Source of the DNA: Marinoscillum sp. 108
GTDB lineage: Bacteria; Bacteroidota; Bacteroidia; Cytophagales; Cyclobacteriaceae
Reading direction: 5' to 3'
Assembly: GCF_902506655.1 (NCBI RefSeq)
Contig: NZ_LR734808.1
Location: forward strand, 186,001 to 250,000
DNA length: 64,000 bases
Shown: one piece after another, positions 1 to 64,000 of the stretch
Numbering within the stretch: the stretch's first letter is position 1
Layout of the letters: every line of letters starts with the position of its first letter
Made by a program: the position numbers and the translations under genes
Notes under the pieces: generated by a model
Database searches by the model: none
The model's input: only the letters and a program-made list of their open reading frames with translations
What the model was told of the DNA's origin: nothing

Positions 1-1663
1 GATCTGGCCATTGTCCCTTGAGTCTGGCGTATACCTCCAGGGGTGATTTTCTGTCCCTGATGGCTTTTTCTTCTATATCTACCAATACAGCATAGGGCAT
101 CAGGTCGTCTTCGTCTGTTTGATGCCGATCCTGAGGGCGAAGCTCCGCAGTGGGTGAGAGGGTGTTCACCTTATGTAGTCCTGTGTAGCCCAGTTCTTTT
201 TCAGCATACACCAGCCAGCTGAGTATAAAGTTCTTGTCAACAGCCGCAATGGGTGAAATACTTCCGCTGGTATCACCATCCATAGTGGCATAGCCCACAT
301 CGCCCTCACTTCTATTGGAAGTAGACAGGAGCAAACATTTCTTGATATTAGCAAGCATCCAGATAATCGGGGATCGGGCCCTGGCCTGAATGTTTTGAAG
401 CGCAATGTCATCTGTAGACCAGTCAAGTGAGCGTTCCAGTACCGTCTCTATGGATCGGGTATAGGCCGACACTTCCTCATCGATGGTCCAGTGAAAGAAC
501 CGGGCACCAATACTTTCAGCAAGACCTTTGGCGGAGGACAGTGTGTCCTCCGATGAGTTTTTGGTACCCTGGTAGGCAGTGTAAAAAAGTTGCTTAACTA
601 TTTCCTTAGGATCGTCAGAAGGCTTCAGGTCGAGGTTCAGTTTTTTTGCGAATTCCTCAAAACCAAGTTCAGAGAGCCCATTTTTTACAGCCTGAGCCAC
701 CAATACAGCAATACTGCTTGAATCAGCTCCGCCACTGAGCGAAAGTACAAATCCCTTGCTTTTGCTTTTTCTCAAATAATCGAAAAGGGCCAGTGAAGCG
801 GCCTTGGTAAACTCTTCATGTCTTCCATTGGCGTCCGGCAGAATGTTTTCCTCACTGAGCTCCGGCTGATCAAAATCAATCGTGCACCCCAGGGTGTTGA
901 AGTTTTTGAATGAAAGCCGGGTGTTTTTTCCTTTTAGTACGCCCTCCTGGGCAATGAGGATATCACCGTCGTAAATCATCCGCCCGGATTCATTTCCGAG
1001 GAGATTGGTATACAAATAGGTACAATGAAAGGTTTCCGAGCTACTGATAACCAGATGTTCCCTGAAATCTGCTTTAGCAAAAGCAAAATGACTGGCCGAT
1101 GGGTTGAGCAGCAAGTCTACCTCTTCATTGATGAGGTGACAGGCCGGACGGTCCTTTCTCCAGGCATCTTCGCAAATTTCAAAGCCTATTTTGATACCGA
1201 GATAATCTATCGTGAGGTGCCCGAAAGGATAAGCTTCCTGACCGATCTGCAGGTCTGTGATTTTTCCTGATTCCCAGGGAGTGAACCAGCGGGGCTCATA
1301 ATGTACGCCATCATTGGCCAGTTTTTGCTTGGCGTAGACTCCCAGTATTTTCTGGTTGGCAATGAAGCAGGTGGTGTTGAAAACTCGCTCGTGGTACCTG
1401 ATAGGCAGGCCTACAGCGACCGCTATATCCTGAGTGTGAGGAACAATTTCCTGAAGTTTGAGGAGGGCTTTTTCCGGTAGCCATTCGCTGAGAAACATGT
1501 CTTCACAGCCATATCCGGTGATGGAAAGTTCGGGCAGGCAGAGAATCTCTATGCCTTCAGAGCGGGCCTGAGCAATGGATTGCTTAATATTCTGCAGATT
1601 GTTTGACCAGTCCATGGGGATCTGGTTGAGGCAGGCACCGCCTATTTTAATAGTTCTTCCCAC
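1..1663 (-). CDS. nadE: Glutamine-dependent NAD+ synthetase, 3' end outside window
   Basis: Catalyses the last step of NAD synthesis: ATP-dependent amidation of nicotinate adenine dinucleotide, with ammonia released from glutamine by an N-terminal nitrilase-type amidase domain. Reading from 1663 leftward, the first ~270 residues show the nitrilase triad context (Glu in LPELSITGYG, Lys in KQKLANDG, Cys in GFEICEDAW). The synthetase domain follows, with the ATP-pyrophosphatase loop LSGGADSS. About 554 residues are visible; the C-terminus lies left of position 1. The likely start is GTG at 1663, overlapping the last base of the rnc stop codon (taGTG), so it is translationally coupled and last in the acpP-fabF-rnc-nadE run. 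Identity is clear; the GTG start is inferred from the coupling and from conservation of the following TIKIGGA segment. Confidence 0.93.
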   Translation of the reverse strand, partial: MGRTIKIGGACLNQIPMDWSNNLQNIKQSIAQARSEGIEILCLPELSITGYGCEDMFLSEWLPEKALLKLQEIVPHTQDIAVAVGLPIRYHERVFNTTCFIANQKILGVYAKQKLANDGVHYEPRWFTPWESGKITDLQIGQEAYPFGHLTIDYLGIKIGFEICEDAWRKDRPACHLINEEVDLLLNPSASHFAFAKADFREHLVISSSETFHCTYLYTNLLGNESGRMIYDGDILIAQEGVLKGKNTRLSFKNFNTLGCTIDFDQPELSEENILPDANGRHEEFTKAASLALFDYLRKSKSKGFVLSLSGGADSSSIAVLVAQAVKNGLSELGFEEFAKKLNLDLKPSDDPKEIVKQLFYTAYQGTKNSSEDTLSSAKGLAESIGARFFHWTIDEEVSAYTRSIETVLERSLDWSTDDIALQNIQARARSPIIWMLANIKKCLLLSTSNRSEGDVGYATMDGDTSGSISPIAAVDKNFILSWLVYAEKELGYTGLHKVNTLSPTAELRPQDRHQTDEDDLMPYAVLVDIEEKAIRDRKSPLEVYARLKGQWPD

Positions 1664-2409
1664 TATTCTATCTTTAGTTGTTGCAAAGACCTCTGAGCTG
1701 CGTCTTGTTCTGCTTTCTTTTTGCTAAAACCAAACCCTTTGCCCAGTGGTTCTTCATCCACAATCACCTGGGCCACAAACTGCCTATCGCGAGCATCTTC
1801 GTTTGACTTAAGAATCTCAAAACGAATGGTTTTGTTTTCTCTTTGTGACCATTCGATGATTTTACTCTTATAGTTGGTAGTGGTACTGGCCAGCTCTTCA
1901 AAGTCGAAATGGGGCTGAATTAATTTGTTTTCAATGAATTTTTTACTGAATCTAAAACCCTGGTCGATATAGATGGCACCTATCAGTGCTTCCAGTGAAT
2001 CACCATAGACGGACTTGTGGGAGATGCTACTCCCTTTGTTTTTGTGATACTTCACAAGCCCCTTCAATCCAATCTTTTTCGACAGGTTATTGAGCGATTC
2101 ACGGTTGACAATTTTAGAGCGCAGTTCAGTGAGGAAGCCCTCTTCCTTGAAAGGAAATCGCTTAAATAGCATTTCGGCCACCACCATGCCCAAAATAGCG
2201 TCTCCCAGGTACTCCAGTCGCTCGTAGGAATCCTTCAGTCCTTTGGAGTTGAGCTCGGCGGCACTGGAGTGTCGCGTGGCCCTTTCATACAGGGAAAGAT
2301 TGTTAGGCCTGCGGCCTGTGACGATCTTGTAATTCCTGTATAGCTCTTTATCTGGTCCGGAGAAAAGATATTTGATGAACCCGTGAGATTTCCTGAATAT
2401 TGAGGGCAC
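1663..2409 (-). CDS. rnc: Ribonuclease III
   Basis: Double-strand-specific endoribonuclease used in rRNA and mRNA processing. The 248-residue protein has the signature ERLEYLGDA at residues 63-71 and DSLEALIGA starting at residue 137. By comparison with the E. coli enzyme, E63, D70, D137 and E140 would be the metal-binding acidic residues. A double-stranded-RNA-binding domain occupies roughly residues 175-245. The start is GTG at 2409, sharing one base with the fabF stop codon, and the stop shares one base with the nadE start. The gene is therefore sandwiched in a tightly coupled operon. The acpP-fabF-rnc order is common in bacteria. Confidence 0.96.
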   Translation of the reverse strand: MPSIFRKSHGFIKYLFSGPDKELYRNYKIVTGRRPNNLSLYERATRHSSAAELNSKGLKDSYERLEYLGDAILGMVVAEMLFKRFPFKEEGFLTELRSKIVNRESLNNLSKKIGLKGLVKYHKNKGSSISHKSVYGDSLEALIGAIYIDQGFRFSKKFIENKLIQPHFDFEELASTTTNYKSKIIEWSQRENKTIRFEILKSNEDARDRQFVAQVIVDEEPLGKGFGFSKKKAEQDAAQRSLQQLKIE

Positions 2410-3662
2410 TACCCGCTGTATTTACCGAAAATAACAGAAGCGTTGTGACCACCAAAACCAAATGTATTGCTCACCACCACATTCACATCCCGTTTTTGGG
2501 CGGTGTTGAATGTAAGGTTCAATTTAGGGTCTATTTCAGGGTCATCCGTGAAATGATTAATAGTTGGAGGTATGATACCCAACTCCAAAGCCATGATAGA
2601 GGCGATACTTTCAATGGCCCCGGCAGCACCTAAAAGATGTCCAGTCATGGACTTGGTACTACTGATGTTCATATTGTATGCGTGCTCTCCAAATACCTTT
2701 TGGATGGCCTTTACTTCTCCGGCGTCTCCCAGTGGGGTAGATGTGCCGTGAGTATTGATGTAGTCTACTTCTGTGGGCTTAATGTTGGCATCTGCAAGTG
2801 CCTCGTTCATCACGAGCACAATACCATCCCCATCGGGGTGTGGTGCAGTGATGTGATAGGCGTCAGCAGACATGCCCACACCGAGTACTTCGGCATATAT
2901 TTTGGCTCCACGCGCCTTTGCATGATCCAAATCTTCGAGCATCAGTGCCCCGGCACCTTCGCCGAGCACAAAGCCGTCACGGTCTTTGTCGTATGGCCGT
3001 GAAGCAGTGGTGGGGTCGTCATTTCTTTCAGAAAGCGCCTTGAGTGCATTGAAACCACCAATTCCGGTTTCAATCACCGCTGCTTCGGAGCCTCCGGTGA
3101 GAATGACATTAGCCTTTCCCAGCCGGATGTAATTATAAGCATCAGACAATGCATTGTTAGAGGATGCACAAGCCGATACTGTGGCAAAGTTAGGTCCTCT
3201 AAACCCGTACTTGATTGACAAAAGTCCGGGGGTAATATCCAGAATCATTTTGGGAACAAAGAAGGGGTTGAATCTCGGGGTGCCGTCACCCTTTGCATAG
3301 CTAACCACTTCGTCCTGGAAGGTGGTGAAACCACCAATTCCGCTTCCCCATATCACACCGATTCGGTCTTTATTGGTTTTTTCCAGATCCAATCCAGAGT
3401 CCACAATAGCCTCGTCTCCGGCTACCATACCATAGTGACTGTTAGGATCCATTTTTCGGGCTTCTTTTCTGTCCAGGAAGTCCAATGGATCAAAACCTTT
3501 CACCTCACAGGCGAATTTGGTGCGAAATTTTTCTGAATCGAATCGAGTTATAGGAGCGGCACCGCTAACACCCTTAGCAAGTGCATCCCAATAATCATTT
3601 TTATTGTTTCCTAACGGTGTTACCGCACCGATTCCTGTAACTACGACTCTTTTTAATTCCAT
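2409..3662 (-). CDS. fabF: Beta-ketoacyl-ACP synthase II
   Basis: Condensing enzyme of type II fatty acid synthesis; elongates acyl-ACP with malonyl-ACP in the cytoplasm. The 417-residue length is standard. The catalytic triad is visible: Cys165 in TVSACASSNN, His305 in YINTHGTSTP and His342 in SMTGHLLGAAGA. The KAS-II glycine-rich tail GFGGHNAS is also present. It starts 15 bases after acpP, its acyl-carrier substrate, and its stop overlaps the rnc start by one base. No anomalies seen. Confidence 0.97.
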   Translation of the reverse strand: MELKRVVVTGIGAVTPLGNNKNDYWDALAKGVSGAAPITRFDSEKFRTKFACEVKGFDPLDFLDRKEARKMDPNSHYGMVAGDEAIVDSGLDLEKTNKDRIGVIWGSGIGGFTTFQDEVVSYAKGDGTPRFNPFFVPKMILDITPGLLSIKYGFRGPNFATVSACASSNNALSDAYNYIRLGKANVILTGGSEAAVIETGIGGFNALKALSERNDDPTTASRPYDKDRDGFVLGEGAGALMLEDLDHAKARGAKIYAEVLGVGMSADAYHITAPHPDGDGIVLVMNEALADANIKPTEVDYINTHGTSTPLGDAGEVKAIQKVFGEHAYNMNISSTKSMTGHLLGAAGAIESIASIMALELGIIPPTINHFTDDPEIDPKLNLTFNTAQKRDVNVVVSNTFGFGGHNASVIFGKYSG

Positions 3663-3677
3663 AAACTGAATCTCAGA

Positions 3678-3914
3678 TTATTTTACGTTTTCTTCCAAGT
3701 ATGAGATGGCCTGGCCAACAGTAGCAATATTTTCTGCCTGATCGTCCGGGATAGAAATGTTAAATTCTTTTTCAAATTCCATGATTAGCTCCACAGTATC
3801 CAAAGAATCAGCTCCCAGATCGTTGGTGAAGCTGGCCTCAGTAGTTACTTCTGATTCTTCAACACCTAATTTGTCAATGATTATTGACTTTACCTTTTGT
3901 GCTATTTCTGACAT
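3678..3914 (-). CDS. acpP: Acyl carrier protein
   Basis: Small acidic carrier that shuttles acyl chains on a phosphopantetheine arm during fatty acid synthesis. The 78-residue protein has the prosthetic-group attachment motif [11 protein letters not shown], with Ser37 as the modified residue. Length and acidity are typical. It is the first gene of the minus-strand acpP-fabF-rnc-nadE unit, with a promoter-like element about 30 bases upstream of the ATG. Confidence 0.97.
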
Positions 3915-3942
3915 TTTTATAATATTTAGTTAAAATCCGATG

Positions 3943-3975
3943 CAAAGAAATACATTCTAACCATTAAAATCAAAA
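3943..3975 (-). promoter_or_regulatory. Candidate promoter of acpP operon
   Basis: On the minus strand a TTTTG (complement of 3971-3975) is followed after 20 bases by TTTCTTTG (complement of 3943-3950). This matches 7 of 8 positions of the Bacteroidota -7 consensus TAnnTTTG with near-usual spacing. It lies 28 bases before the acpP start. Assignment is by pattern only. Confidence 0.4.
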
Positions 3976-4046
3976 CAAATTAAACCCTTGAGAAATGGTA
4001 TCCCAGAAGGTATTTGGGTAATTTAGCGCTTCATTAAGCCACAGGG

Positions 4047-4475
4047 ATGAAGAAGAGTCGGCTAACTACCCAGTATCCAACTGATTTTGAATTGATAGGG
4101 ATCGTGTCATCAGCTAAAGAGTATCAATTAGCCTGGCATTTGAACCAATTAAATGAGTTTCATCTGGTAAAAGATGAAGATGTTAAGATTGATTTTGCGG
4201 AAAACAGACAAATCCGCGTTTCGGTACTGATGGAGGAGACGGAATTCAGGAAAGTGTATCTATTGAAAAATAAGCTAGTAGCCACCAATATTCAGACCAA
4301 TCAATTTCTCGTTCAGGAACTGCAACAATTTGATTTTTTGCTGAAGTTGTCCAGTCAAACGGATGAAAACTGGGCGAATGAGTTACTTTTGAAGGTCAAA
4401 ACCATCCCCGTGATAGACTATTGTCTGACGATAGACGTGAGTAAGATAAAAATGAAAGATAATTTGGTTTTCTGA
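4047..4475 (+). CDS. IPExxxVDY family protein
   Basis: A 142-residue protein of unknown biochemical role. The C-terminal segment IPVIDYCLTIDVSKIKMKDN matches the feature that names the Bacteroidota family IPExxxVDY, here in a variant form. The N-terminal ~110 residues look like a mixed alpha/beta fold with no catalytic motif. As is common in this phylum, it lies directly upstream of pyk on the same strand and divergent from acpP-fabF-rnc. The conserved neighbourhood suggests a housekeeping role, but no function can be assigned. Confidence 0.85.
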   Translation: MKKSRLTTQYPTDFELIGIVSSAKEYQLAWHLNQLNEFHLVKDEDVKIDFAENRQIRVSVLMEETEFRKVYLLKNKLVATNIQTNQFLVQELQQFDFLLKLSSQTDENWANELLLKVKTIPVIDYCLTIDVSKIKMKDNLVF

Positions 4476-4495
4476 TAAAGAAATACTGAATAGCT

Positions 4496-4511
4496 ATGTT
4501 GAATTCAACAT
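4496..4511. promoter_or_regulatory. 16-bp perfect palindrome upstream of pyk
   Basis: ATGTTGAATTCAACAT is a perfect inverted repeat 62 bases before the pyk start and just after the IPExxxVDY stop codon. With no T tract after it, an operator for a dimeric regulator fits better than a terminator. The regulator is unknown. Confidence 0.45.
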
Positions 4512-4573
4512 GATCAAAATATTCATTTACTTGCGGTCGATTTAAGAGTGAATTTACAACCGATATTATACGC

Positions 4574-6007
4574 ATGAAAAAATCCCTTTTCAAAAAAACC
4601 AAAATAGTAGCCACCATTGGGCCTGCCAGCCGCAACAAAGAAACGTTGGCTGAGCTGATCAAAGCGGGTGCTAATGTATTTAGATTGAATTTTTCGCATG
4701 GTACGCATGCCGATCATCAGAAAACCATAGAAATGGTGCGTGAACTGAATGATGAGCTTGGTGCCAATGTAGCTCTGCTTCAGGATTTGCAAGGCCCGAA
4801 AATCAGAGTAGGGCAGGTAGAAAATGATGGTGTGCCCATAGCGCCGGGTCAGCAGTTGATCATCACTACCAAGGACATGCTGGGTACGAGCGAGAAAGTG
4901 AGTACCGTTTACGAAGGTATAGTGAATGATGTGAAGCCCGGAGATGCTATTTTGATTGATGATGGCAATATTGAATTAAAGACTATTAAGGTTTCTGGTG
5001 ATGAGGTGATCACCGAGGTGGTTCATGGTGAACTCCTCAAGTCGCGAAAGGGGATTAACCTTCCTAACTCCAACGTGTCGGCTCCTTCGATGACTGAGAA
5101 GGACATTGAGGATCTGGAATTTGGTTTCCAGTTTAACCTGGAGTGGGTGGCTCTCTCTTTTGTGAGAAAGGCCAGTGATATTATAGAAATAAAGAAAAGA
5201 CTGGTAGCGGCGGGTGTCAATACCAAAGTGATCGCCAAGGTGGAAAAGCCGGAAGCCATTACGAATCTGGAAGAAATCATCAGAGAAACAGATGGAGTGA
5301 TGGTGGCCCGTGGTGATCTGGGTGTGGAGGTTCCTTCCGAAAATGTACCGTTGTTGCAGAAACGCATGGTACGACTGTGCAATAGAGCTGGTAAGCCGGT
5401 GATCATTGCTACCCAGATGATGGAGAGTATGATAGAAAACCCTCGACCAACAAGGGCCGAAACCAACGATGTGGCCAATGCGGTGTTTGACGGAGCAGAT
5501 GCACTCATGCTCTCCGCTGAGTCAGCCTCAGGTAAGTTTCCCGTGCAGGCTGTACAGCAAATGGCCAAGACCATCGTGGCGATAGAGTCCGATTCCAGGA
5601 CGATTTACTCCAAATACGAGGAAGAAGATACAGAGTCCACCACCCGACACAATGACTTGCTTGTAAGATCAGCCTGTCGATTGAGTGACCAGGTAGGCGC
5701 TAAGGCCATTGTGGGAATGACCAAAAGTGGATATACAGGGTATCGACTGTCCATGCACAGACCTAAGGCTAATATTTTCCTGTTTACCAATCAGAAACAC
5801 CTGCTTCGTCAGATGAACCTTGTATGGGGAGTGACAGGCTTTTTCTACGATAAGACTTATGGGATTGATGAGACCCTGGTGGAAATAGAAAAAGAACTTG
5901 TGAAGGAAGGATATCTTGAAAAAGGTGATTTCTTTATCAATACAGCCAGTATGCCACTTCATTGGAAGGGTCATACGAATATGATGCGGGTGACTCAGGT
6001 AGAGTAG
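4574..6007 (+). CDS. pyk: Pyruvate kinase
   Basis: Final ATP-yielding step of glycolysis, phosphoenolpyruvate to pyruvate. The 477-residue protein shows the canonical blocks: KIVATIGPASRN, FRLNFSHG, LQDLQGPKIR, KVEKPEAITN (catalytic Lys context), MVARGDLGVE, and the active-site segment MMESMIENPRPTRAETNDVA. The Lys in GPKIR occupies the position that is Glu in K+-dependent enzymes, so this one may be K+-independent (known family rule, inferred here). It has no extra C-terminal PEP-utiliser domain. pfkA, for the other controlled glycolytic step, lies at 19.5-20.5 kb. Confidence 0.97.
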   Translation: MKKSLFKKTKIVATIGPASRNKETLAELIKAGANVFRLNFSHGTHADHQKTIEMVRELNDELGANVALLQDLQGPKIRVGQVENDGVPIAPGQQLIITTKDMLGTSEKVSTVYEGIVNDVKPGDAILIDDGNIELKTIKVSGDEVITEVVHGELLKSRKGINLPNSNVSAPSMTEKDIEDLEFGFQFNLEWVALSFVRKASDIIEIKKRLVAAGVNTKVIAKVEKPEAITNLEEIIRETDGVMVARGDLGVEVPSENVPLLQKRMVRLCNRAGKPVIIATQMMESMIENPRPTRAETNDVANAVFDGADALMLSAESASGKFPVQAVQQMAKTIVAIESDSRTIYSKYEEEDTESTTRHNDLLVRSACRLSDQVGAKAIVGMTKSGYTGYRLSMHRPKANIFLFTNQKHLLRQMNLVWGVTGFFYDKTYGIDETLVEIEKELVKEGYLEKGDFFINTASMPLHWKGHTNMMRVTQVE

Positions 6008-6079
6008 AGAGGCAGGGGTTCCACTCATCGTGATTATGGAGCCACTCAGCGAGTATTAAAATTCTAACGTAAGAAAATC

Positions 6080-7852
6080 ATGAGTTTTGCCGTATCTATG
6101 GCAAAGCGCATGATTTTTTTTGTTTCTGGGATGAACGGCCAACTGCTTTTCCTGGGAATTATTCTTGTTTTTGGAAGTGTTTTTCTTCCGGTTATCCAAT
6201 CACGTATTGTGAAAAAGGAAGCTGAAATTCGTCAGTTTCACCTTGAAAACCGACACCAGCAAACCTTGATTACCTTTCAGGAGTCGATGAAGGGTTTTGT
6301 GACACTCATGTCTGGAGTGAGATCGTATATGGTTTCCAATAGAACCATGCCAACCCAGCAGGAATTAAAGGAGTTTCTGGCTTACCAGTTGAAGGATCTT
6401 AACTATACCGCGCCAATTATCTTTTCATTTGTAGACACAAGTCATGTTTTCAGGTATTCATTTAGTCAGTATGAGGATGATCCAGGAAGACTTATAGGAA
6501 CATCTGTGAGGGATATTAGGAGCGAATCTGAAATCGAAAAGTTGGATGCAGTAATGAGAGAGGAATCTATTTATTTACTTGCTCCAATCAACATGGTAGA
6601 GGGGATGATCGGTATACCTGCCACCTTTAGCGTGGTAAGAGATGAAAAGGTCTTGGGATACGTTGCAGCGATCGTAGATTTTAAAACCCTGATTAATCCT
6701 ATATATAAAGCCCAGTCCACAGAGTCCTACGCACATCATTTCTCAGTAGGTGACAATGTTGATTTTGACCGGGAAAGAATTTATGACGGCTCGGTTTCGT
6801 ATCATACCAGACAAGATCCTGGATTTTATAAGAATTTTGAAATTTCGGAAGGTGCCTTTCTATATTCAGAGGTGGAGCTGTATGGTTTGAAATTTAAAAT
6901 AGGCACTGCTGCTGTGGAGCAAGACGAGCAAAGGTTTAATATGGCGATACTCCTTTATGGCTGGTATTTATTGCTGATTGCTTTTGTAGGTTTCTCTGTT
7001 TACCGTCTCTTACACTATCGCAAGTTAAATGTTGATTTAAATGCTTCTAATGCTGAGGTGGAGTCACACAAGGTGATGCTGGAAGAGCAGAACAGGGAAC
7101 TGCAACGAGTGGTTGGGACCAAGGATAAACTCTTTTCGATCATTGGTCATGACCTGAGAGGTCCACTTTCCTCCATTGTGACCATGATGAGTGAGTCCCA
7201 GCACAATAGGATCAGTCCGGAGGAGAAGATGAGGTTTCTCGCCGGACTCCGTGATGCAGCTAAACAGAGTTTGAACTTACTGGATAATTTGCTGCGCTGG
7301 TCTATGGTCAACACCGGGGCCAGGACTTTGGATGTAAGGAGAATAGACGTAGCCATGTTGGTGACTCATGTCACGGACCATTTGGAGGTCATGAGTGAAG
7401 CCAAACAAATCTTACTGAAAAGTGAAATAGCTGATGGCATGGAACTCGTTGGAGACAGGGACATGCTTTCCACTGTGCTTCGAAATATCGTTTCTAATGC
7501 CATCAAATTCAGTCATGATCACTCAGTGATCAAAATCAAGGCTTACTCCGCGGGGCACTTAGCTATATTAGAAGTTCACGATTCGGGTGTTGGTATGACC
7601 AGTGAGCAGGTAGCTTCATTATTTAAGATGGACCGGGAGCACGTAAGCAGAGGAACACGGGATGAAGCGGGCACAGGGCTTGGTCTCATTGTATCACACG
7701 ATTTCATCAAACTCCACCATGGAAGTATCAAGGTTGAAAGCACGGAGGGTAGTGGTTCTATGTTCAGAATTATTTTGCCAAATCAGGTAGACGAAGTGAA
7801 AAAGCCAGCATACGGCACAGGAAAAGCGATTCTGGAGCCATCTACTAACTAA
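6080..7852 (+). CDS. Membrane sensor histidine kinase (orphan)
   Basis: A 590-residue HisKA-type kinase. A membrane segment lies at about residues 20-38, followed by an extracytoplasmic sensor region to about 290 (dCache/CHASE-like by size; family not recognised). A second membrane segment is at ~292-312, then a short coiled coil. The dimerisation helix carries phospho-acceptor His357 in GHDLRGPLSS. The ATPase domain has N box (NIVSNAIKFS), G1 (DSGVGM) and G2 (GTGLGL). No response regulator is adjacent, so its partner is elsewhere. The stop codon overlaps the end of the convergent gene at 7849 by four bases. The first ATG is used; in-frame ATGs 13 and 19 codons or so later are possible alternatives. 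Confidence 0.9.
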   Translation: MSFAVSMAKRMIFFVSGMNGQLLFLGIILVFGSVFLPVIQSRIVKKEAEIRQFHLENRHQQTLITFQESMKGFVTLMSGVRSYMVSNRTMPTQQELKEFLAYQLKDLNYTAPIIFSFVDTSHVFRYSFSQYEDDPGRLIGTSVRDIRSESEIEKLDAVMREESIYLLAPINMVEGMIGIPATFSVVRDEKVLGYVAAIVDFKTLINPIYKAQSTESYAHHFSVGDNVDFDRERIYDGSVSYHTRQDPGFYKNFEISEGAFLYSEVELYGLKFKIGTAAVEQDEQRFNMAILLYGWYLLLIAFVGFSVYRLLHYRKLNVDLNASNAEVESHKVMLEEQNRELQRVVGTKDKLFSIIGHDLRGPLSSIVTMMSESQHNRISPEEKMRFLAGLRDAAKQSLNLLDNLLRWSMVNTGARTLDVRRIDVAMLVTHVTDHLEVMSEAKQILLKSEIADGMELVGDRDMLSTVLRNIVSNAIKFSHDHSVIKIKAYSAGHLAILEVHDSGVGMTSEQVASLFKMDREHVSRGTRDEAGTGLGLIVSHDFIKLHHGSIKVESTEGSGSMFRIILPNQVDEVKKPAYGTGKAILEPSTN

Positions 7853-8952
7853 TACTTAAGTATTAAGGAAATACTACTTGTGCTGACCGTAATACGTTCA
7901 GAGGAGAACGATTGAGTTCGGTCATAAGAGAGATTTATGGAGTTTCCATCCTTTCCATAAACTTTGAACCCAAAACCTAGGACATGGTTTAATAAAATAC
8001 TGCTTGCTTGTAAGCTTTCTGTTCTTGTCTCAGACCATTGACGATCAGGGCTTTGATAGCTAAAGTTTGTTTGCGCTTTTTTATTCACGAAGCATGTCAT
8101 AGAGATCCCGGCTTGTATAAATGGATTAAACCTGGGTGCTGCGTGATAGAGCTTGGCCACGCTTTGAACATTCATATCGGTCATTTTCACACTGCCTTCT
8201 TTTCTTCTCACATAGATGTCAGGTCTGGTGTTCGGATGATACAGGTCTCCAGTGGTCTGTTGGTAATCATATGTGATAGACCCAATGGTAAGTAGGTTGT
8301 CTATAGAAAAGCTGTTGCTGTTGAAAAGATAAGATTCCATGTTGAAACCAGCACGCCACCCAACAGCTCGTTCGGAAAATCGCTTGAAGTTCCCATCATA
8401 TATTCCTTGCCCAAAGGATGCTTCAGAGGCTGATAGTGCCAATGAAAACCCTATTTCTCTCCTTCTAACAAATTGTGAATGAGTATTTTGTGCTTTGGTG
8501 AGTTTTGTCAAAGAGCTTTTCGAAAACTCAAGTTTTTTGATTTCTTCTTCTGGATAGCCGGTCGTGTACTGAGTAACAAGTGATTTGAAATTATCAGGAT
8601 TGATCTCCTGAAATGTTTCGGGCATTTTTATAAATAGCGCCTTTTCTTTGACCTCCTGAAGCAGAGTCCATTCTCCTTCCGCAAGTATTTTGAAGTATAA
8701 AGGGAGGTTGTCGACTGGATGATTTAACACCAGATAAGTATCACCTCTCATGGAGAACGAGGTGAGGTTTTCTGTCTCAATGATTTCCCATTGATCATCC
8801 TCTCGGGCTTTATATTTTATTCCAAAACGTGTTTCAGCCTTATGCAGAACGTACCCTTCCAGGTAATGACCATTTTTGGTTTCCACAAAGTCGCCCTGAG
8901 CATTTCCGCAGAACTGGATGATGAGAAATAGAAAAAGAAGATATATTCGCAT
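7849..8952 (-). CDS. Predicted outer-membrane beta-barrel protein
   Basis: Unknown secreted protein of 367 residues. From the ATG at 8952 it has a clean signal peptide (MRIYLLFLFLIIQFCGNAQG), which favours this start over the longer frame beginning at 8988. The N-terminal third is a small beta-rich domain with alternating charged and hydrophobic strands. The C-terminal half has amphipathic strands and ends in an aromatic residue (LILKY), typical of outer-membrane barrels. The neighbouring divergent gene at 8971 has the same architecture, so the two may be distant paralogues. Only 18 bases separate the two start codons. Confidence 0.75.
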   Translation of the reverse strand: MRIYLLFLFLIIQFCGNAQGDFVETKNGHYLEGYVLHKAETRFGIKYKAREDDQWEIIETENLTSFSMRGDTYLVLNHPVDNLPLYFKILAEGEWTLLQEVKEKALFIKMPETFQEINPDNFKSLVTQYTTGYPEEEIKKLEFSKSSLTKLTKAQNTHSQFVRRREIGFSLALSASEASFGQGIYDGNFKRFSERAVGWRAGFNMESYLFNSNSFSIDNLLTIGSITYDYQQTTGDLYHPNTRPDIYVRRKEGSVKMTDMNVQSVAKLYHAAPRFNPFIQAGISMTCFVNKKAQTNFSYQSPDRQWSETRTESLQASSILLNHVLGFGFKVYGKDGNSINLSYDRTQSFSSERITVSTSSISLILKY

Positions 8953-8970
8953 GATAGATAACTCAATAGC

Positions 8971-10248
8971 ATGCGCAATATATATCAAAGAGGATTTTTA
9001 GCTGGGGCTTTAATTGTACTTTTCTCCACCCATACATTTGGTCAGAAAAATTGGATGGATGGATGGATCGTAAAGAAAGGAGGAGAGAAAGAAGAAGTTC
9101 AAATCAATTATGAAAATTGGGACAAAAGCCCGGATCGAGTGAGCGTAAAGGTTGAAACCGGAACGACTACATATGGGGTAGACGATATCAGTGAGTTTTT
9201 TGTCAATAATGAGTATTATAAGTCTTACTCCGGGACCATCGTCAATCTTCCAATTAAGGATGAGCATTTGTCTTATGATCCAGAAATAAAGTACAGCGAG
9301 GTAAGGGCTTTTCTAAGGTATATATATAAGGATGATTTGAGTTTATTAGTATTGAAAGATGTGAAGAGTAAATCTCATTTTTTTGTGCAACGTGCAAACG
9401 AAAAACCGGCAGAACTCGAGTTTTATAAGTTCAAAGTGGATGAACCAATGCCGAACACCATTCTCAAAAACGAGCGGTATAAACTCCAGATGTCTTTCTT
9501 CTTTGAGTCATGTAGCAACCAAGACCTGCTTCGTCGGGCTCAATATGATTTGAGAAGTATTTCAAGATCATTCCTCGCCTATTACGAGTGTTCGAATAGG
9601 GTACCGACATATCAAATTGTGAAGGAGAAATCTGAGTCTGATGTGGGTCTGTCTATTGGGCTTACAAATACAATGGTGAAGTATGACGGATCTTTCGCAG
9701 GAGGAAATTCAATTCAGCGGGGCGATTTCGAAAATACATCCTCGGTGTACTTTGGGCTTTTTGGACGTTTTGTGGTTCCCCGAACTCAAGGTAAATTCAG
9801 CTTTGATGCGGAAATGGGCGTACAGAAATTAAGTCTTAGAGGAGATTATTATCAGCAAGCCGAAACCTATACTGATGAAATCGAATATACAGTGGATGCC
9901 AATTACCTTCGGGTTGCTTTAGGTGTGGGGTTAAAAGTTGCTTCATTTTCAGAAAAGTCTGAGCTCCTAATTGGAGCTGGAGTCTTAACTAATTTCGGGA
10001 AGACGTCCTCCAAGGAAGATTTGAAACGATATGACAGCAATGGAACGCTCACTGTAGACAAAAAGGAAGATGTGTTTGAATCCGACGATATTAGAAATCA
10101 GGAACAAGGCTTTTACACAAAACTTAAATATCACTATGGGAGCTTTGGTGCATTTGGTCGTGTTGATTTTGGCAATGGTTATTCCAACTTATCAACACTG
10201 TCTATTAAGAGTAGAAGGCTTGTGTTTGGGCTTGAATACGCCTTCTGA
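8971..10248 (+). CDS. Predicted outer-membrane beta-barrel protein
   Basis: Unknown secreted protein of 425 residues. A signal peptide spans about residues 1-24 (GALIVLFSTHTFGQ). Next is a region beginning GWIVKKGGEKEEVQINY, resembling in layout the N-terminal part of the divergent neighbour. From ~210 there are repeated glycine/aromatic strands, ending in GLEYAF with a terminal Phe as in outer-membrane barrels. It is divergent from the gene at 7849-8952 with an 18-bp gap, so their promoters must overlap each other's coding starts. Convergent with the M1 peptidase gene. Function unknown. Confidence 0.75.
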   Translation: MRNIYQRGFLAGALIVLFSTHTFGQKNWMDGWIVKKGGEKEEVQINYENWDKSPDRVSVKVETGTTTYGVDDISEFFVNNEYYKSYSGTIVNLPIKDEHLSYDPEIKYSEVRAFLRYIYKDDLSLLVLKDVKSKSHFFVQRANEKPAELEFYKFKVDEPMPNTILKNERYKLQMSFFFESCSNQDLLRRAQYDLRSISRSFLAYYECSNRVPTYQIVKEKSESDVGLSIGLTNTMVKYDGSFAGGNSIQRGDFENTSSVYFGLFGRFVVPRTQGKFSFDAEMGVQKLSLRGDYYQQAETYTDEIEYTVDANYLRVALGVGLKVASFSEKSELLIGAGVLTNFGKTSSKEDLKRYDSNGTLTVDKKEDVFESDDIRNQEQGFYTKLKYHYGSFGAFGRVDFGNGYSNLSTLSIKSRRLVFGLEYAF

Positions 10249-10283
10249 CGAGGGTATTATAAAGGAAACAAATTTAATTTTAC

Positions 10284-12230
10284 TCACTCCTTCAAAAACT
10301 TTCCATTCCAGAGCTGTGAATCATCTGTTGCCTGAAAGAAGTATAAACCCGGATTGAGCTCACTAATGTCGATCGTTTGCACCTGGTGATTGAGCTGAAT
10401 CAGCAGGATGCTGCGTCCGGTGGTATCATATATTTTGATGGAGTTGATTTTTCGATTCAGGTGGATCTCAGTGGTGGCAGGGTTAGGAAATACGATTAAC
10501 TCCTCTGGAGATTGGTAGCTGGCGCTCAAAATAATATTTCCATTTTCATCCACCTGATGGAAGGAGTTCACTTTTTTAATCAGCCACTTATCAGGATCAA
10601 ATGTCAAAGTCTTTACCTGGCCACTGGCTGGCACTTTGAAGAATTGGGTGTTCTCCTCAGGGCGAAGTAATAACCGTTTGACCTGCCCACTTTTAAAAGT
10701 AATTTGAAACTCCAAAGGGGTGGAGAAAAAGGGCACATCGTCCGTTGTGGACTGATGAATGCTTATACCCAGGGTGTCTCCCGCCAATTTGGTCCAGGTG
10801 ATATCAAAAACGGGGAATCCTCCACCGTAATACCATTGCTGAAAAAAGGAACCAAAGTCCATTTTGGTCTCTCGCTCCAGTACCGCTCTGAAATCTTCTC
10901 CAGACGCAGATCGACCACCATATTCCTGAAGATAGATGCGCAAGGTTCTAAAAAAGAGCGCATCATCATCGACCAGCTCCCGAATCATGTTGATCAGCAG
11001 CCCACCTTTCAGATAGGTAAGTCTGTATTGAAAAATTCTCGAATCGGTCAGTTTCTCATCCAGAGGGATATAGACAGAACCGGTGTCCGTACCTGTCACA
11101 CTGAGCATATCATCCTCCATGATGGCCCGGGCATTTTTGACCGAGAGCAGTTTTTCAGCAGCGATGTATTCGCAATATCGCGCAAAGCCTTCATTGATCC
11201 AGATGTCATTCCAGGTAACACAGGTCACATGATCACCAAACCACTGGTGTCCAAGCTCATGTGCGTCCAATCCAAAAGTGAAAATACCCATTGAACTCAT
11301 GGTTTGATGCTCCATACCTCCACTGAATGGGGCCATGACATGGCCATATTTTTCCTGATGAAAGGGATAGAGTCCAAAAAGCTCAGAGAAAAGCTCCATC
11401 ATTTCAGGTATCATGTCAAGTTCGTCCTTGTAGTAGGGCAGGGTCTCCGGGTTGTTGTATAGGTAGTTTTGGATGAAAATGGAGTCACCGGAGAGCGCGG
11501 TGGGTTTGGCGTAATTATTATATTCTACATACTCGCCCACAGTAAAGGCCACCAGATAGTAAGCCATGGGATAGGTAGATTTCCATTCATGACGTGTTTT
11601 TCCATCAATCAGGCTAAGGCTTCTGGTTAGTGTCCCGTTGGAACCCACTTTGAGGTGGTTGGGAACGGTGATGTGTACACTCACTGAGTCTATTTTATCA
11701 TTAAGGTCCTGCTTGGCTGGCCACCAGGTTTTGGCGTTGAATGGTTCGGAGAGGGTCCAGGTGATTTGATTGCCCCAGGCCTTGGACTGTGCGTTGTTTA
11801 TGCCAGAGAAAATACCGGCGGAGGCAGGGTTGGGGGTGCCCTCATAGGTTACTGAAATCGAAACAAGATCACCCGTATGCACACTTGCTGGGCGGGATAT
11901 GTATAGGAGGTCCTGATGATGGGTGAAGTTTACTTCCTTCCCATCTACAGTCACCTTGAGCACATCCAGTTCATCGATCAGTTCCAGTATAAACTCATTG
12001 GGTTCTTCCTGGATGATTTCCACGAGCAAGGTGGATGAACCTGAAATGCTGGTAGAGAGATTGTCAGCTGCGAGATCAAGCCACAGGTATTTCATATCAA
12101 AATGATCCGACACAGGATCGGATGCCTCCACATCCATACCGGATGATCGGTTGCAGTGGGCTATTTCTGTTTGTGAATAGGCCACTGTGGACAGCACACA
12201 AAGAACAAGGGAAACAAGGAGCGTTCTCAT
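10284..12230 (-). CDS. Secreted M1 family aminopeptidase with T9SS sorting domain
   Basis: Zinc metallopeptidase expected to trim peptides outside the cell or at its surface. Starting at ATG 12230 (648 residues) gives a signal peptide MRTLLVSLVLCVLSTVAYSQ; the longer frame from 12266 lacks one. The substrate motif is GGMEH at 304-308, a Bacteroidota variant of GxMEN. The zinc site is HELGH at 324-328 with the third ligand Glu347 in WINEGFA, and a likely catalytic Tyr lies in FQYRLTY. The last ~75 residues, beginning LIVFPNPATTEIHL and ending GLYFFQATDDSQLWNGKFLKE-like strands, form a type A type IX secretion sorting domain. This implies export across the outer membrane by T9SS. Confidence 0.92.
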   Translation of the reverse strand: MRTLLVSLVLCVLSTVAYSQTEIAHCNRSSGMDVEASDPVSDHFDMKYLWLDLAADNLSTSISGSSTLLVEIIQEEPNEFILELIDELDVLKVTVDGKEVNFTHHQDLLYISRPASVHTGDLVSISVTYEGTPNPASAGIFSGINNAQSKAWGNQITWTLSEPFNAKTWWPAKQDLNDKIDSVSVHITVPNHLKVGSNGTLTRSLSLIDGKTRHEWKSTYPMAYYLVAFTVGEYVEYNNYAKPTALSGDSIFIQNYLYNNPETLPYYKDELDMIPEMMELFSELFGLYPFHQEKYGHVMAPFSGGMEHQTMSSMGIFTFGLDAHELGHQWFGDHVTCVTWNDIWINEGFARYCEYIAAEKLLSVKNARAIMEDDMLSVTGTDTGSVYIPLDEKLTDSRIFQYRLTYLKGGLLINMIRELVDDDALFFRTLRIYLQEYGGRSASGEDFRAVLERETKMDFGSFFQQWYYGGGFPVFDITWTKLAGDTLGISIHQSTTDDVPFFSTPLEFQITFKSGQVKRLLLRPEENTQFFKVPASGQVKTLTFDPDKWLIKKVNSFHQVDENGNIILSASYQSPEELIVFPNPATTEIHLNRKINSIKIYDTTGRSILLIQLNHQVQTIDISELNPGLYFFQATDDSQLWNGKFLKE

Positions 12231-12276
12231 AAATCTAAGATAGGAACAATAAGAACACGCACACACCTGATTTATT

Positions 12277-13821
12277 TTAGAAATTTTTAGGTTCCACCAT
12301 GAGGATTTGCTCTTTTTCTACCACCATAGCCCCGGGGGCTGTGCCTTTGCGTTTTCTTACATGCTTTTTGGGTGTATAGATAACGGGGCAAAGACTATCC
12401 GTTTTACGCTTGGAAAACCAGGCGGCCAGTTGAGCGGCACGTTCCAGTACGGTCTTGGGAATATTCTTACCGGCCTGATGTCTGATCACTACATGTGAGC
12501 CAGCTACATCTTTGGCATGAAGCCACAGGTCATCCTTGTTGGCGACCTTCAGGGTAAGCTCATCGTTGGCTTTGGCGTGCTTTCCCACCATGATGTGGTA
12601 CCCCTCGAAGTTGTATTCGTGATAGGGGAGTACCTCTTCCTGCTTTTCCCTTTTCTTTTGCGTGGGTTGCAGATTGCGTATGGTCTTTATGTTTTCAGCT
12701 TCGCCAAGCTCAGCCACTTTCTTCTCCAGGGTGTCCAATTGTGCCTGGCGAATTCTCAGGTTCTCCTCCAGTTTGTTGATCTCCAGTTGCTGATTTTTGG
12801 ATTTCCGGTAGAGATTTTCAGCGTTTTTCTGAGGTGTCCATTCCGGATTGAGCTTGATGGTGATCTCTGTATCTGCATAAAAATCATGGAGTACGACCGA
12901 TGAGCTTCCTTTTGGAATCTGATGAAGGTTGGCCATGAGAATATTGGCAATTTCCTCGTAGCCACGTCTCTCTTTGATGGCTTCCAGCTTTTCACGGGTT
13001 TTGATGAGGTAGCTTTTGGTCTTCTTGATGGTGTCCTCCAAAGGGCGCACCGCAGCGTGTTTTTCCGAATGGAGATAATATGAGCGGGTATACTCCTCAT
13101 AGAACCTGGTGCAGGCTGCTATGGTTTCTCTGGTCTCCAGCAGAATCGGAAGGTTCTGTTCCAATAAAGAAAGAACAGGCGTTCCATTGTTTTGATAAAT
13201 CCTGATGGGGTTGCCTTCGAGCAGATTCAGGGTGTGAGTCATGAGCTCCCATTTTTCGAGGATGTTTTTTTGCTCATACCCAAGCTCCATTAGCGACTGG
13301 TACACCTCTTTTCCCAGGGCTGGAATGTAGGCTTTTGGATCGCCCATGAGGGCTTCAAACCTTTCAAAATCAAGCTTCGGGTCTTTTTTTAATTCCGCTG
13401 GTATCAGTTCTTTGTCTCCGGGTAAGTTGTTTCTGAAGAGTTTGAGGGTCTCATGATTTTGTGCCAGTAGTACATTAGAGCGGCTGGCGTGCATTTTGAA
13501 AATCAGGTAGTACCCATTCTCAAAATCGATGGCAAAGGACCTTTCAAACGGATAGACCCGCACCGATGAGACCTTTTTACCTCTCAACCTGGCGAAAAGA
13601 TCGATGCTGTTTTTTTTGGCTCTTTTGAAGTCGCTGGTAATCTGAAGAAGGCAAATTTGGGGATTGAGATTCGCCCTGATGTATACTTCTTGGGCTTCCT
13701 GCGCAAAGCCCAGAATGAGCTCGTCTTTGCTTTGAGAGAAGCATTCCTGCAGCTCATAACCAACCAGGAGGTTATGCAGATCACTGGCAAGTCTCTTGAG
13801 AAAAAAGTAATTGTGAAACAT
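12277..13821 (-). CDS. NFACT/RqcH-like ribosome quality-control protein
   Basis: Member of the NFACT (FbpA/Rqc2/RqcH) family. Characterised homologues bind stalled 50S-peptidyl-tRNA and recruit tRNA-Ala to add alanine tails. The ATG at 13821 (MFHNYFFLKRLASDL, 514 residues) is preferred; the longer frame to 13896 runs into the neighbouring gene. Visible are NFACT-N (1-~190), a helix-hairpin region, a long coiled coil (~270-390) and NFACT-R (LWLHAKDVAGSHVVIRH, ~430-500). The Asp-Arg pair essential in B. subtilis RqcH appears as Glu93-Arg94 (PFERSFAIDF), and the N-terminal Asp of the usual FDG is missing. Activity may therefore differ, although this divergence seems typical of the phylum. The C-terminal NFACT-C domain is absent. 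Confidence 0.85.
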   Translation of the reverse strand: MFHNYFFLKRLASDLHNLLVGYELQECFSQSKDELILGFAQEAQEVYIRANLNPQICLLQITSDFKRAKKNSIDLFARLRGKKVSSVRVYPFERSFAIDFENGYYLIFKMHASRSNVLLAQNHETLKLFRNNLPGDKELIPAELKKDPKLDFERFEALMGDPKAYIPALGKEVYQSLMELGYEQKNILEKWELMTHTLNLLEGNPIRIYQNNGTPVLSLLEQNLPILLETRETIAACTRFYEEYTRSYYLHSEKHAAVRPLEDTIKKTKSYLIKTREKLEAIKERRGYEEIANILMANLHQIPKGSSSVVLHDFYADTEITIKLNPEWTPQKNAENLYRKSKNQQLEINKLEENLRIRQAQLDTLEKKVAELGEAENIKTIRNLQPTQKKREKQEEVLPYHEYNFEGYHIMVGKHAKANDELTLKVANKDDLWLHAKDVAGSHVVIRHQAGKNIPKTVLERAAQLAAWFSKRKTDSLCPVIYTPKKHVRKRKGTAPGAMVVEKEQILMVEPKNF

Positions 13822-13858
13822 GAGGACAAAGATGCATGATCCTGACGATGATCTGGTA

Positions 13859-14620
13859 TCACAAGGTGACCTTAAGGCCGTCGAAGGCAAAGTCAATGCC
13901 TTCAGGAAGCTCCAGCTCTACATCGCGGTGTTTACCCATGGAGTGGCTCATGTGTGTAAAGTAGGTCTGTTCAGCACCTAGCTCTTCCGCCATGGCAATG
14001 GCTTCTGCCAGTGTGAAATGGCTGATATGCGCCTTTTTTTGCAGTGCATTCAGCACCAGTATTTTGGAGCCTTTGATTTTTTCCTTTTCAGCCTCCGGTA
14101 TGGCGTTTGCATCGGTGATGTAGGTGAAGTCGCCGATTCTGAATCCAAATACCGGCAGCTGATAGTGCATCACCTGGATGGGATTGACCGTTACCCCGTG
14201 AATATTGAAGGGATCGTTGTTGATTTCATGAATTTTGACCTGAGGCACACCAGGATATTTCTGCTCGGCAAAGACGTATGAAAATTCTTTTTTGAGCTGG
14301 GTGATTACCTCAGAGGAAGCATATACGGGCATATCCATTTGCTGCCTGAAATTGAAGCTGCGAATGTCATCCATGCCAGCTGTGTGATCCTTGTGCGCAT
14401 GGGTATACAAGACAGCATCCAACCTTTTGACGCGTTCCCTGAGTATTTGAGTTCTGAAGTCAGGGCCAGTATCTACTACCAGACTGAGTCCGTCTACTTC
14501 TATATGAATGGACGCTCGTGTACGTTTGTCACGAAAATCAATGGAGGTGCAAACTTCGCAATCACAGGCTATGACGGGCACACCCTGGGAGGTGCCGGTA
14601 CCTAAAAAAGTAATGATCAA
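13859..14620 (-). CDS. Metallo-beta-lactamase-fold hydrolase, PhnP-like
   Basis: A 253-residue hydrolase. It begins MIITFLGTGTSQGVPVIACD and has the metal signature THAHKDHTAGMDD, a downstream Asp in DFTYITDANAI and a final His in YFTHMSH. The Cys residues near the N-terminus (CDCEVC) resemble the structural zinc site of PhnP-type cyclic phosphodiesterases. The substrate is unknown; a phosphodiester or cyclic nucleotide is likely. The start is TTG at 14620, overlapping the stop codon of the preceding gene (ttTGA), so it is probably made by coupled translation. It lies 37 bases upstream of the NFACT gene in the same orientation. Confidence 0.88.
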   Translation of the reverse strand: MIITFLGTGTSQGVPVIACDCEVCTSIDFRDKRTRASIHIEVDGLSLVVDTGPDFRTQILRERVKRLDAVLYTHAHKDHTAGMDDIRSFNFRQQMDMPVYASSEVITQLKKEFSYVFAEQKYPGVPQVKIHEINNDPFNIHGVTVNPIQVMHYQLPVFGFRIGDFTYITDANAIPEAEKEKIKGSKILVLNALQKKAHISHFTLAEAIAMAEELGAEQTYFTHMSHSMGKHRDVELELPEGIDFAFDGLKVTL

Positions 14621-14892
14621 AATGAAAGTTGTGTTTGATTGATTTCCTGAAAGAGTTTTCGGTTTTTCTCGCTCAGGTCTTTCGAGTTGATGTCTATTTG
14701 TTTGAGAATTTCGAGAAGGCTATTAATTTTCCCATCCAGTGAGTAGTATTTATTCACGATGGCAATCCGAGTGTCCTTCAGGATACAATAACCCGACTGA
14801 AAATTTCCCTTCTCATACCTGAGCATGTAATCTGTTTCGGAGAAGATATCCTCCAGCCTGTTTAAAAAATGTTTTGTGTATTTAATTTCCAT
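14617..14892 (-). CDS. Conserved hypothetical protein, 91 aa
   Basis: Small protein with no recognised domain. It is mainly charged, with a predicted beta region near residues 28-48 (FQSGYCILKDTRIAIVNKYY) and a C-terminal helix rich in Lys, Glu and Asn. It overlaps the receiver gene upstream by 11 bases and the metallo-hydrolase gene downstream by four, so it is locked inside the phosphorelay transcription unit. This position suggests a partner of the receiver or a stress-related role, but the sequence itself gives no function. Confidence 0.75.
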   Translation of the reverse strand: MEIKYTKHFLNRLEDIFSETDYMLRYEKGNFQSGYCILKDTRIAIVNKYYSLDGKINSLLEILKQIDINSKDLSEKNRKLFQEINQTQLSF

Positions 14893-15259
14893 CTACCATG
14901 TAGCCTTTTACTGTTTCCACCAGGGTGTCGTAATTTAATGGTTTTGGAAGATAACCATTGATTCCCGCTTCTTTAAAGTCATCCAGGCTATAGTTATTGG
15001 CATTGCCTGTGATGGCTATGATGGGCACGTCAGCATTTTTGTTTTTCATTTTACGGATTTCCCGTGCACACTCCATACCGTCCATTACAGGCATGTGTAT
15101 GTCCATAAGGATAAGATCGAAGGTTTCGGACTCCAGTTTGTCAATTACCTTTCGGCCATCCTTTACAGCACTGATTTCATAATTCTGCAGGGAAAGAATC
15201 TTCTTGGTGAGATTCTGTATCACAGAACTATCCTCTGCAACTAATATTTTCTTAATCAT
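14882..15259 (-). CDS. Single-domain response regulator (receiver only)
   Basis: A 125-residue CheY-like receiver without output domain. It has the acidic pair ED at residues 9-10, phospho-acceptor Asp53 in LILMDIHMPVMDG, a Thr in IIAITGNAN and the conserved Lys in GYLPKPLNYDT. It begins 11 bases after the hybrid kinase gene and is very likely its phosphorelay partner, receiving phosphate from the kinase's Hpt domain. With no output domain it must act by protein contact or pass phosphate on. Confidence 0.93.
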   Translation of the reverse strand: MIKKILVAEDSSVIQNLTKKILSLQNYEISAVKDGRKVIDKLESETFDLILMDIHMPVMDGMECAREIRKMKNKNADVPIIAITGNANNYSLDDFKEAGINGYLPKPLNYDTLVETVKGYMVDGN

Positions 15260-15270
15260 TAGGGTAGGGT

Positions 15271-18200
15271 TCAGGTGGTTAAAAAATTAGCGTAACTCTC
15301 TTTAAATTCAGTAAGACATTTTTTCAATTCACCGAGCTGCTTATTCATGTATTTATAGTCCTTACTTTTAAGTTTTTTCTCCATCTCTTTGGCCACGGCT
15401 GCCAGACGTTCAATGCCCAAGGTGCCAGCATTACCTTTTAAGGTATGTAGTTCCCTGCGCATAGATTCGTACTCTTTCTTGCCGGCAAAATCTGTAACAC
15501 TAGCCACTTGCGCTGTAGCTTCCTCGTCAAAATCACTCAGTACACTTTCGATCAGTTCGCGGCCTCCGTACTTATAAAGGTGGTTGAGTGTGTTTTGGTT
15601 GATGACGAGCTCTTCAGCGCTTTCATTAAAAACTTCAGAACTTACTGATTTTGGCTCAAAATGCAACCAAGTTTTGACTTTTTCAATTAAACTATTGGCT
15701 TTTATTGGCTTGGCGATGTAATCGTCCAATCCTTTCTTGAGAAACTTCACCCGATCCTCTTCCATGGAATAGGCGGTCATGGCTACTATAGGCGGTCTGT
15801 GATCCAGTTTAAGCTTTTTGATTTTGGCAGTAGCCTGCACTCCATCCATGTCAGGCATCTGTATGTCCATAAAAATCAGGTCAAATTTCTTCTTTTTTAC
15901 TTCCTTGATCGCTTCCTGACCGCTGCTAACTTCCACTACCTCGCATCCCGACTTGAGCAGGATACTTTTGGCCACATTTCTGTTGATCTGATTGTCGTCC
16001 ACCAAAAGAATCCTGGGGCTCGAATCAGTGAACTGTTTGACAAAGACACTCTCTTCAGTCTTTTCGGAGATCTCATCAGCGCTGATCGAGTAGGCCTCAA
16101 AAGTAAACCAAAAGGTACTTCCCAAGCCAGGGGTGGAGGCCACGCCGATTTCTCCACCCATTGATTTGACCAGCTCCTTGGAGATGGCCAGCCCAAGGCC
16201 TGTGCCTGAGTAATTTTTGCTGCTGGAGCTATCTATCTGGCTAAAATTCTGAAACAGTTTTTCGATATCATTCTGGTAAATCCCGATCCCTGAGTCTTTA
16301 ATGAAAACCTTGAATCGGTAGCAGTTGTCCTGACGGTTTAGCACACGTATACTCAGGTTGATATTTCCCTTTTTGGGAGAAAACTTGATGGCATTGGAGG
16401 TCAGATTGGAAAGCACCTGAGTGAGGCGCGTCTCGTCGGCCATAATGTACTCCGGCAGCTGATCGTCCAGGTGATAATACAGTGTGTTATTGCTCAGGTG
16501 TGCCTGCTGGGAGTATAGTTCATAGACTTTCTCGAAAGTGTCTATCAGACGTACGGGCTGAAGTCTGAGCTTCATTTTTCCCGCTTCTATCTTGGAGAGG
16601 TCCAGGATGTCATTGAGGATGTGAAGCAGGCTGTCTGAAGATTTTTTGATGGTACGGATGTATTCTGACTGCTCCTTATCTAGCTGGGTGGACCCGATGA
16701 GGTCTATCATGCCTATGATACCGTTCATAGGGGTTCTGATTTCGTGACTCATATTGGCTAGAAATCGTTCTTTGATTTGCAGGGAGCGCTCGGCCAGTTC
16801 TTTGGCTTCTCGCAGCTGTCTGTTGGTCTCTTTCAGTCGGGTGAAGTCACGTGCTACACCTTCTATTTCATATTTGTTTTTTCTACGCTTGATTAATCTT
16901 ACGTTGCTCAAAAACTGAATTTCATTGCCTTCTTTGGTCACTACTACACCTTCGTAGTTCTGAACTTGCTTGTCTTTATACAGCTCCTTGAAGAGGTCCG
17001 AAAGTTTGGATTTGGAAATGAAATAGTCGGTAATTTTTTTACCGACCACCTCTTCCTGGTAGAAACCAAGGACTCGCTTCACTGACGGACTCACCAGGGA
17101 TATGATCCCGTCCATATTGCAGCGGAAATAGATATCCTGAAAGGATTCGAAAATGTTTCTGAACTTTTCTTCGCTCTCCATCAGGGCTGTTTCTGATAGC
17201 TTTTTCTCGGTGATGTCGTTGGCTATGGCCGAAATCTCATGAATGCTCCCATCTGGCAGGAAAATGGGGTTGAGGAAGACGTCACGCCACACTTTTTGTC
17301 CATCCAGGGTTTTTTGGCTCGTTTGAAAATTGAGGGTGTTTCCCTTGAAAACGTGCTCGTATTTTTTTTGCCAAAAATCGGAGGCTTTATGAGACATGGT
17401 ATGTGGGTCCTGGTCTTTCAGGCTCATACCTATTTTGGGTTCATGGCCATAATAGGCCTCGAAGGCTTCGGCATAGTTCTGGTTGAAAGAGGTGAACCTG
17501 AGCTCAGAATCCAATGACCAGATCTGGTGGGTACTACTTTCAAAAATGGCGTTGATTCGCGCACCCTGATTCTGAATCTTTTCCGTGTTGAGCTTGCGCT
17601 CCATGGAGAGGGTGATCTGACCCGAGATAAAATCCAATAGCTCCAGGTCTTTGTGGTTGTAGGCGGATTGGTCCTGGTAGGAAAAAACCGAGAGCACACC
17701 TATGGGCCTGCTATCCAGCTGTATCAGCACACCCAGCCATATATTTGGAAGCTTATCCTGGAGTTTGACTTTTTTCTGTTTGGCGATTTTTTCTATCCCA
17801 TCACTGTAGATGATCATGGGCTTGCCTCGTTCGAAGGTATAGTCGGCCAGTAGCTTCTCTACATCTTTTTTGAATTTGACTCCCGTTTTTTCTTCATCTC
17901 CATTTACCCAGTAGGCATACTGGTAGGTTTTACCCTGCTTCAGCGCCACACTAAAGTTTCTTACTTTCAGTATGTCATTGAGCTCTTGAAATATTTTGCC
18001 ATAGAAGTCCTCCGGGCTGTTTTGGGAGATGGTGATGTTGGCAATTTTGTAGTAAAGACTCTGAGCTCGCTCTGCACGGAAGCGTTCTGTAATATCAAAA
18101 AAGACACATCGGAACTCGGCAGGTTCGTCATTTTCAAAAACACAGGTGAGCTTACCAATGACGTAGATATTCTTTCCATACTTGGTCTTCAGTACGGTTT

Positions 18201-18534
18201 CGAATCGTTCTAGGCGACTACCGGCTGTGATTTTGAGGAGATTATGGAGGGTTTGCTTGCGGTGGTCGGGGTGCACCACTTCCACAAATTTCAGGTCAAA
18301 TATTTCATCCTCTCTGTATCCAAGCTTGTTTCTCCAGGCTTCGTTGACAAACCTAAATTCGCCATTGGGTTTGAATATCTGTATGAGATCATTGGATGAA
18401 TCAAAGAGTTCCTTAAGGTGGAAATTGGTTTTTTCAACCAGGCCATAATAGTCCTCATGGGCTTTTTCAAGCCTTTCTTGAAGCGATTTTACTTCTTCCT
18501 TGAGTGATTTGATGTCTTGTTCGGCCAGATCCAT
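15271..18534 (-). CDS. Multi-PAS hybrid histidine kinase with receiver and Hpt
   Basis: Large soluble hybrid kinase of 1087 residues from the ATG at 18534; a TTG at 18552 would add six residues. Domains in order: N-terminal coiled coil (~1-40), PAS/PAC (~45-155), GAF (~165-310), PAS (~325-445), PAS (~455-575), HisKA with His597 in [13 protein letters not shown], and HATPase ([22 protein letters not shown]). A receiver domain follows with Asp890 ([13 protein letters not shown]), then a C-terminal Hpt domain with His1030 (HTLKGNAG). No membrane segment is seen, so it senses cytoplasmic signals. All modules of a His-Asp-His relay are in one chain, with a stand-alone receiver gene 11 bases downstream. 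Confidence 0.93.
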
Positions 18535-18575
18535 TTCTATAAAATTAGCCAATTAATGCTACTTTCGGGATCGAA

Positions 18576-19493
18576 ATGAATTTGAAAAAAAACATACTGG
18601 TATCGGTAGTGGGGCCAACGGCGGTAGGTAAGACTGCTTTGGCCATTGAGATTGCCAAATATTTCAATACACAAATTGTGTCAGCAGATTCCAGACAGTT
18701 TTATCGAGAAATGAATATTGGTACGGCCAAACCGGATAAGGAGGAACTGGCCCAGGTAAAACATCACTTTATCAATTCACATTCTATCAAAAGCCACTAC
18801 AGTGTGGGGATGTATGAGAAAGAGGCACTTGTATTATTGGATGAGTTGTTTCAACGCCACGATGTGGTAGTGTTGGTGGGCGGTTCCGGGTTGTTTTTCA
18901 AAGCCATTTGGGACGGATTTGATGAGATGCCCGCAGTGGATCTGGACCTGAGAGCGAGCCTGAACAGGTGGTTTGAGGAGGAGGGACTGGAGCCGATGCT
19001 GAAGGAATTGAAAGAGAAAGATCCTGAGTATTTCGGTCTGGTAGACCAACAGAATCATCAGCGCGTGATCCGGGCATTGGAGGTCATCCGTTCTTCGGGT
19101 GAAACCTTCACCTCTTTCAGAAAGGGCAAGGCGGTGAGCAATAGGAATTTTGTGAACCTGAAATTTGGCTTGAACATGGATCGTGAAATTCTTTTTGACC
19201 GAATCAATAAGCGCATGGATCTGATGATAGATGCGGGTCTTTTTGAGGAAGCTAAGGCCTTGTTTCCTTACAAGGATCATAATGCACTACAGACAGTGGG
19301 CTATACGGAAATATTCAATTACCTGGACGGAAAATATGATCGGGAGGAGGCTGTGCGGTTGCTGAAACGAAACAGCAGAAGGTACGCGAAGCGTCAGCTT
19401 ACCTGGTTCAGAAAGGATGAGGAAATAAAATGGTATCAGCCGAACGAATCGGAACGAATCATTCGGCTGATAGCAGATTCTTTAAATGCTTAA
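18576..19493 (+). CDS. miaA: tRNA dimethylallyltransferase
   Basis: Adds a dimethylallyl group to N6 of A37 in tRNAs reading UNN codons. The 305-residue length is standard. It has a P-loop GPTAVGKT at residues 13-20, the substrate motif SADSRQFYREMNIGTAKP, and the RRYAKRQLTWFR block near the C-terminus. It is divergent from the hybrid kinase, with about 40 bases between starts. The 3' end overlaps pfkA by 12 bases tail to tail. Confidence 0.96.
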   Translation: MNLKKNILVSVVGPTAVGKTALAIEIAKYFNTQIVSADSRQFYREMNIGTAKPDKEELAQVKHHFINSHSIKSHYSVGMYEKEALVLLDELFQRHDVVVLVGGSGLFFKAIWDGFDEMPAVDLDLRASLNRWFEEEGLEPMLKELKEKDPEYFGLVDQQNHQRVIRALEVIRSSGETFTSFRKGKAVSNRNFVNLKFGLNMDREILFDRINKRMDLMIDAGLFEEAKALFPYKDHNALQTVGYTEIFNYLDGKYDREEAVRLLKRNSRRYAKRQLTWFRKDEEIKWYQPNESERIIRLIADSLNA

Positions 19494-20453
19494 AATGTCT
19501 ACCAGTCGCATCAACTCCGGGTTGATGGGTTTGGCTTTGGAGATGGCAAGCTTGAAGCTCGTATAGGCAATTTTGTCATTGACCACACCTACCATCACAT
19601 TCTTTTCGCCATTTACCAGTCCTTCCACAGCAGCCATACCCAGTCTGGATGAAAGGATACGATCATAAGATGTGGGAGATCCACCTCTTTGGATGTGACC
19701 GAGAGTGGAAACTCTGATGTCCAGGTCAGGCAGCTCTTTGGCTACTTTGGCGGCCACTTCCAGTGCATCACCTTGCTCGCCGCCTTCGGCCACCACTACG
19801 ATGGAAGAAGTTTTTTGATTGTCGCGCCCTTCCTTCAATGTTTGAATTACGTCCCCGATTGTAGTGGAGGTTTCTGGCACCATCACCAGTTCAGCTCCAC
19901 CGCCTATTCCACTTTGGATGGCGATATACCCACTGTGTCGGCCCATTACTTCTATAAAGAACACCCGATCGTGTGAGTTTGCTGTATCACGTATTTTATC
20001 AATGGCATCTAGAGCAGTATTCACCGCTGTATCAAATCCGATCGTGTAATCGGAGCCATAAAGATCATTGTCTATGGTGCCTGGTGCTCCCACGATGGGA
20101 ATCCCATATTCTTCGTAGAAGATGTTGGCTCCGGTGAATGTACCGTCACCACCAATAGCCACCAGGCCCTCTATTCCTCTTTTTTTCAGTTGCTCATAAG
20201 CCTTTGCACGACCTTCCTTGGTCATAAAGTCTTTAGACCTGGCAGACTTCAGGATGGTACCCCCTCGCTGAACAATATTGCTCACCGAGTATGACTTCAT
20301 TTTGTAAATGTCACCGTCTATCATGCCATTGTATCCATATTTGATACCATAGACATCCAGACCAAGATATAGCCCTGTTCTCACCACAGATCGGATACAG
20401 GCATTCATGCCTGGCGCGTCACCTCCTGATGTAAAAACACCAATACTTTTCAT
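19482..20453 (-). CDS. pfkA: ATP-dependent 6-phosphofructokinase
   Basis: Phosphorylates fructose 6-phosphate in glycolysis. The 323 residues match the bacterial PfkA length. Key blocks are TSGGDAPGMNA, GGDGT at 101-105 (Gly after GGD indicates ATP rather than pyrophosphate use), TIDND at 126-130 with catalytic Asp128, EVMGRHSGYIA, and GHIQRGGSPTSYDR. Tail-to-tail overlap with miaA. The ~120 bp upstream are shared with the divergent start of the glycan island. Confidence 0.96.
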   Translation of the reverse strand: MKSIGVFTSGGDAPGMNACIRSVVRTGLYLGLDVYGIKYGYNGMIDGDIYKMKSYSVSNIVQRGGTILKSARSKDFMTKEGRAKAYEQLKKRGIEGLVAIGGDGTFTGANIFYEEYGIPIVGAPGTIDNDLYGSDYTIGFDTAVNTALDAIDKIRDTANSHDRVFFIEVMGRHSGYIAIQSGIGGGAELVMVPETSTTIGDVIQTLKEGRDNQKTSSIVVVAEGGEQGDALEVAAKVAKELPDLDIRVSTLGHIQRGGSPTSYDRILSSRLGMAAVEGLVNGEKNVMVGVVNDKIAYTSFKLAISKAKPINPELMRLVDILSI

Positions 20454-20575
20454 ATTCTAAATCAATTTAAAAAATTAGGGGGCTATATTGTTTATTTGCT
20501 TTCGGGGCCCAATATTAATGAAAATAAGAAAGGTATAAAATGGAATTAGTCTCTATTAATGCAAAATGCCACTAG

Positions 20576-21889
20576 ATGAGGAATAGACGTATTTTGATCG
20601 TTACATATTATTGGCCACCAAGCGGGGGAGTGGGAGTACAGCGCTGGCTGCATTTTGCCAGGAACCTAAAGGAAATGGGTTGGGAGCCAATTGTTTATAC
20701 CCCGGAAAATGCACAATTTGATATTCGTGATGAGAGTCTCTTAGAAGACTGCAAGAATATTTCTGTAATAAGAAGAAAGATTTGGGAGCCCTTCACTCTT
20801 TTACATCAACTCACAGGAAATAGAAATCGAAATGCCATAAAACAGGGTTCTGCTCTGGAGAAATCTGACAAATCGTGGAAGGAGCAGTTAATCATTTGGA
20901 TACGCGGCAATCTATTTATACCGGATCCCCGGCTTTTTTGGGTACGACCTTCGGTAAGGTTTTTAAAAAAGGTGATTCTGGAAAAAGAGATAGAAACAAT
21001 TATTACTACAGGCCCGCCCCATTCCATGCATCTTATTGGACTCGGTATAAAGACTGGCTTACCTCAAGTCCAATGGCTGGCAGATTTTAGAGATCCCTGG
21101 TCTGATTGGGATCTACTGGACAAACTGAAAGTTGGAAGATTAGCAAAGTTCTTCCATAGATGGTTGGAAAACAAGGTCTTGAGGCGGGCCAATAAGATCC
21201 TTGTGACTTCCTCAGGTACTGCAAACCTGATGTTTAAAAAACATAATATAACTGCCGAGGTGATCACCAATGGAATAAATGAAACCTATGATTACCTCGG
21301 GAAACCGACTTCTTTGGCGGGTAAATTTGTTATTGGTTACTTTGGTATGCTGAATGAGGTGAGGAACCCGAAGGTTTTCTGGCAGGCATTAGAAGAGTTG
21401 TGCGAAGAGGATTCTACCTTTTTGAATTCCCTTGAAATTAGGATTGGTGGGATTATCAGCGAGAGCGTGAGCGATGAGTTGCAAGGCTATAAATTTGCCG
21501 AAAACATAAAATTCATGGGGTATTTACCCCATGGAAGTCTTTTTGAGGAATACACAGAATGTGACCTCCTCCTTCTCCTACAGAACAAGTCAGAAAACTC
21601 CAAATTTCTTATTCCGGCAAAGTTTTTTGAATATCTAGTGGCTGGCAGACCTATTTTGGGTTTAGGAGAGGTGCCCAGTGATTTAAGTGAGCTATTTTCG
21701 AACAGACAAATTGGTGTGTTTCTGTCGCACTATTCGTTCAATGAGATTAAGGAATTTTTAAGAACAGTTAGATCTGGCATTGAGAGCAATAAGGAGGATT
21801 ACATAAAACTGATAAGTCTGTACTCAAGAACCAATCAGGCTCGGAAACTGATACAGCTGCTAGAAACACAAATGGGTACAGAAACATGA
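20576..21889 (+). CDS. Glycosyltransferase, GT4-like
   Basis: A 437-residue GT-B-fold enzyme, first gene of the plus-strand glycan island. The N-terminal half opens with a Rossmann strand and glycine-rich loop (ILIVTYYWPPSGGVGVQRW) typical of acceptor domains in GT4-type enzymes. The C-terminal half carries KFVIGYFGMLNEVRNPKVFW and the donor-site segment IPAKFFEYLVAGRPILG, where the Glu before YLVAGRP fits the conserved retaining-GT glutamate. No signal peptide. Donor and acceptor unknown. Its stop overlaps the next start by four bases (ATGA). Confidence 0.85.
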   Translation: MRNRRILIVTYYWPPSGGVGVQRWLHFARNLKEMGWEPIVYTPENAQFDIRDESLLEDCKNISVIRRKIWEPFTLLHQLTGNRNRNAIKQGSALEKSDKSWKEQLIIWIRGNLFIPDPRLFWVRPSVRFLKKVILEKEIETIITTGPPHSMHLIGLGIKTGLPQVQWLADFRDPWSDWDLLDKLKVGRLAKFFHRWLENKVLRRANKILVTSSGTANLMFKKHNITAEVITNGINETYDYLGKPTSLAGKFVIGYFGMLNEVRNPKVFWQALEELCEEDSTFLNSLEIRIGGIISESVSDELQGYKFAENIKFMGYLPHGSLFEEYTECDLLLLLQNKSENSKFLIPAKFFEYLVAGRPILGLGEVPSDLSELFSNRQIGVFLSHYSFNEIKEFLRTVRSGIESNKEDYIKLISLYSRTNQARKLIQLLETQMGTET

Positions 21890-22980
21890 AAATTCCATTT
21901 TTTGATCTCAAGGGGCAGTACAGTCAAATTAAGCATGAAGTAGACGCTGAAATTCAGAAGGTTCTTTCAACGGGTCTTTTTATGGGGGGAGTTCCTGTTT
22001 TGGATTTTGAAAACGCGTTTTCAAAGTTCTTGGGAGCTGAACATTGTGTTTCTTGTGCAAATGGGACCGACGCTTTAGAAGTTGCTCTTAAAGCGCTGGG
22101 AATAGGGAAGGGTGATGAAGTGTTGGTGCCAGCGAATAGTTGGGTTTCCACAGCTGAAGCAGTGAATAATGTAGGTGCAGAGCCTGTGTTTGTAGATGTT
22201 ATCGATAGAGAGCATACTATTGACCCTTACCTGATTGAAGGAGCGGTTAATGAAAATACCAGGGCCATTATCGCGGTTCACTTATATGGATTACCTGCCC
22301 GCATGGATGAGATTCTCCCCATTGCGAAAAAGTATCATTTGAAGGTAATTGAGGATTGCGCTCAGGCTCATGGTGCGAAATTGAAGGGCAGGTCAGTTGG
22401 CACTTTTGGTGAAGTATCAACTTTTAGCTTTTATCCTACTAAAAACCTGGGTGCTTATGGGGATGCAGGAGCCATCATCACCAATGATACACTCCTTGCT
22501 GAGAAAATGCGACGGATTGCCAACCATGGACAGTTGAAAAAGCATGATCATGACCTGATAGGAAGAACAAGCAGGCTGGACACTTTGCAAGCGGCCATTC
22601 TCACCATAAAATTGAACTATCTTGACCAATGGGTCCAAAAGAGAAATCTTATTGCCAATTGGTATGATGCCTATCTAGGGGAGGGAATCGTCCGGCCAAT
22701 GAGCACTACCAATTTTTATCATGCCTTTCATCTTTATGTCATCCGAAGCAAGCATCGAGTGAAACTGATGAAACTTTTTGATGAGCTGGGGATTGGTTAT
22801 GGTATCCACTATCCGGTTCCATTACCCTATATAAAGTCATATTTATACAAGGGGTATCACCAGGAACAATTTCCAGCGGCCACCCTTTTGAGTAAAGAAA
22901 TTATTTCACTTCCATTATATCCAGAGCTAAGTGAGCAGGAGGTTAAATATATTTGTAATCAAGTCAATACAATTGGCTAA
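21886..22980 (+). CDS. DegT/DnrJ/EryC1/StrS-family sugar aminotransferase
   Basis: PLP-dependent aminotransferase acting on nucleotide-linked keto-sugars. The 364-residue protein has Asp157 (VIEDCAQAHGA) and the PLP lysine Lys186 in SFYPTKNLGAYGDAGA. This is the usual aminotransferase for amino-sugar or nonulosonic acid precursors, such as the PseC/LegC step. It is translationally coupled to the upstream glycosyltransferase. No 4,6-dehydratase (PseB/LegB-type) is seen in the window, so its keto-sugar substrate must be made by genes elsewhere. Confidence 0.93.
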   Translation: MKIPFFDLKGQYSQIKHEVDAEIQKVLSTGLFMGGVPVLDFENAFSKFLGAEHCVSCANGTDALEVALKALGIGKGDEVLVPANSWVSTAEAVNNVGAEPVFVDVIDREHTIDPYLIEGAVNENTRAIIAVHLYGLPARMDEILPIAKKYHLKVIEDCAQAHGAKLKGRSVGTFGEVSTFSFYPTKNLGAYGDAGAIITNDTLLAEKMRRIANHGQLKKHDHDLIGRTSRLDTLQAAILTIKLNYLDQWVQKRNLIANWYDAYLGEGIVRPMSTTNFYHAFHLYVIRSKHRVKLMKLFDELGIGYGIHYPVPLPYIKSYLYKGYHQEQFPAATLLSKEIISLPLYPELSEQEVKYICNQVNTIG

Positions 22981-23058
22981 TGGATCAATTTGAAGTATTT
23001 TTTCATGGGTCAAATGAAGGACAAACTCTATCCATATCTAAACCCTAAAACATTGTAA

Positions 23059-23883
23059 ATGAAAATATTGGACTGGAACCCTGGTAAAGACACTTTGCTA
23101 AAGGGGAAAGAGATTGAAGTACATGAGATTTATCATAGTCATTTGGCAAGCCAGGAATTGACGAAAGCTAAGATTCTGAAGAACTCCAAGCGACGGATGA
23201 GAGCCAGATCACTGGAGAAGGCGTTGAGAAAGATTGGCAAGCCGTTAAACGGAAAGGTACTTGAGCTTGGTGCCGGAGATGGTTGGTGTTCGGCCTATAT
23301 GTTGTCCAAATATTATGCTCAATTAAGTGAAATGCATACGATGGAGATTAATTCAGCGGCCATCAATCAATTAATACCAAAGGTTTTTGACGTAGTTGGG
23401 GTGAACACTGAAAAATCGACGCTCATTCATGGGAGTTTTAATAACATTCAACTGGAGAATTATTATGACTATGTCATTGTGATGGGGGCAATTCACCACT
23501 CTAGCAATTTGTATAGGACATTTATGGAGATTCAGAAAGCTTTGAAACCTGGAGGGTGGTTGATCGCACAGGAGCCATATATGGTGGACGATACCATGAA
23601 TTCCTTTTATACCAAACGGCAGAACAAGGTAGATAATTTTAAAGGGCTGACTGAGGTCAGGAATGGTGATAGGTCAGATATTTTTTTCAGGTCTTGCGAG
23701 TATCGGGCAGCAGCCTTTCATGCAGGGTTCGATTATCAGACTTTCGGAATTCCTGATTTATCACTTTGGTATTTTAAAAGGGCTCTTTTGGGGCAGAATG
23801 TTGGAAGGCCTAAGAATATGACTATTTATGCTCAGAAACCCCTTACGGGACTTCAATTACCAACTCCCACGGGATGGGAGTGA
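23059..23883 (+). CDS. Class I SAM-dependent methyltransferase
   Basis: A 274-residue Rossmann-fold methyltransferase. The AdoMet loop VLELGAGDG is at residues 67-75, an acidic motif II lies in MHTMEINSAAI, and motif IV resembles VIVMGAIHHS. It sits in the glycan island 78 bases after the aminotransferase, so O- or N-methylation of a sugar is the likely role. Substrate unknown. A basic N-terminal helix (KNSKRRMRARSLEKALRK) may contact the acceptor. Confidence 0.82.
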   Translation: MKILDWNPGKDTLLKGKEIEVHEIYHSHLASQELTKAKILKNSKRRMRARSLEKALRKIGKPLNGKVLELGAGDGWCSAYMLSKYYAQLSEMHTMEINSAAINQLIPKVFDVVGVNTEKSTLIHGSFNNIQLENYYDYVIVMGAIHHSSNLYRTFMEIQKALKPGGWLIAQEPYMVDDTMNSFYTKRQNKVDNFKGLTEVRNGDRSDIFFRSCEYRAAAFHAGFDYQTFGIPDLSLWYFKRALLGQNVGRPKNMTIYAQKPLTGLQLPTPTGWE

Positions 23884-23896
23884 AAAAGAATGAACT

Positions 23897-24655
23897 ATGA
23901 TGAATCAAGAACATTTTACAGTAGCTGATTTAAGTATTGATCAGGTGGTTGCTAAACTTGAGGAGTTTGGCTTGGTGGTGATTCCGAATTATCTGGGAGC
24001 TGATGATGTGGAAAAACTGTTTAAAGAATTTTATGAGTTTACCGAAACGGAGGATACACCGTACAAAAAGAATACTCCCTATTCTGAGGGAGTAGCCACC
24101 CGGGTAAAGCGTTTGGAGATGGATACGGAGAGATTCAAAAAAACGGAGGAAGTTTTTGGTTCGCAATTCATGAGAGAGATCACGGATAAATATTGGAGTA
24201 AAGAGGCTGGCTTAAATGAAGAGATCTTTGTGGTGAAAGATGTGCTGGGTAGTAAGCATGTTGCAAGTGATTTACACTTTGATGTTAAGCCTACACTCAA
24301 GTATTTTATTTACCTCAATGATACCACGGCTGAAAATGGGGCATTTAGCTGTGTGCCAGGATCTCATAAGGTGACACATAAACTAAGACAGAAGCATCAA
24401 GGAAAACTGAGTTATAAAAACCGGGAGTTAACCAGAGAATTGCCCGTGAGTGAAGAGGATGTGATACCTATTGAGGGAAGGGCGGGAACCCTTATCATTT
24501 TTTCCACAGAAGTGTTTCACAAAGCCGGGAACATTACCAAAGGAGAACGATATGTAATGAGAGGTCATAGTCGGACAGCGGAGCAGGATAGGATGGGTGA
24601 CACCACAGGACCATTTGAGCACCTGAAACGTAAGCTCAAATCTTTTCTTCGTTGA
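23897..24655 (+). CDS. Phytanoyl-CoA dioxygenase (PhyH) family protein
   Basis: A 252-residue non-haem Fe(II)/2-oxoglutarate oxygenase. The iron facial triad is visible as His127-x-Asp129 (SDLHFDVKP) and His208 (TEVFHKAGN). A conserved Arg in ERYVMRGHSR probably binds 2-oxoglutarate. PhyH-type enzymes in glycan clusters hydroxylate or oxidise sugars or acyl groups; here the substrate is unknown. It follows the methyltransferase by 13 bases, in the same unit. Confidence 0.85.
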   Translation: MMNQEHFTVADLSIDQVVAKLEEFGLVVIPNYLGADDVEKLFKEFYEFTETEDTPYKKNTPYSEGVATRVKRLEMDTERFKKTEEVFGSQFMREITDKYWSKEAGLNEEIFVVKDVLGSKHVASDLHFDVKPTLKYFIYLNDTTAENGAFSCVPGSHKVTHKLRQKHQGKLSYKNRELTRELPVSEEDVIPIEGRAGTLIIFSTEVFHKAGNITKGERYVMRGHSRTAEQDRMGDTTGPFEHLKRKLKSFLR

Positions 24656-24806
24656 GCGGTGTTGATACGATCAGATCACGGAGATATTGTGAATGGACAC
24701 GATTGAGGGAAGAGTAATTTGGTGATGCTCAGCTCATCGAAAAGCCTGAGAAACCAAAGAATCTAATTTGAAATATTTAATTTCGGCCCTCGTAGATCGA
24801 AATAGA

Positions 24807-24823
24807 CACCTCTTTCTGAGGTG
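24807..24823. repeat. Small hairpin upstream of the NeuB fusion gene
   Basis: CACCTC and GAGGTG arms (6 bp) around a 5-base loop, 20 bases before the start of the NeuB-type gene in the 187-bp gap after the PhyH gene. A second weak stem ATTTCG/CGAAAT precedes it. No T tract follows, so a leader structure is possible but unproven. Confidence 0.3.
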
Positions 24824-24842
24824 GGATGACTAAATAGTAGAG

Positions 24843-27095
24843 ATGATCATAGATAGGAATATTTATAAGTACATTATTTATCAGGAAGAGACTATTCATA
24901 ACTCTCTAAAAAAAATTAACGAGCAGAAGGGTAGGATCCTTATCGTGGTGTCAGAGCGTGATATTGTGATGGGAGTAGCTACCAATGGAGACATTTTGAG
25001 GTGGCTGGTAGAAAATGACATGCCAGACCTTGGGCAGCCCATTTCCAGTATCGCCAATTCTAAATTTAAATTTGTTCGGGATACTGATCATCCGTCCAGA
25101 TTTCAGGAACTTTTGAAGGAAGTAAACTTCTTGCCTTTACTCAATGAAAGCAAGCAGTTACTCGGAGTGGTGCGGAAAGACCACCCTGCGGAGGGTATCG
25201 AAATAGGTAGTCATCACATTGGTAAGGGCCACCCTAGCTTTGTGATAGCCGAGATAGGAAACAACCATAATGGTGACATCTCTCTAGCCAAACAGTTGGT
25301 AGATGCTGCGGCATCAGCTGGGGCCAGTTGTGCTAAGTTTCAGATGCGAAACCTGAATTCGCTCTATGCTAATGCCGGAAAGGCAGATGATATAAAGGAA
25401 AATCTGGGATCTCAGTATACTTTAGACTTGCTTTCTAAATTTCAATTATCAAACGAGCAGCTGTTTGAGGTGTTTGATTACTGCAAGCTGAAAGGAATAT
25501 TACCCTTGTGCACACCCTGGGACACAGAAAGTCTGAATGCATTGGAAGAATATGGCATGCCGGCATACAAAGTTGCTTCTGCGGATTTGACTAATCACGG
25601 TTTACTACGCCAATTGGCCCTGACAGGAGTGCCTATTATCTGTTCTACAGGTATGAGTATTGAAAGTGAGATTATCGAAACCGAAAATCTACTTCAAAGC
25701 CTTGGTGTGCCGCACGTGATGCTGCACTGTAATTCCACTTACCCCGCGCCATTTGGAGATATTAACCTCAATTATCTTCACCAGCTGAAAGAGATCGTAA
25801 ATTGTCCGGTTGGATATTCTGGCCATGAGCGTGGTATTCATGTTTCTATTGCCGCCGTGGCCCTCGGAGCCCAGGTAATTGAGCGACACATTACCCTTGA
25901 CCGCACAATGGAAGGTAGCGACCATAAGGCAAGCTTGCTCCCAAAGGAGTTTGCAGAGATGGTGAAGGGAATCAGGGAGGTGGAGGAAAGTCTCGGAGCG
26001 AGGGAGGTGAGAAAGATTTCTCAGGGAGAGATGATCAATAGGGTCAATCTAGCCAAGAGTTTGATCATCAACCAACCCCTCAAAAAAGGAGAGTTGATTG
26101 AGGAACATATGGTTGAAGTGAAAAGTCCGGGAAGAGGATTGCAACCCAATTATCTCAATGCCCTAGTAGGTAAGAGAGCAAAGCACGATTTTAATCAATA
26201 TGACTTTTTTTATCCCAGTGATATCGAAGAGGAAGAGGTAGTGAAGAGGTCATATAAGTTCAATCGTCCTTGGGGCATCCCAGTAAGATATCATGATTTC
26301 AAAGAGATTATAGAAGGGACAAATGCAGACCTGGTTGAATTCCACCTGAGTTATAAAGATTTGGAGGTGGATATTCGGCAGTTCGTTGACGAACAACTGG
26401 ATTTGGATTTTGTAGTTCATAGCCCTGAATTATTTGAAGGTGATCACACCCTTGACCTTTGTTCTTTGGACGAGACATACAGGCAGAGGTCTATCGAAGA
26501 ATTACAGAGGGTAATAGAGGTCACCAAGCAATTACGACCATATTTTAAGCGGTCGGTAAAACCCTTAATCGTTACTAATGTAGGGGGATTTACAAGTCAG
26601 GGGTTTCTGACTGAACAGGAGCGTATCAAACGAATGAGGATCCTGGAGGCTAGCCTGAAAGAGTTGGATACAGAAGGAGTTGAATTGATCCCTCAAACCA
26701 TGCCTCCATTTCCCTGGCATTTTGGTGGACAGCAGTATCATAATTTGTTTGTTTCGGCTGGAGAAATCGCCGATTTCTGTCAGCGGAATGATATGCGAAT
26801 TTGTTTGGATACTTCTCATTCTAAGCTGGCGTGTACCCACTACAAGTGGTCTTTTCATCAATTTTTAGAAGAAGTGGTGCCTTATACTGCCCATATGCAT
26901 TTTGCTGATTCTGAAAATACCGGAGGTGAAGGATTGCAGATTGGAGAGGGCGAGGTGGATTATCATGCCGTTGGAGAAGTGATTAACAGGTTAAATCCCA
27001 ACGCTTCATTCATTCCGGAAATATGGCAGGGTCATGAAAATAGGGGTGAAGGATTTTGGATAGCGCTCGAACGGCTTGAGCATTTGATCAACTGA
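24843..27095 (+). CDS. CBS-NeuB-SAF-TIM barrel fusion, nonulosonic acid synthase-like
   Basis: A 750-residue multidomain enzyme. Residues ~1-118 form a CBS-domain pair like those in some nonulosonate enzymes (PtmE-type). Residues ~128-385 are a NeuB/SpsE-type PEP-condensing synthase with FVIAEIGNNHNGD, PLCTPWDTESL, CNSTYPAP, VGYSGHERG and the metal-binding stretch IERHITLDRTMEGSDH. Residues ~400-460 are a SAF antifreeze-like cap that normally closes the partner active site. Residues ~470-750 are a xylose-isomerase/AP-endonuclease-2-like TIM barrel with LDTSHSKLA and HMHFADSENTGGEGLQIGEG metal-ligand patterns. It probably condenses a hexosamine-type sugar with phosphoenolpyruvate. The barrel could epimerise or isomerise the substrate, which would replace a separate NeuC-like step. 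The exact product is unknown. Confidence 0.88.
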   Translation: MIIDRNIYKYIIYQEETIHNSLKKINEQKGRILIVVSERDIVMGVATNGDILRWLVENDMPDLGQPISSIANSKFKFVRDTDHPSRFQELLKEVNFLPLLNESKQLLGVVRKDHPAEGIEIGSHHIGKGHPSFVIAEIGNNHNGDISLAKQLVDAAASAGASCAKFQMRNLNSLYANAGKADDIKENLGSQYTLDLLSKFQLSNEQLFEVFDYCKLKGILPLCTPWDTESLNALEEYGMPAYKVASADLTNHGLLRQLALTGVPIICSTGMSIESEIIETENLLQSLGVPHVMLHCNSTYPAPFGDINLNYLHQLKEIVNCPVGYSGHERGIHVSIAAVALGAQVIERHITLDRTMEGSDHKASLLPKEFAEMVKGIREVEESLGAREVRKISQGEMINRVNLAKSLIINQPLKKGELIEEHMVEVKSPGRGLQPNYLNALVGKRAKHDFNQYDFFYPSDIEEEEVVKRSYKFNRPWGIPVRYHDFKEIIEGTNADLVEFHLSYKDLEVDIRQFVDEQLDLDFVVHSPELFEGDHTLDLCSLDETYRQRSIEELQRVIEVTKQLRPYFKRSVKPLIVTNVGGFTSQGFLTEQERIKRMRILEASLKELDTEGVELIPQTMPPFPWHFGGQQYHNLFVSAGEIADFCQRNDMRICLDTSHSKLACTHYKWSFHQFLEEVVPYTAHMHFADSENTGGEGLQIGEGEVDYHAVGEVINRLNPNASFIPEIWQGHENRGEGFWIALERLEHLIN

Positions 27096-27100
27096 GGGGT

Positions 27101-27865
27101 ATGAACAAATTATCGAAAGTGGTTAGGCTGGGGCTTAACAAATTTATGAACTACAATCGGCCGGCAGGTTGGTTTTTTTTGAACTTTGTGCGGGTATTTC
27201 GTGCTGGAGGTTGTGAGTTTAACTTGTCAGAAAATCTATTTCCAAGTGGGTATTACTCTCGATTTCTTTTCAAGACTTACGAGAGTCCGGAAATCGCTTT
27301 GATGAAAAAATATTTAGACCCTGGAGATTCGATCATCGAACTTGGAGCTTGTATTGGGGTTGTTTCCTGTATTTCTAATAAAATGTTGGACCATCCCGAG
27401 AATCATGTGGTGGTTGAGGCTAATCCAGACCTGATAACGGAAATAGAAAAAAACAGAGCAAATAATCACTGCCACTTTTCACTTGAAAACGCACTCATTT
27501 CTAATCAGGCGTTCGAAACTTTTTACACCTATAATATTGCTATATCTGGATCATTGCAAAAGAAGGTGCATAATCCAAAGCTGGTGTTGTCCAGAGAGGT
27601 TCAGGTAAAAGGTGTGGGCTTTGAAAGCTTACAGGCCAAATATGGGTTGAAGTTTAATGTTCTTCTCATGGATATAGAAGGAGCAGAATATACTTTGATA
27701 GAAGAGAATCTTGAGTTTTTGAAAGGTTTGCGGCTTTTGATCATCGAGTTTCACCCTAATATTATGGAGCATCTTGATACAGAAAAGTATCATCGGTATT
27801 TGGAGGAAATAGGTTTTGAGTTCGCTGAGAAAATTGAAAAGACAAGTGTTTATATCCGATCATGA
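27101..27865 (+). CDS. FkbM family methyltransferase
   Basis: A 254-residue AdoMet-dependent methyltransferase. It has the binding loop IIELGACIGVVSC near residues 84-96, VVEANPDL, and the FkbM signature LLMDIEGAEYTLI. FkbM enzymes usually O-methylate sugars. It starts five bases after the NeuB fusion gene and overlaps the next start by four bases, so it is co-translated with the CMP-sugar synthetase. Methylation of the nonulosonate-like sugar or a neighbouring residue is likely. Confidence 0.88.
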   Translation: MNKLSKVVRLGLNKFMNYNRPAGWFFLNFVRVFRAGGCEFNLSENLFPSGYYSRFLFKTYESPEIALMKKYLDPGDSIIELGACIGVVSCISNKMLDHPENHVVVEANPDLITEIEKNRANNHCHFSLENALISNQAFETFYTYNIAISGSLQKKVHNPKLVLSREVQVKGVGFESLQAKYGLKFNVLLMDIEGAEYTLIEENLEFLKGLRLLIIEFHPNIMEHLDTEKYHRYLEEIGFEFAEKIEKTSVYIRS

Positions 27866-28578
27866 TGAAAAATTTGGCTATTATTCCTGCCCGTGGAGGG
27901 TCGAAAAGATTACTTAAAAAAAATCTGAGGTTGCTCAATGGGAAGCCATTGGTTCAGTATACGCTGGAGGCGGTAGTTGATTCAGGAGTATTTGATACGG
28001 TCATATTGTCTTCAGATGACGATGATATTCTGGGTATTGCGGGTAACGTAAAAGGTGTGACCCCTCAAAAGCGGGAGGCTGAGATGGCCACAGATAAGCG
28101 GAAAGTCATCGATTTGATCAAGGATATTGCTGAGCGTGATGAAGTAAAGAATACCTTTGATACCATTGGGTTGTTCTTACCTACTTGTCCGTTTCGGACG
28201 GCCAGGCATATAAAGGAAGGGTTTGCCTTATTGACGAGGGAAGATTATTCCGTGGTAAGTATTACTGATATGTCTGATCCGGTTCAGCTCACTCTGTCGA
28301 TGAATGATGAGAATTTGATCAACCCTGAAGCTGTTTTAAGTCCTTCACCACTGGTGACCGGGCAGACGCGATCTCAGGATTTTGAGAAAATATATAGAGT
28401 CAATGGTGGTTTTTATATTGCATGGCTCGATAAATTCAGACAAAAAGCAAATTTTTTCGATGGCCGGGTGAAAGGATATTATATAGATAAATTGCACTCC
28501 GTAGATATAGATTATGAGTTGGATTTTGAATGGGCAGAATACCTCCTCAGAAAAAATCACCTCTCACTGAAGGATTGA
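27862..28578 (+). CDS. CMP-nonulosonate (acylneuraminate) cytidylyltransferase
   Basis: Activates a nonulosonic acid to its CMP form. The 238-residue protein opens with the nucleotide-binding motif IPARGGSKRL at residues 8-17, followed by KNL and the SSDDDDI segment; the substrate loop FLPTCPFRTARHI corresponds to LQPTSPLR in NeuA-like enzymes. The C-terminal acidic Asp motif is present as VDIDYELDFEWAE. Two adjacent Met codons (27862 and 27865) are possible starts, the first overlapping the FkbM stop. With the NeuB fusion it defines the core nonulosonate module. Confidence 0.9.
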   Translation: MMKNLAIIPARGGSKRLLKKNLRLLNGKPLVQYTLEAVVDSGVFDTVILSSDDDDILGIAGNVKGVTPQKREAEMATDKRKVIDLIKDIAERDEVKNTFDTIGLFLPTCPFRTARHIKEGFALLTREDYSVVSITDMSDPVQLTLSMNDENLINPEAVLSPSPLVTGQTRSQDFEKIYRVNGGFYIAWLDKFRQKANFFDGRVKGYYIDKLHSVDIDYELDFEWAEYLLRKNHLSLKD

Positions 28579-28652
28579 AATAAATCCAAGGATGATTTCA
28601 AAGTGATTTTGAGACGTGATAATGATTAAACAAACTTTTTTATAGTAAAGAA

Positions 28653-29609
28653 ATGAACAACAAACTGATTGATTTGAAGAATAGAATACAGGGGCCTGTG
28701 TACTCTGTAATGACCCCTTTTCTGAAAAACGAGGAGATAGATTTTCTGTCTTTGGAAAATTCCCTTCAGAGAATATACGATGGGGGTGGACGAATTTTCT
28801 ATGTGATGGGATACAATAGTAGATTCAGTGAGTTGTCATGGGAGGAAATAAGGCTCCTCAATAGTTTTGTTACTCAAAAAGTGAAAGCCATCGACTCTAA
28901 CAACATCATGATTGTGGCGGATCCCCTTCACTGCTCTACGAAGATATCCATCGAATTTGCTCGTCATGCACAGGAGATTGGGGCTGATTTGATTTCTATT
29001 ATCAATAGGGAGAAATTTTACTCAGAAGAGCAGATTTACAGGCATTACAAGATGATTGCCGATGCGGTAGATATTGGCATATTGGTGCATGAAATGCCCT
29101 TTTTGAATGGGTATGGCGGTCCTGTTGTTAATTGGCCAATTTCTCTACTGGATCGTGTGGTTGATATTCCCAATGTGATTGCAGTGAAGGAAGATGCCAA
29201 GGATGATGCTTTCTCCAAGCAGGTGATAGAAAAAATAAAGGATAGAGCGGCTATTATTATCTCCGGAGGAGGTAAGCGGCAATGGCTGCAGTTTGCCGAG
29301 GTGGGGTGTCAGTCATGGCTCAACGGCATAGGGGTATTTGATCCTCGTCTGGCGTCCAAGTTTTGGGAATATTATCAAGCCGGAAACAAGGAGGCTTACA
29401 TGAGAATTATCAATGAGATTGAAGTTCCCTTTTTTGAAAAAGGGGTGAAGAAATATGGTTGGCATTTGACCATCAAAGCGGCCATGGAGGCCCTGGGCGT
29501 GATTCACCGATATGAAAGGATGCCGTTGATGGAGTTAGGAGCAGAGGAGGCTATGGATGTAAAAAGATTGATTGAATCACTGCCGGTTGACGAGGTTGTT
29601 TCCCAATGA
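28653..29609 (+). CDS. Divergent DapA/NanA-family Schiff-base lyase
   Basis: A 318-residue TIM-barrel protein of the dihydrodipicolinate synthase/N-acetylneuraminate lyase family. The Schiff-base lysine appears conserved as Lys179 (NVIAVKEDAKD). The catalytic tyrosine of the usual YN(V/I)P motif is replaced: VHEMP puts His146 there. The GTTGE carboxylate-binding loop reads GYNSRFSE at about 53-60. It could be a pyruvate aldolase/lyase with altered substrate, or a non-catalytic relative. It lies in the nonulosonate island between the CMP-synthetase and a glycosyltransferase-like gene, so it may act on the 2-keto acid sugar. Product not predictable. Confidence 0.82.
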   Translation: MNNKLIDLKNRIQGPVYSVMTPFLKNEEIDFLSLENSLQRIYDGGGRIFYVMGYNSRFSELSWEEIRLLNSFVTQKVKAIDSNNIMIVADPLHCSTKISIEFARHAQEIGADLISIINREKFYSEEQIYRHYKMIADAVDIGILVHEMPFLNGYGGPVVNWPISLLDRVVDIPNVIAVKEDAKDDAFSKQVIEKIKDRAAIIISGGGKRQWLQFAEVGCQSWLNGIGVFDPRLASKFWEYYQAGNKEAYMRIINEIEVPFFEKGVKKYGWHLTIKAAMEALGVIHRYERMPLMELGAEEAMDVKRLIESLPVDEVVSQ

Positions 29610-29624
29610 TTGGTTTTTTAGCAA

Positions 29625-31088
29625 ATGAGCGTTGGCGAAAAGGAGTTATATGAGATCGTTGTAGATATTGAACACAGGCATCCGGTAAATGACTGGGTGT
29701 ATGGTGGTATAGAACTATGGCCTCTAATGCGCAGTAGCCTCAGGGATTCTTTTTTGGTCAATCAAAGGCGGCTGGCTTCAAAAAAAAAGAAACAACCATC
29801 TCTTAAGCTTAACTTTTCCTCTTTTTTTCATTCTTTTAAAACATTCAGATCCCTAAGAAAAAGGGATCTGATGATTTTTACGAGTACTTCTGGTCATGCT
29901 GATAGGAGAGAGGATAAGCTGTATGATAGAGTAGCAGATCCGGTATATGAGTTCATGGCTAATCGCTTTGGTTGGTCTGCCACTAAAGTTTCAAATGGAA
30001 AGAGGGTTTCTGATGTAGAAGGCTTTTTTCCTATGAATTTCCTGGATCTCAGGTTGTTTGCTAATCCGGTGAAATACCTCAGGCATCAGAAGAGATTTAC
30101 AAAATACCTTGCTTCAATTGAGGCAACTGATGAAATCGAATCAAGAAGTGGCCTTGCCATTAAAAGTCTTTTGATCAAATCGGTGTGCTTTATTTTAGCT
30201 TCAGAGCAGAGTGCGAAGGCTATTTTGAAAAGGGCAAACCCAACTTTAGTTGCGTTTGTATGCTATTACCACAATGTAAATTTTGCGTATTTGAATGCGG
30301 CTAAATCTCTGGCGATTCCGACCATAGATATACAGCATGGAAAACAGGGTGTTTACCACCTGATGTATGCACATTGGGGCCAAGTGCCAAATAACGGATA
30401 CCGCATGGTTCCCGACTTTTTTTGGAATTGGGGCGAAAGTTCAAAACTCAACATTGAAAAGGGAAGAAACAATTTGCAGCAACATCAACCAGTGGTGCTT
30501 GGAAATCACTGGCTGATCAACTGGAAGAAAAATAAGGCAGAAAGGGAATCTCCTCAATATCGCAAGCTTCTTGATTCTTATAGTACGGTGGTGCTTTTTT
30601 CCCTTCAGCAGGATATGGAAATCCCCATCCCGGATTTTGTGTTGGATGAGATTCAGACCCAAAAGGATGTTTTATGGCTTTTTAGACTTCACCCTGCTCA
30701 AAAGATTGGAAACGCCAAAGTCCTCAAGTCGCTGGCTGATTTGAAGGTGAGCAACGTTGAGATTCACGAATCATCCAAATTGCCTCTTTATCAGATAATC
30801 GAGCATGTTCATTTGCACCTCACCAACTGGTCTTCTGTATGCATAGAAGCTTTGAATTTTGGTGTTAAGAGTATTATAGTACACCCAAATGGGTACGATC
30901 TATACGAAGAACTGATAAATACTGAGCAGTTTTTTTACGCAAAGGACTCCTCCGACCTCTGCATGGCTATGGATAAGATAGCAGCTGATGCAGGGCAGGT
31001 GGATGCGTCTGATCATTTTCTGATGGATATGGAGGTTATAGAGCGACGAGCCTCTCAACTTTTTCTTGAGGGAATGTCAAGACGGTGA
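29625..31088 (+). CDS. GT-B-like surface polysaccharide transferase (candidate CMP-sugar transferase)
   Basis: A 487-residue protein with no close family recognised. It has hallmarks of the capsule/KDO/sialyl transferase superfamily: IDIQHGKQGVYH in the middle, LFRLHPAQK, and THxSSxxxEA-like LTNWSSVCIEALNFG near residues 400-415. These match the HxGK, RxHP and SS motifs of GT-B inverting transferases that use CMP-activated acids. An N-terminal Lys-rich stretch (ASKKKKQPSLK) may bind membrane. Last gene of the plus-strand island, 15 bases after the lyase. Role as the transferase for the CMP-nonulosonate is inferred from motifs and context. Confidence 0.65.
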   Translation: MSVGEKELYEIVVDIEHRHPVNDWVYGGIELWPLMRSSLRDSFLVNQRRLASKKKKQPSLKLNFSSFFHSFKTFRSLRKRDLMIFTSTSGHADRREDKLYDRVADPVYEFMANRFGWSATKVSNGKRVSDVEGFFPMNFLDLRLFANPVKYLRHQKRFTKYLASIEATDEIESRSGLAIKSLLIKSVCFILASEQSAKAILKRANPTLVAFVCYYHNVNFAYLNAAKSLAIPTIDIQHGKQGVYHLMYAHWGQVPNNGYRMVPDFFWNWGESSKLNIEKGRNNLQQHQPVVLGNHWLINWKKNKAERESPQYRKLLDSYSTVVLFSLQQDMEIPIPDFVLDEIQTQKDVLWLFRLHPAQKIGNAKVLKSLADLKVSNVEIHESSKLPLYQIIEHVHLHLTNWSSVCIEALNFGVKSIIVHPNGYDLYEELINTEQFFYAKDSSDLCMAMDKIAADAGQVDASDHFLMDMEVIERRASQLFLEGMSRR

Positions 31089-31130
31089 TCCCGAAATTTG
31101 CTTGATTTGATGTGGTTCCGATACTCTAAA

Positions 31131-31877
31131 TTATTTTTTCTCTAGAATGCGAATCGCAGCTCGAATGTATTTGCTTGTGTTTCTGTCTTTAGATCTTGGT
31201 TCGCAAAATGAAATAAATTGATATGTCCATCTGGGATCGATACATTCCATGAGGGCTTTATATTCATTGTCTCTCCAGCCCGGATAGCCAAGTAATTCAT
31301 CAAAAACAATAATACTTCCCGGCTGAAGATACTCTACAGTTTGTTCGAAAATAACCTTTGTGGGACTATAGGTATCCATATCAATGTGCATGAAGGCTAT
31401 TTTGTCAGCTTGTAGCCCATTGTTTTCAATAAAGGGTGGTAAGGTTTTATCAATCCAGCCTTTGATAAGCACCACGTTATCATTGACTCTCGGTAAATTT
31501 CCTTTCAAATCAAATGTTGATTTTACCATAGATGTACCTGACCAGTCCTCAGATAATCCTTCAAATGAGTCAAATCCATAAATCTTACGTTGATCCTTTT
31601 TTTCTAAAAGGACTTCACTAAAAAAGTTGATTGAATCTCCTCTAAAGACACCAAACTCTAACAAAACACCCTTCATCGGGATATGACTCAGCGCGTGTGT
31701 CCAGAATTTATCTTTGCGATCCAGAAGCACGGCACCAGCACCTTGTTGGTGGATTATTTGAGCACTTTCTCTGTAACTGATCTGATCTAATTCATAGAAG
31801 GTTTTTCGAGAATTGGTGGCATTGAAAAACACGAAATGGCTGATTCTATCAATCGATTGTATGATTTTTTTGATCAT
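31131..31877 (-). CDS. TylF/MycF-like O-methyltransferase
   Basis: A 248-residue class I AdoMet-dependent methyltransferase of the macrocin O-methyltransferase (TylF) type. It shows GVLLEFGVFRGDSINFF as the AdoMet loop, KIYGFDSFEGL, and the metal-binding acidic pair in FMHIDMDTYSPTK. Such enzymes methylate hydroxyls on sugars in glycan clusters. It is the last gene of the minus-strand Wzx-YfhO-TylF group, 47 bases after YfhO, and converges on the plus-strand island. Confidence 0.87.
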   Translation of the reverse strand: MIKKIIQSIDRISHFVFFNATNSRKTFYELDQISYRESAQIIHQQGAGAVLLDRKDKFWTHALSHIPMKGVLLEFGVFRGDSINFFSEVLLEKKDQRKIYGFDSFEGLSEDWSGTSMVKSTFDLKGNLPRVNDNVVLIKGWIDKTLPPFIENNGLQADKIAFMHIDMDTYSPTKVIFEQTVEYLQPGSIIVFDELLGYPGWRDNEYKALMECIDPRWTYQFISFCEPRSKDRNTSKYIRAAIRILEKK

Positions 31878-31924
31878 TGCAATAATTTAATTAAGACGAG
31901 GTTTGGAAAAATAAGCCGGATAGA

Positions 31925-34357
31925 TCAGAGAGATGATTTACGTCGCTCCATCCAAATCCCTCCTATAAAAAGAAGGAAAACCAATACCTCGCCCACAATA
32001 GTTAATGTGTTTCCGGCGTAATAACTTGTCGGTTCGAAAACAAACCTGATTTCATGCGTTCCTTTTTCCAGGGGAAGTGCTCTGAGGATGTAATTAACCC
32101 TGAGAATTTCGGCTTCCTGATCATCGATGTAGGCCTTCCACCCCTTTGGATAATATATTTCACTGAACACAGCAAGACTTTTACCAGAGGTCTGAGTAGT
32201 ATATTTGATTTCATTCGGTGTTCTGCTTAGCAATTTCACCGTTCCGGTAGCTCCGGCTATTAGATTTGGCGGAGAAAATTTGGAGCCATCAATGACTGCA
32301 GTTCGGGATGGGTTGATGCCACACACCTCAGAAAGTTCTTCATCTGCCGACGCCACTTCCTTTAAGTTGGAGACGATCCACCCATTGCCTAGTGATCTTG
32401 AATTTGAAATGACTGCATTTTTTGAAGATCCAGCCAGAAAAAACCGTGTGTTGAGCATGTTGAGTACCGGAGTATTGGGCAACTGGGAACCTCCGGATTG
32501 CAGAACATTGATGGTTTCCGACATTTCGGCCTGAATACATGCACTTATGAGGTCTTGATATCTGCGCATTTTGGCTCCATGGTACCCTCCAATGGATTCA
32601 TGATGGTAAGAGGTTCTGGCCTCATTGAATGGGTTCTGAAGGTTGAGCACACGCTCACCAGAAGTTGCTATGCTCCTAATATAAAGATCAGCTTCGGTAG
32701 GCTTAAAGTATGTTTTTACAGGTCTGTTCTCAAAAGAATCCTTGTTGAGAAAACGCTTTGTAAGGCTGAAGATGTCCACAAAGAGTAGTAATATGATCCC
32801 TGAAATGATCAGTACGGATTTGAGTGAATTTTTCCAATAGGCCCATATAAGCCCCGAAAATGCCAGTATAAAAAAGAGAGCCTTTAGGGCATCAGACCTC
32901 AAAAGTGATTCCCGATCGCTTCTGAGGGCATCTATCAGCCATTCTGGCAAGCGAGCATCTATACTGCCTCGGTAACTCAATGCACCTGCTGCTATCACAA
33001 GTAAAAGAGCTGTACCCCCGCAAATAGCAACTGACCAAAGAAATTTTTTCCTGAAAGCTTTATCGGACATTCCGGTCAACACCCTTTCCAGAGCCATAAA
33101 ACCCATTAAATTAATGGACAGGAGGGTCATGCAAATCGCGAAGGTAACCGACCTGAATTTGTTGTACATCGGGAAGTGATCAAAGAGGAGATCATTCAGC
33201 AAGGTGAAGTTGCTACCCCAACTAAGTACAATTCCGATGAGTGCTACCACAATCAACCATGTTTTGGTTCTCCGATCCAAAACGAAAATACCCAGTACGA
33301 ATAGGAAAAATGAGAGCGCTCCGGCATAGTATGGAGCAGTCAATGGTTGGTCACCCCAATAGGTGGGCATGGCTTTGAGTTGATCTCTTAGTTGCTGCCC
33401 GTTGTATCCTGCTTGTCGCAGGGCACCAGCAGTTGCCGATTGTGTACTGAGCTCTTGACTAGATGAACCACCATAGATATTAGGGATAAAGAGGAATAAG
33501 GGCTCCAGAATTCCGTTGCTGTAACGAAAAGCATACTCTTTATCCAAACCAGAAGATTCTTTGCTTTCATCTTTGAGTTCTGACTTTCCTCTGATGCTGT
33601 ATTTACTGTATTCGTAAACGGTCCAAAGTTTTCCTGAATTGGCACCAACGGCGATGCTTGCAGCCAATATCAGCCCGGCAAGGGTGAGGAGCAGAGATTT
33701 TATTTGGTGGTCTTTCCAGAAGTAATAGAGCTGGAATACACCATAAACCAACACTGTAATGAGTAAATAGTAAGTGATTTGTGGGTGGTTCATATAAATC
33801 TGCATGGCCAATCCCAGAGAAGTAAGTCCTATACCTAAGTATTTTTTTCTGGTAAAGGCAAGGTGTATTCCAGCAAGCACCAATGGAGCGAATGCCAGAG
33901 CTGCAATTTTGGAATTGTGACCAGCAGTGAGACTAATGATATTGAACCCATTGAGACCAAAGGCAATGGCCCCTGCAAAAGCAACCCAAGGCCGCACACC
34001 GAAGGACAGGAGCATAATATACGAGCAAATAAAGCAAACCAGTGTAATTCCCTCCGGGTTGGGAAGGCCAAGTTTGAAAATCTGATAAACATAGGTGAGG
34101 ATGTCTCCTGGAAACTGGACACTAGTGAGATAGGCTGGCATCCCACTAAACATTGCGTTATTCCAAAGGGCCTCTTCTCCAGTCTCAGCTCTGTATTCTT
34201 TGAGCTGATAATTACTGCCCAGGCCTTGCAGAATATCATGTTGAGCCAATTGTTTGCTTTCGAAGAAAAATGGAGCGTAAACGATGACCGTTACGATGAA
34301 AAATCCCAGAATGATAGCTCCGTGGGTAAGAATTGATCTTTTAAGGTTATTTGTCAT
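31925..34357 (-). CDS. YfhO-like polytopic membrane protein
   Basis: An 810-residue membrane protein with about 13 hydrophobic segments, mainly in residues 10-560, followed by a soluble C-terminal region (~560-780) and a last membrane helix. The N-terminal GSNYQLKEYRAETGEEALWNN and the extracytoplasmic layout fit the YfhO family. This GT-C-like family includes proteins needed to glycosylate lipoteichoic acid in Firmicutes. In a glycan island the likely role is lipid-linked sugar transfer outside the membrane. It begins one base after the flippase stop. Confidence 0.82.
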   Translation of the reverse strand: MTNNLKRSILTHGAIILGFFIVTVIVYAPFFFESKQLAQHDILQGLGSNYQLKEYRAETGEEALWNNAMFSGMPAYLTSVQFPGDILTYVYQIFKLGLPNPEGITLVCFICSYIMLLSFGVRPWVAFAGAIAFGLNGFNIISLTAGHNSKIAALAFAPLVLAGIHLAFTRKKYLGIGLTSLGLAMQIYMNHPQITYYLLITVLVYGVFQLYYFWKDHQIKSLLLTLAGLILAASIAVGANSGKLWTVYEYSKYSIRGKSELKDESKESSGLDKEYAFRYSNGILEPLFLFIPNIYGGSSSQELSTQSATAGALRQAGYNGQQLRDQLKAMPTYWGDQPLTAPYYAGALSFFLFVLGIFVLDRRTKTWLIVVALIGIVLSWGSNFTLLNDLLFDHFPMYNKFRSVTFAICMTLLSINLMGFMALERVLTGMSDKAFRKKFLWSVAICGGTALLLVIAAGALSYRGSIDARLPEWLIDALRSDRESLLRSDALKALFFILAFSGLIWAYWKNSLKSVLIISGIILLLFVDIFSLTKRFLNKDSFENRPVKTYFKPTEADLYIRSIATSGERVLNLQNPFNEARTSYHHESIGGYHGAKMRRYQDLISACIQAEMSETINVLQSGGSQLPNTPVLNMLNTRFFLAGSSKNAVISNSRSLGNGWIVSNLKEVASADEELSEVCGINPSRTAVIDGSKFSPPNLIAGATGTVKLLSRTPNEIKYTTQTSGKSLAVFSEIYYPKGWKAYIDDQEAEILRVNYILRALPLEKGTHEIRFVFEPTSYYAGNTLTIVGEVLVFLLFIGGIWMERRKSSL

Positions 34358-34358
34358 A

Positions 34359-35852
34359 TCAGATTTTGATATTTAGGTATTTCTTAAAGATGGATTTAAC
34401 AAATGAGTTAATGTCCCTGGAAATATTGAATTTGTAAATGAGTATTCCATAAAACGTACTAATTAAAGCAGATTTCCCCACGATGTTCAATACTGGACTC
34501 TCCCAGATCGATACAAAATAGAAGAGGAGCATTGTGCCAAAGCCAATTAGAAGGAGCCAGATGTGGTTTTTTGTAAACAAGGAAATCTTTAAGTGCCTGA
34601 CGATATAATAATGCTTTAGCAAATTAAAGAGAATTGTGGATACCAGAAAGGCAATCCCGGCACCATTGATCCCTATCGTTGGCAACAATGTAAGGTTCAG
34701 AATACAGAGAACAGCAACGGACAACAGGAGGAAGTAAACATTCACCCTGTAATGCTCAGAATAAGCCAGTATGTTCCCATTCAGCCCAAAGAGCATATCA
34801 AAAACTTTGGCAAAACTTATGGCCATTACCACATACAGGCCCTGAGAGAATACCTTCCCATTTGGGATCATCAGGAATAGGTCCTCGATGTTACATACTA
34901 TGCCAATCAGGAATAGAAATCCAATGCATCCCAAGGTAAGTGAGCTTCTCTGGTATAGATTCTCGATTTCTACGTAATTTTTATTTTTGAACTCCCTGGA
35001 TACTACCGGTGCTGTAATCATCAGCACTGCTCTATTGGGTAGTTCTATGATAATCCCAATGTAAAAGCAGGTGGTGAATATCCCATTTGACTCAAGTCCA
35101 ATCAATGTAGTAATCAAAAGAAAGCTAATATTGGTATATATAGAGTTTCCTGCAGAGGCGGCGAGATTGTATATGGAGTAATTCCAGGTTTCTGCTATCC
35201 ATTTTTTCATGCTTGTCCATGAGAACAAACTCATTTTGAAGTTCTGATTAATAAGAACATGCATTGCTTCTATTATGGTAGCTGATATGTAAACGAGCGT
35301 CAGGCCTTTGACCGTATCACCAAAATCAATCAAGTTGGCAGCATATAGGCAAATGAGCAAGGCATAGCCAATTCTGAGATAAATATCCTTTAAGATGGCA
35401 GGAACAACGATATCCAAAACCACCCTGCTGTATGATTGCAGTTGAATGAAAAATGTCTGGCTGACCAGAATCATCAGACTCAGGAAAATGTACTCGTTGT
35501 ATGCCGCGGATTTCTTTTCAAAGACGGACTTAATGTCATCGGTGAAAATGAAAAATAGTAGTGCTCCGAGAATGTTAGCAAATAAGATCAGATAAATCTG
35601 GTTACTTAAAAATGATCTTCTCCTGGCTTCATCTTTTTCTACGTGGGGATAGTATTTGACCAGGGTAGAGGGCATTCCAAGGCAAATAAAAGGGGCAATC
35701 AAAAGTGCATTATTCACTACAATATTAAGTAGCCCAATTTGCTCAGGATCCAAATATTTGGGTCGGAGATAAAGGGCGTTGAGGTATCCGATTACTACCC
35801 CGACGTATGCAAATACTGACCCCCAAAAACTCTGTCTGATGACTACACCCAT
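34359..35852 (-). CDS. Polysaccharide flippase, Wzx/MATE-like
   Basis: A 497-residue integral membrane protein with about 12-14 helices, the fold of the MOP superfamily that flips undecaprenyl-linked oligosaccharides. The N-terminus IRQSFWGSVFAYVGVVIGYLNALYL is typical of O-antigen translocases. It is first in the minus-strand Wzx-YfhO-TylF group, and it supplies the export step for the sugars made by the plus-strand genes. No Wzy polymerase was recognised in the window. Confidence 0.9.
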   Translation of the reverse strand: MGVVIRQSFWGSVFAYVGVVIGYLNALYLRPKYLDPEQIGLLNIVVNNALLIAPFICLGMPSTLVKYYPHVEKDEARRRSFLSNQIYLILFANILGALLFFIFTDDIKSVFEKKSAAYNEYIFLSLMILVSQTFFIQLQSYSRVVLDIVVPAILKDIYLRIGYALLICLYAANLIDFGDTVKGLTLVYISATIIEAMHVLINQNFKMSLFSWTSMKKWIAETWNYSIYNLAASAGNSIYTNISFLLITTLIGLESNGIFTTCFYIGIIIELPNRAVLMITAPVVSREFKNKNYVEIENLYQRSSLTLGCIGFLFLIGIVCNIEDLFLMIPNGKVFSQGLYVVMAISFAKVFDMLFGLNGNILAYSEHYRVNVYFLLLSVAVLCILNLTLLPTIGINGAGIAFLVSTILFNLLKHYYIVRHLKISLFTKNHIWLLLIGFGTMLLFYFVSIWESPVLNIVGKSALISTFYGILIYKFNISRDINSFVKSIFKKYLNIKI

Positions 35853-35879
35853 AGTTGAATAAAACCGTGAATTTAGACG

Positions 35880-35901
35880 TTTTCAGATAGGATACTGAAA
35901 A
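35880..35901. promoter_or_regulatory. Inverted repeat before flippase gene
   Basis: TTTTCAG and CTGAAAA (perfect 7-bp arms) around eight bases, 28 bases upstream of the flippase start. It could be an operator or lie in the 5' leader. It is also between the flippase and the TauE gene, both minus, so a terminator is possible but the T tract is weak. Confidence 0.3.
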
Positions 35902-35938
35902 GTTTGATAGAAATACTGTGGATTTGAATTCGGATGTT

Positions 35939-36691
35939 TCAACTGAAAAACCACAGCTTGATTGCCAGACCCACTACAGTCACTATTAATATAAGTCGAA
36001 TCCACTTGTCATCTTTACCCACTGACCAGCGACTGGCGATCCATCCCCCAGCGGAGTTGCCAGCAGCCAGGGTAAGCCCATAGTCCCATCTGATCTGATC
36101 TTCCCACCAGAAGATGCCCAGGGCTACCAGCGTGTAGCATACGATCACAAAGGACTTGATGCTGTTGGTCTTGGCCATATTGAATCCATGAACTCCTGTG
36201 AGGGTGGCGATGATCAGAAAACCCACTCCCGCCTGGATGAATCCGCCATATAGGCCCACAAAAAAGAAAAGTACGATGGTCAGGAGCTTTCTTCGAGGAG
36301 TGAAGATCTCCAAGGTACCCTTGTGAGCCAGATAGGGTTTCAGTACCGTTAGGATGATCACTATAACCATCACCACAGCCAGTATTTTATTGAAAAGCGG
36401 GCCCTTAATATCAATGGCAAAATAAGCCCCAATGATACAGCCAATTACGGCGGTGATACTCACATAGAAGGCATAGGGAAATACGGACACACCTTTACTT
36501 TTGAAGCCACCCACCGCCACAAGACTTTGTAAAAACACGCCAATTCTGTTGGTCGCGTTGGCCTCACTCGAGGGCAGTCCCATGAAGATGAAGAGTGGAA
36601 GGGTGATGAGTGAACCGCCCCCTGCCAAGGTATTGATCACACCTGTAAACAGGCCTACGCCCAACAAAATCAATGCTTCTATCCAGGTCAT
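35939..36691 (-). CDS. TauE/SafE-family sulfite exporter-like permease
   Basis: A 250-residue membrane protein with about eight helices. The family motif GVINTLAGGGSLITLPL is near residues 17-33 and a second copy-like region GGFIQAGVGFLIIATL is at ~149-164. TauE/SafE members export sulfite, sulfoacetate or related anions; the substrate here is unknown. Its start overlaps the folK stop by four bases (ATGA), so the pair is co-translated although the functions look unrelated. Confidence 0.9.
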   Translation of the reverse strand: MTWIEALILLGVGLFTGVINTLAGGGSLITLPLFIFMGLPSSEANATNRIGVFLQSLVAVGGFKSKGVSVFPYAFYVSITAVIGCIIGAYFAIDIKGPLFNKILAVVMVIVIILTVLKPYLAHKGTLEIFTPRRKLLTIVLFFFVGLYGGFIQAGVGFLIIATLTGVHGFNMAKTNSIKSFVIVCYTLVALGIFWWEDQIRWDYGLTLAAGNSAGGWIASRWSVGKDDKWIRLILIVTVVGLAIKLWFFS

Positions 36692-37188
36692 ATATGCAGG
36701 TACAGATCAGTCTTGTGACACTCCAGCATGTCGGGACAGATTTCGAGTAGTTGTTTCTGGGGTAGTTTGAGCACCGGGTGTATTTCATGTGGCGCCAGTT
36801 CTACCAGTGGCATCAGGGTAAAGCGCCGCATGGCAATGCCGGGATGTGGTATCCTCAGGTGAGGACTTTCTATTACAACGTCATGATAGTATAGAATATC
36901 AACATCAATGATTCGCTCGCCCCATTTCTTGAGCCTCGTCCTTCCCATCTGTATCTCTGTATCCAGACAGGACTGGAGCAGGCTTTCGGGATCATGAATG
37001 GTGTCAATCTTTAAAACCATGTTTAAAAACCAACCTTGATTTTCATCCCCCCAGGGGGCAGACTCATACACGGCCGAAAAGTCGCTGATGTTGATTTCAT
37101 GTGCGGCCAATATATCTTTGGCCCGTTGCATGTTTTGCATCCGATCACCCAGATTGGAGCCTAAAAGTAGAAAAATCCCTTTCATCAA
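36688..37188 (-). CDS. folK: 6-hydroxymethyl-7,8-dihydropterin pyrophosphokinase
   Basis: Transfers pyrophosphate from ATP to hydroxymethyldihydropterin in folate synthesis. The 166-residue protein starts with FLLLGSNLGDR. It has the family segments SAPWGDENQGWFLN, RLKKWGERIIDVDILYY (metal Asp pair) and PHLRIPHPGIAMRRFTLMPL. Two Met codons begin the frame. The 85-bp gap to sppA holds divergent promoters. Confidence 0.95.
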   Translation of the reverse strand: MMKGIFLLLGSNLGDRMQNMQRAKDILAAHEINISDFSAVYESAPWGDENQGWFLNMVLKIDTIHDPESLLQSCLDTEIQMGRTRLKKWGERIIDVDILYYHDVVIESPHLRIPHPGIAMRRFTLMPLVELAPHEIHPVLKLPQKQLLEICPDMLECHKTDLYLHI

Positions 37189-37272
37189 AGCAATTAAACA
37201 ATTTCGAACTTCAACCGTCTTTATTTGGCTGGATAATTAGATTTGTAAAATAATAGTATTTAAAAATATAAC

Positions 37273-39006
37273 ATGGCATTTCTGCGCAATCTATTGGCCA
37301 CTATCGTGGGCCTTTTTATTTTTTGTTTCCTATTGATTTTTCTTTTGGGCAGTATCGCTGCTTCTTCAGAATCCATACCCCATGTAGAGGACAACTCGGT
37401 ATTACACCTGAACCTGTCCGGGGTGGTGGTAGAAAAAGCTGTGGATGACCCATTGCAGGAGCTTCTTGGGGGCGGACCAGCACCCATCAGCTTATTAGAC
37501 CTCCTGGCAGCCATTGATGCTGCGGCGTATGACGATCGTATTCGCGGCATTTACATCGAGCCTCAATTCCTTTCGGCTGGTTATTCCTCGCTGCAGGAGA
37601 TCAGAGATGCCATCATCGACTTTAAAAGTTCAGGGAAGTTTGTACATGCTTACGGAGAATACATCAGCGAAGGGGACTATTACCTCGTGTCAGTAGCTGA
37701 CTCCATATACCTGAATCCTCAAGGGTCGTTGGAGTTCAACGGGTTGACGGCCGGAGTTACCTTTTTCAAAGGACTTTTTGATAAACTGGAGATAGAGCCG
37801 GAGATTTTCAGAGTTGGAGAATACAAGAGCTTTGTGGAGCCATTCATTCGCAAGTCTATGAGTGAAGAAAACAGGCGCCAGTTGACCGAATTGATCACAT
37901 CTGTGCATGATACCTATTTGCAAAATGTTTCTGCTACCCGTGGCATCTCAGTGGATGCCCTGAAGGAGATTTCAGATCAAATGAAGGTGCGCTTACCAGA
38001 AGATGCGGCGCGGGTAGGCTTGGTGAGTAAAGTGGCGTATGAAGATGAGATGGTTGACTTACTTAAATCGGAAGTAGGACTAGGGTCTGGTGAAGACCTT
38101 ACGCTGATCACCTTTGATAAATATATGAAGACCACTTCCGCCAGCAGTCTGTCCAGCAATAAGATCGCTGTGATCGTGGCCAATGGCGATATTGTGATGG
38201 GCGAGGTGGATGACGCTGTGGGTAGTGATCAGTTTGCTAAGGAGATTAGAAAAGCACGGGAGAGCAGTTCTGTCAAAGCGATAGTCCTGAGGGTGAATTC
38301 TCCCGGTGGCAGCCTGACAGCCTCAGATATCATTTGGAGAGAAATCATGCTTACCAAAGGCAAAAAGCCCATCATTGCCTCTATGTCAGATGTGGCCGCT
38401 TCCGGAGGATATTTCATCGCCATGCCCTGCGATACCATCGTGGCTCAGCCCAATACCATCACCGGATCCATTGGGATTTTTGGATTACTTTTCAACTTTG
38501 GTGACTTTCTGGAGAACAAGCTGGGCATCACCAATGAGAGCGTATCCACTGGCGAGTTTTCGGACCTCATGACAGTGACCAGATCACTTACAGAATATGA
38601 GCGATCAATTATTCAAAATCAGGTAGAAGAGGGATACCGTACCTTTGTAACCAAAGCTGCGCAAGGTAGACAGATGCCGGTAGAGGAGCTGATGAAACAT
38701 GCCGGAGGTCGCGTATGGAGTGGTACCCAAGCCAAGGAGAGAGGTCTGGTCGATGTACTGGGCTCCTTTGATACGGCAGTAAAAATAGCCGCTGAAAAGG
38801 CCGGGATCATGGGCGATTATCGCCTGAGCTTTTACCCCAGACAAAAACCGCTTTTAGAAAAAATGCTGACTGATCTTAGTGAGGCAGAGGTGAAGATTTT
38901 CGCCGGTCAGGAGAAGGTATTTACTCCTTATCTTCAGCAGATCGAATCTTTGCAAAGAATGAACGGCATACAGGTGCGCCTGCCCGGCAATCTGGAGATT
39001 AAGTAA
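37273..39006 (+). CDS. sppA: Signal peptide peptidase SppA, 67K type
   Basis: Membrane-anchored S49 serine protease that degrades cleaved signal peptides. The 577-residue double-domain form has an N-terminal anchor (~4-30, VGLFIFCFLLIFLLGSIA). The general-base Lys is in VGEYKSFVEPF of the first repeat, and the nucleophile Ser in SDVAASGGYFIA of the second, matching the E. coli K209/S409 dyad. Length and layout match the long type. Followed 58 bases later by bioB. Confidence 0.95.
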   Translation: MAFLRNLLATIVGLFIFCFLLIFLLGSIAASSESIPHVEDNSVLHLNLSGVVVEKAVDDPLQELLGGGPAPISLLDLLAAIDAAAYDDRIRGIYIEPQFLSAGYSSLQEIRDAIIDFKSSGKFVHAYGEYISEGDYYLVSVADSIYLNPQGSLEFNGLTAGVTFFKGLFDKLEIEPEIFRVGEYKSFVEPFIRKSMSEENRRQLTELITSVHDTYLQNVSATRGISVDALKEISDQMKVRLPEDAARVGLVSKVAYEDEMVDLLKSEVGLGSGEDLTLITFDKYMKTTSASSLSSNKIAVIVANGDIVMGEVDDAVGSDQFAKEIRKARESSSVKAIVLRVNSPGGSLTASDIIWREIMLTKGKKPIIASMSDVAASGGYFIAMPCDTIVAQPNTITGSIGIFGLLFNFGDFLENKLGITNESVSTGEFSDLMTVTRSLTEYERSIIQNQVEEGYRTFVTKAAQGRQMPVEELMKHAGGRVWSGTQAKERGLVDVLGSFDTAVKIAAEKAGIMGDYRLSFYPRQKPLLEKMLTDLSEAEVKIFAGQEKVFTPYLQQIESLQRMNGIQVRLPGNLEIK

Positions 39007-39064
39007 AATCGAATTTTGGTGAATATTTAAACCTGACTAACTTCCCACCCAGAAAAATTAAACA

Positions 39065-40048
39065 ATGGAAATACGCAACGACTGGACCAAAGAAGAGATA
39101 AAAGCAATATTTGATAAGCCTGTACTGGAGCTGATCTACGAGGCTGCAACGGTGCACCGCCAACACAATGACCCTTCCGAGGTGCAGGTTTGTACCTTGC
39201 TCTCAATCAAAACCGGAGGTTGTCCTGAGGACTGTGCTTATTGCCCTCAGGCTGCCCGCTATCATACAGACGTGAAAGTGCATAAGCTTCTTGATGTGGA
39301 TTTTGTGATGGAAAAAGCCAAAAAAGCCCAGGAGAGCGGAAGTACCCGATTCTGCATGGGAGCTGCATGGCGTGAGGTACGTGATAACCGAGATTTTGAT
39401 AAAGTGATTGAGATGGTTTCCGGGGTGAATTCTCTGGGAATGGAAGTGTGTTGTACATTGGGGATGCTCACAGAAACTCAGGCGCAAAAACTAAAGGATG
39501 CCGGCCTATATGCTTACAATCATAACCTGGACACCTCTGAGGAGCATTACGAAGAGATCATTTCCACCCGCACTTACGATGACAGGTTGGAGACGATAGA
39601 TAATGTGAGAAAAGCCGAGATATCTGTCTGCTCAGGAGGTATCATAGGGCTGGGAGAGGCCAATGAAGACCGAATAGGAATGCTCCATACTCTGGCTACC
39701 ATGAGTGAGCACCCTGAGTCTGTTCCTGTGAATGCGTTGGTGCCTGTACCAGGCACGCCATTGGAGGATCAGGAGAAAGTATCTGTGTGGGACATGGTGA
39801 GGATGATTGCTACGGCACGGATCATTATGCCAAAGGCCATGGTCAGGTTGTCTGCTGGCAGAGTGCGGATGTCTGTGGAGGAGCAGGCCCTTTGCTTCCT
39901 GGCAGGAGCTAATTCCATTTTTGCGGGCGATGAGTTGCTGACCACCCCCAACCCTGAAGTGGATCAGGACAAAGCCATGTTTCAGACACTAAATTTGAAG
40001 CCCAGAGCTTCATTTAAAGGAGCAGCAGCCGAAAAATTCCTTGTTTAA
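39065..40048 (+). CDS. bioB: Biotin synthase
   Basis: Radical SAM enzyme inserting sulfur into dethiobiotin. The 327-residue protein has the CxxxCxxC cluster motif as Cys53, Cys57, Cys60 ([12 protein letters not shown]), then YNHNLDT, and the second-cluster context around [18 protein letters not shown]. No other biotin genes are nearby. A promoter-like TTTTG followed 19 bases later by TAACTTcC is present in the short gap upstream. Confidence 0.97.
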
Positions 40049-40066
40049 TCCGGAGCCCCCAGAGCA

Positions 40067-41776
40067 ATGAAATTTGTGGATCTTAAAATCCGTAACAAGC
40101 TTGCTTTGGTGATGATTCTCTTCGCACTGGCAGTGATCTCACTGTTATCGGCGCTGTATTACATACAGTTCAAGGAAGCTCTGAAAGAGAGAGTATTCTT
40201 ACAGCTGTCCTCAGTCAAGCAGCTCAAGGTGTCTCAGGTGAGGCAGCGCATAGAAGCCCTGGTATTTGATTTTTTATCCAATCAGGCTTTCGCAGAGCAG
40301 CCAGACAATGCGGGCGTTTTGATCGCTGAGGGGTTCATCAGTCAGGATACAGTGATATCAGTCTATCCGCTACTCTTTCCAGAGGTTATCGGATCGGTGG
40401 TTATTCAGGACCTCACACCTCATGACCCAAAAGGACAAATCACCCTGGGCTTATTCAAGAAAGAAGCCAACAGAGTCAGGTTTGGTATTTTCCGCCCAAA
40501 TATTCAGTCAATCCTCATGGAGCGAACGGGTCTGGGAGAAACGGGAGAATCATATCTGGTTGGCGAGGATATGACCATGAGATCAAGTTCCAGGTTTTTT
40601 CCTGAAAGAAGACCCACCGATATTGTAGTGAAGAGCCAGGGAGTGATCAATGCACTGGATGGGGAAGAGGGGTACGGACTCATTAGTGATTATCGTGGAG
40701 TGACAGTTTTTAGTGCCTACGAGCGATTAGACGTTTCTAATCTCACCTGGGTGATTCTTTCAGAGATTGATGAGCAGGAGGCACTGTTCCCCTTAAAAAG
40801 CCTTCGCACCAATCTCATTATCGTATTGGGTATTATCCTCATTTTCGTGTTTATCGTTTCCTACGAGCTCTCCCGCCAACTGGTGAAGCCGGTGTTGATC
40901 ACCGAAGAGCAACTACGCAAAATGTCCAAAGGTATCTTTGAGTCTACTTTTGATGTGGTGAAGCGTGAAGATGAGATTGGCCAGATGTTTAGCGCGCTTG
41001 AGCGCCTCATCGCGGCGTTGAAGCAGACGGTGGTTTTTGCAAATGAGATTGGGTCAGGAAATTTTGAGGCCAGATACGACCTCCTGAGTTCAGAGGACAA
41101 GCTGGGGGCGGCCCTCATGGGCATGAAGGAACGATTGCAGGCCTATCAGGTGAGTGAGAAACGGCTGAAATTGGAAAACCAGCGTTCTTTGATTAGTGGA
41201 GAGGAAAAAGAGAGACAACGATTATCGCAGGAGCTGCATGACGGATTGGGGCCTATGCTCACCATCCTGAAGATCAAAGTGGAATCAAGTACCATACAGA
41301 TGGACGAGAAAAGGGAACTCATGCGACTCTTTGATGAGACATTGGGCGAAATGAGAAAGATTTCTAATAACCTGATGCCAAGTGTGCTGAGAGATTTTGG
41401 GGCTGGGGAGGCCATCCGAAACCTCGTGAAACAGATCGGCCAGGATCGGTTGCAGGTGCATTATCAGTATGATCCGAATGTAAAAATCAGCATCCCTACC
41501 AATATTTCTATCGCGCTTTATCGGGTGGCTCAGGAGGCAGTAAACAATGTGTTGAAACATGCCCGGGCATCGGTTCTGAATATTTCTTTGACAGAATTTA
41601 CCGATCGGGTGAGTCTCTACATACAGGACAATGGGCAGGGTTTTGACCCTGAAAATGTGACCCTGGGCAATGGACTAAGAAACATGAGGGAGCGTATAAA
41701 CGTAGAAAATGGTATTTTTGAGCTTACTTCGGATAGTAAAGGTTCCGTAATAGAAGTAGAAATCCCTCTTGTATGA
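40067..41776 (+). CDS. NarL-type sensor histidine kinase
   Basis: A 569-residue HisKA_3-class kinase. Membrane segments flank an extracytoplasmic sensor: ~14-36 (MILFALAVISLLSALYY) and ~247-267 (NLIIVLGIILIFVFIVSY). A HAMP-like linker (SRQLVKPVLITEEQLRKMSKG) follows, then a second helical linker. The phospho-acceptor is His391 in LSQELHDGLGPML. A compact ATPase has NVLKHARAS, DNGQGFD and GNGLRNM. It overlaps the response regulator by four bases, a cognate pair. Confidence 0.94.
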   Translation: MKFVDLKIRNKLALVMILFALAVISLLSALYYIQFKEALKERVFLQLSSVKQLKVSQVRQRIEALVFDFLSNQAFAEQPDNAGVLIAEGFISQDTVISVYPLLFPEVIGSVVIQDLTPHDPKGQITLGLFKKEANRVRFGIFRPNIQSILMERTGLGETGESYLVGEDMTMRSSSRFFPERRPTDIVVKSQGVINALDGEEGYGLISDYRGVTVFSAYERLDVSNLTWVILSEIDEQEALFPLKSLRTNLIIVLGIILIFVFIVSYELSRQLVKPVLITEEQLRKMSKGIFESTFDVVKREDEIGQMFSALERLIAALKQTVVFANEIGSGNFEARYDLLSSEDKLGAALMGMKERLQAYQVSEKRLKLENQRSLISGEEKERQRLSQELHDGLGPMLTILKIKVESSTIQMDEKRELMRLFDETLGEMRKISNNLMPSVLRDFGAGEAIRNLVKQIGQDRLQVHYQYDPNVKISIPTNISIALYRVAQEAVNNVLKHARASVLNISLTEFTDRVSLYIQDNGQGFDPENVTLGNGLRNMRERINVENGIFELTSDSKGSVIEVEIPLV

Positions 41777-42402
41777 GTAAAATTAGCGTTATCGTAGTTG
41801 ATGATCATCAGCTTTTCAGAGAAGGAGTGAGGTCACTCTTTGCCGAGGATGATCTTATTTCCATTGAAGGAGAAGCAGACTCTGCAGAGAGTATGTATTC
41901 GTTTTTTGATCAGGCACTTCCAGAAGTAGTGCTCATGGATATTACCATGCCCGGCGCGGATGGGTTGTCCATCATAAGGGAAAGTCGGAAGCGATTTCCC
42001 GACGTGAAGTTTATCGTACTTACCATGCACGCCGATGGGCAGTACGTAGTGAAGGCTGTGAGAAGCGGCGCTTTTGGTTACCTGCTGAAAAACGCAGATA
42101 AGGAAGAGCTCAGTGAAGCCATCCTCACCGTAAGTAAAGGGAAGAAGTATTTCAATAGTGAAATCTCTCAACTTATGGTGGGTAATATATCGCTGGAAGG
42201 AGACAATACACAGCGACTCTCTGAACGTGAAACGCAAGTGCTACAGCTCGTCTCCAATGGCAAAACCACCAAAGAAATAGCCGAGGAGCTCTTTGTGAGT
42301 TCCCGTACGGTAGAGACCCATCGGGTGAATATGATGAAGAAGCTGGATGTACAGAACACCGCAGAACTGATCAAAAAGGCGGTAAAATTGAAGCTCATCT
42401 AA
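41773..42402 (+). CDS. NarL/LuxR-family response regulator
   Basis: A 209-residue regulator. The receiver domain has the acidic pair DD at 10-11, phospho-acceptor Asp56 (VVLMDITMPGADG) and Lys105 region (YLLKNADKEEL). A LuxR helix-turn-helix (~143-205) contains LSERETQVLQLVSNGKTTKE and VSSRTVETHRVNMMKKL. Co-translated with the upstream kinase (ATGA overlap). A hairpin lies just after the stop. The small secreted repeat protein 103 bases downstream is a plausible target. Confidence 0.95.
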   Translation: MSKISVIVVDDHQLFREGVRSLFAEDDLISIEGEADSAESMYSFFDQALPEVVLMDITMPGADGLSIIRESRKRFPDVKFIVLTMHADGQYVVKAVRSGAFGYLLKNADKEELSEAILTVSKGKKYFNSEISQLMVGNISLEGDNTQRLSERETQVLQLVSNGKTTKEIAEELFVSSRTVETHRVNMMKKLDVQNTAELIKKAVKLKLI

Positions 42403-42405
42403 AAA

Positions 42406-42425
42406 CATCCGTATAAATACGGATG
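42406..42425 (+). terminator. Hairpin after the response regulator gene
   Basis: CATCCGTA and TACGGATG are perfect 8-bp arms with a 4-base loop, starting four bases after the stop codon. Only short T runs follow (GGGATTTTACC), so it may be a weak terminator or a 3' stabilising hairpin. It separates the two-component genes from the small secreted protein gene. Confidence 0.5.
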
Positions 42426-42468
42426 GGATTTTACCATTTTATCAGGAAATGCCTAGAGCCTCAGGGGC

Positions 42469-42486
42469 CGTTTATTTGTGTAAACG
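42469..42486. promoter_or_regulatory. Inverted repeat before the tri-repeat protein gene
   Basis: CGTTTA and TAAACG arms separated by TTTGTG, 18 bases before the ATG at 42505. The internal TTTATTTG matches seven of eight positions of TAnnTTTG, so a -7 element and an operator could coincide here. No good -33 TTG is at the usual distance. A purine-rich AGAGGA lies before the ATG. Confidence 0.35.
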
Positions 42487-42504
42487 AAACCAAAAAGAGG
42501 AACC

Positions 42505-42801
42505 ATGAAAAAACTAGCAGCATTGACCGTATTCTGTTTTTTGATTGTTATGAGCACAATGGCTCAAGGTTCTGGGGATTTGAAAGGACCCGAAGCTAAA
42601 AACAGAAAGCCATGGCTTGACCCTAAGCCTGCCAGCACTGTGTATTTAGTGAAAGGTGAAAGCCTACAGGGACCGGCCGCTAAAAACGTCCGACCTCTTG
42701 AGCGAAAAACCGGAGAACTGGTAAAACTTGACTTAACAACAAAGGATAAACTTAAAGGACCGGCTTATAAAAATTACAAGCCGTGGAAAGATCATCAATA
42801 G
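42505..42801 (+). CDS. Small secreted protein with three LxGPxxKNxxP repeats
   Basis: A 98-residue protein of unknown function. A signal peptide (MKKLAALTVFCFLIVMSTMA) is followed by a basic mature chain of about 77 residues. It contains three copies of a 12-residue motif, L-[KQ]-G-P-x-x-K-N-x-[KR]-P-[WL], at residues 26-37, 54-65 and 83-94, spaced 28-29 residues apart. Lys and Arg are frequent and no Cys remains in the mature part. It has its own upstream sequence with AGAGGA before the ATG and a strong terminator after, so it is probably a separate well-expressed transcript. It follows a two-component system. I do not recognise the family. Confidence 0.8.
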   Translation: MKKLAALTVFCFLIVMSTMAQGSGDLKGPEAKNRKPWLDPKPASTVYLVKGESLQGPAAKNVRPLERKTGELVKLDLTTKDKLKGPAYKNYKPWKDHQ

Positions 42802-42829
42802 GCATGGGTGAGCACACACTTCATGGAGA

Positions 42830-42857
42830 CCCACATCGATAACGATGTGGGTTTTTT
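42830..42857 (+). terminator. Rho-independent terminator after the tri-repeat protein gene
   Basis: CCCACATCG and CGATGTGGG (perfect 9-bp arms) with loop ATAA, then six T residues. It starts 28 bases past the stop codon of the small secreted protein gene. Confidence 0.9.
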
Positions 42858-43164
42858 ATTTTCAGGTGAGTTTTATTCAGACCATTACAGAAAGGGAATT
42901 CTTGGGATCAAGCCAACTTTATCTGTTGGGAGATTGTATAGGATCAAGCGGAATTCCTGCAGAGAGATCACATTAAAGATGGATGGTGACCGTAATGACT
43001 TGAAGTTATCATCCCACCGAAACCAGATCAAGGAGGGGCGAGTTGTCCTCCACCGACGTGAACATTATGAAGCAACGGATTCTGGTCTCCACAAAGTCTC
43101 CCCAAATTTTCTCACATGTGCCTTACGCGTTGACTTTGTAGAGAACAGAATCCATCATTGCCTT
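42858..43164. other. Non-coding gap with no recognised gene
   Basis: About 300 bases between the terminator and the convergent 3' end of the permease gene. A plus-strand open frame (42808-43179) crosses the terminator and has no protein-like features, so it is not called. The gap holds repeated fragments: GGATCAAGC occurs twice, each near a GAATTC, and a 22-bp imperfect inverted repeat lies at its right end. It may be a decayed element, but no intact transposase or RNA gene was recognised. Confidence 0.5.
43077..43153 (-). repeat. 22-bp imperfect inverted repeat downstream of the permease gene
   Basis: Arms at 43077-43098 and 43132-43153 match at 20 of 22 positions around a 33-base spacer. 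On the minus strand one of the two mismatches becomes a G-U pair, so the permease transcript could end in or carry a large hairpin. No T tract follows on the minus strand. It could also be the remnant of a small mobile element. Confidence 0.6.
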
Positions 43165-45756
43165 CTATTCATCTCTTAGAGAATCGGCTGGATTTCTCAA
43201 GGCCGCTTGAAGAGTGTGGTGCCCAATGGTAAGGATAGTGAGCAACAATCCGCTCATGCCTGCCATTAAGAAGAGTGACAAGTCAAGGTCAATCCTAAAA
43301 GCAAACTGATTCAGCCAATCCTGCATGATAAAATAGGCCAGTGGAGATGCCAGTGCAATGGCGATGAAGACAAGCATAAGAAACTCTTTGCCAATGAGGG
43401 AGAGGATGCTTGCCGTTGAGGCGCCCATTACCTTTCTGATACCTATTTCCTTCGTTTTGACCTCTGTATTGAACGATACCAGGCTGAGTAAACCCAGGCA
43501 GGAAATGACGATCGCCACTATGGTAAAGTAGAGAGTAAGCTGACTGACCAGAAGTTCACTTTTATATCGCTCATTATAGGCCTTGTCCATAAAGGTAAAA
43601 TCAAAAGTCCTATCCGGCTGAAACTCCTTATGAAGTGTTTCCATGGAGGCGATGGCCTCCTGAGTCATATTGCTTTTGGTCTTGATCAACATAAGGGAAG
43701 GCTCAGGATCCATGCGAATGATCAGGGGCTTGTAGGGAGCGTGTAGAGACTGGATGTGAAAGTTTTTCGTCACACCAATGATTTTTCCTTTCTGTCCCCA
43801 AAACTCCAGATCCTGTCCTATAGGATTATCAAAACCCATAATGTTAGCAGAGACCTCATTGATCAGGTAGTTGTTGGAGTCACTGGCAATGTTGCGGTCA
43901 AAATTTCTACCTTCCTTTAGTTGAATAGACATCAGCGGTATGAAATCTGGATTGACACCCAGGATGTTGAAGTAAACATCGGTATGCTCATCCCTCCCAG
44001 TCCAGTAAGGGTCAGAAGTGGAACTTCCTATATTCGTCGGATCTCCATCTGAGGCTGCCACCGCCTTGATGCCGGGCATTTGCAAGAGCCTTTCTTTATA
44101 GATCTCAAATGTCTGTGGATTGAGATCGCCAAAGCCCATTTTAATAACATTCTCTCGGTCTAGCCCCAGGTTTTTGCTAAATACATATTGGAGTTGTTTG
44201 TAAATGGTAATTGACCCAAAAATCATGACGATTGTAATGACAAATTGGAACACCACCAGTCCTTTTCTGAAAAGCGCATTGGATCGATCTGCCCGCATGA
44301 TTCCCTTGAGTGACAGAATGGGGTGCAGGGACGCCATGTAAATGGCCGGATACAAGCCTGAAATGAACCCGATGGAAAGAATAAGTCCGAGGGAAGCCAG
44401 GATGAAAGATGGTGTGAAGAAGTCAGCACCTATTTCCTTGCCTGCCAGTACATTGAAGTATGGAAGGAGGCCCATGGTGAAGAATGCAGAGAGAATGAAA
44501 GCCAACAGTGTGATCAGTATTGCTTCAGTGAGAAACTGAGCTCGCAGTGAGGATTTCACCGCTCCCATGACCTTTCTGATACCAGTTTCCCTGGAGCGTT
44601 TAGCAGACTTGGCAGTGGTGAGGTTCATGAAGTTTACACCTGCTAATATCAGAATAAGGATAGCCGAGATGCTTAATAGTCGTACATAGTCAATTCTGCC
44701 TCCTGAAAGCTGACCTTGCTCATATTTGTTGTAAAGGTATAGACTTGAAAAGGGCTGTAGAATGAGCGGAGCTGTTTCCTCCTGGTCTGGTCGGTTTTCG
44801 GAAATGGCATTCAGAATGTTGTCGTTGGCTGAGGCCGTAGAATACCCCGGAGCCAGCTTCACGTACATGTTGTGGTTATAGTTTCCCCAGTGTTTCTGAG
44901 AAGGGTTTATGAGCACGTAGTAATCAAAGGGAATAATGAAATCAAACTTGAGTGTAGAATGTTTTGGAATGTTTTCGAAGATCCCCGCTAGGGTAAAAGT
45001 GCGGTTGTTCTTATCAGTAATACTTTGTCCTATCAGGTTTTTTGAGCGCCAGTCATCCCCAAAATAGCGGGCTGCAGAGGACTCGTTGATCACAATGGAT
45101 TCAGGCTGCTTATAGAGCAACTGATGGTCACCTTGAATAAATGGGATTGAGAAAATTTCAAAAAGTTCTGGAGAGCCGTAATGACCGGAAAGCGTCACAT
45201 GTTCCCGGCCTTTTTTAAGAATCAAGGTGGCCCCCCAATTGGTAATCGCGGCTTTTTCTATAGCCGGATACTTATCCTGTAAGACTTCCCGCAGTGGCTG
45301 AGGTGTAGTTCTCCAGGTATGTATGGTTCCTGATGACTCTATTTGGTTGACCAGCACATAGTGTATGTCATCTACATGGGCAGGCCATTGGTTGTACTTG
45401 AGTTCATCATTGACCCACAGATAAATAAACAGACTGCAGGTGATGCCCAAAGCCAGTCCGAATACATTGGTGAAGGTGTAGGCCTTTTCTTTTTTGAAGA
45501 CTCGAAAGGCTACTTTGATGTAGTTGGCAATAATTTGTGTGTTCATACTCAGTTGAGTTGATTTGAAACTTGAGGGACGAAAAAAACGAATGACATCTAG
45601 CGTGAATTTTCTTTTGGCGGTGGTCAGACCTTTGGTCTTTAGGTTTTTATGGAATTGCTCATACAGATCGCCCTGGATCTCATCAAGCAGATCCTCGTGA
45701 CAATACCATTTCAGAAAGCGGTCGGCCAGTTTGGGCGGTGAGGTGGCTTGGTTCAT
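43165..45756 (-). CDS. FtsX/MacB-type ABC transporter permease with prefix domain
   Basis: An 863-residue permease from the ATG at 45756, fixed by the ATGA overlap with the PadR gene. The first ~90 residues are a permease prefix domain (PPKLADRFLKWYCHEDLLDEI). A membrane helix follows at ~100-120, then a large extracytoplasmic MacB-like domain, three helices in ~365-480, a second extracytoplasmic region, and three C-terminal helices containing the EIGIRKVMGAS motif; RETGIRKVMGA occurs in the first half. Two FtsX repeats are therefore present. No ATPase gene is adjacent, as is usual for these Bacteroidota permeases. Role likely in export or envelope stress. Confidence 0.9.
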   Translation of the reverse strand: MNQATSPPKLADRFLKWYCHEDLLDEIQGDLYEQFHKNLKTKGLTTAKRKFTLDVIRFFRPSSFKSTQLSMNTQIIANYIKVAFRVFKKEKAYTFTNVFGLALGITCSLFIYLWVNDELKYNQWPAHVDDIHYVLVNQIESSGTIHTWRTTPQPLREVLQDKYPAIEKAAITNWGATLILKKGREHVTLSGHYGSPELFEIFSIPFIQGDHQLLYKQPESIVINESSAARYFGDDWRSKNLIGQSITDKNNRTFTLAGIFENIPKHSTLKFDFIIPFDYYVLINPSQKHWGNYNHNMYVKLAPGYSTASANDNILNAISENRPDQEETAPLILQPFSSLYLYNKYEQGQLSGGRIDYVRLLSISAILILILAGVNFMNLTTAKSAKRSRETGIRKVMGAVKSSLRAQFLTEAILITLLAFILSAFFTMGLLPYFNVLAGKEIGADFFTPSFILASLGLILSIGFISGLYPAIYMASLHPILSLKGIMRADRSNALFRKGLVVFQFVITIVMIFGSITIYKQLQYVFSKNLGLDRENVIKMGFGDLNPQTFEIYKERLLQMPGIKAVAASDGDPTNIGSSTSDPYWTGRDEHTDVYFNILGVNPDFIPLMSIQLKEGRNFDRNIASDSNNYLINEVSANIMGFDNPIGQDLEFWGQKGKIIGVTKNFHIQSLHAPYKPLIIRMDPEPSLMLIKTKSNMTQEAIASMETLHKEFQPDRTFDFTFMDKAYNERYKSELLVSQLTLYFTIVAIVISCLGLLSLVSFNTEVKTKEIGIRKVMGASTASILSLIGKEFLMLVFIAIALASPLAYFIMQDWLNQFAFRIDLDLSLFLMAGMSGLLLTILTIGHHTLQAALRNPADSLRDE

Positions 45757-46079
45757 ATGGTATTGAATTGAGGTGCCATTTCCCATAGTTCATCTCTGGT
45801 GGCCTTCAGTTCGGCGAGGATTTTATAACCAGTCCTGGTGATTTCGAAAATGCGTTTTTTTCGGCCGCCCCGCTCGGAGGTGGCACCACCCATCTGAGAG
45901 GACACAAATCCCTTTTTTTCCAAACGGCTCAATACAGTATGTATGGCTGGTATGGAGATGGTTTTTCCGGTGCGCTTTTCGTACTCTTCCACCACCGAGA
46001 CTCCATACACATCCTCCTGCATCACCAATACAATCAAAAGGATGGTTTCTTCAAGGCTACCGATACTAGAGTCATTCAT
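45753..46079 (-). CDS. PadR-family transcriptional regulator
   Basis: A 108-residue winged-helix regulator. The DNA-binding core runs through LEETILLIVLVMQEDVYG, AIHTVLSRLEKKGFVSS and RKKRIFEITRTGYKILAELK (wing and C-terminal helix). PadR proteins repress adjacent transporter genes and respond to small ligands. The stop overlaps the permease start (ATGA), so it probably controls its own operon. The permease prefix domain is commonly found with PadR partners. Confidence 0.93.
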   Translation of the reverse strand: MNDSSIGSLEETILLIVLVMQEDVYGVSVVEEYEKRTGKTISIPAIHTVLSRLEKKGFVSSQMGGATSERGGRKKRIFEITRTGYKILAELKATRDELWEMAPQFNTI

Positions 46080-46231
46080 TATACGGATATTTAATTAACT
46101 ATTGTAGATCAAATAAACGATTTGCGAAAAATAAGTTGCGTTTGAGGTCAGAAATTTTTCATTTCAGGGCCTTAATGAATCGCTAGTTCGGTTTCCTGAT
46201 AAGTTTTTGAGGCGTAACTTTATTAAAAAAA

Positions 46232-47101
46232 ATGTCAAATGCTGATTTGATTATAGAGGAAAGGAGCCGCGATATCGGTGACTTTTTGGTAGGAAGATTA
46301 CTTCCATTTCGGAAAAAGAGAATGGTGGGGCCTTTTATCTTTATTGATCACATGGGGCCGAGCCAGATTGGTCCGGGGCACTACATGGACATAGACCAGC
46401 ACCCCCATGCCGGACTATCCACCCTTACTTTTCTGCTGGAGGGTGAGATTATGCACGCAGATAGCATCGGGAGCCAGCAGCGCATCGTACCAGGCTCTGT
46501 CAATTGGATGGTAGGGGGTAAGGGTGTCACACATACGGAGCGCACTCCCAAGGACCTTCGCGATGGGAAGTCACATACACTACATGGTTATCAGATCTGG
46601 GTGGCCTTACCAAAGGAGCTGGAGGAGATGGCTCCGGAGTTTCATCACCTGGATAAAGCAGACCTGCCTAAGTGGGAGGATGGAGGCACTCGGTTTACCC
46701 TGGTAGCAGGGGAAGGCTATGGCCGAAAATCTCCATTGCCGGTGCATTCAGAACTATTCATGGTAGAGGTGGTGGCTACAGAGCGGTATCAGCTGGAAAT
46801 AGGAAATCAGCTACAAGGTGAAATTGGTATCTGTGTAGTAGAGGGCACTGTTCAGGCCTGTGAGCATAAGGTGGATCGTGGGCACATGTTGGTTTCAAAG
46901 ACCGATGGTGCATGCTCACTAAGCATGGAGGCGGGAACTCATATTTTCCTTTTTGGAGGAGCTCCTTTCCCTGAGGAGCGCTATATCTATTGGAACTGGG
47001 TGTCTTCCAGTAAAGAAAGATTGGAGCAGTTCAAAACTGACTGGAAGAACAAAAAATATCCGAAAGTGCCAGGTGATGATACCTATATTCCTATGCCTTA
47101 G
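46232..47101 (+). CDS. Pirin family protein
   Basis: A 289-residue bicupin. The N-terminal cupin carries DIDQHPHAGLSTLTFLLEGE, with His-x-His and later His and Glu metal ligands, and GKGVTHTER. The C-terminal cupin is less conserved and contains FLFGGAPFPEERY. Some bacterial pirins are quercetinases or redox-sensing regulators; the substrate here is unknown. Convergent with the EamA gene, with an 11-base tail-to-tail overlap. Confidence 0.92.
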   Translation: MSNADLIIEERSRDIGDFLVGRLLPFRKKRMVGPFIFIDHMGPSQIGPGHYMDIDQHPHAGLSTLTFLLEGEIMHADSIGSQQRIVPGSVNWMVGGKGVTHTERTPKDLRDGKSHTLHGYQIWVALPKELEEMAPEFHHLDKADLPKWEDGGTRFTLVAGEGYGRKSPLPVHSELFMVEVVATERYQLEIGNQLQGEIGICVVEGTVQACEHKVDRGHMLVSKTDGACSLSMEAGTHIFLFGGAPFPEERYIYWNWVSSSKERLEQFKTDWKNKKYPKVPGDDTYIPMP

Positions 47102-48035
47102 CTTTTGCCACAGGTTTGATTTTCCCTCTATTCAGATTGATGAGTACAGCACTCACCAAAATGATGAGCATTCCCACCATCTGGGGAGTGGTGATCACCT
47201 CGCCGACCAGCAGCCAGCCCAGAAATACTGCCACCACCGGGTTGATGTAAGCATAGGTGCCGACAATAGCGGAGGGCATTTCGTTGAGCAGCCAGGTGTA
47301 AGCAATATACGCCATGATGGAACCTGCCACGGATAAATAGAGTACTGCACTCCAGGAGGTGAGGTTGGTTTGTGACCAGGCGAAGGTATCCAGTTCATTC
47401 ATCGACAGACTGATCAGTAGGCAGATCACCGCCCCGCAGAGCAGTTGCCAACCCAGATTTTGGTAGAGGGTGCCAGGTGCAGGGCGCGATCGGTGGTACA
47501 AAGTACCCATCACCCAGCACATTCCGCCAAAGAGTACTGCTACAGAAGCCACCAACTGCAGGTGAATTTGTGCTGCTGGGAGGGGTTCGCTGAGCTTGTC
47601 ACGAAATAGAATAATGATTCCCGCAAATCCCAGGGCCACCCCACTCAGAATGTAGGGGTTAGAAAAGTAAAGCTTCCAGTGTTTTTTGTCCATCACCACA
47701 AACCAGATAGGAAGGGTAGCCACCAATACAGACGCATAACCGGAGGCAATGTGCTGTTCTGACCAGATGAGCAGTCCCTGACCACCTGCCAGTACCACCA
47801 GTCCGATGAAAGCATTCTTGACGAGCGAAGACTTCTTCGGAAATCCTTCTCCTTTGAAAAGACTGTAACCCACCAGCATCAATCCCGCTACCAAAAAGCG
47901 AATGGAAGCCATCAGAAAAGGGGGAAAGCCCTCCAGCCCAACCACGATGGCCAGGTAGGTAGTGCCCCAAATCACATAAATGCAGAGAAAGGCCAGTATG
48001 ATGAGAAACCGGTGGGAGAGTGCTTGTTGTGACAT
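47091..48035 (-). CDS. EamA/DMT-superfamily exporter
   Basis: A 314-residue membrane protein with ten predicted helices in two repeated EamA halves; signatures are IWGTTYLAIVVGLEGFPPF and the second-half ALGFAGIIILF. DMT exporters move metabolites or drugs out of the cell. It is the last gene of the marR-GNAT-membrane protein-EamA unit, two bases after the previous stop, so it is probably under the MarR regulator. Confidence 0.92.
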   Translation of the reverse strand: MSQQALSHRFLIILAFLCIYVIWGTTYLAIVVGLEGFPPFLMASIRFLVAGLMLVGYSLFKGEGFPKKSSLVKNAFIGLVVLAGGQGLLIWSEQHIASGYASVLVATLPIWFVVMDKKHWKLYFSNPYILSGVALGFAGIIILFRDKLSEPLPAAQIHLQLVASVAVLFGGMCWVMGTLYHRSRPAPGTLYQNLGWQLLCGAVICLLISLSMNELDTFAWSQTNLTSWSAVLYLSVAGSIMAYIAYTWLLNEMPSAIVGTYAYINPVVAVFLGWLLVGEVITTPQMVGMLIILVSAVLINLNRGKIKPVAKAKA

Positions 48036-48037
48036 AG

Positions 48038-48265
48038 TTAAAGTGTTGCTTTTCTATCGAGAAACATTCGGGTAAGGTGGTAACTGTGAATGATCAGAAA
48101 CAAGATGCCAGCCACCACAATGGGAGTGGCCGAAATCATAAGCCCATAGCTCAGATAACAGCCGGCGGAGAGTCCGTGGGCTATTCTCAACCAAAGCATA
48201 TGTTTATTGGCCATCGCGAAAATGCCTAACCCAAGAGCCAGATATCCTAGTACATCGGCAATCAT
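48038..48265 (-). CDS. Small membrane protein, YgjV-like
   Basis: A 75-residue hydrophobic protein from the ATG at 48265; ATGA overlap with the GNAT gene fixes this start over the longer frame from 48310. Three hydrophobic segments (ADVLGYLALGLGIFAM; LRIAHGLSAGCYLSYGLMI; ATPIVVAGILFLIIHSYHL). The layout resembles a half of inner-membrane YgjV-type proteins. Function unknown; the operon suggests a helper of the EamA exporter. Confidence 0.75.
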   Translation of the reverse strand: MIADVLGYLALGLGIFAMANKHMLWLRIAHGLSAGCYLSYGLMISATPIVVAGILFLIIHSYHLTRMFLDRKATL

Positions 48266-48744
48266 AAGGTGAGCTCCATTCGGATGTTGCAGCGGGCATA
48301 GGGTGAGCACTCATTAAGCGGTGCTACCTTAAAACCAGAGTTGATGTATAAATTCAGCGCAGCGGTAAGTTTGGTGTTTGATTCCAGCACCAGCCGTTCC
48401 ATACCAGCTTTTCTGGCCTCGGAAATGGCATGTTGCATGAGCATTTTACCAATTTTGAGACCTTTGTATTTTGGTGTAACGCCCATCTTGGCGAGTTCAA
48501 AAGTGTCTGGGGTTTCCACAATAAGGGCTACCGTACCCACGATCTCATCTTCTACCTTTGCAAAGAATATGCGTCCTCCGGACTGAATGATGTACTCATT
48601 GGGGGCATCGAGCATTTCACGGTCATGGGGCTCCACGGTAAAATAGGTCTCCAGCCATTCGTAGTTTAGCCGGGCAAAATCAGATGCGTATTGCTCCTGG
48701 AATTCCAGCAGCTGCACCGACACGGTATTCGAAAGTGCATTCAT
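48262..48744 (-). CDS. GNAT-family N-acetyltransferase
   Basis: A 160-residue acetyltransferase. Motif A is visible as LAKMGVTPKYKGLKIGKMLM with the acetyl-CoA loop (K-x-x-K-I-G-K), followed by RLVLESNTKLTAALNLYINSGF. The substrate is unknown; small amines or antibiotics are common for MarR-linked GNATs. The start overlaps the MarR stop (ATGA) and the stop overlaps the next start. Confidence 0.9.
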   Translation of the reverse strand: MNALSNTVSVQLLEFQEQYASDFARLNYEWLETYFTVEPHDREMLDAPNEYIIQSGGRIFFAKVEDEIVGTVALIVETPDTFELAKMGVTPKYKGLKIGKMLMQHAISEARKAGMERLVLESNTKLTAALNLYINSGFKVAPLNECSPYARCNIRMELTL

Positions 48745-49226
48745 AAGGTTGGTTTGTTTAATTCATCTATCGTTCTGTCTTTAAATCCTTTTTCCCCGAA
48801 GCGGGCTTCTATGAGAGCAAACATCTCCATAAAATCAGTCCCTTCCAGGGCCTTGATGACCCCACGCTCTCCGGCATTCCAGATTTGCTCCAGGCGGGGG
48901 AGCTGATCATGAGCTTTCTGTGTGAGGGTAAGCAACCTGCGCCGGTTGTCATCTGTGCATTGAGCTGAGGACAGGTAGCCTGCCTTCATCATCTTATTAG
49001 TCAGTGTGATTACCGATGGGTGCGCGAGCTTTATTTTCTCAGCGATTTCCATCACCGACATTTCTCCTTCTCTTTTCAGCAGCCTGAAGACCACATACCA
49101 GTTGGGCTCAATGTCCACACCCAATTCCTTATACATTTTTCGCCCGTCGTGCATCAGGGCATCACTCAGCCTTTTCAGCCTCATGGTAAAACCCAAACAC
49201 CCCAGTTCCAGTGCAAAATCTTTCAT
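48741..49226 (-). CDS. MarR-family transcriptional regulator
   Basis: A 161-residue winged helix-turn-helix regulator, with MSVMEIAEKIKLAHPSVITLTNKM as the HTH and CTDDNRRRLLTLTQKA as the wing (the DxRRR pattern). It heads a four-gene unit with a GNAT acetyltransferase, a small membrane protein and an EamA exporter. Two near-identical dyads lie directly upstream, the nearer one eight bases from the start codon, so autorepression is likely. Confidence 0.93.
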   Translation of the reverse strand: MKDFALELGCLGFTMRLKRLSDALMHDGRKMYKELGVDIEPNWYVVFRLLKREGEMSVMEIAEKIKLAHPSVITLTNKMMKAGYLSSAQCTDDNRRRLLTLTQKAHDQLPRLEQIWNAGERGVIKALEGTDFMEMFALIEARFGEKGFKDRTIDELNKPTL

Positions 49227-49234
49227 TGTCTTAG

Positions 49235-49287
49235 TTAGGTAGTTGTCTACATAAATCTAGAAATAAAATATGTAGTTGTCTACGTAT
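49235..49287. promoter_or_regulatory. Paired MarR operators
   Basis: Two 20-bp dyads at 49235-49254 and 49268-49287 share the identical core GTAGTTGTCTAC and are 33 bases apart (about three helical turns). Each has 7 of 8 matching bases per arm around TTGT. The minus-strand -7-like TAGATTTA (complement of 49252-49259) sits between them. The first dyad ends eight bases before the marR start. Confidence 0.75.
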
Positions 49288-49315
49288 TGAGTGATTTTTT
49301 TGTTCTGTTTTTTCA

Positions 49316-49337
49316 GAATACCGTGTTCACGGTATTC
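49316..49337. promoter_or_regulatory. 22-bp palindrome before the OmpA-family gene
   Basis: GAATACCGTG and CACGGTATTC are perfect 10-bp arms around TT, ending 51 bases before the ATG at 49389. Neither strand has a T tract after it, so an operator is more likely than a terminator. It is unrelated in sequence to the MarR dyads. Confidence 0.5.
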
Positions 49338-49388
49338 CTATGGGTAGGATGGGTTTATAGCTTTACATCGAATCCAAATGAATTTGAC

Positions 49389-51485
49389 ATGAAAAAGCTG
49401 CTTTTTGCCCTCCTTTACCTGATGTTTTTTACTGCCATTGCACAAAAGACAGTATTCAGAGACGACTTTAGAGACAATAGAAATCAATGGACTGTGGCTA
49501 CCAAAACAGAATACGTGAGCTACCTGCAGGATGGAAAATATGTTATTTCTAAAAAGACCGAGAGTGGGGGGTGGCTGTTTTTCAAGGAGCTCTATACGGA
49601 GTATGAGCGTGATTTCGTGATTGAGGCAGAGGCCAAACAGGTGAGTGGTGTGGACAATAATGGCTATGGATTGCTATTCGCGACAGCAGATGCTAACAAT
49701 GCAAATTTCTTTATCGTAACCTCCAATGGTCACTTTCGAGTGGCTGGTTATGACGGAGGTAGCTATAAGGCTGTAACCGAATGGACCAAAACTGATAAGG
49801 TGAGCAAGATGAATGAAATCAACTCACTCAAAGTAGAGCGAAAGGGGAGTGCCCTTACTTTTTATGTCAATGGCTATCAGGTGTATTCCATGCCAGCAGC
49901 CGAGATGGACATCAGAGGACCTAAGTCCGGGTTTGTGCTGTATGATGAGATGAAGGTAGAGTTTGATTTCATTGAGATCAGGCAGGATTATCGCAACATT
50001 AACCTGGTGCCGGGCACGGACACCTTGCAAATAGTGAAGGAGCCTCTGGGTACCGAGGTGAACTCTCCCTACACGGAAAAATCACCTGTCATTTCGGCTG
50101 ATGGACTTACCCTGTATTTCTCCAGAGATGATCACCCGGGTAATAATACCCGCAGAGACCGCTCGGATGTTTGGTACTCCAAAATGGTCGATGGTAAATG
50201 GCAAATGGCCCAAAATATGGGTACACCGATCAACAATGCCGGTCATAATTTTGTGATCAGTACCACCGCTGATAACAATGGACTTTTGATTGGCAATACC
50301 TACCATGCTGATGGCAGTTCCAATACCAGTGGTTTTTCTTACACTAACCTCACGCCCTCCGGCTGGGAAGTACCCAGGGATGTGACTGTGGAAAATTACT
50401 ACAATGACAATGACTACACAGAGAGCTGCTTGTCGTCTTCCAGAAAAGTAATGCTTTCCACCGTGGAGCGAAAAGACAGCCGGGGATCAAAAGATATCTA
50501 CGTATCGTTTCTGCAGGAGGACAGTACCTGGTCGGAGCATGTCAACCTCGGCGATGTGATCAATACCCCGGCAAGTGAGGCGAGCCCCTTTCTGGCTGCA
50601 GATGACATCACCCTTTACTTTTCCACCAAGGGCCACCCGGGCTTTGGGAGCAATGATATTTTCATGACCCGCAGGCTGGATGATACATGGCTCAACTGGT
50701 CGGAGCCTCAGAACATGGGCCCACAGATCAACACGCCCAACTGGGATGCCTATTACACCATACCTGCCAACGGCGCATTCGCTTATGTGGTTTCTGAATC
50801 CTATTACGAAGGTGACCTGGACATTTACAGGATTAAAATACCAGAGGCAGCCAAGCCCAAGGCTGTGACACTGGTCTATGGTAAAGTGCTCAATGCTAAA
50901 ACCAACGAGCCTCTGGCTGCGGAGATTCAGTACGGAGATCTGGGAACCAATAAGGAGATAGGCCGCGCCACTTCTTTGGCCGCTGATGGCTCCTATAAAA
51001 TCGTATTGACTTCTGGTAAGTCCTACAGCTTTCTGGCTTCCAAACAAAACTTCGTTACCGTGAGTGACAACATCAACATTGAGCAGTCTGAGGAGTATCA
51101 GGAAATTGAAAGAAACCTGTACCTGGCACCCATCGAGGTGGGGCAAACGGTTTTGATCAACAACATTTTCTTCGATTTTGGCAAGGCTACCTTGCGGGAA
51201 ACTTCATTTCCGGACCTGGATCGTCTGGTGACCCTGCTGGAAAAGTATGAAGGAATGAAAATTGAAATCTCAGGACATACTGATAATGTGGGTTCTGATG
51301 CCGCCAATCAGGCACTGTCCCAAAGCAGGGCCCAGGCTGTGCTGGATTATCTGAGCGGAAAAAGCATTGCGGGTGGTCGTTTGATCTCCAAAGGCTATGG
51401 AGAAGCGAAACCTCTGGCTACCAACGACACAGAAGAAGGTCGCCAGCGAAACAGGAGGGTGGAGTTTACCATCACAGCTATGTAG
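49389..51485 (+). CDS. OmpA-family protein with PD40 propeller repeats
   Basis: A 698-residue envelope protein from the ATG at 49389, chosen because it gives a signal peptide (MKKLLFALLYLMFFTAIAQ). Domains: a concanavalin-like/DUF1080-type sandwich (~20-185); WD40-like PD40 repeats (~210-470) with SADGLTLYFSRDDHPG and AADDITLYFSTKGHPG; a carboxypeptidase-regulatory-like beta domain (~485-560); and a C-terminal OmpA peptidoglycan-binding domain (ISGHTDNVGSD ... RNRRVEF). The layout is common in Bacteroidota gliding- or T9SS-associated proteins. The OmpA domain would anchor it to peptidoglycan. Confidence 0.9.
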   Translation: MKKLLFALLYLMFFTAIAQKTVFRDDFRDNRNQWTVATKTEYVSYLQDGKYVISKKTESGGWLFFKELYTEYERDFVIEAEAKQVSGVDNNGYGLLFATADANNANFFIVTSNGHFRVAGYDGGSYKAVTEWTKTDKVSKMNEINSLKVERKGSALTFYVNGYQVYSMPAAEMDIRGPKSGFVLYDEMKVEFDFIEIRQDYRNINLVPGTDTLQIVKEPLGTEVNSPYTEKSPVISADGLTLYFSRDDHPGNNTRRDRSDVWYSKMVDGKWQMAQNMGTPINNAGHNFVISTTADNNGLLIGNTYHADGSSNTSGFSYTNLTPSGWEVPRDVTVENYYNDNDYTESCLSSSRKVMLSTVERKDSRGSKDIYVSFLQEDSTWSEHVNLGDVINTPASEASPFLAADDITLYFSTKGHPGFGSNDIFMTRRLDDTWLNWSEPQNMGPQINTPNWDAYYTIPANGAFAYVVSESYYEGDLDIYRIKIPEAAKPKAVTLVYGKVLNAKTNEPLAAEIQYGDLGTNKEIGRATSLAADGSYKIVLTSGKSYSFLASKQNFVTVSDNINIEQSEEYQEIERNLYLAPIEVGQTVLINNIFFDFGKATLRETSFPDLDRLVTLLEKYEGMKIEISGHTDNVGSDAANQALSQSRAQAVLDYLSGKSIAGGRLISKGYGEAKPLATNDTEEGRQRNRRVEFTITAM

Positions 51486-51538
51486 ACATTTCAAAAGAAG
51501 ACTACCTAACTTCGCGGTGTACACAAACCCCGCAGCAC

Positions 51539-52231
51539 TTGAAAGATCTTCACGGAAAGGCGATCCTCGACTATTACAAAGGAAACGATGAAGCCACACT
51601 TATCCTTCACAATTCATACGGTGACCCGGATGAAATGCCGGTAGAAGTATTTTTTAGAGAAGAAGAGGATTTTACTACCCTTGAGCACCTGGCCCTGATA
51701 GAAAGTAAAGGGCGCGTGCTCGACCTGGGAGCGGGTGCAGGGGCTCATTCGCTGGTACTTCAGTCCCGGGGCTTTGACGTGTTTGCTCTTGAAAACTCTC
51801 CCGGGTGTGTGGATGTGATGCGCCGTTCGGGGGTTCGGAATGTCCTGTTTGAGGACTTCAGGAAGCACCAGGGCCAATATGATACCGTACTGATCCTCAT
51901 GAATGGTCTGGGCCTGGCCGGTACTTTGGGGCAGGTGGAGGTATTTCTGCAAACCTGTGAAAAACTGCTGAGTCCCGGTGGTCAGATACTCGTAGACTCT
52001 TCTGATATCAGCTATCTGTATGAGGACGGCACACCCAAACCCGCTGGCTATTATGGAGAGGTGCGATACCGGTATGAATTTCAGGAAACCAAGGGTGATT
52101 GGTTTGATTGGCTCTATGTGGATCAGCAGACGCTCGCCGAAAAGGTAGCCGCTGTAGGAATGGAGCTTGAAATTCTGATGACAGACGAAAATGATCAATA
52201 CCTGGCCTGCATTACCAGAAGGGGAGCCTGA
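51539..52231 (+). CDS. Class I SAM-dependent methyltransferase
   Basis: A 230-residue methyltransferase with AdoMet loop GRVLDLGAGAGAHSLVL at about residues 58-74 and motif IV around YDTVLILMNGLGLAG. The likely start is TTG at 51539: upstream in frame there is no ATG or GTG, and the next ATG would remove 33 residues of a well-ordered N-terminus. The target is unknown. It stands alone between the OmpA-family and SulP genes. Confidence 0.82.
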   Translation: MKDLHGKAILDYYKGNDEATLILHNSYGDPDEMPVEVFFREEEDFTTLEHLALIESKGRVLDLGAGAGAHSLVLQSRGFDVFALENSPGCVDVMRRSGVRNVLFEDFRKHQGQYDTVLILMNGLGLAGTLGQVEVFLQTCEKLLSPGGQILVDSSDISYLYEDGTPKPAGYYGEVRYRYEFQETKGDWFDWLYVDQQTLAEKVAAVGMELEILMTDENDQYLACITRRGA

Positions 52232-52312
52232 TCGGTTTTAATCCCGGCTTTGGTATGTTTTCATGAAAAAAAGCATTCTTTTTGCACCCGCAAAAGACAG
52301 AAGGCTTCTGCC

Positions 52313-52330
52313 GGCCAAACCAGGCCAAAC
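52313..52330. repeat. Direct repeat GGCCAAAC before the SulP gene
   Basis: GGCCAAAC occurs at 52313-52320 and 52323-52330, exactly ten bases apart, about 85 bases before the SulP start. One helical turn of spacing would suit a regulator binding two half-sites on one face. Function unknown. Confidence 0.35.
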
Positions 52331-52376
52331 ACCCCACAGGAAGCTATTTTGCAATTACTTGTTTAAATTCCATGGG

Positions 52377-52391
52377 TAGCTGTATCAGCTA
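52377..52391. repeat. Palindrome TAGCTG-TAT-CAGCTA before the SulP gene
   Basis: Perfect 6-bp arms around three bases, 24 bases before the SulP ATG. It may be an operator or a leader hairpin near the start codon. Confidence 0.35.
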
Positions 52392-52415
52392 TCACTAAAC
52401 TACACCATTCAGACG

Positions 52416-53945
52416 ATGAAAAAGTATTTCAATCTTTTTGACCTGAGCCAGAAAGTCAACTATCGCACGGAAATCCTATCCGGACTTACGGTAGCACTGG
52501 CCCTGGTGCCTGAGGCTGTGGCCTTTGCACTGATCGCAGGGTTATCGCCGCTCACGGGCCTCTATGCGGCTTTTGTGATGGGATTGATCACGTCCATTCT
52601 CGGCGGACGACCCGGAATGATCTCCGGCGCCACAGGTGCGGTGGCAGTGGTTATTGTGGCTTTGGTGCAATCCCATGGGGTGGAGTATGTTTTTGCTACG
52701 GTCATATTAGCGGGCCTTATTCAGGTGACTGCAGGGGTGCTCAGGCTTGGCAAGCTCATGAGGCTGGTACCTCATCCTGTGATTTTCGGCTTTGTGAATG
52801 GACTGGCGGTCATCATCTTCATGTCGCAGCTGGACTCTTTCAAAGACTCTTCAGGGAATTGGTTTGGTGGTGAGCAATTGTATATGATGCTCGGTCTGGT
52901 CTTGTTAACCATGGTGATCATTTGGGGATTGCCCAAACTCAGCAAAGCCCTGCCTGCTTCTCTGGTGGCTATTTTAAGTGTGTTTGGGATCGTGGTGGCC
53001 TTTGGTGTGGATACCAAAACAGTGGGTGATATTGCTTCCATTTCGGGTGGATTTCCACCGTTTCATTTACCGGCAGTGCCGTTTACCTGGGAGACCCTTG
53101 TGGTCATCTTTCCCTATGCGGCCATTGTAGCCGGAGTGGGTTTGATCGAGAGTTTGCTTACGCTGAATATAGTAGATGAAATCACTGACACCCGGGGTAG
53201 GGGTAATAAAGAAGCGGTGGCTCAGGGTACCGCCAATATCCTCTCAGGCGTGTTTTCGGGAATGGGCGGATGTGCCATGATTGGTCAGAGTCTGATTAAC
53301 ATCTCCAATGGAGCAAGGGCCAGACTCTCCGGAATCGTGGCCTCTGTGTTGCTGTTGGTGTTTATCATGTTTGGGGCTGGTCTTATCGAGCAGTTGCCGA
53401 TCGCGGCGCTTACCGGCCTGATGATCATGGTCTCTATTGGTACGTTTGAGTGGGCCAGTCTTCGGACCTTTAATAAGATGCCCAAGTCCGATATTTTCGT
53501 GATGGTGATGGTGACTTTGGTCACTGTTTTCCTTCACAACCTGGCTTTGGCGGTGATCGTAGGTGTGATCATTTCAGCGCTTGTTTTTGCCTGGGACAAT
53601 GCCAAGCGCATCAGAGCGAGGAAAAGCATTGACGAAAATGGAGTGAAACACTATGAGATTTATGGACCGCTCTTTTTTGGTTCGGTGATCGCTTTCAATG
53701 AAAAATTTGACATCCAGAATGACCCGGATGAGGTGATTATTGATTTTCAGGAAAGCCGCGTGGTGGACATGTCGGCCATAGAAGCACTGAATAAGCTCAC
53801 TGAGCGATACCTGAAAGTAGGGAAGAAGGTTCATTTGAAGCACCTTAGCCCAGATTGCAGGCAGCTCCTGCAAAATGCCGATGACCTCATCGATGTGAAT
53901 GTGATGGAGGATCCTACTTACAAAGTGGCCCTTGATCGATTCTAA
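52416..53945 (+). CDS. SulP-family anion transporter
   Basis: A 509-residue membrane transporter of sulfate, bicarbonate or other anions. The SulP signature region ALALVPEAVAFALIAGLSPLTGLYAAFVMG is near residues 26-55 and is followed by about 10-12 helices. A short C-terminal STAS domain (~415-505) has DFQESRVVDMSAIEAL, the segment that resembles anti-sigma antagonists. Substrate not predictable; a bicarbonate or sulfate role is possible. A tiny membrane protein gene begins 21 bases after its stop. Confidence 0.93.
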   Translation: MKKYFNLFDLSQKVNYRTEILSGLTVALALVPEAVAFALIAGLSPLTGLYAAFVMGLITSILGGRPGMISGATGAVAVVIVALVQSHGVEYVFATVILAGLIQVTAGVLRLGKLMRLVPHPVIFGFVNGLAVIIFMSQLDSFKDSSGNWFGGEQLYMMLGLVLLTMVIIWGLPKLSKALPASLVAILSVFGIVVAFGVDTKTVGDIASISGGFPPFHLPAVPFTWETLVVIFPYAAIVAGVGLIESLLTLNIVDEITDTRGRGNKEAVAQGTANILSGVFSGMGGCAMIGQSLINISNGARARLSGIVASVLLLVFIMFGAGLIEQLPIAALTGLMIMVSIGTFEWASLRTFNKMPKSDIFVMVMVTLVTVFLHNLALAVIVGVIISALVFAWDNAKRIRARKSIDENGVKHYEIYGPLFFGSVIAFNEKFDIQNDPDEVIIDFQESRVVDMSAIEALNKLTERYLKVGKKVHLKHLSPDCRQLLQNADDLIDVNVMEDPTYKVALDRF

Positions 53946-53966
53946 TCACTCCATTACCTTAGAGAC

Positions 53967-54152
53967 ATGAAAAAATTCCTACTTTCACTGATGAGCGTTA
54001 TTGCATTGACGTTGCCGGCCTGGGCGCAGGAAACAGCAGGTACTGCTGAGCCTTCGCTTTCACAAAAACTGATTTTTTACGGAATCACCATCGCTGGTGT
54101 AGCCTTTCTGGTAGCAGCATGGAGGCGCAGCAAGTGGGGTAGAAAAAAGTGA
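53967..54152 (+). CDS. 61-aa single-pass membrane protein downstream of SulP
   Basis: Very small protein with an N-terminal signal-like helix (MKKFLLSLMSVIALTLPAWAQ), a short polar stretch (ETAGTAEPSLSQK), one membrane helix (LIFYGITIAGVAFLVAAW) and a basic tail (RRSKWGRKK). If the signal is cleaved, the mature protein is about 40 residues with the tail in the cytoplasm. It is 21 bases after the SulP gene, so an accessory subunit is plausible. The family is not recognised. Confidence 0.7.
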   Translation: MKKFLLSLMSVIALTLPAWAQETAGTAEPSLSQKLIFYGITIAGVAFLVAAWRRSKWGRKK

Positions 54153-54161
54153 TCCCACTGG

Positions 54162-54503
54162 TCATGGGCGGGTAATGCCCTTTGAAAGCCGTGCCGGAGC
54201 TACCTGGCAGTAGGCGGAGGTCAAAACGGCCCGCAGGAGGGTCTTGTCTATTTTTCTGAGCACTACGATCGTCCAACCCTGTTTGCCCCATTTGTTCGGC
54301 ACAGGATAAATGACCCCAGCCTGACCGAGCGAAAAAATGTCCTGCTCAGCAATGGAGAGTTTGAGGCTGGCTTGCAGGTGTGTGAGGTCCAGGGTAGCGA
54401 ATATTTTCTTATTCACCCGAAAGGAGGTCTTTTCGAAATGCGGGAGCTCTTCCGTTTCGGGAAATTCCAGCGCCATTTTTTGAAAATCTTCAGGTGATAC
54501 CAT
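54162..54503 (-). CDS. MmcQ/YjbR family protein
   Basis: A 113-residue CyaY-like-fold protein with typical starts FPETEELPHFEKTSFRVNKK and the closing segment NKWGKQGWTIVVL. Several homologues are annotated as DNA-binding, but the function is not firmly known. It converges with the small membrane protein gene, with a ten-base gap. Confidence 0.9.
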   Translation of the reverse strand: MVSPEDFQKMALEFPETEELPHFEKTSFRVNKKIFATLDLTHLQASLKLSIAEQDIFSLGQAGVIYPVPNKWGKQGWTIVVLRKIDKTLLRAVLTSAYCQVAPARLSKGITRP

Positions 54504-54600
54504 TTCAGTCTGTTGTTAACTCAGGCAAGATAGTGACTCTTCTTTTTTGAAGGTTCATAGGCAATGTACGCCTCTGGTTCACAGCACCTGCGAATCATTT

Positions 54601-55413
54601 TTATAATTCGTAATACTCATTTAAGGTAATGTCGGTTCCATGAGTGAGCTGCTTTAATTCACTAAGAATATAGTATCTGTGCATAAATCCACACAGTACA
54701 ACGATCTTTTTTCCTTCACTCTGCTCAGAAATGACCATAATGTTTTTTGCCATGGTCTGGTTTCTTAAATCCCAAAAATCAGCCCAAAGCTGATAACCAT
54801 CGCGGTAGCTGATTCTTTCACCATTTGGTTTTATCAAAAACCTGCTGTCAAACTCGTCTCGTACATTAGTGATTTTTGGAATCATCTCATATTGGTAATA
54901 TTGGCGTCTTTCGCAAAGACTGTCTGTGGTTGGGTTGTTGAAATTTTCAGGAGATTTAGCGGCTAGGATTTTTAACGGTTCCAAAGTCTCCTTGTAAGTT
55001 TTGAAAATTTCAGTTTCTGCTGTGGTTAATAAACCTACGTGATATAAGCTGTCGACCAATCGGAGGGTCAAGCCATCTGTAGGCCGCATTCCTTTGTCTA
55101 TTCTATACTGATTTCGGTCTTCAAATTCGTACGGTCTCAACTGTGTGTCAGGGTAATACTCCTGGTACTTTTTGGATGCTAAAAGCTCATTTTCTTTCGC
55201 TTCCTTCAGCCTGAAATCAGCAGTGAATTTGTTAGAATCTAATTCTAACAATATGAAGTCGGGCTTTACTTCTTCCAGTATCTTGAAGAGGATTTCTGAG
55301 TTAAAATTGGCTTCAGGTTGATGTAGAGTACCAATAACGATGATTTCAGTTGTTTCCTTCGTTTTACAGGAGAGTATTGCTAATGTCAGGAAGGTTATGA
55401 TTGTTCTATTCAT
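54601..55413 (-). CDS. TraB/TIKI-like lipoprotein
   Basis: A 270-residue lipoprotein. The signal TFLTLAILSC places the lipid Cys at residue 16. The fold motifs of the TIKI/TraB/GumN superfamily are visible: IVIGTLHQPE (GxxH), FILLELDSNKF (conserved Glu), and VLCGFMHRYYIL (second GxxH near the end). Metazoan TIKI proteins are membrane metalloproteases; bacterial members are poorly known. It might act on periplasmic peptides. Alone on the minus strand with its own promoter-like element. Confidence 0.75.
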   Translation of the reverse strand: MNRTIITFLTLAILSCKTKETTEIIVIGTLHQPEANFNSEILFKILEEVKPDFILLELDSNKFTADFRLKEAKENELLASKKYQEYYPDTQLRPYEFEDRNQYRIDKGMRPTDGLTLRLVDSLYHVGLLTTAETEIFKTYKETLEPLKILAAKSPENFNNPTTDSLCERRQYYQYEMIPKITNVRDEFDSRFLIKPNGERISYRDGYQLWADFWDLRNQTMAKNIMVISEQSEGKKIVVLCGFMHRYYILSELKQLTHGTDITLNEYYEL

Positions 55414-55442
55414 TGTATCGTTTGTATATTATGGAGTTGGGG

Positions 55443-55469
55443 TAAAAGTAAATGTCTTTGACTCGCCAA
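55443..55469 (-). promoter_or_regulatory. Candidate promoter of the TraB-like lipoprotein gene
   Basis: On the minus strand TTG (complement of 55467-55469) is followed 16 bases later by TACTTTTA (complement of 55443-55450), which matches seven of eight positions of TAnnTTTG. It lies 30 bases before the start. Pattern evidence only. Confidence 0.35.
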
Positions 55470-55632
55470 TGATGTCATGAAGAGCCTTATGTTGCAGAAT
55501 TATTTTCGTTGAGCTATTTTTTAGCCGTTTGTGGAAAAAAAATCTGAGAACGAAATGTTGATTTTTGATTCTTCTGATAGTGAAAACTGCCATTTTCTCA
55601 AACCAAATAAGAATCACCCTGGCCCCCAGAGA

Positions 55633-56787
55633 TCAACCAACCACTCCAGAGCCCTTAGCTTTAATTTTAAAGAAAAACCGGGAAACGGGGATCATCCCCA
55701 GCCCCATGACGAGCAGGAAGAGGAAGGCGTACCGCAGGGTGAAGGCATGGGCCAGGTAACCAATGATGGGTGGCCCTATGAGCATGCCTGAGGTGGAGTA
55801 AGTGGAGATGATGGCCACGGCAATGCCGGGGGAATATTTTTTGGATTCTCCTGCTTGAAGCAAAGCCATGGGGATGATGGGGGCAGCTCCGAAACCGATC
55901 AGCGAAAAACCAATCAGCGCCGGATAAAAGCTGGGGAACACCACGGCTACACCAATACCACTGGCAATGAATAGCGCACAAACGACAAAGGTCTTTTGGA
56001 TGCCGATCCAATGGATTACCCAGTCGGAAGTGAATCGGGAGAGGGTCATACAGATCATAAAGAGGAGGAAACCAAAAGTGAAGACCTCTGCATGCACCAC
56101 TTCGCGGAAGTAGATGCCACTCCAGTCAAACATGCCTCCTTCGCAGATGGCCGCAAAAAGGATGAGCACGCCCAAGGCCATGATATAAGGATCTGGATTG
56201 CGCAGAATGAGTTTATTGCCGGTGGTGGCACGGTCATTTCTGAGCACATGACGAAACGCCACATATCCTGCCGGGATGGCTATGAGTGTGAAAACAAGAA
56301 AATGAATGGGCATACTCACATCTCCATAGATCATGAGTGTAGTGAAGCCTACCCCGGTAATTCCCCCCATGCTCCAGAGGGCATGGAAAGACCCGTTGAT
56401 TTTTTTGTCGTAAGACTTCTGAAGGGTGATGGCCTGAGTATTCATGGAGACATTGATGATTCGCATGAAGAAAGCCACCAGAAATATGGTCACCACCAGA
56501 TAGGCCGTACTGTCCACAAAACTGATGGAGAACAGCGAGACTGCATAGCAGAGGAAAGCCGCAAACATGGGCCCTCTGGTAGCGTATCTTGATACCAGAA
56601 ATCCGGAAAGGGGCAGTCCGAGCAGTGAACTTAAAGGCATCACTAGTAGGATAGAGCCCAGCTCTGCTTCATTGAGCCCCAGGGCTTCTTTGATGGTGGG
56701 GATGCGAGAGGTCCAGGTGGCAAAGCCGAATCCTGAAAGAAAGAAATAAGTACTGAGTGCTATTCGCTGTTTTACTTTTAGCTCCAC
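55633..56787 (-). CDS. MFS transporter
   Basis: A 384-residue membrane protein with about 12 helices of the major facilitator superfamily. The loop 2-3 motif appears near SGFLVSRYATRGP and the N-terminus reads FFLSGFGFATWTSRIPTIK, which resembles the bacterial YbjJ-like transporters. Substrate unknown. The short C-terminal tail is cytoplasmic. The 170-bp gap upstream has no recognised feature. Confidence 0.9.
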   Translation of the reverse strand: MELKVKQRIALSTYFFLSGFGFATWTSRIPTIKEALGLNEAELGSILLVMPLSSLLGLPLSGFLVSRYATRGPMFAAFLCYAVSLFSISFVDSTAYLVVTIFLVAFFMRIINVSMNTQAITLQKSYDKKINGSFHALWSMGGITGVGFTTLMIYGDVSMPIHFLVFTLIAIPAGYVAFRHVLRNDRATTGNKLILRNPDPYIMALGVLILFAAICEGGMFDWSGIYFREVVHAEVFTFGFLLFMICMTLSRFTSDWVIHWIGIQKTFVVCALFIASGIGVAVVFPSFYPALIGFSLIGFGAAPIIPMALLQAGESKKYSPGIAVAIISTYSTSGMLIGPPIIGYLAHAFTLRYAFLFLLVMGLGMIPVSRFFFKIKAKGSGVVG

Positions 56788-56956
56788 CTGGTTGTAATTT
56801 CAGCAAAGATATCTCATGTTTCAGGAGTATTTGTCAATAAATCCGGTGATTTGTTAGAATACTTCCTGTTGATGTGGTCCGGCAACCTCAGAGGACTCAC
56901 CATGTGCGCGTGCGGTTTGTAGGTCAAATTTCACCAAATCTCAAGGTCAGGAATGA

Positions 56957-57676
56957 TTACACAATGAGTGAAATCAGGTGATTGTAGGCCAGCCCTGTGA
57001 CAATGGCGAGCCCGAAGCTCAGCAGGGTACCGATGAGGATGTATTCTGTGAGCTTCCGGTCCTTTGATTTGGAGAGGTCGCCAAAGCGGAATACAGACTT
57101 TGCGGCAAGCAAAAAACCGATGACTTCCCATTGCTGGAGGATGATGAAACCAAACACAAATAGCCGCTCCAGCATTCCGATGTATTGACCGGCATGGGGC
57201 AGCGAGTCTTCATAGGCATCTTCTTCCAGCGCCCACTTGGTGATGATCACCCGCATGATGATGGAAGAAACTACCGTCACGATGAGAACCCCGATGATAA
57301 GCAGAAGCACTTTTGGTTGGAAAACCGCTTCAGCAGGAATATTGAGTGGTTCATAGTAATTCACCACCAGCATAATGACCGTCACATGGGCTATTTGATC
57401 AGCGAAGAATAGTATTCTTTCATTGAAGCGCTGGTGGAGACTGAGCTTGGTGAGGTCAATGGCCAGGTGAGAGCATACAATCGTGAGAAATCCCAGGAGG
57501 TATTGATGGTCAAACCGGAGAAGAACGGCGAGCACCATGGCGTGTACAAGCGTGTGCCAGTAGAGGTATGGTGAGCGGTGTTTCTTTTGTGTTTTATGTG
57601 CCACCCAGCTGGCTGGTTGGAGTAGAAAGTCCCCAATGATATGGGCAAGTAGGAGTTGTAGACTGAGTGTAATCAT
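56957..57676 (-). CDS. DUF3307-domain membrane protein
   Basis: A 239-residue protein with about five to six helices. The N-terminus LLLAHIIGDFLLQPASWVAHK is the DUF3307 signature; HxxGDF and following HxxH-like residues (YWHTLVHAMV) could bind metal. The remainder is hydrophobic. The start overlaps the SatD stop (ATGA), so the two are made together. This pairing recurs in other Bacteroidota, but the joint function is unknown. Confidence 0.85.
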   Translation of the reverse strand: MITLSLQLLLAHIIGDFLLQPASWVAHKTQKKHRSPYLYWHTLVHAMVLAVLLRFDHQYLLGFLTIVCSHLAIDLTKLSLHQRFNERILFFADQIAHVTVIMLVVNYYEPLNIPAEAVFQPKVLLLIIGVLIVTVVSSIIMRVIITKWALEEDAYEDSLPHAGQYIGMLERLFVFGFIILQQWEVIGFLLAAKSVFRFGDLSKSKDRKLTEYILIGTLLSFGLAIVTGLAYNHLISLIV

Positions 57677-58275
57677 CGGTTGGCGATCAGGTTTCGGTAT
57701 TGCTTTTCCATTTGCATGATTTCATCAAACCCCGCTCTTTTGAGGCTTTCACTGATGGTACTTTGGCTCTTGCCCAGCTTTTTGGCAAGCTCGGTTTGAG
57801 TGAGTTGCGGATTTTCCATGGCTATTTTGATGATGGAGGAAGCGTTGGCAGGCCATCGTTCTATAGTGAGCAGGGCCAGACTAAGGTAGGCATTCACTTC
57901 CTGATCAAGTTCCGGCCATTCACTTCTCAGGGCCAGTGTGCTTTTCTTCAATGAGTCAAAACACTCACCGGAGTGACGGAAGGCACTGCCATTGGACTCT
58001 GAGAGCCTGCTGGCCGAATGTGTCTTTTCACCTAATCCGATCGCCATGCGGGCATCTAAGTCCTTGTATTGTCTGAGACATGCTTTGATGTACAGTGCGG
58101 CAAAGAGTGCTTCCTCGGCTGGCACTTCCAGCTGAAAACTGTCTCCTCTGTAGATTTCCCATGTTTTTGGCGTGGTGCCGTATCGATTCAGGGCGCTTTT
58201 GAGGGCCGTGAGCCATTCGGTGCTTTCGGCTTTGCGTGAGTTGATGATGTCCCCTGTAATAACTCCAGTGATCAT
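57673..58275 (-). CDS. SatD-family protein with C-terminal HTH
   Basis: A 200-residue protein. The first ~110 residues have the family features (TGDIINSRKAE, RGDSFQLEVP, RMAIGLGEK) and resemble a nucleotidyl-cyclase-like or SatD fold. The C-terminal 55 residues hold a helix-turn-helix (LTQTELAKKLGKSQSTISESLKRA), so it may bind DNA. Directly upstream lies an array of three 24-bp dyads spaced 28 bases apart, with a -7-like element between them, strongly suggesting autoregulation. Co-translated with a DUF3307 gene. Confidence 0.85.
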   Translation of the reverse strand: MITGVITGDIINSRKAESTEWLTALKSALNRYGTTPKTWEIYRGDSFQLEVPAEEALFAALYIKACLRQYKDLDARMAIGLGEKTHSASRLSESNGSAFRHSGECFDSLKKSTLALRSEWPELDQEVNAYLSLALLTIERWPANASSIIKIAMENPQLTQTELAKKLGKSQSTISESLKRAGFDEIMQMEKQYRNLIANR

Positions 58276-58295
58276 GGCTAATGTGTTGAAGATGT

Positions 58296-58375
58296 AATAT
58301 CGGTTATAAACCCGATATTTACAAATATCATATAATAACCCGATAATATAGATTATGTAATGATTCTCCGATAAT
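58296..58375. promoter_or_regulatory. Three phased 24-bp dyads upstream of satD-DUF3307
   Basis: Units at 58296-58319, 58324-58347 and 58352-58375, each starting exactly 28 bases from the next. Unit 1 is AATATCGG-N8-CCGATATT (perfect 8-bp arms); unit 2 is AATATCAT-N8-CCGATAAT; unit 3 keeps CCGATAAT only on one side. Identity of units 1 and 2 is 18 of 24. A -7-like GATATTTG (complement of 58322-58329) lies between units 1 and 2. They fill the gap between satD and the DUF1456 gene. Confidence 0.8.
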
Positions 58376-58395
58376 CAGATCAGCAACACTAGTAA

Positions 58396-58872
58396 TCAGG
58401 AAGCTTTGGTGTCCTGCGGTCTGTGCTTGATCTGAAGGCCATGAAGAAAATTTCTAAGAAACTGATCCTTACAGAGGCGGTACTGACTTTGTGTGGGTTT
58501 TCTGAAAATGGCACTGATTTCGTGCTTACTGACTTTAAGCTCTGCCAGCGAGAAGACCTCCAGGATGTCTTCATCTTTCATGTTGAGAGCGATCTTCAGC
58601 TTCCTGAAGATCATGTTGTTATTCAGGCTTTTCTCGGGTTTTGGTTGCTCGCCTTCTTTTTTGCCACGCTTTTTATTGATGAACCCATTTAGGAAAATGG
58701 CCAGTTCTTTATCATAAAGCTGCTTAAAATCGGGATCGTCCTCTTTTTTCAACCAATCACTGATCTGAGCACGGGTCACTTCCGTATCTGCAGCTGCAAA
58801 AATGGAGATCATCTGCGAATCACTAAAATCGAAAGTAAACCGGATCCGTCTTAAAATGTCGTTGTTGTTCAT
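58396..58872 (-). CDS. DUF1456 (YehS-like) family protein
   Basis: A 158-residue protein of unknown function from the ATG at 58872. It has two related helical repeats: NNNDILRRIRFTFDFSD and NNNMIFRKLKIALNMKD, both followed by sequences ending in a short KxxI(S) helix. This internal duplication is typical of DUF1456. It lies immediately upstream of the SatD operator array in the same direction. Confidence 0.88.
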   Translation of the reverse strand: MNNNDILRRIRFTFDFSDSQMISIFAAADTEVTRAQISDWLKKEDDPDFKQLYDKELAIFLNGFINKKRGKKEGEQPKPEKSLNNNMIFRKLKIALNMKDEDILEVFSLAELKVSKHEISAIFRKPTQSQYRLCKDQFLRNFLHGLQIKHRPQDTKAS

Positions 58873-58909
58873 ATAGGCTGACAAATTTAACCCATTATCA
58901 GCGTTTTAC

Positions 58910-59911
58910 TCAATTTGCGGCCAGATGTAATTCTTTTAGGATTTCATAAGACCGAAGCCTGGCTTCCAGGTCATAGATATGTGAGACTACCATCAGCTCA
59001 TCCACTTGTGTGTCGTCCACAAACTTGCTGATGCCAGTACGAATTTCTTCCGGGCCACCCACAAATGAATAAGTCAGAAACTGTTTCATCACCTGGGCGA
59101 TTTCCTGGCTGAGCACAAAAGATGCATCCGGTGGCTGAAGGGGCTTTCGGTCGTTGGTGAGGATACCCAAAAAGATTTTCTGCATGGAGGTGGCAATCAG
59201 TTGGGCTTCTTTCAGGGTATCTGCGGCAGTCACATTCACACAGGCCATGGTGTAGGGTGCGCTGAGCTGAGCCGAAGGGGTAAACTCCTGATGATAAATT
59301 CTAAAAGCATCATGAAGTTGCTGAGGTGCAAAATGACTGGCAAAAGCATAAGGTAATCCGAGGTTGGCCGCAAGGTGGGCACTGTCTGTACTCGAGCCGA
59401 GAATCCAGATGGGGATGTCAATGCCTTCGCCGGGAATGGCTCTGACAGCAGCGTTTTTGTTGTCCGCAGAAAGGTACTGCTGCAACTCCTGTACGGTATC
59501 AGGAAACCGATAGGCGGCTGTGGGGTCTCGCTGCAACGCCCGGGCAGTGGCCTGATCTGAGCCAGGTGCTCTCCCCAGGCCCAGGTCTATTCTACCGGGA
59601 TAAAGAGATGCCAGGGTGCCAAACTGCTCGGCAATAACGAGCGGTGAGTGATTGGGCAGCATGATTCCTCCTGACCCTACCCGAATGGTAGAAGTACCTC
59701 CCGCAATATGGCCAATGAGTACGGAGGTGGCCGCACTGGCTATACTGGCCATGTTGTGATGCTCTGCAAACCAATACCTGAGGTAGCCAAGGGCCTCGGT
59801 CTTTTGCGCCAGGCGCATGCTGTATCTAAAAGAATCTGCCGGGGTATTTCCTTCCAAAATCACCGCTAAATCGAGTACCGAAAGGGGAATATTGCCAAAC
59901 GTTTTTTTCAT
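58910..59911 (-). CDS. LLM-class flavin-dependent oxidoreductase
   Basis: A 333-residue luciferase-like monooxygenase. The start at 59911 gives [18 protein letters not shown], the usual N-terminus; the longer frame adds an unsupported leader. It shows the family segments [36 protein letters not shown] and [19 protein letters not shown], characteristic of the MsnO8/bacterial luciferase-like group. Substrate unknown. Confidence 0.93.
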
Positions 59912-59988
59912 ATCAGTGAAAACTACAAATAGCAGGTGCAGATAGTTCATTCAGGACGAAATAGCTTTAATCTTAAAAGGGGAGGGCC

Positions 59989-60825
59989 CTACAAGTCGGC
60001 TGGAAAATTCTGATCCAGAAAATGATAGACGCTATCAAAATGGTCGAACACCTCGAAGTGTCCACCATCAATGGCTACGTGATGGTAGGGGTAGGGAAAG
60101 TTGTTTTTGGCCAGTCGCTCTATAGCGGCAAGGCTCATCGGAGTAGAGGGCCACTGTTCATCGTTTTTGGCGGAGAGTAAGAAAATGGAGCCTTTGATAT
60201 CCTCTACCCTGATCGCGGCTTTTTCAACGGCCTCCGTATCCTTCAGCATAATGCTGAAAGCAGATAAAAGGTCATGTTGTATCGCCGCTGGGACCGCTCC
60301 CCAGGTCATAGGGACAAAAGGAACTTCCTCGCCCTGATAGGTCCATGAAGAAGTGGACGCCATAAATGTATGTGCCGGAAATACACAGTGACTGGGAGCC
60401 ATAGCCACCACACATGAGATATCCTCGAAATGGCTGGCCAAAAGCAGCGCCAATTCTGCACCTTTGGATACACCCAGCAGGGCAATTTTATTGCGGTCTA
60501 TTTTGCGGTGGTTAGCAACTGAGAGGATGGCGTCATGGATGGCATCCAGGGAGATCCGATCCAGTGTACCGGGTGACTGGGCGGTGCCAAAGTAACCAAC
60601 AGCCAAAAAGGCGTATCCTTTAGCAATGAGCTGCTCACGTTTATCCTTTACCCGGTCGCTCGTCCACCCGTTGCCCCCATCACCACCACCAAAGGCAACG
60701 ATCAGCGGTTGATGATCGCCATCACCTAAATAAAGCTGGGTGTCTACCCCGGAGCGGTCAGTGGTGCCATCATTGCAAGTCATCAGGAGCACCAAGGAAA
60801 AGAAGATACTTACTACTTTCATCAT
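59989..60825 (-). CDS. Acyl-CoA thioesterase/BAAT-like alpha/beta hydrolase
   Basis: A 278-residue secreted alpha/beta hydrolase. A probable lipoprotein signal (FFSLVLLMTCNDG, Cys near residue 18) exports it. The nucleophile elbow is GVSKGAE; oxyanion-loop-like FGGGDGGNG precedes it, and a late Asp (KNDEQWPSTP) and His (IDGGHFEVFDH) complete the triad. The C-terminal fold resembles the BAAT/dienelactone hydrolase group. Substrate unknown. Confidence 0.85.
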   Translation of the reverse strand: MMKVVSIFFSLVLLMTCNDGTTDRSGVDTQLYLGDGDHQPLIVAFGGGDGGNGWTSDRVKDKREQLIAKGYAFLAVGYFGTAQSPGTLDRISLDAIHDAILSVANHRKIDRNKIALLGVSKGAELALLLASHFEDISCVVAMAPSHCVFPAHTFMASTSSWTYQGEEVPFVPMTWGAVPAAIQHDLLSAFSIMLKDTEAVEKAAIRVEDIKGSIFLLSAKNDEQWPSTPMSLAAIERLAKNNFPYPYHHVAIDGGHFEVFDHFDSVYHFLDQNFPADL

Positions 60826-60906
60826 TGTTATTTTTGAGTGAAAAATGATGCAAGCATAAGGAGTGAAGGGGTCGTCAGCGCCCCAACCTATAGGTTCGAA
60901 CCTCTT

Positions 60907-62061
60907 TTATCCTTTTTCCTGAAGGCTGGAAGTGAGGGATTTGTAAAAGGCCGAAGGAGTTTGGTGGGTCATTTTTTTGAATACCGTATTGAATGAGGTC
61001 TTGGAGTTGAATCCTGAGTCCAATGCCATAGCCAGTAAGGTGAGGTGACTGTTTTTGGGGGCTTCCATCTTTTTGATGACCTCTTTTATTCTGTAGCCAT
61101 TCACAAAGTCGAAAAAGTTTTGCTGCTGAATGTTATTAAGCACCTGAGAAAGGTGATTAACAGAGATGTCCAGCATTTGTGCGAGTTCGGAAGCTTTCAA
61201 TTCACCATTCAGATAGGGCTTCTTTTCTTCCATCAGCGTGAGGAGTTGAGCGTGATAGATGGCAGCCTGACCGTCAGATAACCCCGATCGTTGGTAAGAG
61301 CCGTTTTTCATTTGATCCTCAGTTGTCAGATCCAATGCCGGATTAGCAAAAACAGTAGTTTGTCGGAAGCCATAGTACCCTACTATGAATAGGAATAGCA
61401 CCGTGGCGCCTTGCATCATGATTGGGAGCAGGTCAGTAGAAACCAACCCACCTCCGAGCGAAAGCATGCTAGCGGGTATGAGAAAGAGTGAAATGATCAG
61501 ACAAAGGTAGAAGAGTAAGTATAGCCACCTCAACCGAATGCGGCTCAGATCGGACTCCGATTGCAGGAGCCTTTGTTTGTATTTTTTCAGTAAGAAGTAA
61601 AACCAGACAAGGAACACAGGCTCGATGAGCAGGAAAAGAATGACAAAAAACAGCCACGATAAGGCCAGCTGCCCGTCGATGAACAATAGCCCACTTTTGA
61701 TGGACAAGTCAGCCTGATCAAACACGAGGAAATGGAAATACATGAAGTGAATGACGTAAGCTGCAAATGGCGAAAAGAGTATTGCACTTAGTTTCGGCGT
61801 TAACCTCCTGGAGGTGGTAAGCACGTATACATAAGCAAAAAACAACGGGGCATTGAGCAGGTAGAGTCCTTTGCCCAGTAGCATGAAAGGGCTGGCCTGG
61901 AGAAAGCTTAAGGTCTCCAGATAGAAGTATGCCTGCCAGAAAGTAGCAAAACCAAGATAGAGGATCAGGTGCTTGTCAGGTGTCTGTTTGTTTTTCTTGC
62001 TAAGGGTTACGGTCAGGAGAAGTACCGAGAGCACTATGCCTGCTACAATGAGATACTCCAC
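60907..62061 (-). CDS. Membrane-anchored AraC-family regulator
   Basis: A 384-residue regulator. The first ~235 residues contain seven hydrophobic helices, a 7TM sensor layout known in Bacteroidota AraC proteins. The C-terminal ~110 residues are an AraC double helix-turn-helix (LKASELAQMLDISVNHLSQVL; LALDSGFNSKTSFNTVFKKM). It would sense a signal at the membrane and bind DNA while anchored there. The alpha/beta hydrolase gene lies downstream in the same direction, 81 bases away. Confidence 0.92.
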   Translation of the reverse strand: MEYLIVAGIVLSVLLLTVTLSKKNKQTPDKHLILYLGFATFWQAYFYLETLSFLQASPFMLLGKGLYLLNAPLFFAYVYVLTTSRRLTPKLSAILFSPFAAYVIHFMYFHFLVFDQADLSIKSGLLFIDGQLALSWLFFVILFLLIEPVFLVWFYFLLKKYKQRLLQSESDLSRIRLRWLYLLFYLCLIISLFLIPASMLSLGGGLVSTDLLPIMMQGATVLFLFIVGYYGFRQTTVFANPALDLTTEDQMKNGSYQRSGLSDGQAAIYHAQLLTLMEEKKPYLNGELKASELAQMLDISVNHLSQVLNNIQQQNFFDFVNGYRIKEVIKKMEAPKNSHLTLLAMALDSGFNSKTSFNTVFKKMTHQTPSAFYKSLTSSLQEKG

Positions 62062-62182
62062 TCGATAGTTAGGGTTTTGTCACGGCATGCAAGTTATGAC
62101 AAAAGTGACCATAAAGCCAATGCGAAAATGTCCTGAGCTTGAACTTCAGACCCGGAAGCTTACACGGATATGACCTCAGGAT

Positions 62183-62731
62183 TTACAGTATTCTTATGCC
62201 AAAAAACTGATCGGAAAGGATCAAAATCGAGCTGAAAGTCATCACGATTAAAGTAGTGGCAAGCTGGAATTTCCAACCCAGGTGATGTTTTTTTGAGATT
62301 TTATAGACCAGAAAAAAGAGAATCCCGGTTATGATGATAGGTAGTGTGAACGTTCCTATTCCGAGGAAGGCACTGATTCGGCCCTCGTCGTTGGGGTTGA
62401 TGAAATTCATGATCCCAGCCATCAGGCGCATATAAAAGGCAGTGAATAAAAATGGATACAGGTTTTTGTTCCAATTATCAGATTTGAGCACTACGAAGAT
62501 GGTCAGTGCTTGTATCAAGGTGATGAGTGGACCGGAAGCTGAAATGAGTGTTTTTTGCCAATCTGTTACGCTTTTGCCATCTATAGGAGACGTTCCATTT
62601 AGTCTCATGATGGTTTCGTGACCGAAGGACTCGCTGGTTAGCCAATGTGCAAATTCATGAAGTATCCAGGTGAAAATAACAGCGATCAGTGTAGCCATAA
62701 CATAGGCAACTGAAACTTTTTTATTGGCCAT
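62183..62731 (-). CDS. M50-like membrane metallopeptidase
   Basis: A 182-residue membrane protein from the ATG at 62731, with about five helices. The zinc motif HEFAH is at residues 25-29 inside the first helix. A later SASGPLITL and NPNDEGR, on or near helices, could supply further site residues as in site-2-protease-like (M50) enzymes. The protein is shorter than typical M50 peptidases and lacks PDZ domains. Substrate unknown. Confidence 0.72.
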   Translation of the reverse strand: MANKKVSVAYVMATLIAVIFTWILHEFAHWLTSESFGHETIMRLNGTSPIDGKSVTDWQKTLISASGPLITLIQALTIFVVLKSDNWNKNLYPFLFTAFYMRLMAGIMNFINPNDEGRISAFLGIGTFTLPIIITGILFFLVYKISKKHHLGWKFQLATTLIVMTFSSILILSDQFFGIRIL

Positions 62732-62815
62732 TTTTTTTACTCTAAGTCTAAGGGTTGAAGATATAGATAGTATCTCGCAATCCAAACACCTACTGATGCC
62801 AAACCTCGATTGTTA

Positions 62816-64000
62816 TCACAGATGTATTGTTCTCTCCACATTGATTTGGGTTAAGAAACTTTCATCATGAGACACTACGATCAGTGTCCCCTGATACACA
62901 TTGATGGCAGCCGTTAATATTTCTATGTTTTGAATGTCCAGGTTGTTGGTGGGCTCATCCAGGATGATGAGATCTGGTGACTGACTGTTGATGGTCATGC
63001 AGCAAAGCATCAGTCGCATGCGTTCTCCCCCGCTCAGCGCCATGCACGGGTTGTCCCAGTCTTCACGGGTGAACAGAAACCTGTTGAGTCTGATCTTAAT
63101 TTCGTGCTCCAGTAGGGCCGAGGTGTTTGATTGCTGAGCCTGCTCGTACACACTCAGCGCATTGTCTATCAGCGAGTAGTCCTGATCAATGTAGACAGAA
63201 TGATTTCTAGCTATTCGGATTGTTCCCTGCTGCGGGGCCAGCCATCCCAAAATGAGTTTGATTAAAGTGGTTTTCCCTGAGCCATTGGCACCTTTCAGTG
63301 CTATTCGTTCACCGCTGGTGATCTGAATGCTCAGACTTTCATTCCAAAGCCATTGAGTTTGGTAACTGAAATTGATGTTTTCAGCCGTGAGTAAGACTTT
63401 TCCAATGTGAAGGGCCGAATCATTCAACCCGAATTTCATCTGACCAATGTCAAACTGCTGCGAGCGCAATTCATGGAGTTGCTCAGCTATTCCACCAATT
63501 TTTTCTGCGTGGATACTCTTTGCCTTGGAAGTACTTTTCTCCGCATTATTTTTCATGGTATTCATCATGATGCGGGCAACTCCTGCTTTTTCCTGTTTCT
63601 TTTTTCCTCTGGCATCAGATTTCTCCTTGCGTTCCAGGGTTTCGCGCTCTTTCTCTTTGGCTTTGCGCAATGCCTTTTCTTTCCCGTGAATGTCCTGATC
63701 GAGGGCATCACGTTCTATCTGTTTTTGCTTGGCATAGAAGTCATAATTTCCACCATAGACCATTATTCCACGTGCGTTGAGCTCGTAGGTAGCATCCAAA
63801 AGGTTCAATAACGTCCGGTCGTGACTCACCACCACCAGCGTGCAGTTAGTGGATTCAATGAATTCATAGAGCAATTTCCGCCCGGACATGTCCAGGTGAT
63901 TGCTGGGCTCATCCAGGAGCACGAGTTCTGGTTGATGAATGAAGATTCCGGCCAGCAGGACTTTGGTTTTTTGTCCACCACTTAAAGTCTCCATCTTTTG
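62816..64000 (-). CDS. ABC-F family ATPase, 5' end outside window
   Basis: The frame is open to the right edge, so the N-terminus is missing. Visible residues (~394) contain the end of the first ABC domain (TLSGGQKTKVLLAGIF, LVLLDEPSNHLD), a charged linker (P-site tRNA interaction region, rich in Lys and Glu), and a complete second ABC domain with Walker A GANGSGKTTLI, signature LSGGERMRLML and Walker B LIILDEPTNNLD. ABC-F proteins act on the ribosome, some giving antibiotic protection. The linker length and the short C-terminus fit resistance-type members, but this cannot be decided from a part. Confidence 0.9.
   Translation of the reverse strand, partial: QKMETLSGGQKTKVLLAGIFIHQPELVLLDEPSNHLDMSGRKLLYEFIESTNCTLVVVSHDRTLLNLLDATYELNARGIMVYGGNYDFYAKQKQIERDALDQDIHGKEKALRKAKEKERETLERKEKSDARGKKKQEKAGVARIMMNTMKNNAEKSTSKAKSIHAEKIGGIAEQLHELRSQQFDIGQMKFGLNDSALHIGKVLLTAENINFSYQTQWLWNESLSIQITSGERIALKGANGSGKTTLIKLILGWLAPQQGTIRIARNHSVYIDQDYSLIDNALSVYEQAQQSNTSALLEHEIKIRLNRFLFTREDWDNPCMALSGGERMRLMLCCMTINSQSPDLIILDEPTNNLDIQNIEILTAAINVYQGTLIVVSHDESFLTQINVERTIHL

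Follow-up and report, generated by a model that had tools for sequence, protein, structure and literature searches.

Which acid sugar is made by a locus that holds a NeuB-type synthase and a NeuA-like cytidylyltransferase and none of the enzymes that usually supply them with substrate? The question is raised by an island in a 64,000-nucleotide stretch of DNA from Marinoscillum sp. 108 (the window). The island (20576-31088) is a nine-gene plus-strand operon, with three minus-strand genes convergent to it. The initial annotation had listed NeuB, NeuA-like and DegT proteins, a PhyH oxygenase, three methyltransferase types, a DapA-like lyase, transferase-like proteins, YfhO and a flippase; this inventory stands, every named gene being an intact ORF with a significant family match, and is given here with refined assignments.

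20576..21889, plus strand: GT4-family glycosyltransferase, operon gene 1 (Pfam Glyco_transf_4, 4.6e-07)
21886..22980, plus strand: DegT/DnrJ/EryC1 aminotransferase, C3-type, QdtB/DesV/WbpE group (Pfam, 1.5e-108)
23059..23883, plus strand: SAM-dependent methyltransferase (Methyltransf_23/11)
23897..24655, plus strand: PhyH-type Fe(II)/2-oxoglutarate oxygenase (PhyH, 5.9e-16)
24843..27095, plus strand: fused ulosonate synthase, 750 aa (CBS pair, NeuB, SAF, TIM barrel)
27101..27865, plus strand: FkbM-type methyltransferase (TIGR01444, 1.7e-14, over cut-off)
27862..28578, plus strand: CMP-ulosonate synthetase of a distinct clade, NeuA' (CTP_transf_3, 1.2e-19)
28653..29609, plus strand: aberrant DapA/NanA-superfamily enzyme, DapA' (DHDPS match)
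29625..31088, plus strand: putative glycosyltransferase, 487 residues (BFO_1060 family, 2.8e-07, under cut-off)
31131..31877, minus strand: TylF/Methyltransf_24 methyltransferase, convergent neighbour
31925..34357, minus strand: YfhO-like membrane protein, convergent neighbour
34359..35852, minus strand: Polysacc_synt flippase, convergent neighbour

The last protein of the operon gave no match in the Pfam search and has remote homologues in the cassette loci L067, L084 and L096 and also in L048. The best PDB matches of the DegT aminotransferase are 7b0d (351 bits), QdtB (3frk, 333 bits) and WbpE (286 bits), and by sequence it groups with the C3 nucleotide-sugar aminotransferases QdtB, DesV and WbpE, not with PseC; because of this grouping it may work on a different sugar in the glycan. 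A search for the FdtA/QdtA-type ketoisomerase of a C3-amino sugar route gave no PF05523 match.

The usual supply steps were sought across the genome (5.2 Mb, 99.7% complete). The absence of NeuC and PseG, noted earlier for the window, extends to the whole genome: PseG had no match at E 0.001, the identical search being positive in 5 of 14 control genomes, and there are zero members of Epimerase_2, so no NeuC, LegG or WecB. PseB dehydratase is likewise absent from the island, as had been claimed, but the genome holds one PseB-like copy, which scores 251.7 bits, short of the 407.75 cut-off, and lies far away on another contig among glycosyltransferases. Only one strong NeuB is present; the other two matches are weak (about 31 bits) and fall in frames of 335-369 aa, the size of DAHP synthase. 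The genome also encodes a type I phosphomannose isomerase catalytic domain (PF20511; PF01238 alone missed it). A complete PseB-C-H-G set, or a Leg/Neu set, which the initial annotation had proposed to look for elsewhere in the genome, was not found in the genome-wide searches.

The synthase, described at first simply as NeuB-type, is a multidomain fusion that had been overlooked, and this fusion alters the meaning of an "incomplete" enzyme set and is the key to the substrate. It is built of the following parts.

24843..25178, plus strand: N-terminal CBS pair, residues 1-112 (CBS, 5.6e-05, under the Pfam cut-off; match to the KpsF CBS region)
25197..26012, plus strand: NeuB catalytic barrel, residues 119-390 (PF03102, 4.2e-81; Z 38.8 to 2wqp)
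26058..26222, plus strand: SAF/antifreeze-like domain, residues 406-460 (PF08666, 1.9e-06)
26124..26126, plus strand: codon of S428, equivalent to Arg314 of Neisseria NeuB, which binds the N-acetyl group (alignment)
26262..27092, plus strand: C-terminal ketose-3-epimerase/isomerase-like TIM barrel, residues 474-750 (AP_endonuc_2, 2.1e-22)

The CBS pair, which has high confidence in the predicted structure, is possibly a nucleotide-sugar sensor. Alignment and conservation indicate that the NeuB barrel keeps the catalytic residues E137, K165, Q167, K243, S326, H328, E347, H349 and D360; the protein nevertheless scores below the cut-offs of both the NeuB model (TIGR03569, 321.8 bits versus 399.65) and the PseI model (244.4 bits versus 340.25). 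Since NeuB dominated the fold search with the full-length protein, the C-terminal barrel was folded on its own, and it matched 3wqo with Z 24.9 and rmsd 2.6 over 243 aligned residues, and D-tagatose/D-psicose 3-epimerases in general with Z 22-25, rmsd 2.5-3.1, about 240 aligned residues and 15-20% identity. The metal site of these epimerases is Glu-Asp-His-Glu. In the fused barrel E614, D656, H659, H684 and H686 are invariant and E726 is near-invariant, and the sequence alignment with 3wqo covers the D..H and H..D stretches.

The NeuB fusion class is present in many phyla, mostly alongside a single CMP-transferase gene; the CMP-transferase cluster is its sole widespread neighbour (61 of 83 loci), and neither NeuC nor PseG exceeded the cut-off in 35 of the 49 fusion genomes searched. 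The window protein has the features of this class, combining PF03102 with a C-terminal isomerase/epimerase domain in an ORF of about 2.24 kb and having a CMP-transferase nearby and neither NeuC nor PseG. KDN is a sialic acid with a hydroxyl in place of the usual amide at C5; human NANS makes both kinds of sialic acid, and KDN synthesis elsewhere need not entail loss of Arg314. In Neisseria NeuB this residue (R314) holds the N-acetyl group of ManNAc, and the R314A variant is inactive (PMC6795526). The position is Ser in 62 of 63 fusions, whereas 31 of 33 ordinary NeuBs have Arg. Plasmid searches found the full fusion in Ensifer canadensis only, a PHROGs search returned zero matches, and no DNA resembling the Serratia fused neuB was found in E. 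coli genomes. No description of a domain-fusion mechanism was found in the literature searched, most subscription journals being outside its scope.

A precedent for the product comes from Serratia marcescens KL1/KL2, in which a neuB with an extra isomerase domain (COG1082) is required for sialic acid, this sialic acid is KDN by about 20:1 over Neu5Ac, and neuA and neuB are the only NulO genes of the locus (PMC9000132). The neuB ORF of strain UMH9 is 2241 bp (PMC9000132); the fused neuB of S. proteamaculans (locus L060) is also 2241 bp and lies downstream of neuA; the ORFs before it (379, 144 and 715 aa) are consistent with wza-wzb-wzc. By the paper's description, the ORF length and this congeneric locus, the S. 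marcescens NeuB probably belongs to the same class as the window fusion. KDN has been demonstrated as the product in Serratia only, which occupies another branch of the NeuB tree and has a NeuA of a different clade. On the basis of the fusion class, the Arg314 to Ser change, the scarcity of NeuC and PseG, the CMP-transferase as widespread neighbour, the phosphomannose isomerase domain and the Serratia KDN, we consider it likely that the island is a KDN-type (5-hydroxy) nonulosonate locus, which would make the acid, activate it and then tailor it for a surface glycan. This would explain the absence of the usual supply enzymes, because a KDN core can be made without NeuC, PseB/C/H/G or acetyltransferase; with neuA and neuB the only such genes in the Serratia locus, to call the set incomplete is probably wrong.

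We infer the presence of KDN in Marinoscillum, the source of the aldose, the role of the fused barrel and all tailoring roles from these comparisons, and the pathway may be pictured as follows. The NeuB domain would condense phosphoenolpyruvate with an aldose of the mannose type, either free or as the 6-phosphate. The ketose-epimerase/isomerase-like barrel would use a ketose to make or deliver this aldose, and the CBS pair would sense a nucleotide or the CMP-sugar. DapA' could bind the free ulosonate through a Schiff base at its C2 ketone and remodel it (e.g. C4 epimerisation or dehydration), PhyH would hydroxylate the sugar and one or more methyltransferases O-methylate it. NeuA', specific for the remodelled acid, would then make the CMP sugar, with either the 487-residue protein or the GT4 glycosyltransferase as its possible transferase.

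The candidate tailoring enzymes have distinctive features. DapA' keeps the Schiff-base K179, invariant in six homologues, and has an invariant His146 in place of the catalytic Tyr and GYNSR in place of the pyruvate-binding GTTGE (GxxGE) motif. The putative iron ligands of PhyH (H127, D129, H208) and its 2OG arginine R218 are invariant in an alignment of six homologues. NeuA' forms a distinct NeuA clade (tree support 99/98); the FkbM gene (27101-27865) sits between the fused neuB and the NeuA' gene (27862-28578). Six bacterial loci and a number of viral contigs have DapA' beside NeuA', often together with PhyH, and no close DapA' was found in plasmid searches. Neither the DapA'-NeuA'-PhyH unit nor a DapA-like NulO step is described in the literature searched, whose scope excluded most subscription journals. 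We tentatively propose that DapA' performs a new step of ulosonate biosynthesis, acting after NeuB and before NeuA' to remodel the free keto acid through a Schiff base, by C4 retro-aldol/aldol epimerisation or by dehydration, leading with PhyH and the methyltransferases to an undescribed CMP-activated acid sugar common to distant bacteria and phages.

The nonulosonate might instead be plain KDN, with DapA', PhyH and the methyltransferases working on other glycan sugars or carriers. Surface-glycan operons commonly mix genes for several sugars, and most other fused-NeuB loci have no DapA', PhyH or methyltransferase genes. We regard this as rather unlikely: DapA' tracks the NeuA' clade, occurring in 4 of 5 NeuA' loci (the fifth contig stops inside NeuA') and in none of the other 49 (Fisher p 1.6e-5), the two genes are adjacent or nearly so, viral contigs included, and NeuA' is unlike the NeuA of plain KDN loci in the tree. 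The extra enzymes, a rare set, are likely to turn KDN into an undescribed modified sugar. In our best reading the product is still a CMP-activated nonulosonate, probably oxidised and methylated, whose exact identity is not obvious, as first proposed, although that proposal had started from an "incomplete" set.

It is improbable that the fused synthase takes a heptose (e.g. D-glycero-D-manno-heptose, free or phosphorylated) to give a ten-carbon 3-deoxy-ulosonic acid. In two Bacteroidota loci (L097 and L098) the NeuB-barrel gene is flanked directly by heptose-type genes, on one side an HddA-like GHMP kinase fused to CBS and on the other a GmhA-like SIS isomerase, and an NTP-transferase gene lies upstream, so that a heptose substrate is possible in part of the family; the loss of Arg314 fits a C2-hydroxyl heptose too. 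However, the window island has no heptose-pathway genes, no heptose-type neighbour cluster recurs in at least 6 of the 83 loci, and the Serratia product is the nine-carbon KDN (PMC9000132); L097 and L098 form a long branch of their own in the NeuB tree, and their heptose genes could feed some other sugar in that glycan. A standard pseudaminic, legionaminic or neuraminic acid, its missing steps covered by unrecognised enzymes or imported ManNAc, would be in keeping with the distant PseB-like dehydratase, the DegT aminotransferase of the island and a NeuA' whose nearest NCBIfam model is PseF (144.7 bits; the cut-off is 205.7), but is likewise improbable given the lack of PseG and Epimerase_2, the Ser at the N-acetyl-binding position, the two sub-threshold synthase scores, the C3 grouping of DegT and the location of the PseB-like gene among glycosyltransferases on another contig. 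Judged by sequence, the window enzyme lacks the marks of a plain N-acetylneuraminate synthase (TIGR03569 score, Ser428 for Arg314), and the pathway lacks those of pseudaminic acid synthesis (no PseG match, PseI score under the cut-off) and of neuraminic or legionaminic acid synthesis (no Epimerase_2 match).

Predictions of Neu, Leg or Pse routinely start from NeuB-type genes. The widespread fused class, most likely KDN-making, is marked by the extra barrel and by Ser at Arg314, and if this is true, such predictions would shift for many proteobacteria as well as for cyanobacteria, nitrifiers and Bacillota. The DapA'-NeuA'-PhyH unit, viral contigs included, points to a tailored ulosonate and a use of the DapA fold, both undescribed in the literature searched.

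DapA' shares the fold family and Schiff-base lysine of DapA and N-acetylneuraminate lyase and differs from them in His146 and GYNSR; the C-terminal barrel has the fold of D-tagatose/D-psicose 3-epimerases and differs in its low identity to them. Neisseria NeuB and Campylobacter PseI have the same NeuB barrel, SAF domain and catalytic residues, whereas the window protein has Ser for Arg314, other family-specific changes and extra domains at both ends. In the KDN-9-phosphate pathway of Bacteroides thetaiotaomicron (BT1714) and Prymnesium parvum, PEP and a mannose-type sugar likewise give KDN, which is activated with CMP without UDP-GlcNAc steps; compared by description only, that pathway has a separate synthase, phosphatase and CMP-KDN synthetase, and a fused CBS pair or barrel is not described (PMC6200933). 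The Serratia marcescens KL1/KL2 capsule neuA-neuB pair is similar in its NeuB with a COG1082-type domain, its one CMP-transferase and the lack of any described NeuC or PseG step (PMC9000132), whereas the window lacks the wza-wzb-wzc context, has a NeuA of a different clade and adds DapA', PhyH, methyltransferases and DegT.

The gene types named in the initial annotation of the island (20576-35852) were each backed by family searches. Nine plus-strand genes form a tightly packed operon (20576-31088; intergenic gaps of -4, 78, 13, 187, 5, -4, 74 and 15 bases), which is followed by three convergent minus-strand genes. Among the nine are:

24843-27095, plus strand, the fused NeuB (750 residues)
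27862-28578, plus strand, the CMP-ulosonate synthetase NeuA'
28653-29609, plus strand, the aberrant DapA-like enzyme DapA'

The NeuB had been recognized at that stage and its fusion architecture overlooked: starting with a CBS pair, the product continues through a NeuB barrel and an SAF (antifreeze-like) domain into a second, AP_endonuc_2-type TIM barrel. Its AlphaFold2 model (alignment of 62 relatives) has a mean pLDDT of 91, and residues 117-462 match Neisseria NeuB 2wqp with Z 38.8 and rmsd 3.0 over 340 aligned residues. The C-terminal barrel, modelled by itself (pLDDT 92.4), best matches D-tagatose, L-ketose and D-psicose 3-epimerases (Z 23-25 over about 243 residues; 18-20% identity in the best rows); xylose isomerases and endonuclease IV are close behind (Z about 22), so the predicted fold indicates the sugar-isomerase superfamily and specifies no reaction. 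The barrel may have a ketose-to-aldose role, and the CBS pair a sensing one.

In Neisseria NeuB the SAF domain contributes Arg314, which extends to the N-acetyl group of ManNAc, and the R314A mutant is inactive (PMC6795526). The aligned counterpart in the window protein is Ser428, and the position is Ser in 62 of 63 fusions and Cys in the remaining one; the same alignment has Arg in 26 of 27 ordinary NeuBs of the phylum and in five of the six other NeuBs found at the loci, with Lys in the sixth. The single exception among the 27 is itself a different fusion, a 600-residue protein of another Bacteroidota genome (L126) with Ser at this position and its NeuB part at about residues 253-589. The NeuB domain of the fusions carries additional family-specific changes, and alignment and conservation indicate that the synthase catalytic residues are retained. 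Given this retention and the Ser, the fused NeuB should be an active synthase whose sugar substrate lacks an N-acetyl group at position 2.

A single scan across genome contigs found the family at 80 loci (49-63% identity, mostly full-length) in Cyanobacteriota, Bacteroidota, Bacillota, Pseudomonadota, Actinomycetota, Spirochaetota, Campylobacterota, Bdellovibrionota, Myxococcota, Thermodesulfobacteriota and SAR324. The sole widespread neighbour is a CMP-sugar transferase, present in 61 of 83 loci (several contigs ending early) and mostly immediately upstream, and no recurrent NeuC, PseB, PseC or PseG cluster occurs among the 83. Nitrosomonas and relatives have the fused NeuB divergent from NeuA, Gfo/Idh/MocA oxidoreductase-like and SDR-like genes (L078, L079, L083, L088, L090 and L091).

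A heptose-derived substrate for the family is a less likely alternative. Two Bacteroidota loci (L097, 7831-12408; L098, 7749-12299) encode a GHMP (HddA-like) kinase that bears a CBS pair, an adjoining NeuB-barrel protein that lacks one, and GmhA-like and HddC-like proteins close by; they possibly represent a heptose-fed ulosonate pathway. An SDR and a Gfo/Idh-like gene also lie close to the NeuB-barrel gene of L098. A complete standard set elsewhere in the genome, which the initial annotation had named as a refutation of its reading, was looked for without success: PseG and Epimerase_2 members are absent from the window genome, and a PseB-like gene alone turned up, far away and below cut-off. 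The latter (L099, 8887-9843, contig 4; 251.7 bits versus 407.75) lies within a glycosyltransferase cluster. The DegT aminotransferase of the island is closest to C3 nucleotide-sugar aminotransferases and may serve another sugar; a search for an FdtA/QdtA partner found none.

NeuA' and the NeuAs of five partner loci form a clade (support 99/98):

L018, uncultured Flavobacteriales bacterium
L045, Cycloclasticus
L067, SAR324 bacterium
L084, Bdellovibrionales bacterium
L096, Epsilonproteobacteria MAG

Four of the five partner loci hold a DapA ortholog or homolog (63, 59, 54 and 32% identity), the fifth contig stopping inside NeuA, versus none of 49 other NeuA-bearing loci (p 1.6e-5, the loci being partly non-independent); PhyH relatives occur in 3/5 versus 0/49. 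This clade and its association with DapA-like (and PhyH) genes look new. The NeuB tree unites five of the six NeuA' loci with L020 (support 94) and places L096 elsewhere. An SGNH-like protein (GDSHVRAF motif) repeatedly adjoins or fuses with PhyH in these loci (L018, 1490-2746; L045, 8281-8949; L096, 1325-3277). DapA' retains the Schiff-base lysine K179; unlike DapA, it has His146 for the catalytic tyrosine and GYNSR for the GTTGE pyruvate motif, and S56, R57, H146, K179 and E180 are invariant across six homologs. In PhyH, the distal arginine and the putative ligands of the iron are conserved. The position of the DapA' gene beside NeuA' suggests that the enzyme works on the free keto acid ahead of CMP activation; our guess at its reaction would be C4 epimerisation or dehydration.

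Related genes occur on IMG/VR viral contigs. On L132-L134 the fusion lacks its CBS part, and in L132 (8025-16372) a DapA-like gene comes directly after it, NeuA and PhyH lying farther along; L137 (7512-11352) has consecutive NeuB-like, DapA-like, NeuA and PhyH genes, L138 (8986-10638) and L139 (8986-10615) have DapA-like adjoining NeuA, and L135 (7346-14513) has NeuB-barrel and PhyH. The DapA-like proteins of L137-L139 share 43-48% identity with DapA', and many glycosyl- and methyltransferase genes surround the ulosonate-type genes of L132, L135 and L137-L139, suggesting that phages may encode their own tailored ulosonate pathway.

The island region has 41.6% G+C (45.8% for the remaining window) and is flanked by the ordinary housekeeping genes miaA, phosphofructokinase and TauE. 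Among 395 genomes of the phylum (E 1e-40) the DapA-like gene was found only in the window genome. Among 296, the fused-NeuB barrel part had a strong match only there and in two distant genomes and was absent from all seven listed members of the organism's own family; because of this restricted distribution the locus was probably acquired.

We propose that the product is KDN, a sialic acid with a 5-hydroxyl and no N-acyl group, or a relative. The enzyme set had been called incomplete, a description that is probably wrong here because the absent steps are not required for KDN. Among 49 fusion-carrying whole genomes, NeuC is above cut-off in 4, PseG in 11 and either in 14 (the union, by our count), leaving 35 with neither above cut-off; some of the genomes are incomplete MAGs. 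KDN synthesis requires PEP and mannose or Man-6-P (PMC6200933), and a type I phosphomannose isomerase domain was found in the window genome. In Serratia marcescens KL1/KL2, the capsule locus has two genes that serve sialic acid synthesis, neuA and neuB (PMC9000132), neuB removal abolishes sialic acid, and the capsule contains KDN at about 20:1 over Neu5Ac (PMC9000132, PMC12077157). The neuB ORF of S. marcescens UMH9 is 2241 bp (PMC9000132); in Serratia proteamaculans (L060) the fused neuB is exactly 2241 bp and lies downstream of neuA, and the ORFs ahead, of 379, 144 and 715 residues, fit wza-wzb-wzc. The S. marcescens neuB is likened to the fusion by its published description, its ORF length and the congeneric locus. 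Because the residue evidence agrees with the published Serratia chemistry, the window locus probably makes a KDN-type product by analogy with that system.

Follow-up and report, generated by a model that had tools for sequence, protein, structure and literature searches.

A CBS–NeuB–SAF–barrel fusion protein of Marinoscillum sp. 108 as a probable KDN-type nonulosonic-acid synthase

Sialic-acid synthases are usually annotated from sequence as makers of Neu5Ac, legionaminic acid or pseudaminic acid. In the window analyzed here, a 64,000-nucleotide stretch of the Marinoscillum sp. 108 genome (contig NZ_LR734808.1), a single open reading frame (ORF) carries a NeuB-type synthase between a CBS region and a second TIM barrel. 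What does such a protein make, and what does the additional barrel do? We favor the view that the fusion acts as a KDN-type nonulosonic-acid synthase in the making of a surface polysaccharide and that its barrel gives this pathway a second sugar site, one that binds metal, a reading that we consider probable as a whole.

Domain order and spread of the fusion family

A Pfam profile search placed CBS at residues 12–56, NeuB at 152–387, SAF at 406–460 and AP_endonuc_2 at 495–733, bearing out the order CBS, NeuB, SAF and xylose-isomerase-like barrel proposed in a preliminary description of this DNA (Table 1). NeuB (272.4 bits) and SAF (28.8 bits) scored above their cut-offs, the barrel matched AP_endonuc_2 with an E-value of 2e-22 (80.5 bits), and the CBS match reached 23.8 bits, 0.2 below its cut-off of 24. 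An AlphaFold2 (AF2) model of the whole protein, built with 55 relatives, had a pLDDT of 90.0 and a pTM of 0.72, the latter low for domain placement. Two other PF03102 matches in the genome reached only 30–32 bits, and no second NeuB was found there.

Table 1. Features of the fusion gene and its surroundings in the window.
Feature	Position	Strand	Basis
Upstream glycan genes: glycosyltransferase, DegT aminotransferase, methyltransferase, PhyH	20576..24655	+	Profile matches
Four-domain fusion ORF	24843..27095	+	ATG start, 750 aa; 80 co-linear relatives
CBS region, residues 1–112	24843..25178	+	Pfam CBS 12–56; model
Nucleotide motif G44-V-A-T47-N-G-D50 of the CBS region	24972–24992	+	Form Ghx[T/S]xxD
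NeuB catalytic barrel, about residues 119–392	25197..26018	+	PF03102, E 4e-81
SAF (antifreeze-like) domain, about residues 404–462	26052..26228	+	PF08666
Ser428, the counterpart of NeuB Arg314	26124..26126	+	Alignments
AP_endonuc_2 / xylose-isomerase-like TIM barrel, about residues 473–750	26259..27092	+	PF01261
Gln618, closing strand beta-5, where ketose 3-epimerases have their first catalytic/metal Glu	26694..26696	+	Alignments
Asp656 and His659 (LDTSH), strand beta-6	26808..26819	+	80/80 each
His686 (AHMHFAD), strand beta-7	26898..26900	+	79/80
Glu726 (PEIWQGH), strand beta-8	27018..27020	+	80/80
Accessory FkbM methyltransferase, lying between fusion and neuA	27101..27865	+	TIGR01444, PF05050
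NeuA-like CMP-sugar (cytidylyl) transferase	27862..28578	+	PF02348; PseF-like below cut-off
DapA/NAL-family lyase-like gene	28653..29609	+	PF00701; partner only in the window's own sub-clade

Scanning a single genome for each species yielded 80 relatives that are 49–63% identical to the protein and match it from essentially residue 1 to the end; these full-length, co-linear relatives rule out a fusion by chance or mis-assembly. Their hosts include cyanobacteria, Bacillota, Pseudomonadota, Bacteroidota, Actinomycetota, Spirochaetota and Bdellovibrionota, among others. The gene is rare where present, occurring in 3 of 395 sampled genomes of the Marinoscillum phylum, 24 of 386 cyanobacteria and 5 of 30 Serratia relatives. 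Every barrel of the family in these three sets sits in an ORF of 617–892 aa, and an unfused barrel (a "Rosetta stone" order) was found in none of the 386 cyanobacterial, 395 own-phylum and 30 Serratia-relative genomes.

In the family tree the phyla are intermingled in places. The patchy, phylum-mixing spread suggests horizontal transfer of surface-sugar genes, a pattern that paralogy or contaminated bins can mimic. The Marinoscillum protein belongs to a sub-clade (support 97) with relatives from Flavobacteriales, Bdellovibrionales, SAR324 and Cycloclasticus, distinct from the sub-clade of Serratia. L042 and L043, one an Actinomycetota bin and the other a genome of Sphingomonas, encode identical fusion proteins, which is likely explained by a contaminating contig in the Actinomycetota bin. 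No DNA match to the Serratia fusion gene was found in E. coli genomes.

A NeuB-SAF-barrel protein lacking the CBS region is encoded in two genomes from the Marinoscillum phylum (L106 and L107) and on four IMG/VR contigs (L110–L113). The core union is therefore NeuB-SAF-barrel, with CBS as an added part. In L107 (5749–10299, minus strand) and L106 (6831–11408, minus strand), overlapping genes form an operon in the order hddC, CBS-hddA, NeuB-SAF-barrel and gmhA; here the CBS region is joined instead to the HddA-like heptokinase encoded just upstream, and GDP-heptose genes surround the CBS-less synthase. The IMG/VR contigs are 41–102 kb long and labelled viral, and 22 kb of one (L114) looks almost entirely composed of sugar genes, a reason to treat the viral label with reserve. 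A GT29 sialyltransferase gene lies near the CBS-less fusion in two of the viral-labelled contigs checked.

The first half of the CBS region carries the form Ghx[T/S]xxD, the usual nucleotide motif of CBS domains, with D50 and T/S47 conserved in all 80 relatives and G44 in 78. The second half had no Pfam match, and the AF2 model shows strands and a helix at residues 84–111, as a second half would. For the earlier proposal that a CBS pair could sense nucleotides, the binding motif G44-T47-D50 is in place; the candidate pair comprises one sub-cut-off match and a second half suggested by the model. Feedback by CMP-KDN through this site is only a suggestion.

The synthase half and its acceptor sugar

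Foldseek matched the NeuB half to 1xuu/4ipj, the structures of Neisseria meningitidis NeuB (SiaC), which likewise combines a PEP-dependent NeuB barrel with an SAF domain but is about 29% identical and has neither a CBS region nor a second barrel. The PEP and metal residues E137, Q167, T224, K243, S326, H328, E347, H349 and D360, aligned with E25, Q55, T110, K129, S213, H215, E234, H236 and D247 of the meningococcal enzyme, are all present in 80 of 80 relatives. Meningococcal N184 and F112 are replaced by Ser298 and Trp226, and Arg314 by Ser428, a position with Ser in 79 relatives and Cys in one. In N. meningitidis NeuB, activity requires Arg314 of the SAF domain, which positions the N-acetyl group of ManNAc, and mannose is not a substrate (PMC6795526). 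As judged from these alignments, the change to Ser428 fits, and does not prove, an acceptor without an N-acetyl group, such as mannose; other acceptors able to forgo the Arg314 contact would fit too.

The supply of acceptor sugars points in the same direction. N. meningitidis obtains ManNAc from NeuC, the hydrolysing UDP-GlcNAc 2-epimerase, whereas no NeuC- or WecB-like gene was found genome-wide at E 0.01 in Marinoscillum, the genome being 99.7% complete and control genomes giving matches; the absence of NeuC noted earlier thus extends to the whole genome. One ManA-type mannose-6-phosphate isomerase homologue is present, and NanE gave only a sub-cut-off match inside a 513-aa ORF. A single AGE-family epimerase gene (L086, 1459–2628, minus strand) was considered as a source of ManNAc and set aside: it adjoins a gene that by eye resembles a mannan-degrading glycosidase, and from this neighbor it is likely a mannobiose-type enzyme of mannan use. 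Among 38 other fusion-bearing genomes, a true NeuC above cut-off occurs in 4 and is missing from 34, so NeuC is not a requirement of the fusion.

A relative with a known product context comes from Serratia marcescens. In its KL1 and KL2 capsules, neuA and neuB open the variable region, and NeuB is described as bearing an extra COG1082 domain; without neuB, sialic acid falls four-fold and the capsule is lost, plasmid-borne neuB restores sialic acid, and the capsule contains KDN over Neu5Ac at about 20:1 (PMC9000132). Two close Serratia relatives (L044 and L108), on which orthology to NeuB of S. marcescens UMH9 rests, carry polysaccharide export genes, then neuA, then a CBS-NeuB-SAF-barrel protein of 746 aa, and that of L044 aligns with the Marinoscillum protein over its full length at 52% identity. 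The KL1/KL2 protein resembles the fusion in its NeuB family, its COG1082-type barrel and its neuA partner, although the cluster around the Marinoscillum gene is another one, containing FkbM and DapA-like genes; the Serratia report mentions neither a CBS domain nor a test of the barrel (PMC9000132).

Because KDN is mannose-derived, NeuC is not needed for it. The missing NeuC is thus most likely due to a mannose-based (KDN) product and not to a built-in substitute for NeuC acting on N-acetylhexosamines. Known KDN-9-phosphate synthases, BT1714 of Bacteroides thetaiotaomicron and that of Prymnesium parvum, resemble the fusion, by description, in the proposed chemistry on mannose-6-phosphate and PEP; they have no described fused barrel or CBS region, and Bacteroides uses a separate phosphatase (PMC6200933).

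The C-terminal barrel and its altered metal site

The barrel modelled alone had a pLDDT of 93.8 and a pTM of 0.92. Its leading structural matches are ketose 3-epimerases at Z 23–25 (3wqo at Z 24.7, rmsd 2.7 over 244 aligned residues; a T. maritima ketose 3-epimerase at Z 24.4; UlaE at Z 23.0), and endonuclease IV follows at Z 22. Together with the PF01261 match, these confirm the TIM-barrel relationship; the fold by itself does not reveal the reaction.

D-psicose and D-tagatose 3-epimerases have a Glu-Asp-His-Glu metal site in which both glutamates, including Glu150/Glu152, transfer protons (PMC7008614). The fusion shares the fold and three of the four ligands with D-tagatose/D-psicose 3-epimerase and UlaE, at 15–21% identity, and reads Gln618-Asp656-His686-Glu726, so the tetrad is not matched. 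The position of Gln618 was assigned by alignment to the Glu of 3wqo, by alignment to own-genome paralogues (L087 and L094, the only single paralogues to give useful hhalign alignments, the others being weak) and from strand ends in the model. E614 was rejected as the missing Glu, since it opens the strand and just 70 of 80 relatives have Glu there, the ligand position being Gln618 at the strand end. Gln occupies 618 in 80 of 80 relatives, so the barrel does not have the complete site of a known isomerase. The motifs LDTSHSK (D656, H659) and HMHFADSENTGGEG (H684, H686, D689, E696), described previously as metal-binding and intact, are indeed present and kept in 79–80 of 80 relatives; what departs is the remaining ligand, a Glu in the epimerases and Gln618 here. 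Two own-genome AP_endonuc_2 paralogues, L092 (C1, about 2341341) and L093 (about 2005455), also align with Gln at the first catalytic Glu, so this substitution need not mean a dead site. In view of Gln618 we refrain from naming the barrel an isomerase.

Several functions of the barrel have to be weighed. An isomerase on a hexose or hexose phosphate is possible, and we regard with some reserve the idea that the barrel is an isomerase or epimerase that makes the NeuB acceptor within the same protein and so replaces NeuC; its likeliest form would convert a ketose or aldose to mannose or mannose-6-phosphate, not ManNAc. The nearest folds (D-tagatose, D-psicose and L-xylulose-5-phosphate 3-epimerases, Z 23–25), the conserved D656, H659, H686 and E726 and the lack of NeuC speak for it, but the Glu150/Glu152 position, one of the two catalytic glutamates of the epimerases (PMC7008614), is the invariant Gln618, the genome has a ManA homologue, and the substrate predicted from Serratia is mannose-based, making NeuC unnecessary anyway. 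The version proposed earlier, an N-acetylhexosamine isomerase in place of NeuC, is not supported in that form, in view of the chiefly KDN product of the Serratia relative (PMC9000132), Ser428, Gln618 and the occurrence of the fusion both with NeuC (4 of 38 genomes) and without it (34).

A phosphatase or hydrolase, which would set KDN free from its 9-phosphate, or mannose from an activated or a phosphorylated form, is somewhat unlikely. The Bacteroides and Prymnesium pathways run from Man-6-P to KDN-9-P and require a phosphatase, although housekeeping phosphatases, as proposed for Prymnesium, can suffice (PMC6200933). A simple motif scan, limited as such, revealed no HAD phosphatase pattern next to the fusion, and no short HAD-type phosphatase on its strand in the flanks of the loci when the pattern was relaxed. 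Endonuclease IV, which cleaves phosphodiesters, has the same fold (Z 22); against this, Gln618 also takes the place of its bridging Glu.

We think it unlikely that the barrel is no longer an enzyme and serves as a metal- or sugar-binding scaffold or an allosteric part shaping the NeuB dimer: the replacement of the first catalytic Glu by Gln in 80 of 80 relatives and the obligate fusion in the genomes searched would agree with this, but the three ligands, H659 and many further residues (among them H484, H501, H526, W625 and H731) are invariant in the 80 relatives, which span many phyla, beyond what a dead scaffold leads one to expect. A conventional synthase of Neu5Ac, legionaminic acid or pseudaminic acid to which unrelated domains have been added is more improbable still, since NeuB_NnaB (TIGR03569), although the best NCBIfam match (321.8 bits), falls short of its equivalog cut-off of 399.65, as does PseI (TIGR03586; 244.4 of 340.25 bits), and Arg314 is lost, NeuC is absent and the Serratia relative is tied mostly to KDN.

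Neighboring genes and a proposed pathway

NeuA is the only common neighbor of the fusion, found by clustering in 59 of 75 loci and within 2 kb in 55 of 75, and homologues of the NeuA-like gene of the window occur in 52 loci. Among the 100 nearest other neighbors, methyltransferases and Gfo/Idh oxidoreductases are commonest, and four are matches to alpha-2,8-polysialyltransferase PF07388; these sialyltransferase-type genes beside relatives, PF07388 and GT29, speak for the KDN-type reading. Copies of the DapA-like gene, 54–63% identical, stand beside fusion and neuA in L029 (13674–14636), L051 (12973–13926) and L068 (3542–4498), and L080 (4931–5869) has one at 30% identity. The gene retains the Schiff-base Lys (K179) and has an invariant His146 where DHDPS has its active-site Tyr, changes that probably indicate a new specificity on a keto acid. 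A further product could arise from it or be altered by it, so for Marinoscillum KDN is a less certain end product than for Serratia.

The KDN-type reading is supported by the Serratia precedent, the NeuB catalytic residues, the loss of Arg314, the lack of NeuC and WecB, the presence of ManA, the NeuA partner and the constant fusion of the barrel. It is weakened by the separation of the Marinoscillum and Serratia sub-clades and by the DapA-like gene, which could alter the product. For the barrel part, Gln618 makes neither a standard isomerase nor an endonuclease-IV-like hydrolase likely, and ManA makes a barrel supplying mannose-6-phosphate redundant.

Under the KDN-type reading, the NeuB-SAF half would condense PEP with mannose or mannose-6-phosphate, not ManNAc, to KDN or KDN-9-phosphate, and the adjoining NeuA would convert the acid to the CMP sugar. 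We lean toward a barrel that would handle a phosphorylated hexose or KDN-9-phosphate beside the synthase, by dephosphorylation or by supplying the acceptor hexose, and the CBS region would bind a nucleotide and tune the synthase; fusion and NeuA would then form a self-contained two-gene cassette. By analogy with Serratia we infer the same KDN product for Marinoscillum, and the barrel chemistry and CBS role, too, are inferred. A bolder version, which we put forward tentatively, is that a single protein would lead all the way to free KDN: NeuB would make the acid, the Gln-site barrel, possibly by chemistry undescribed for its superfamily, would supply or dephosphorylate the sugar, and the CBS region would give feedback, for example by CMP-KDN, in a mobile two-gene cassette yielding CMP-KDN from central metabolism.

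This kind of protein had already been noticed in Serratia and is little studied; new here are the breadth of the family, the CBS region together with the variants that lack it, the finding that the fusion is obligate in the genomes searched, and the residues Ser428 and Gln618. If the KDN-type reading is true, this large and apparently widely transferred clade, with its obligate second barrel and one KDN-linked member, would make KDN output predictable in cyanobacteria, nitrifiers and other environmental bacteria. The family also raises the question of what role is played by a 3-epimerase-fold domain whose catalytic Glu is always Gln.
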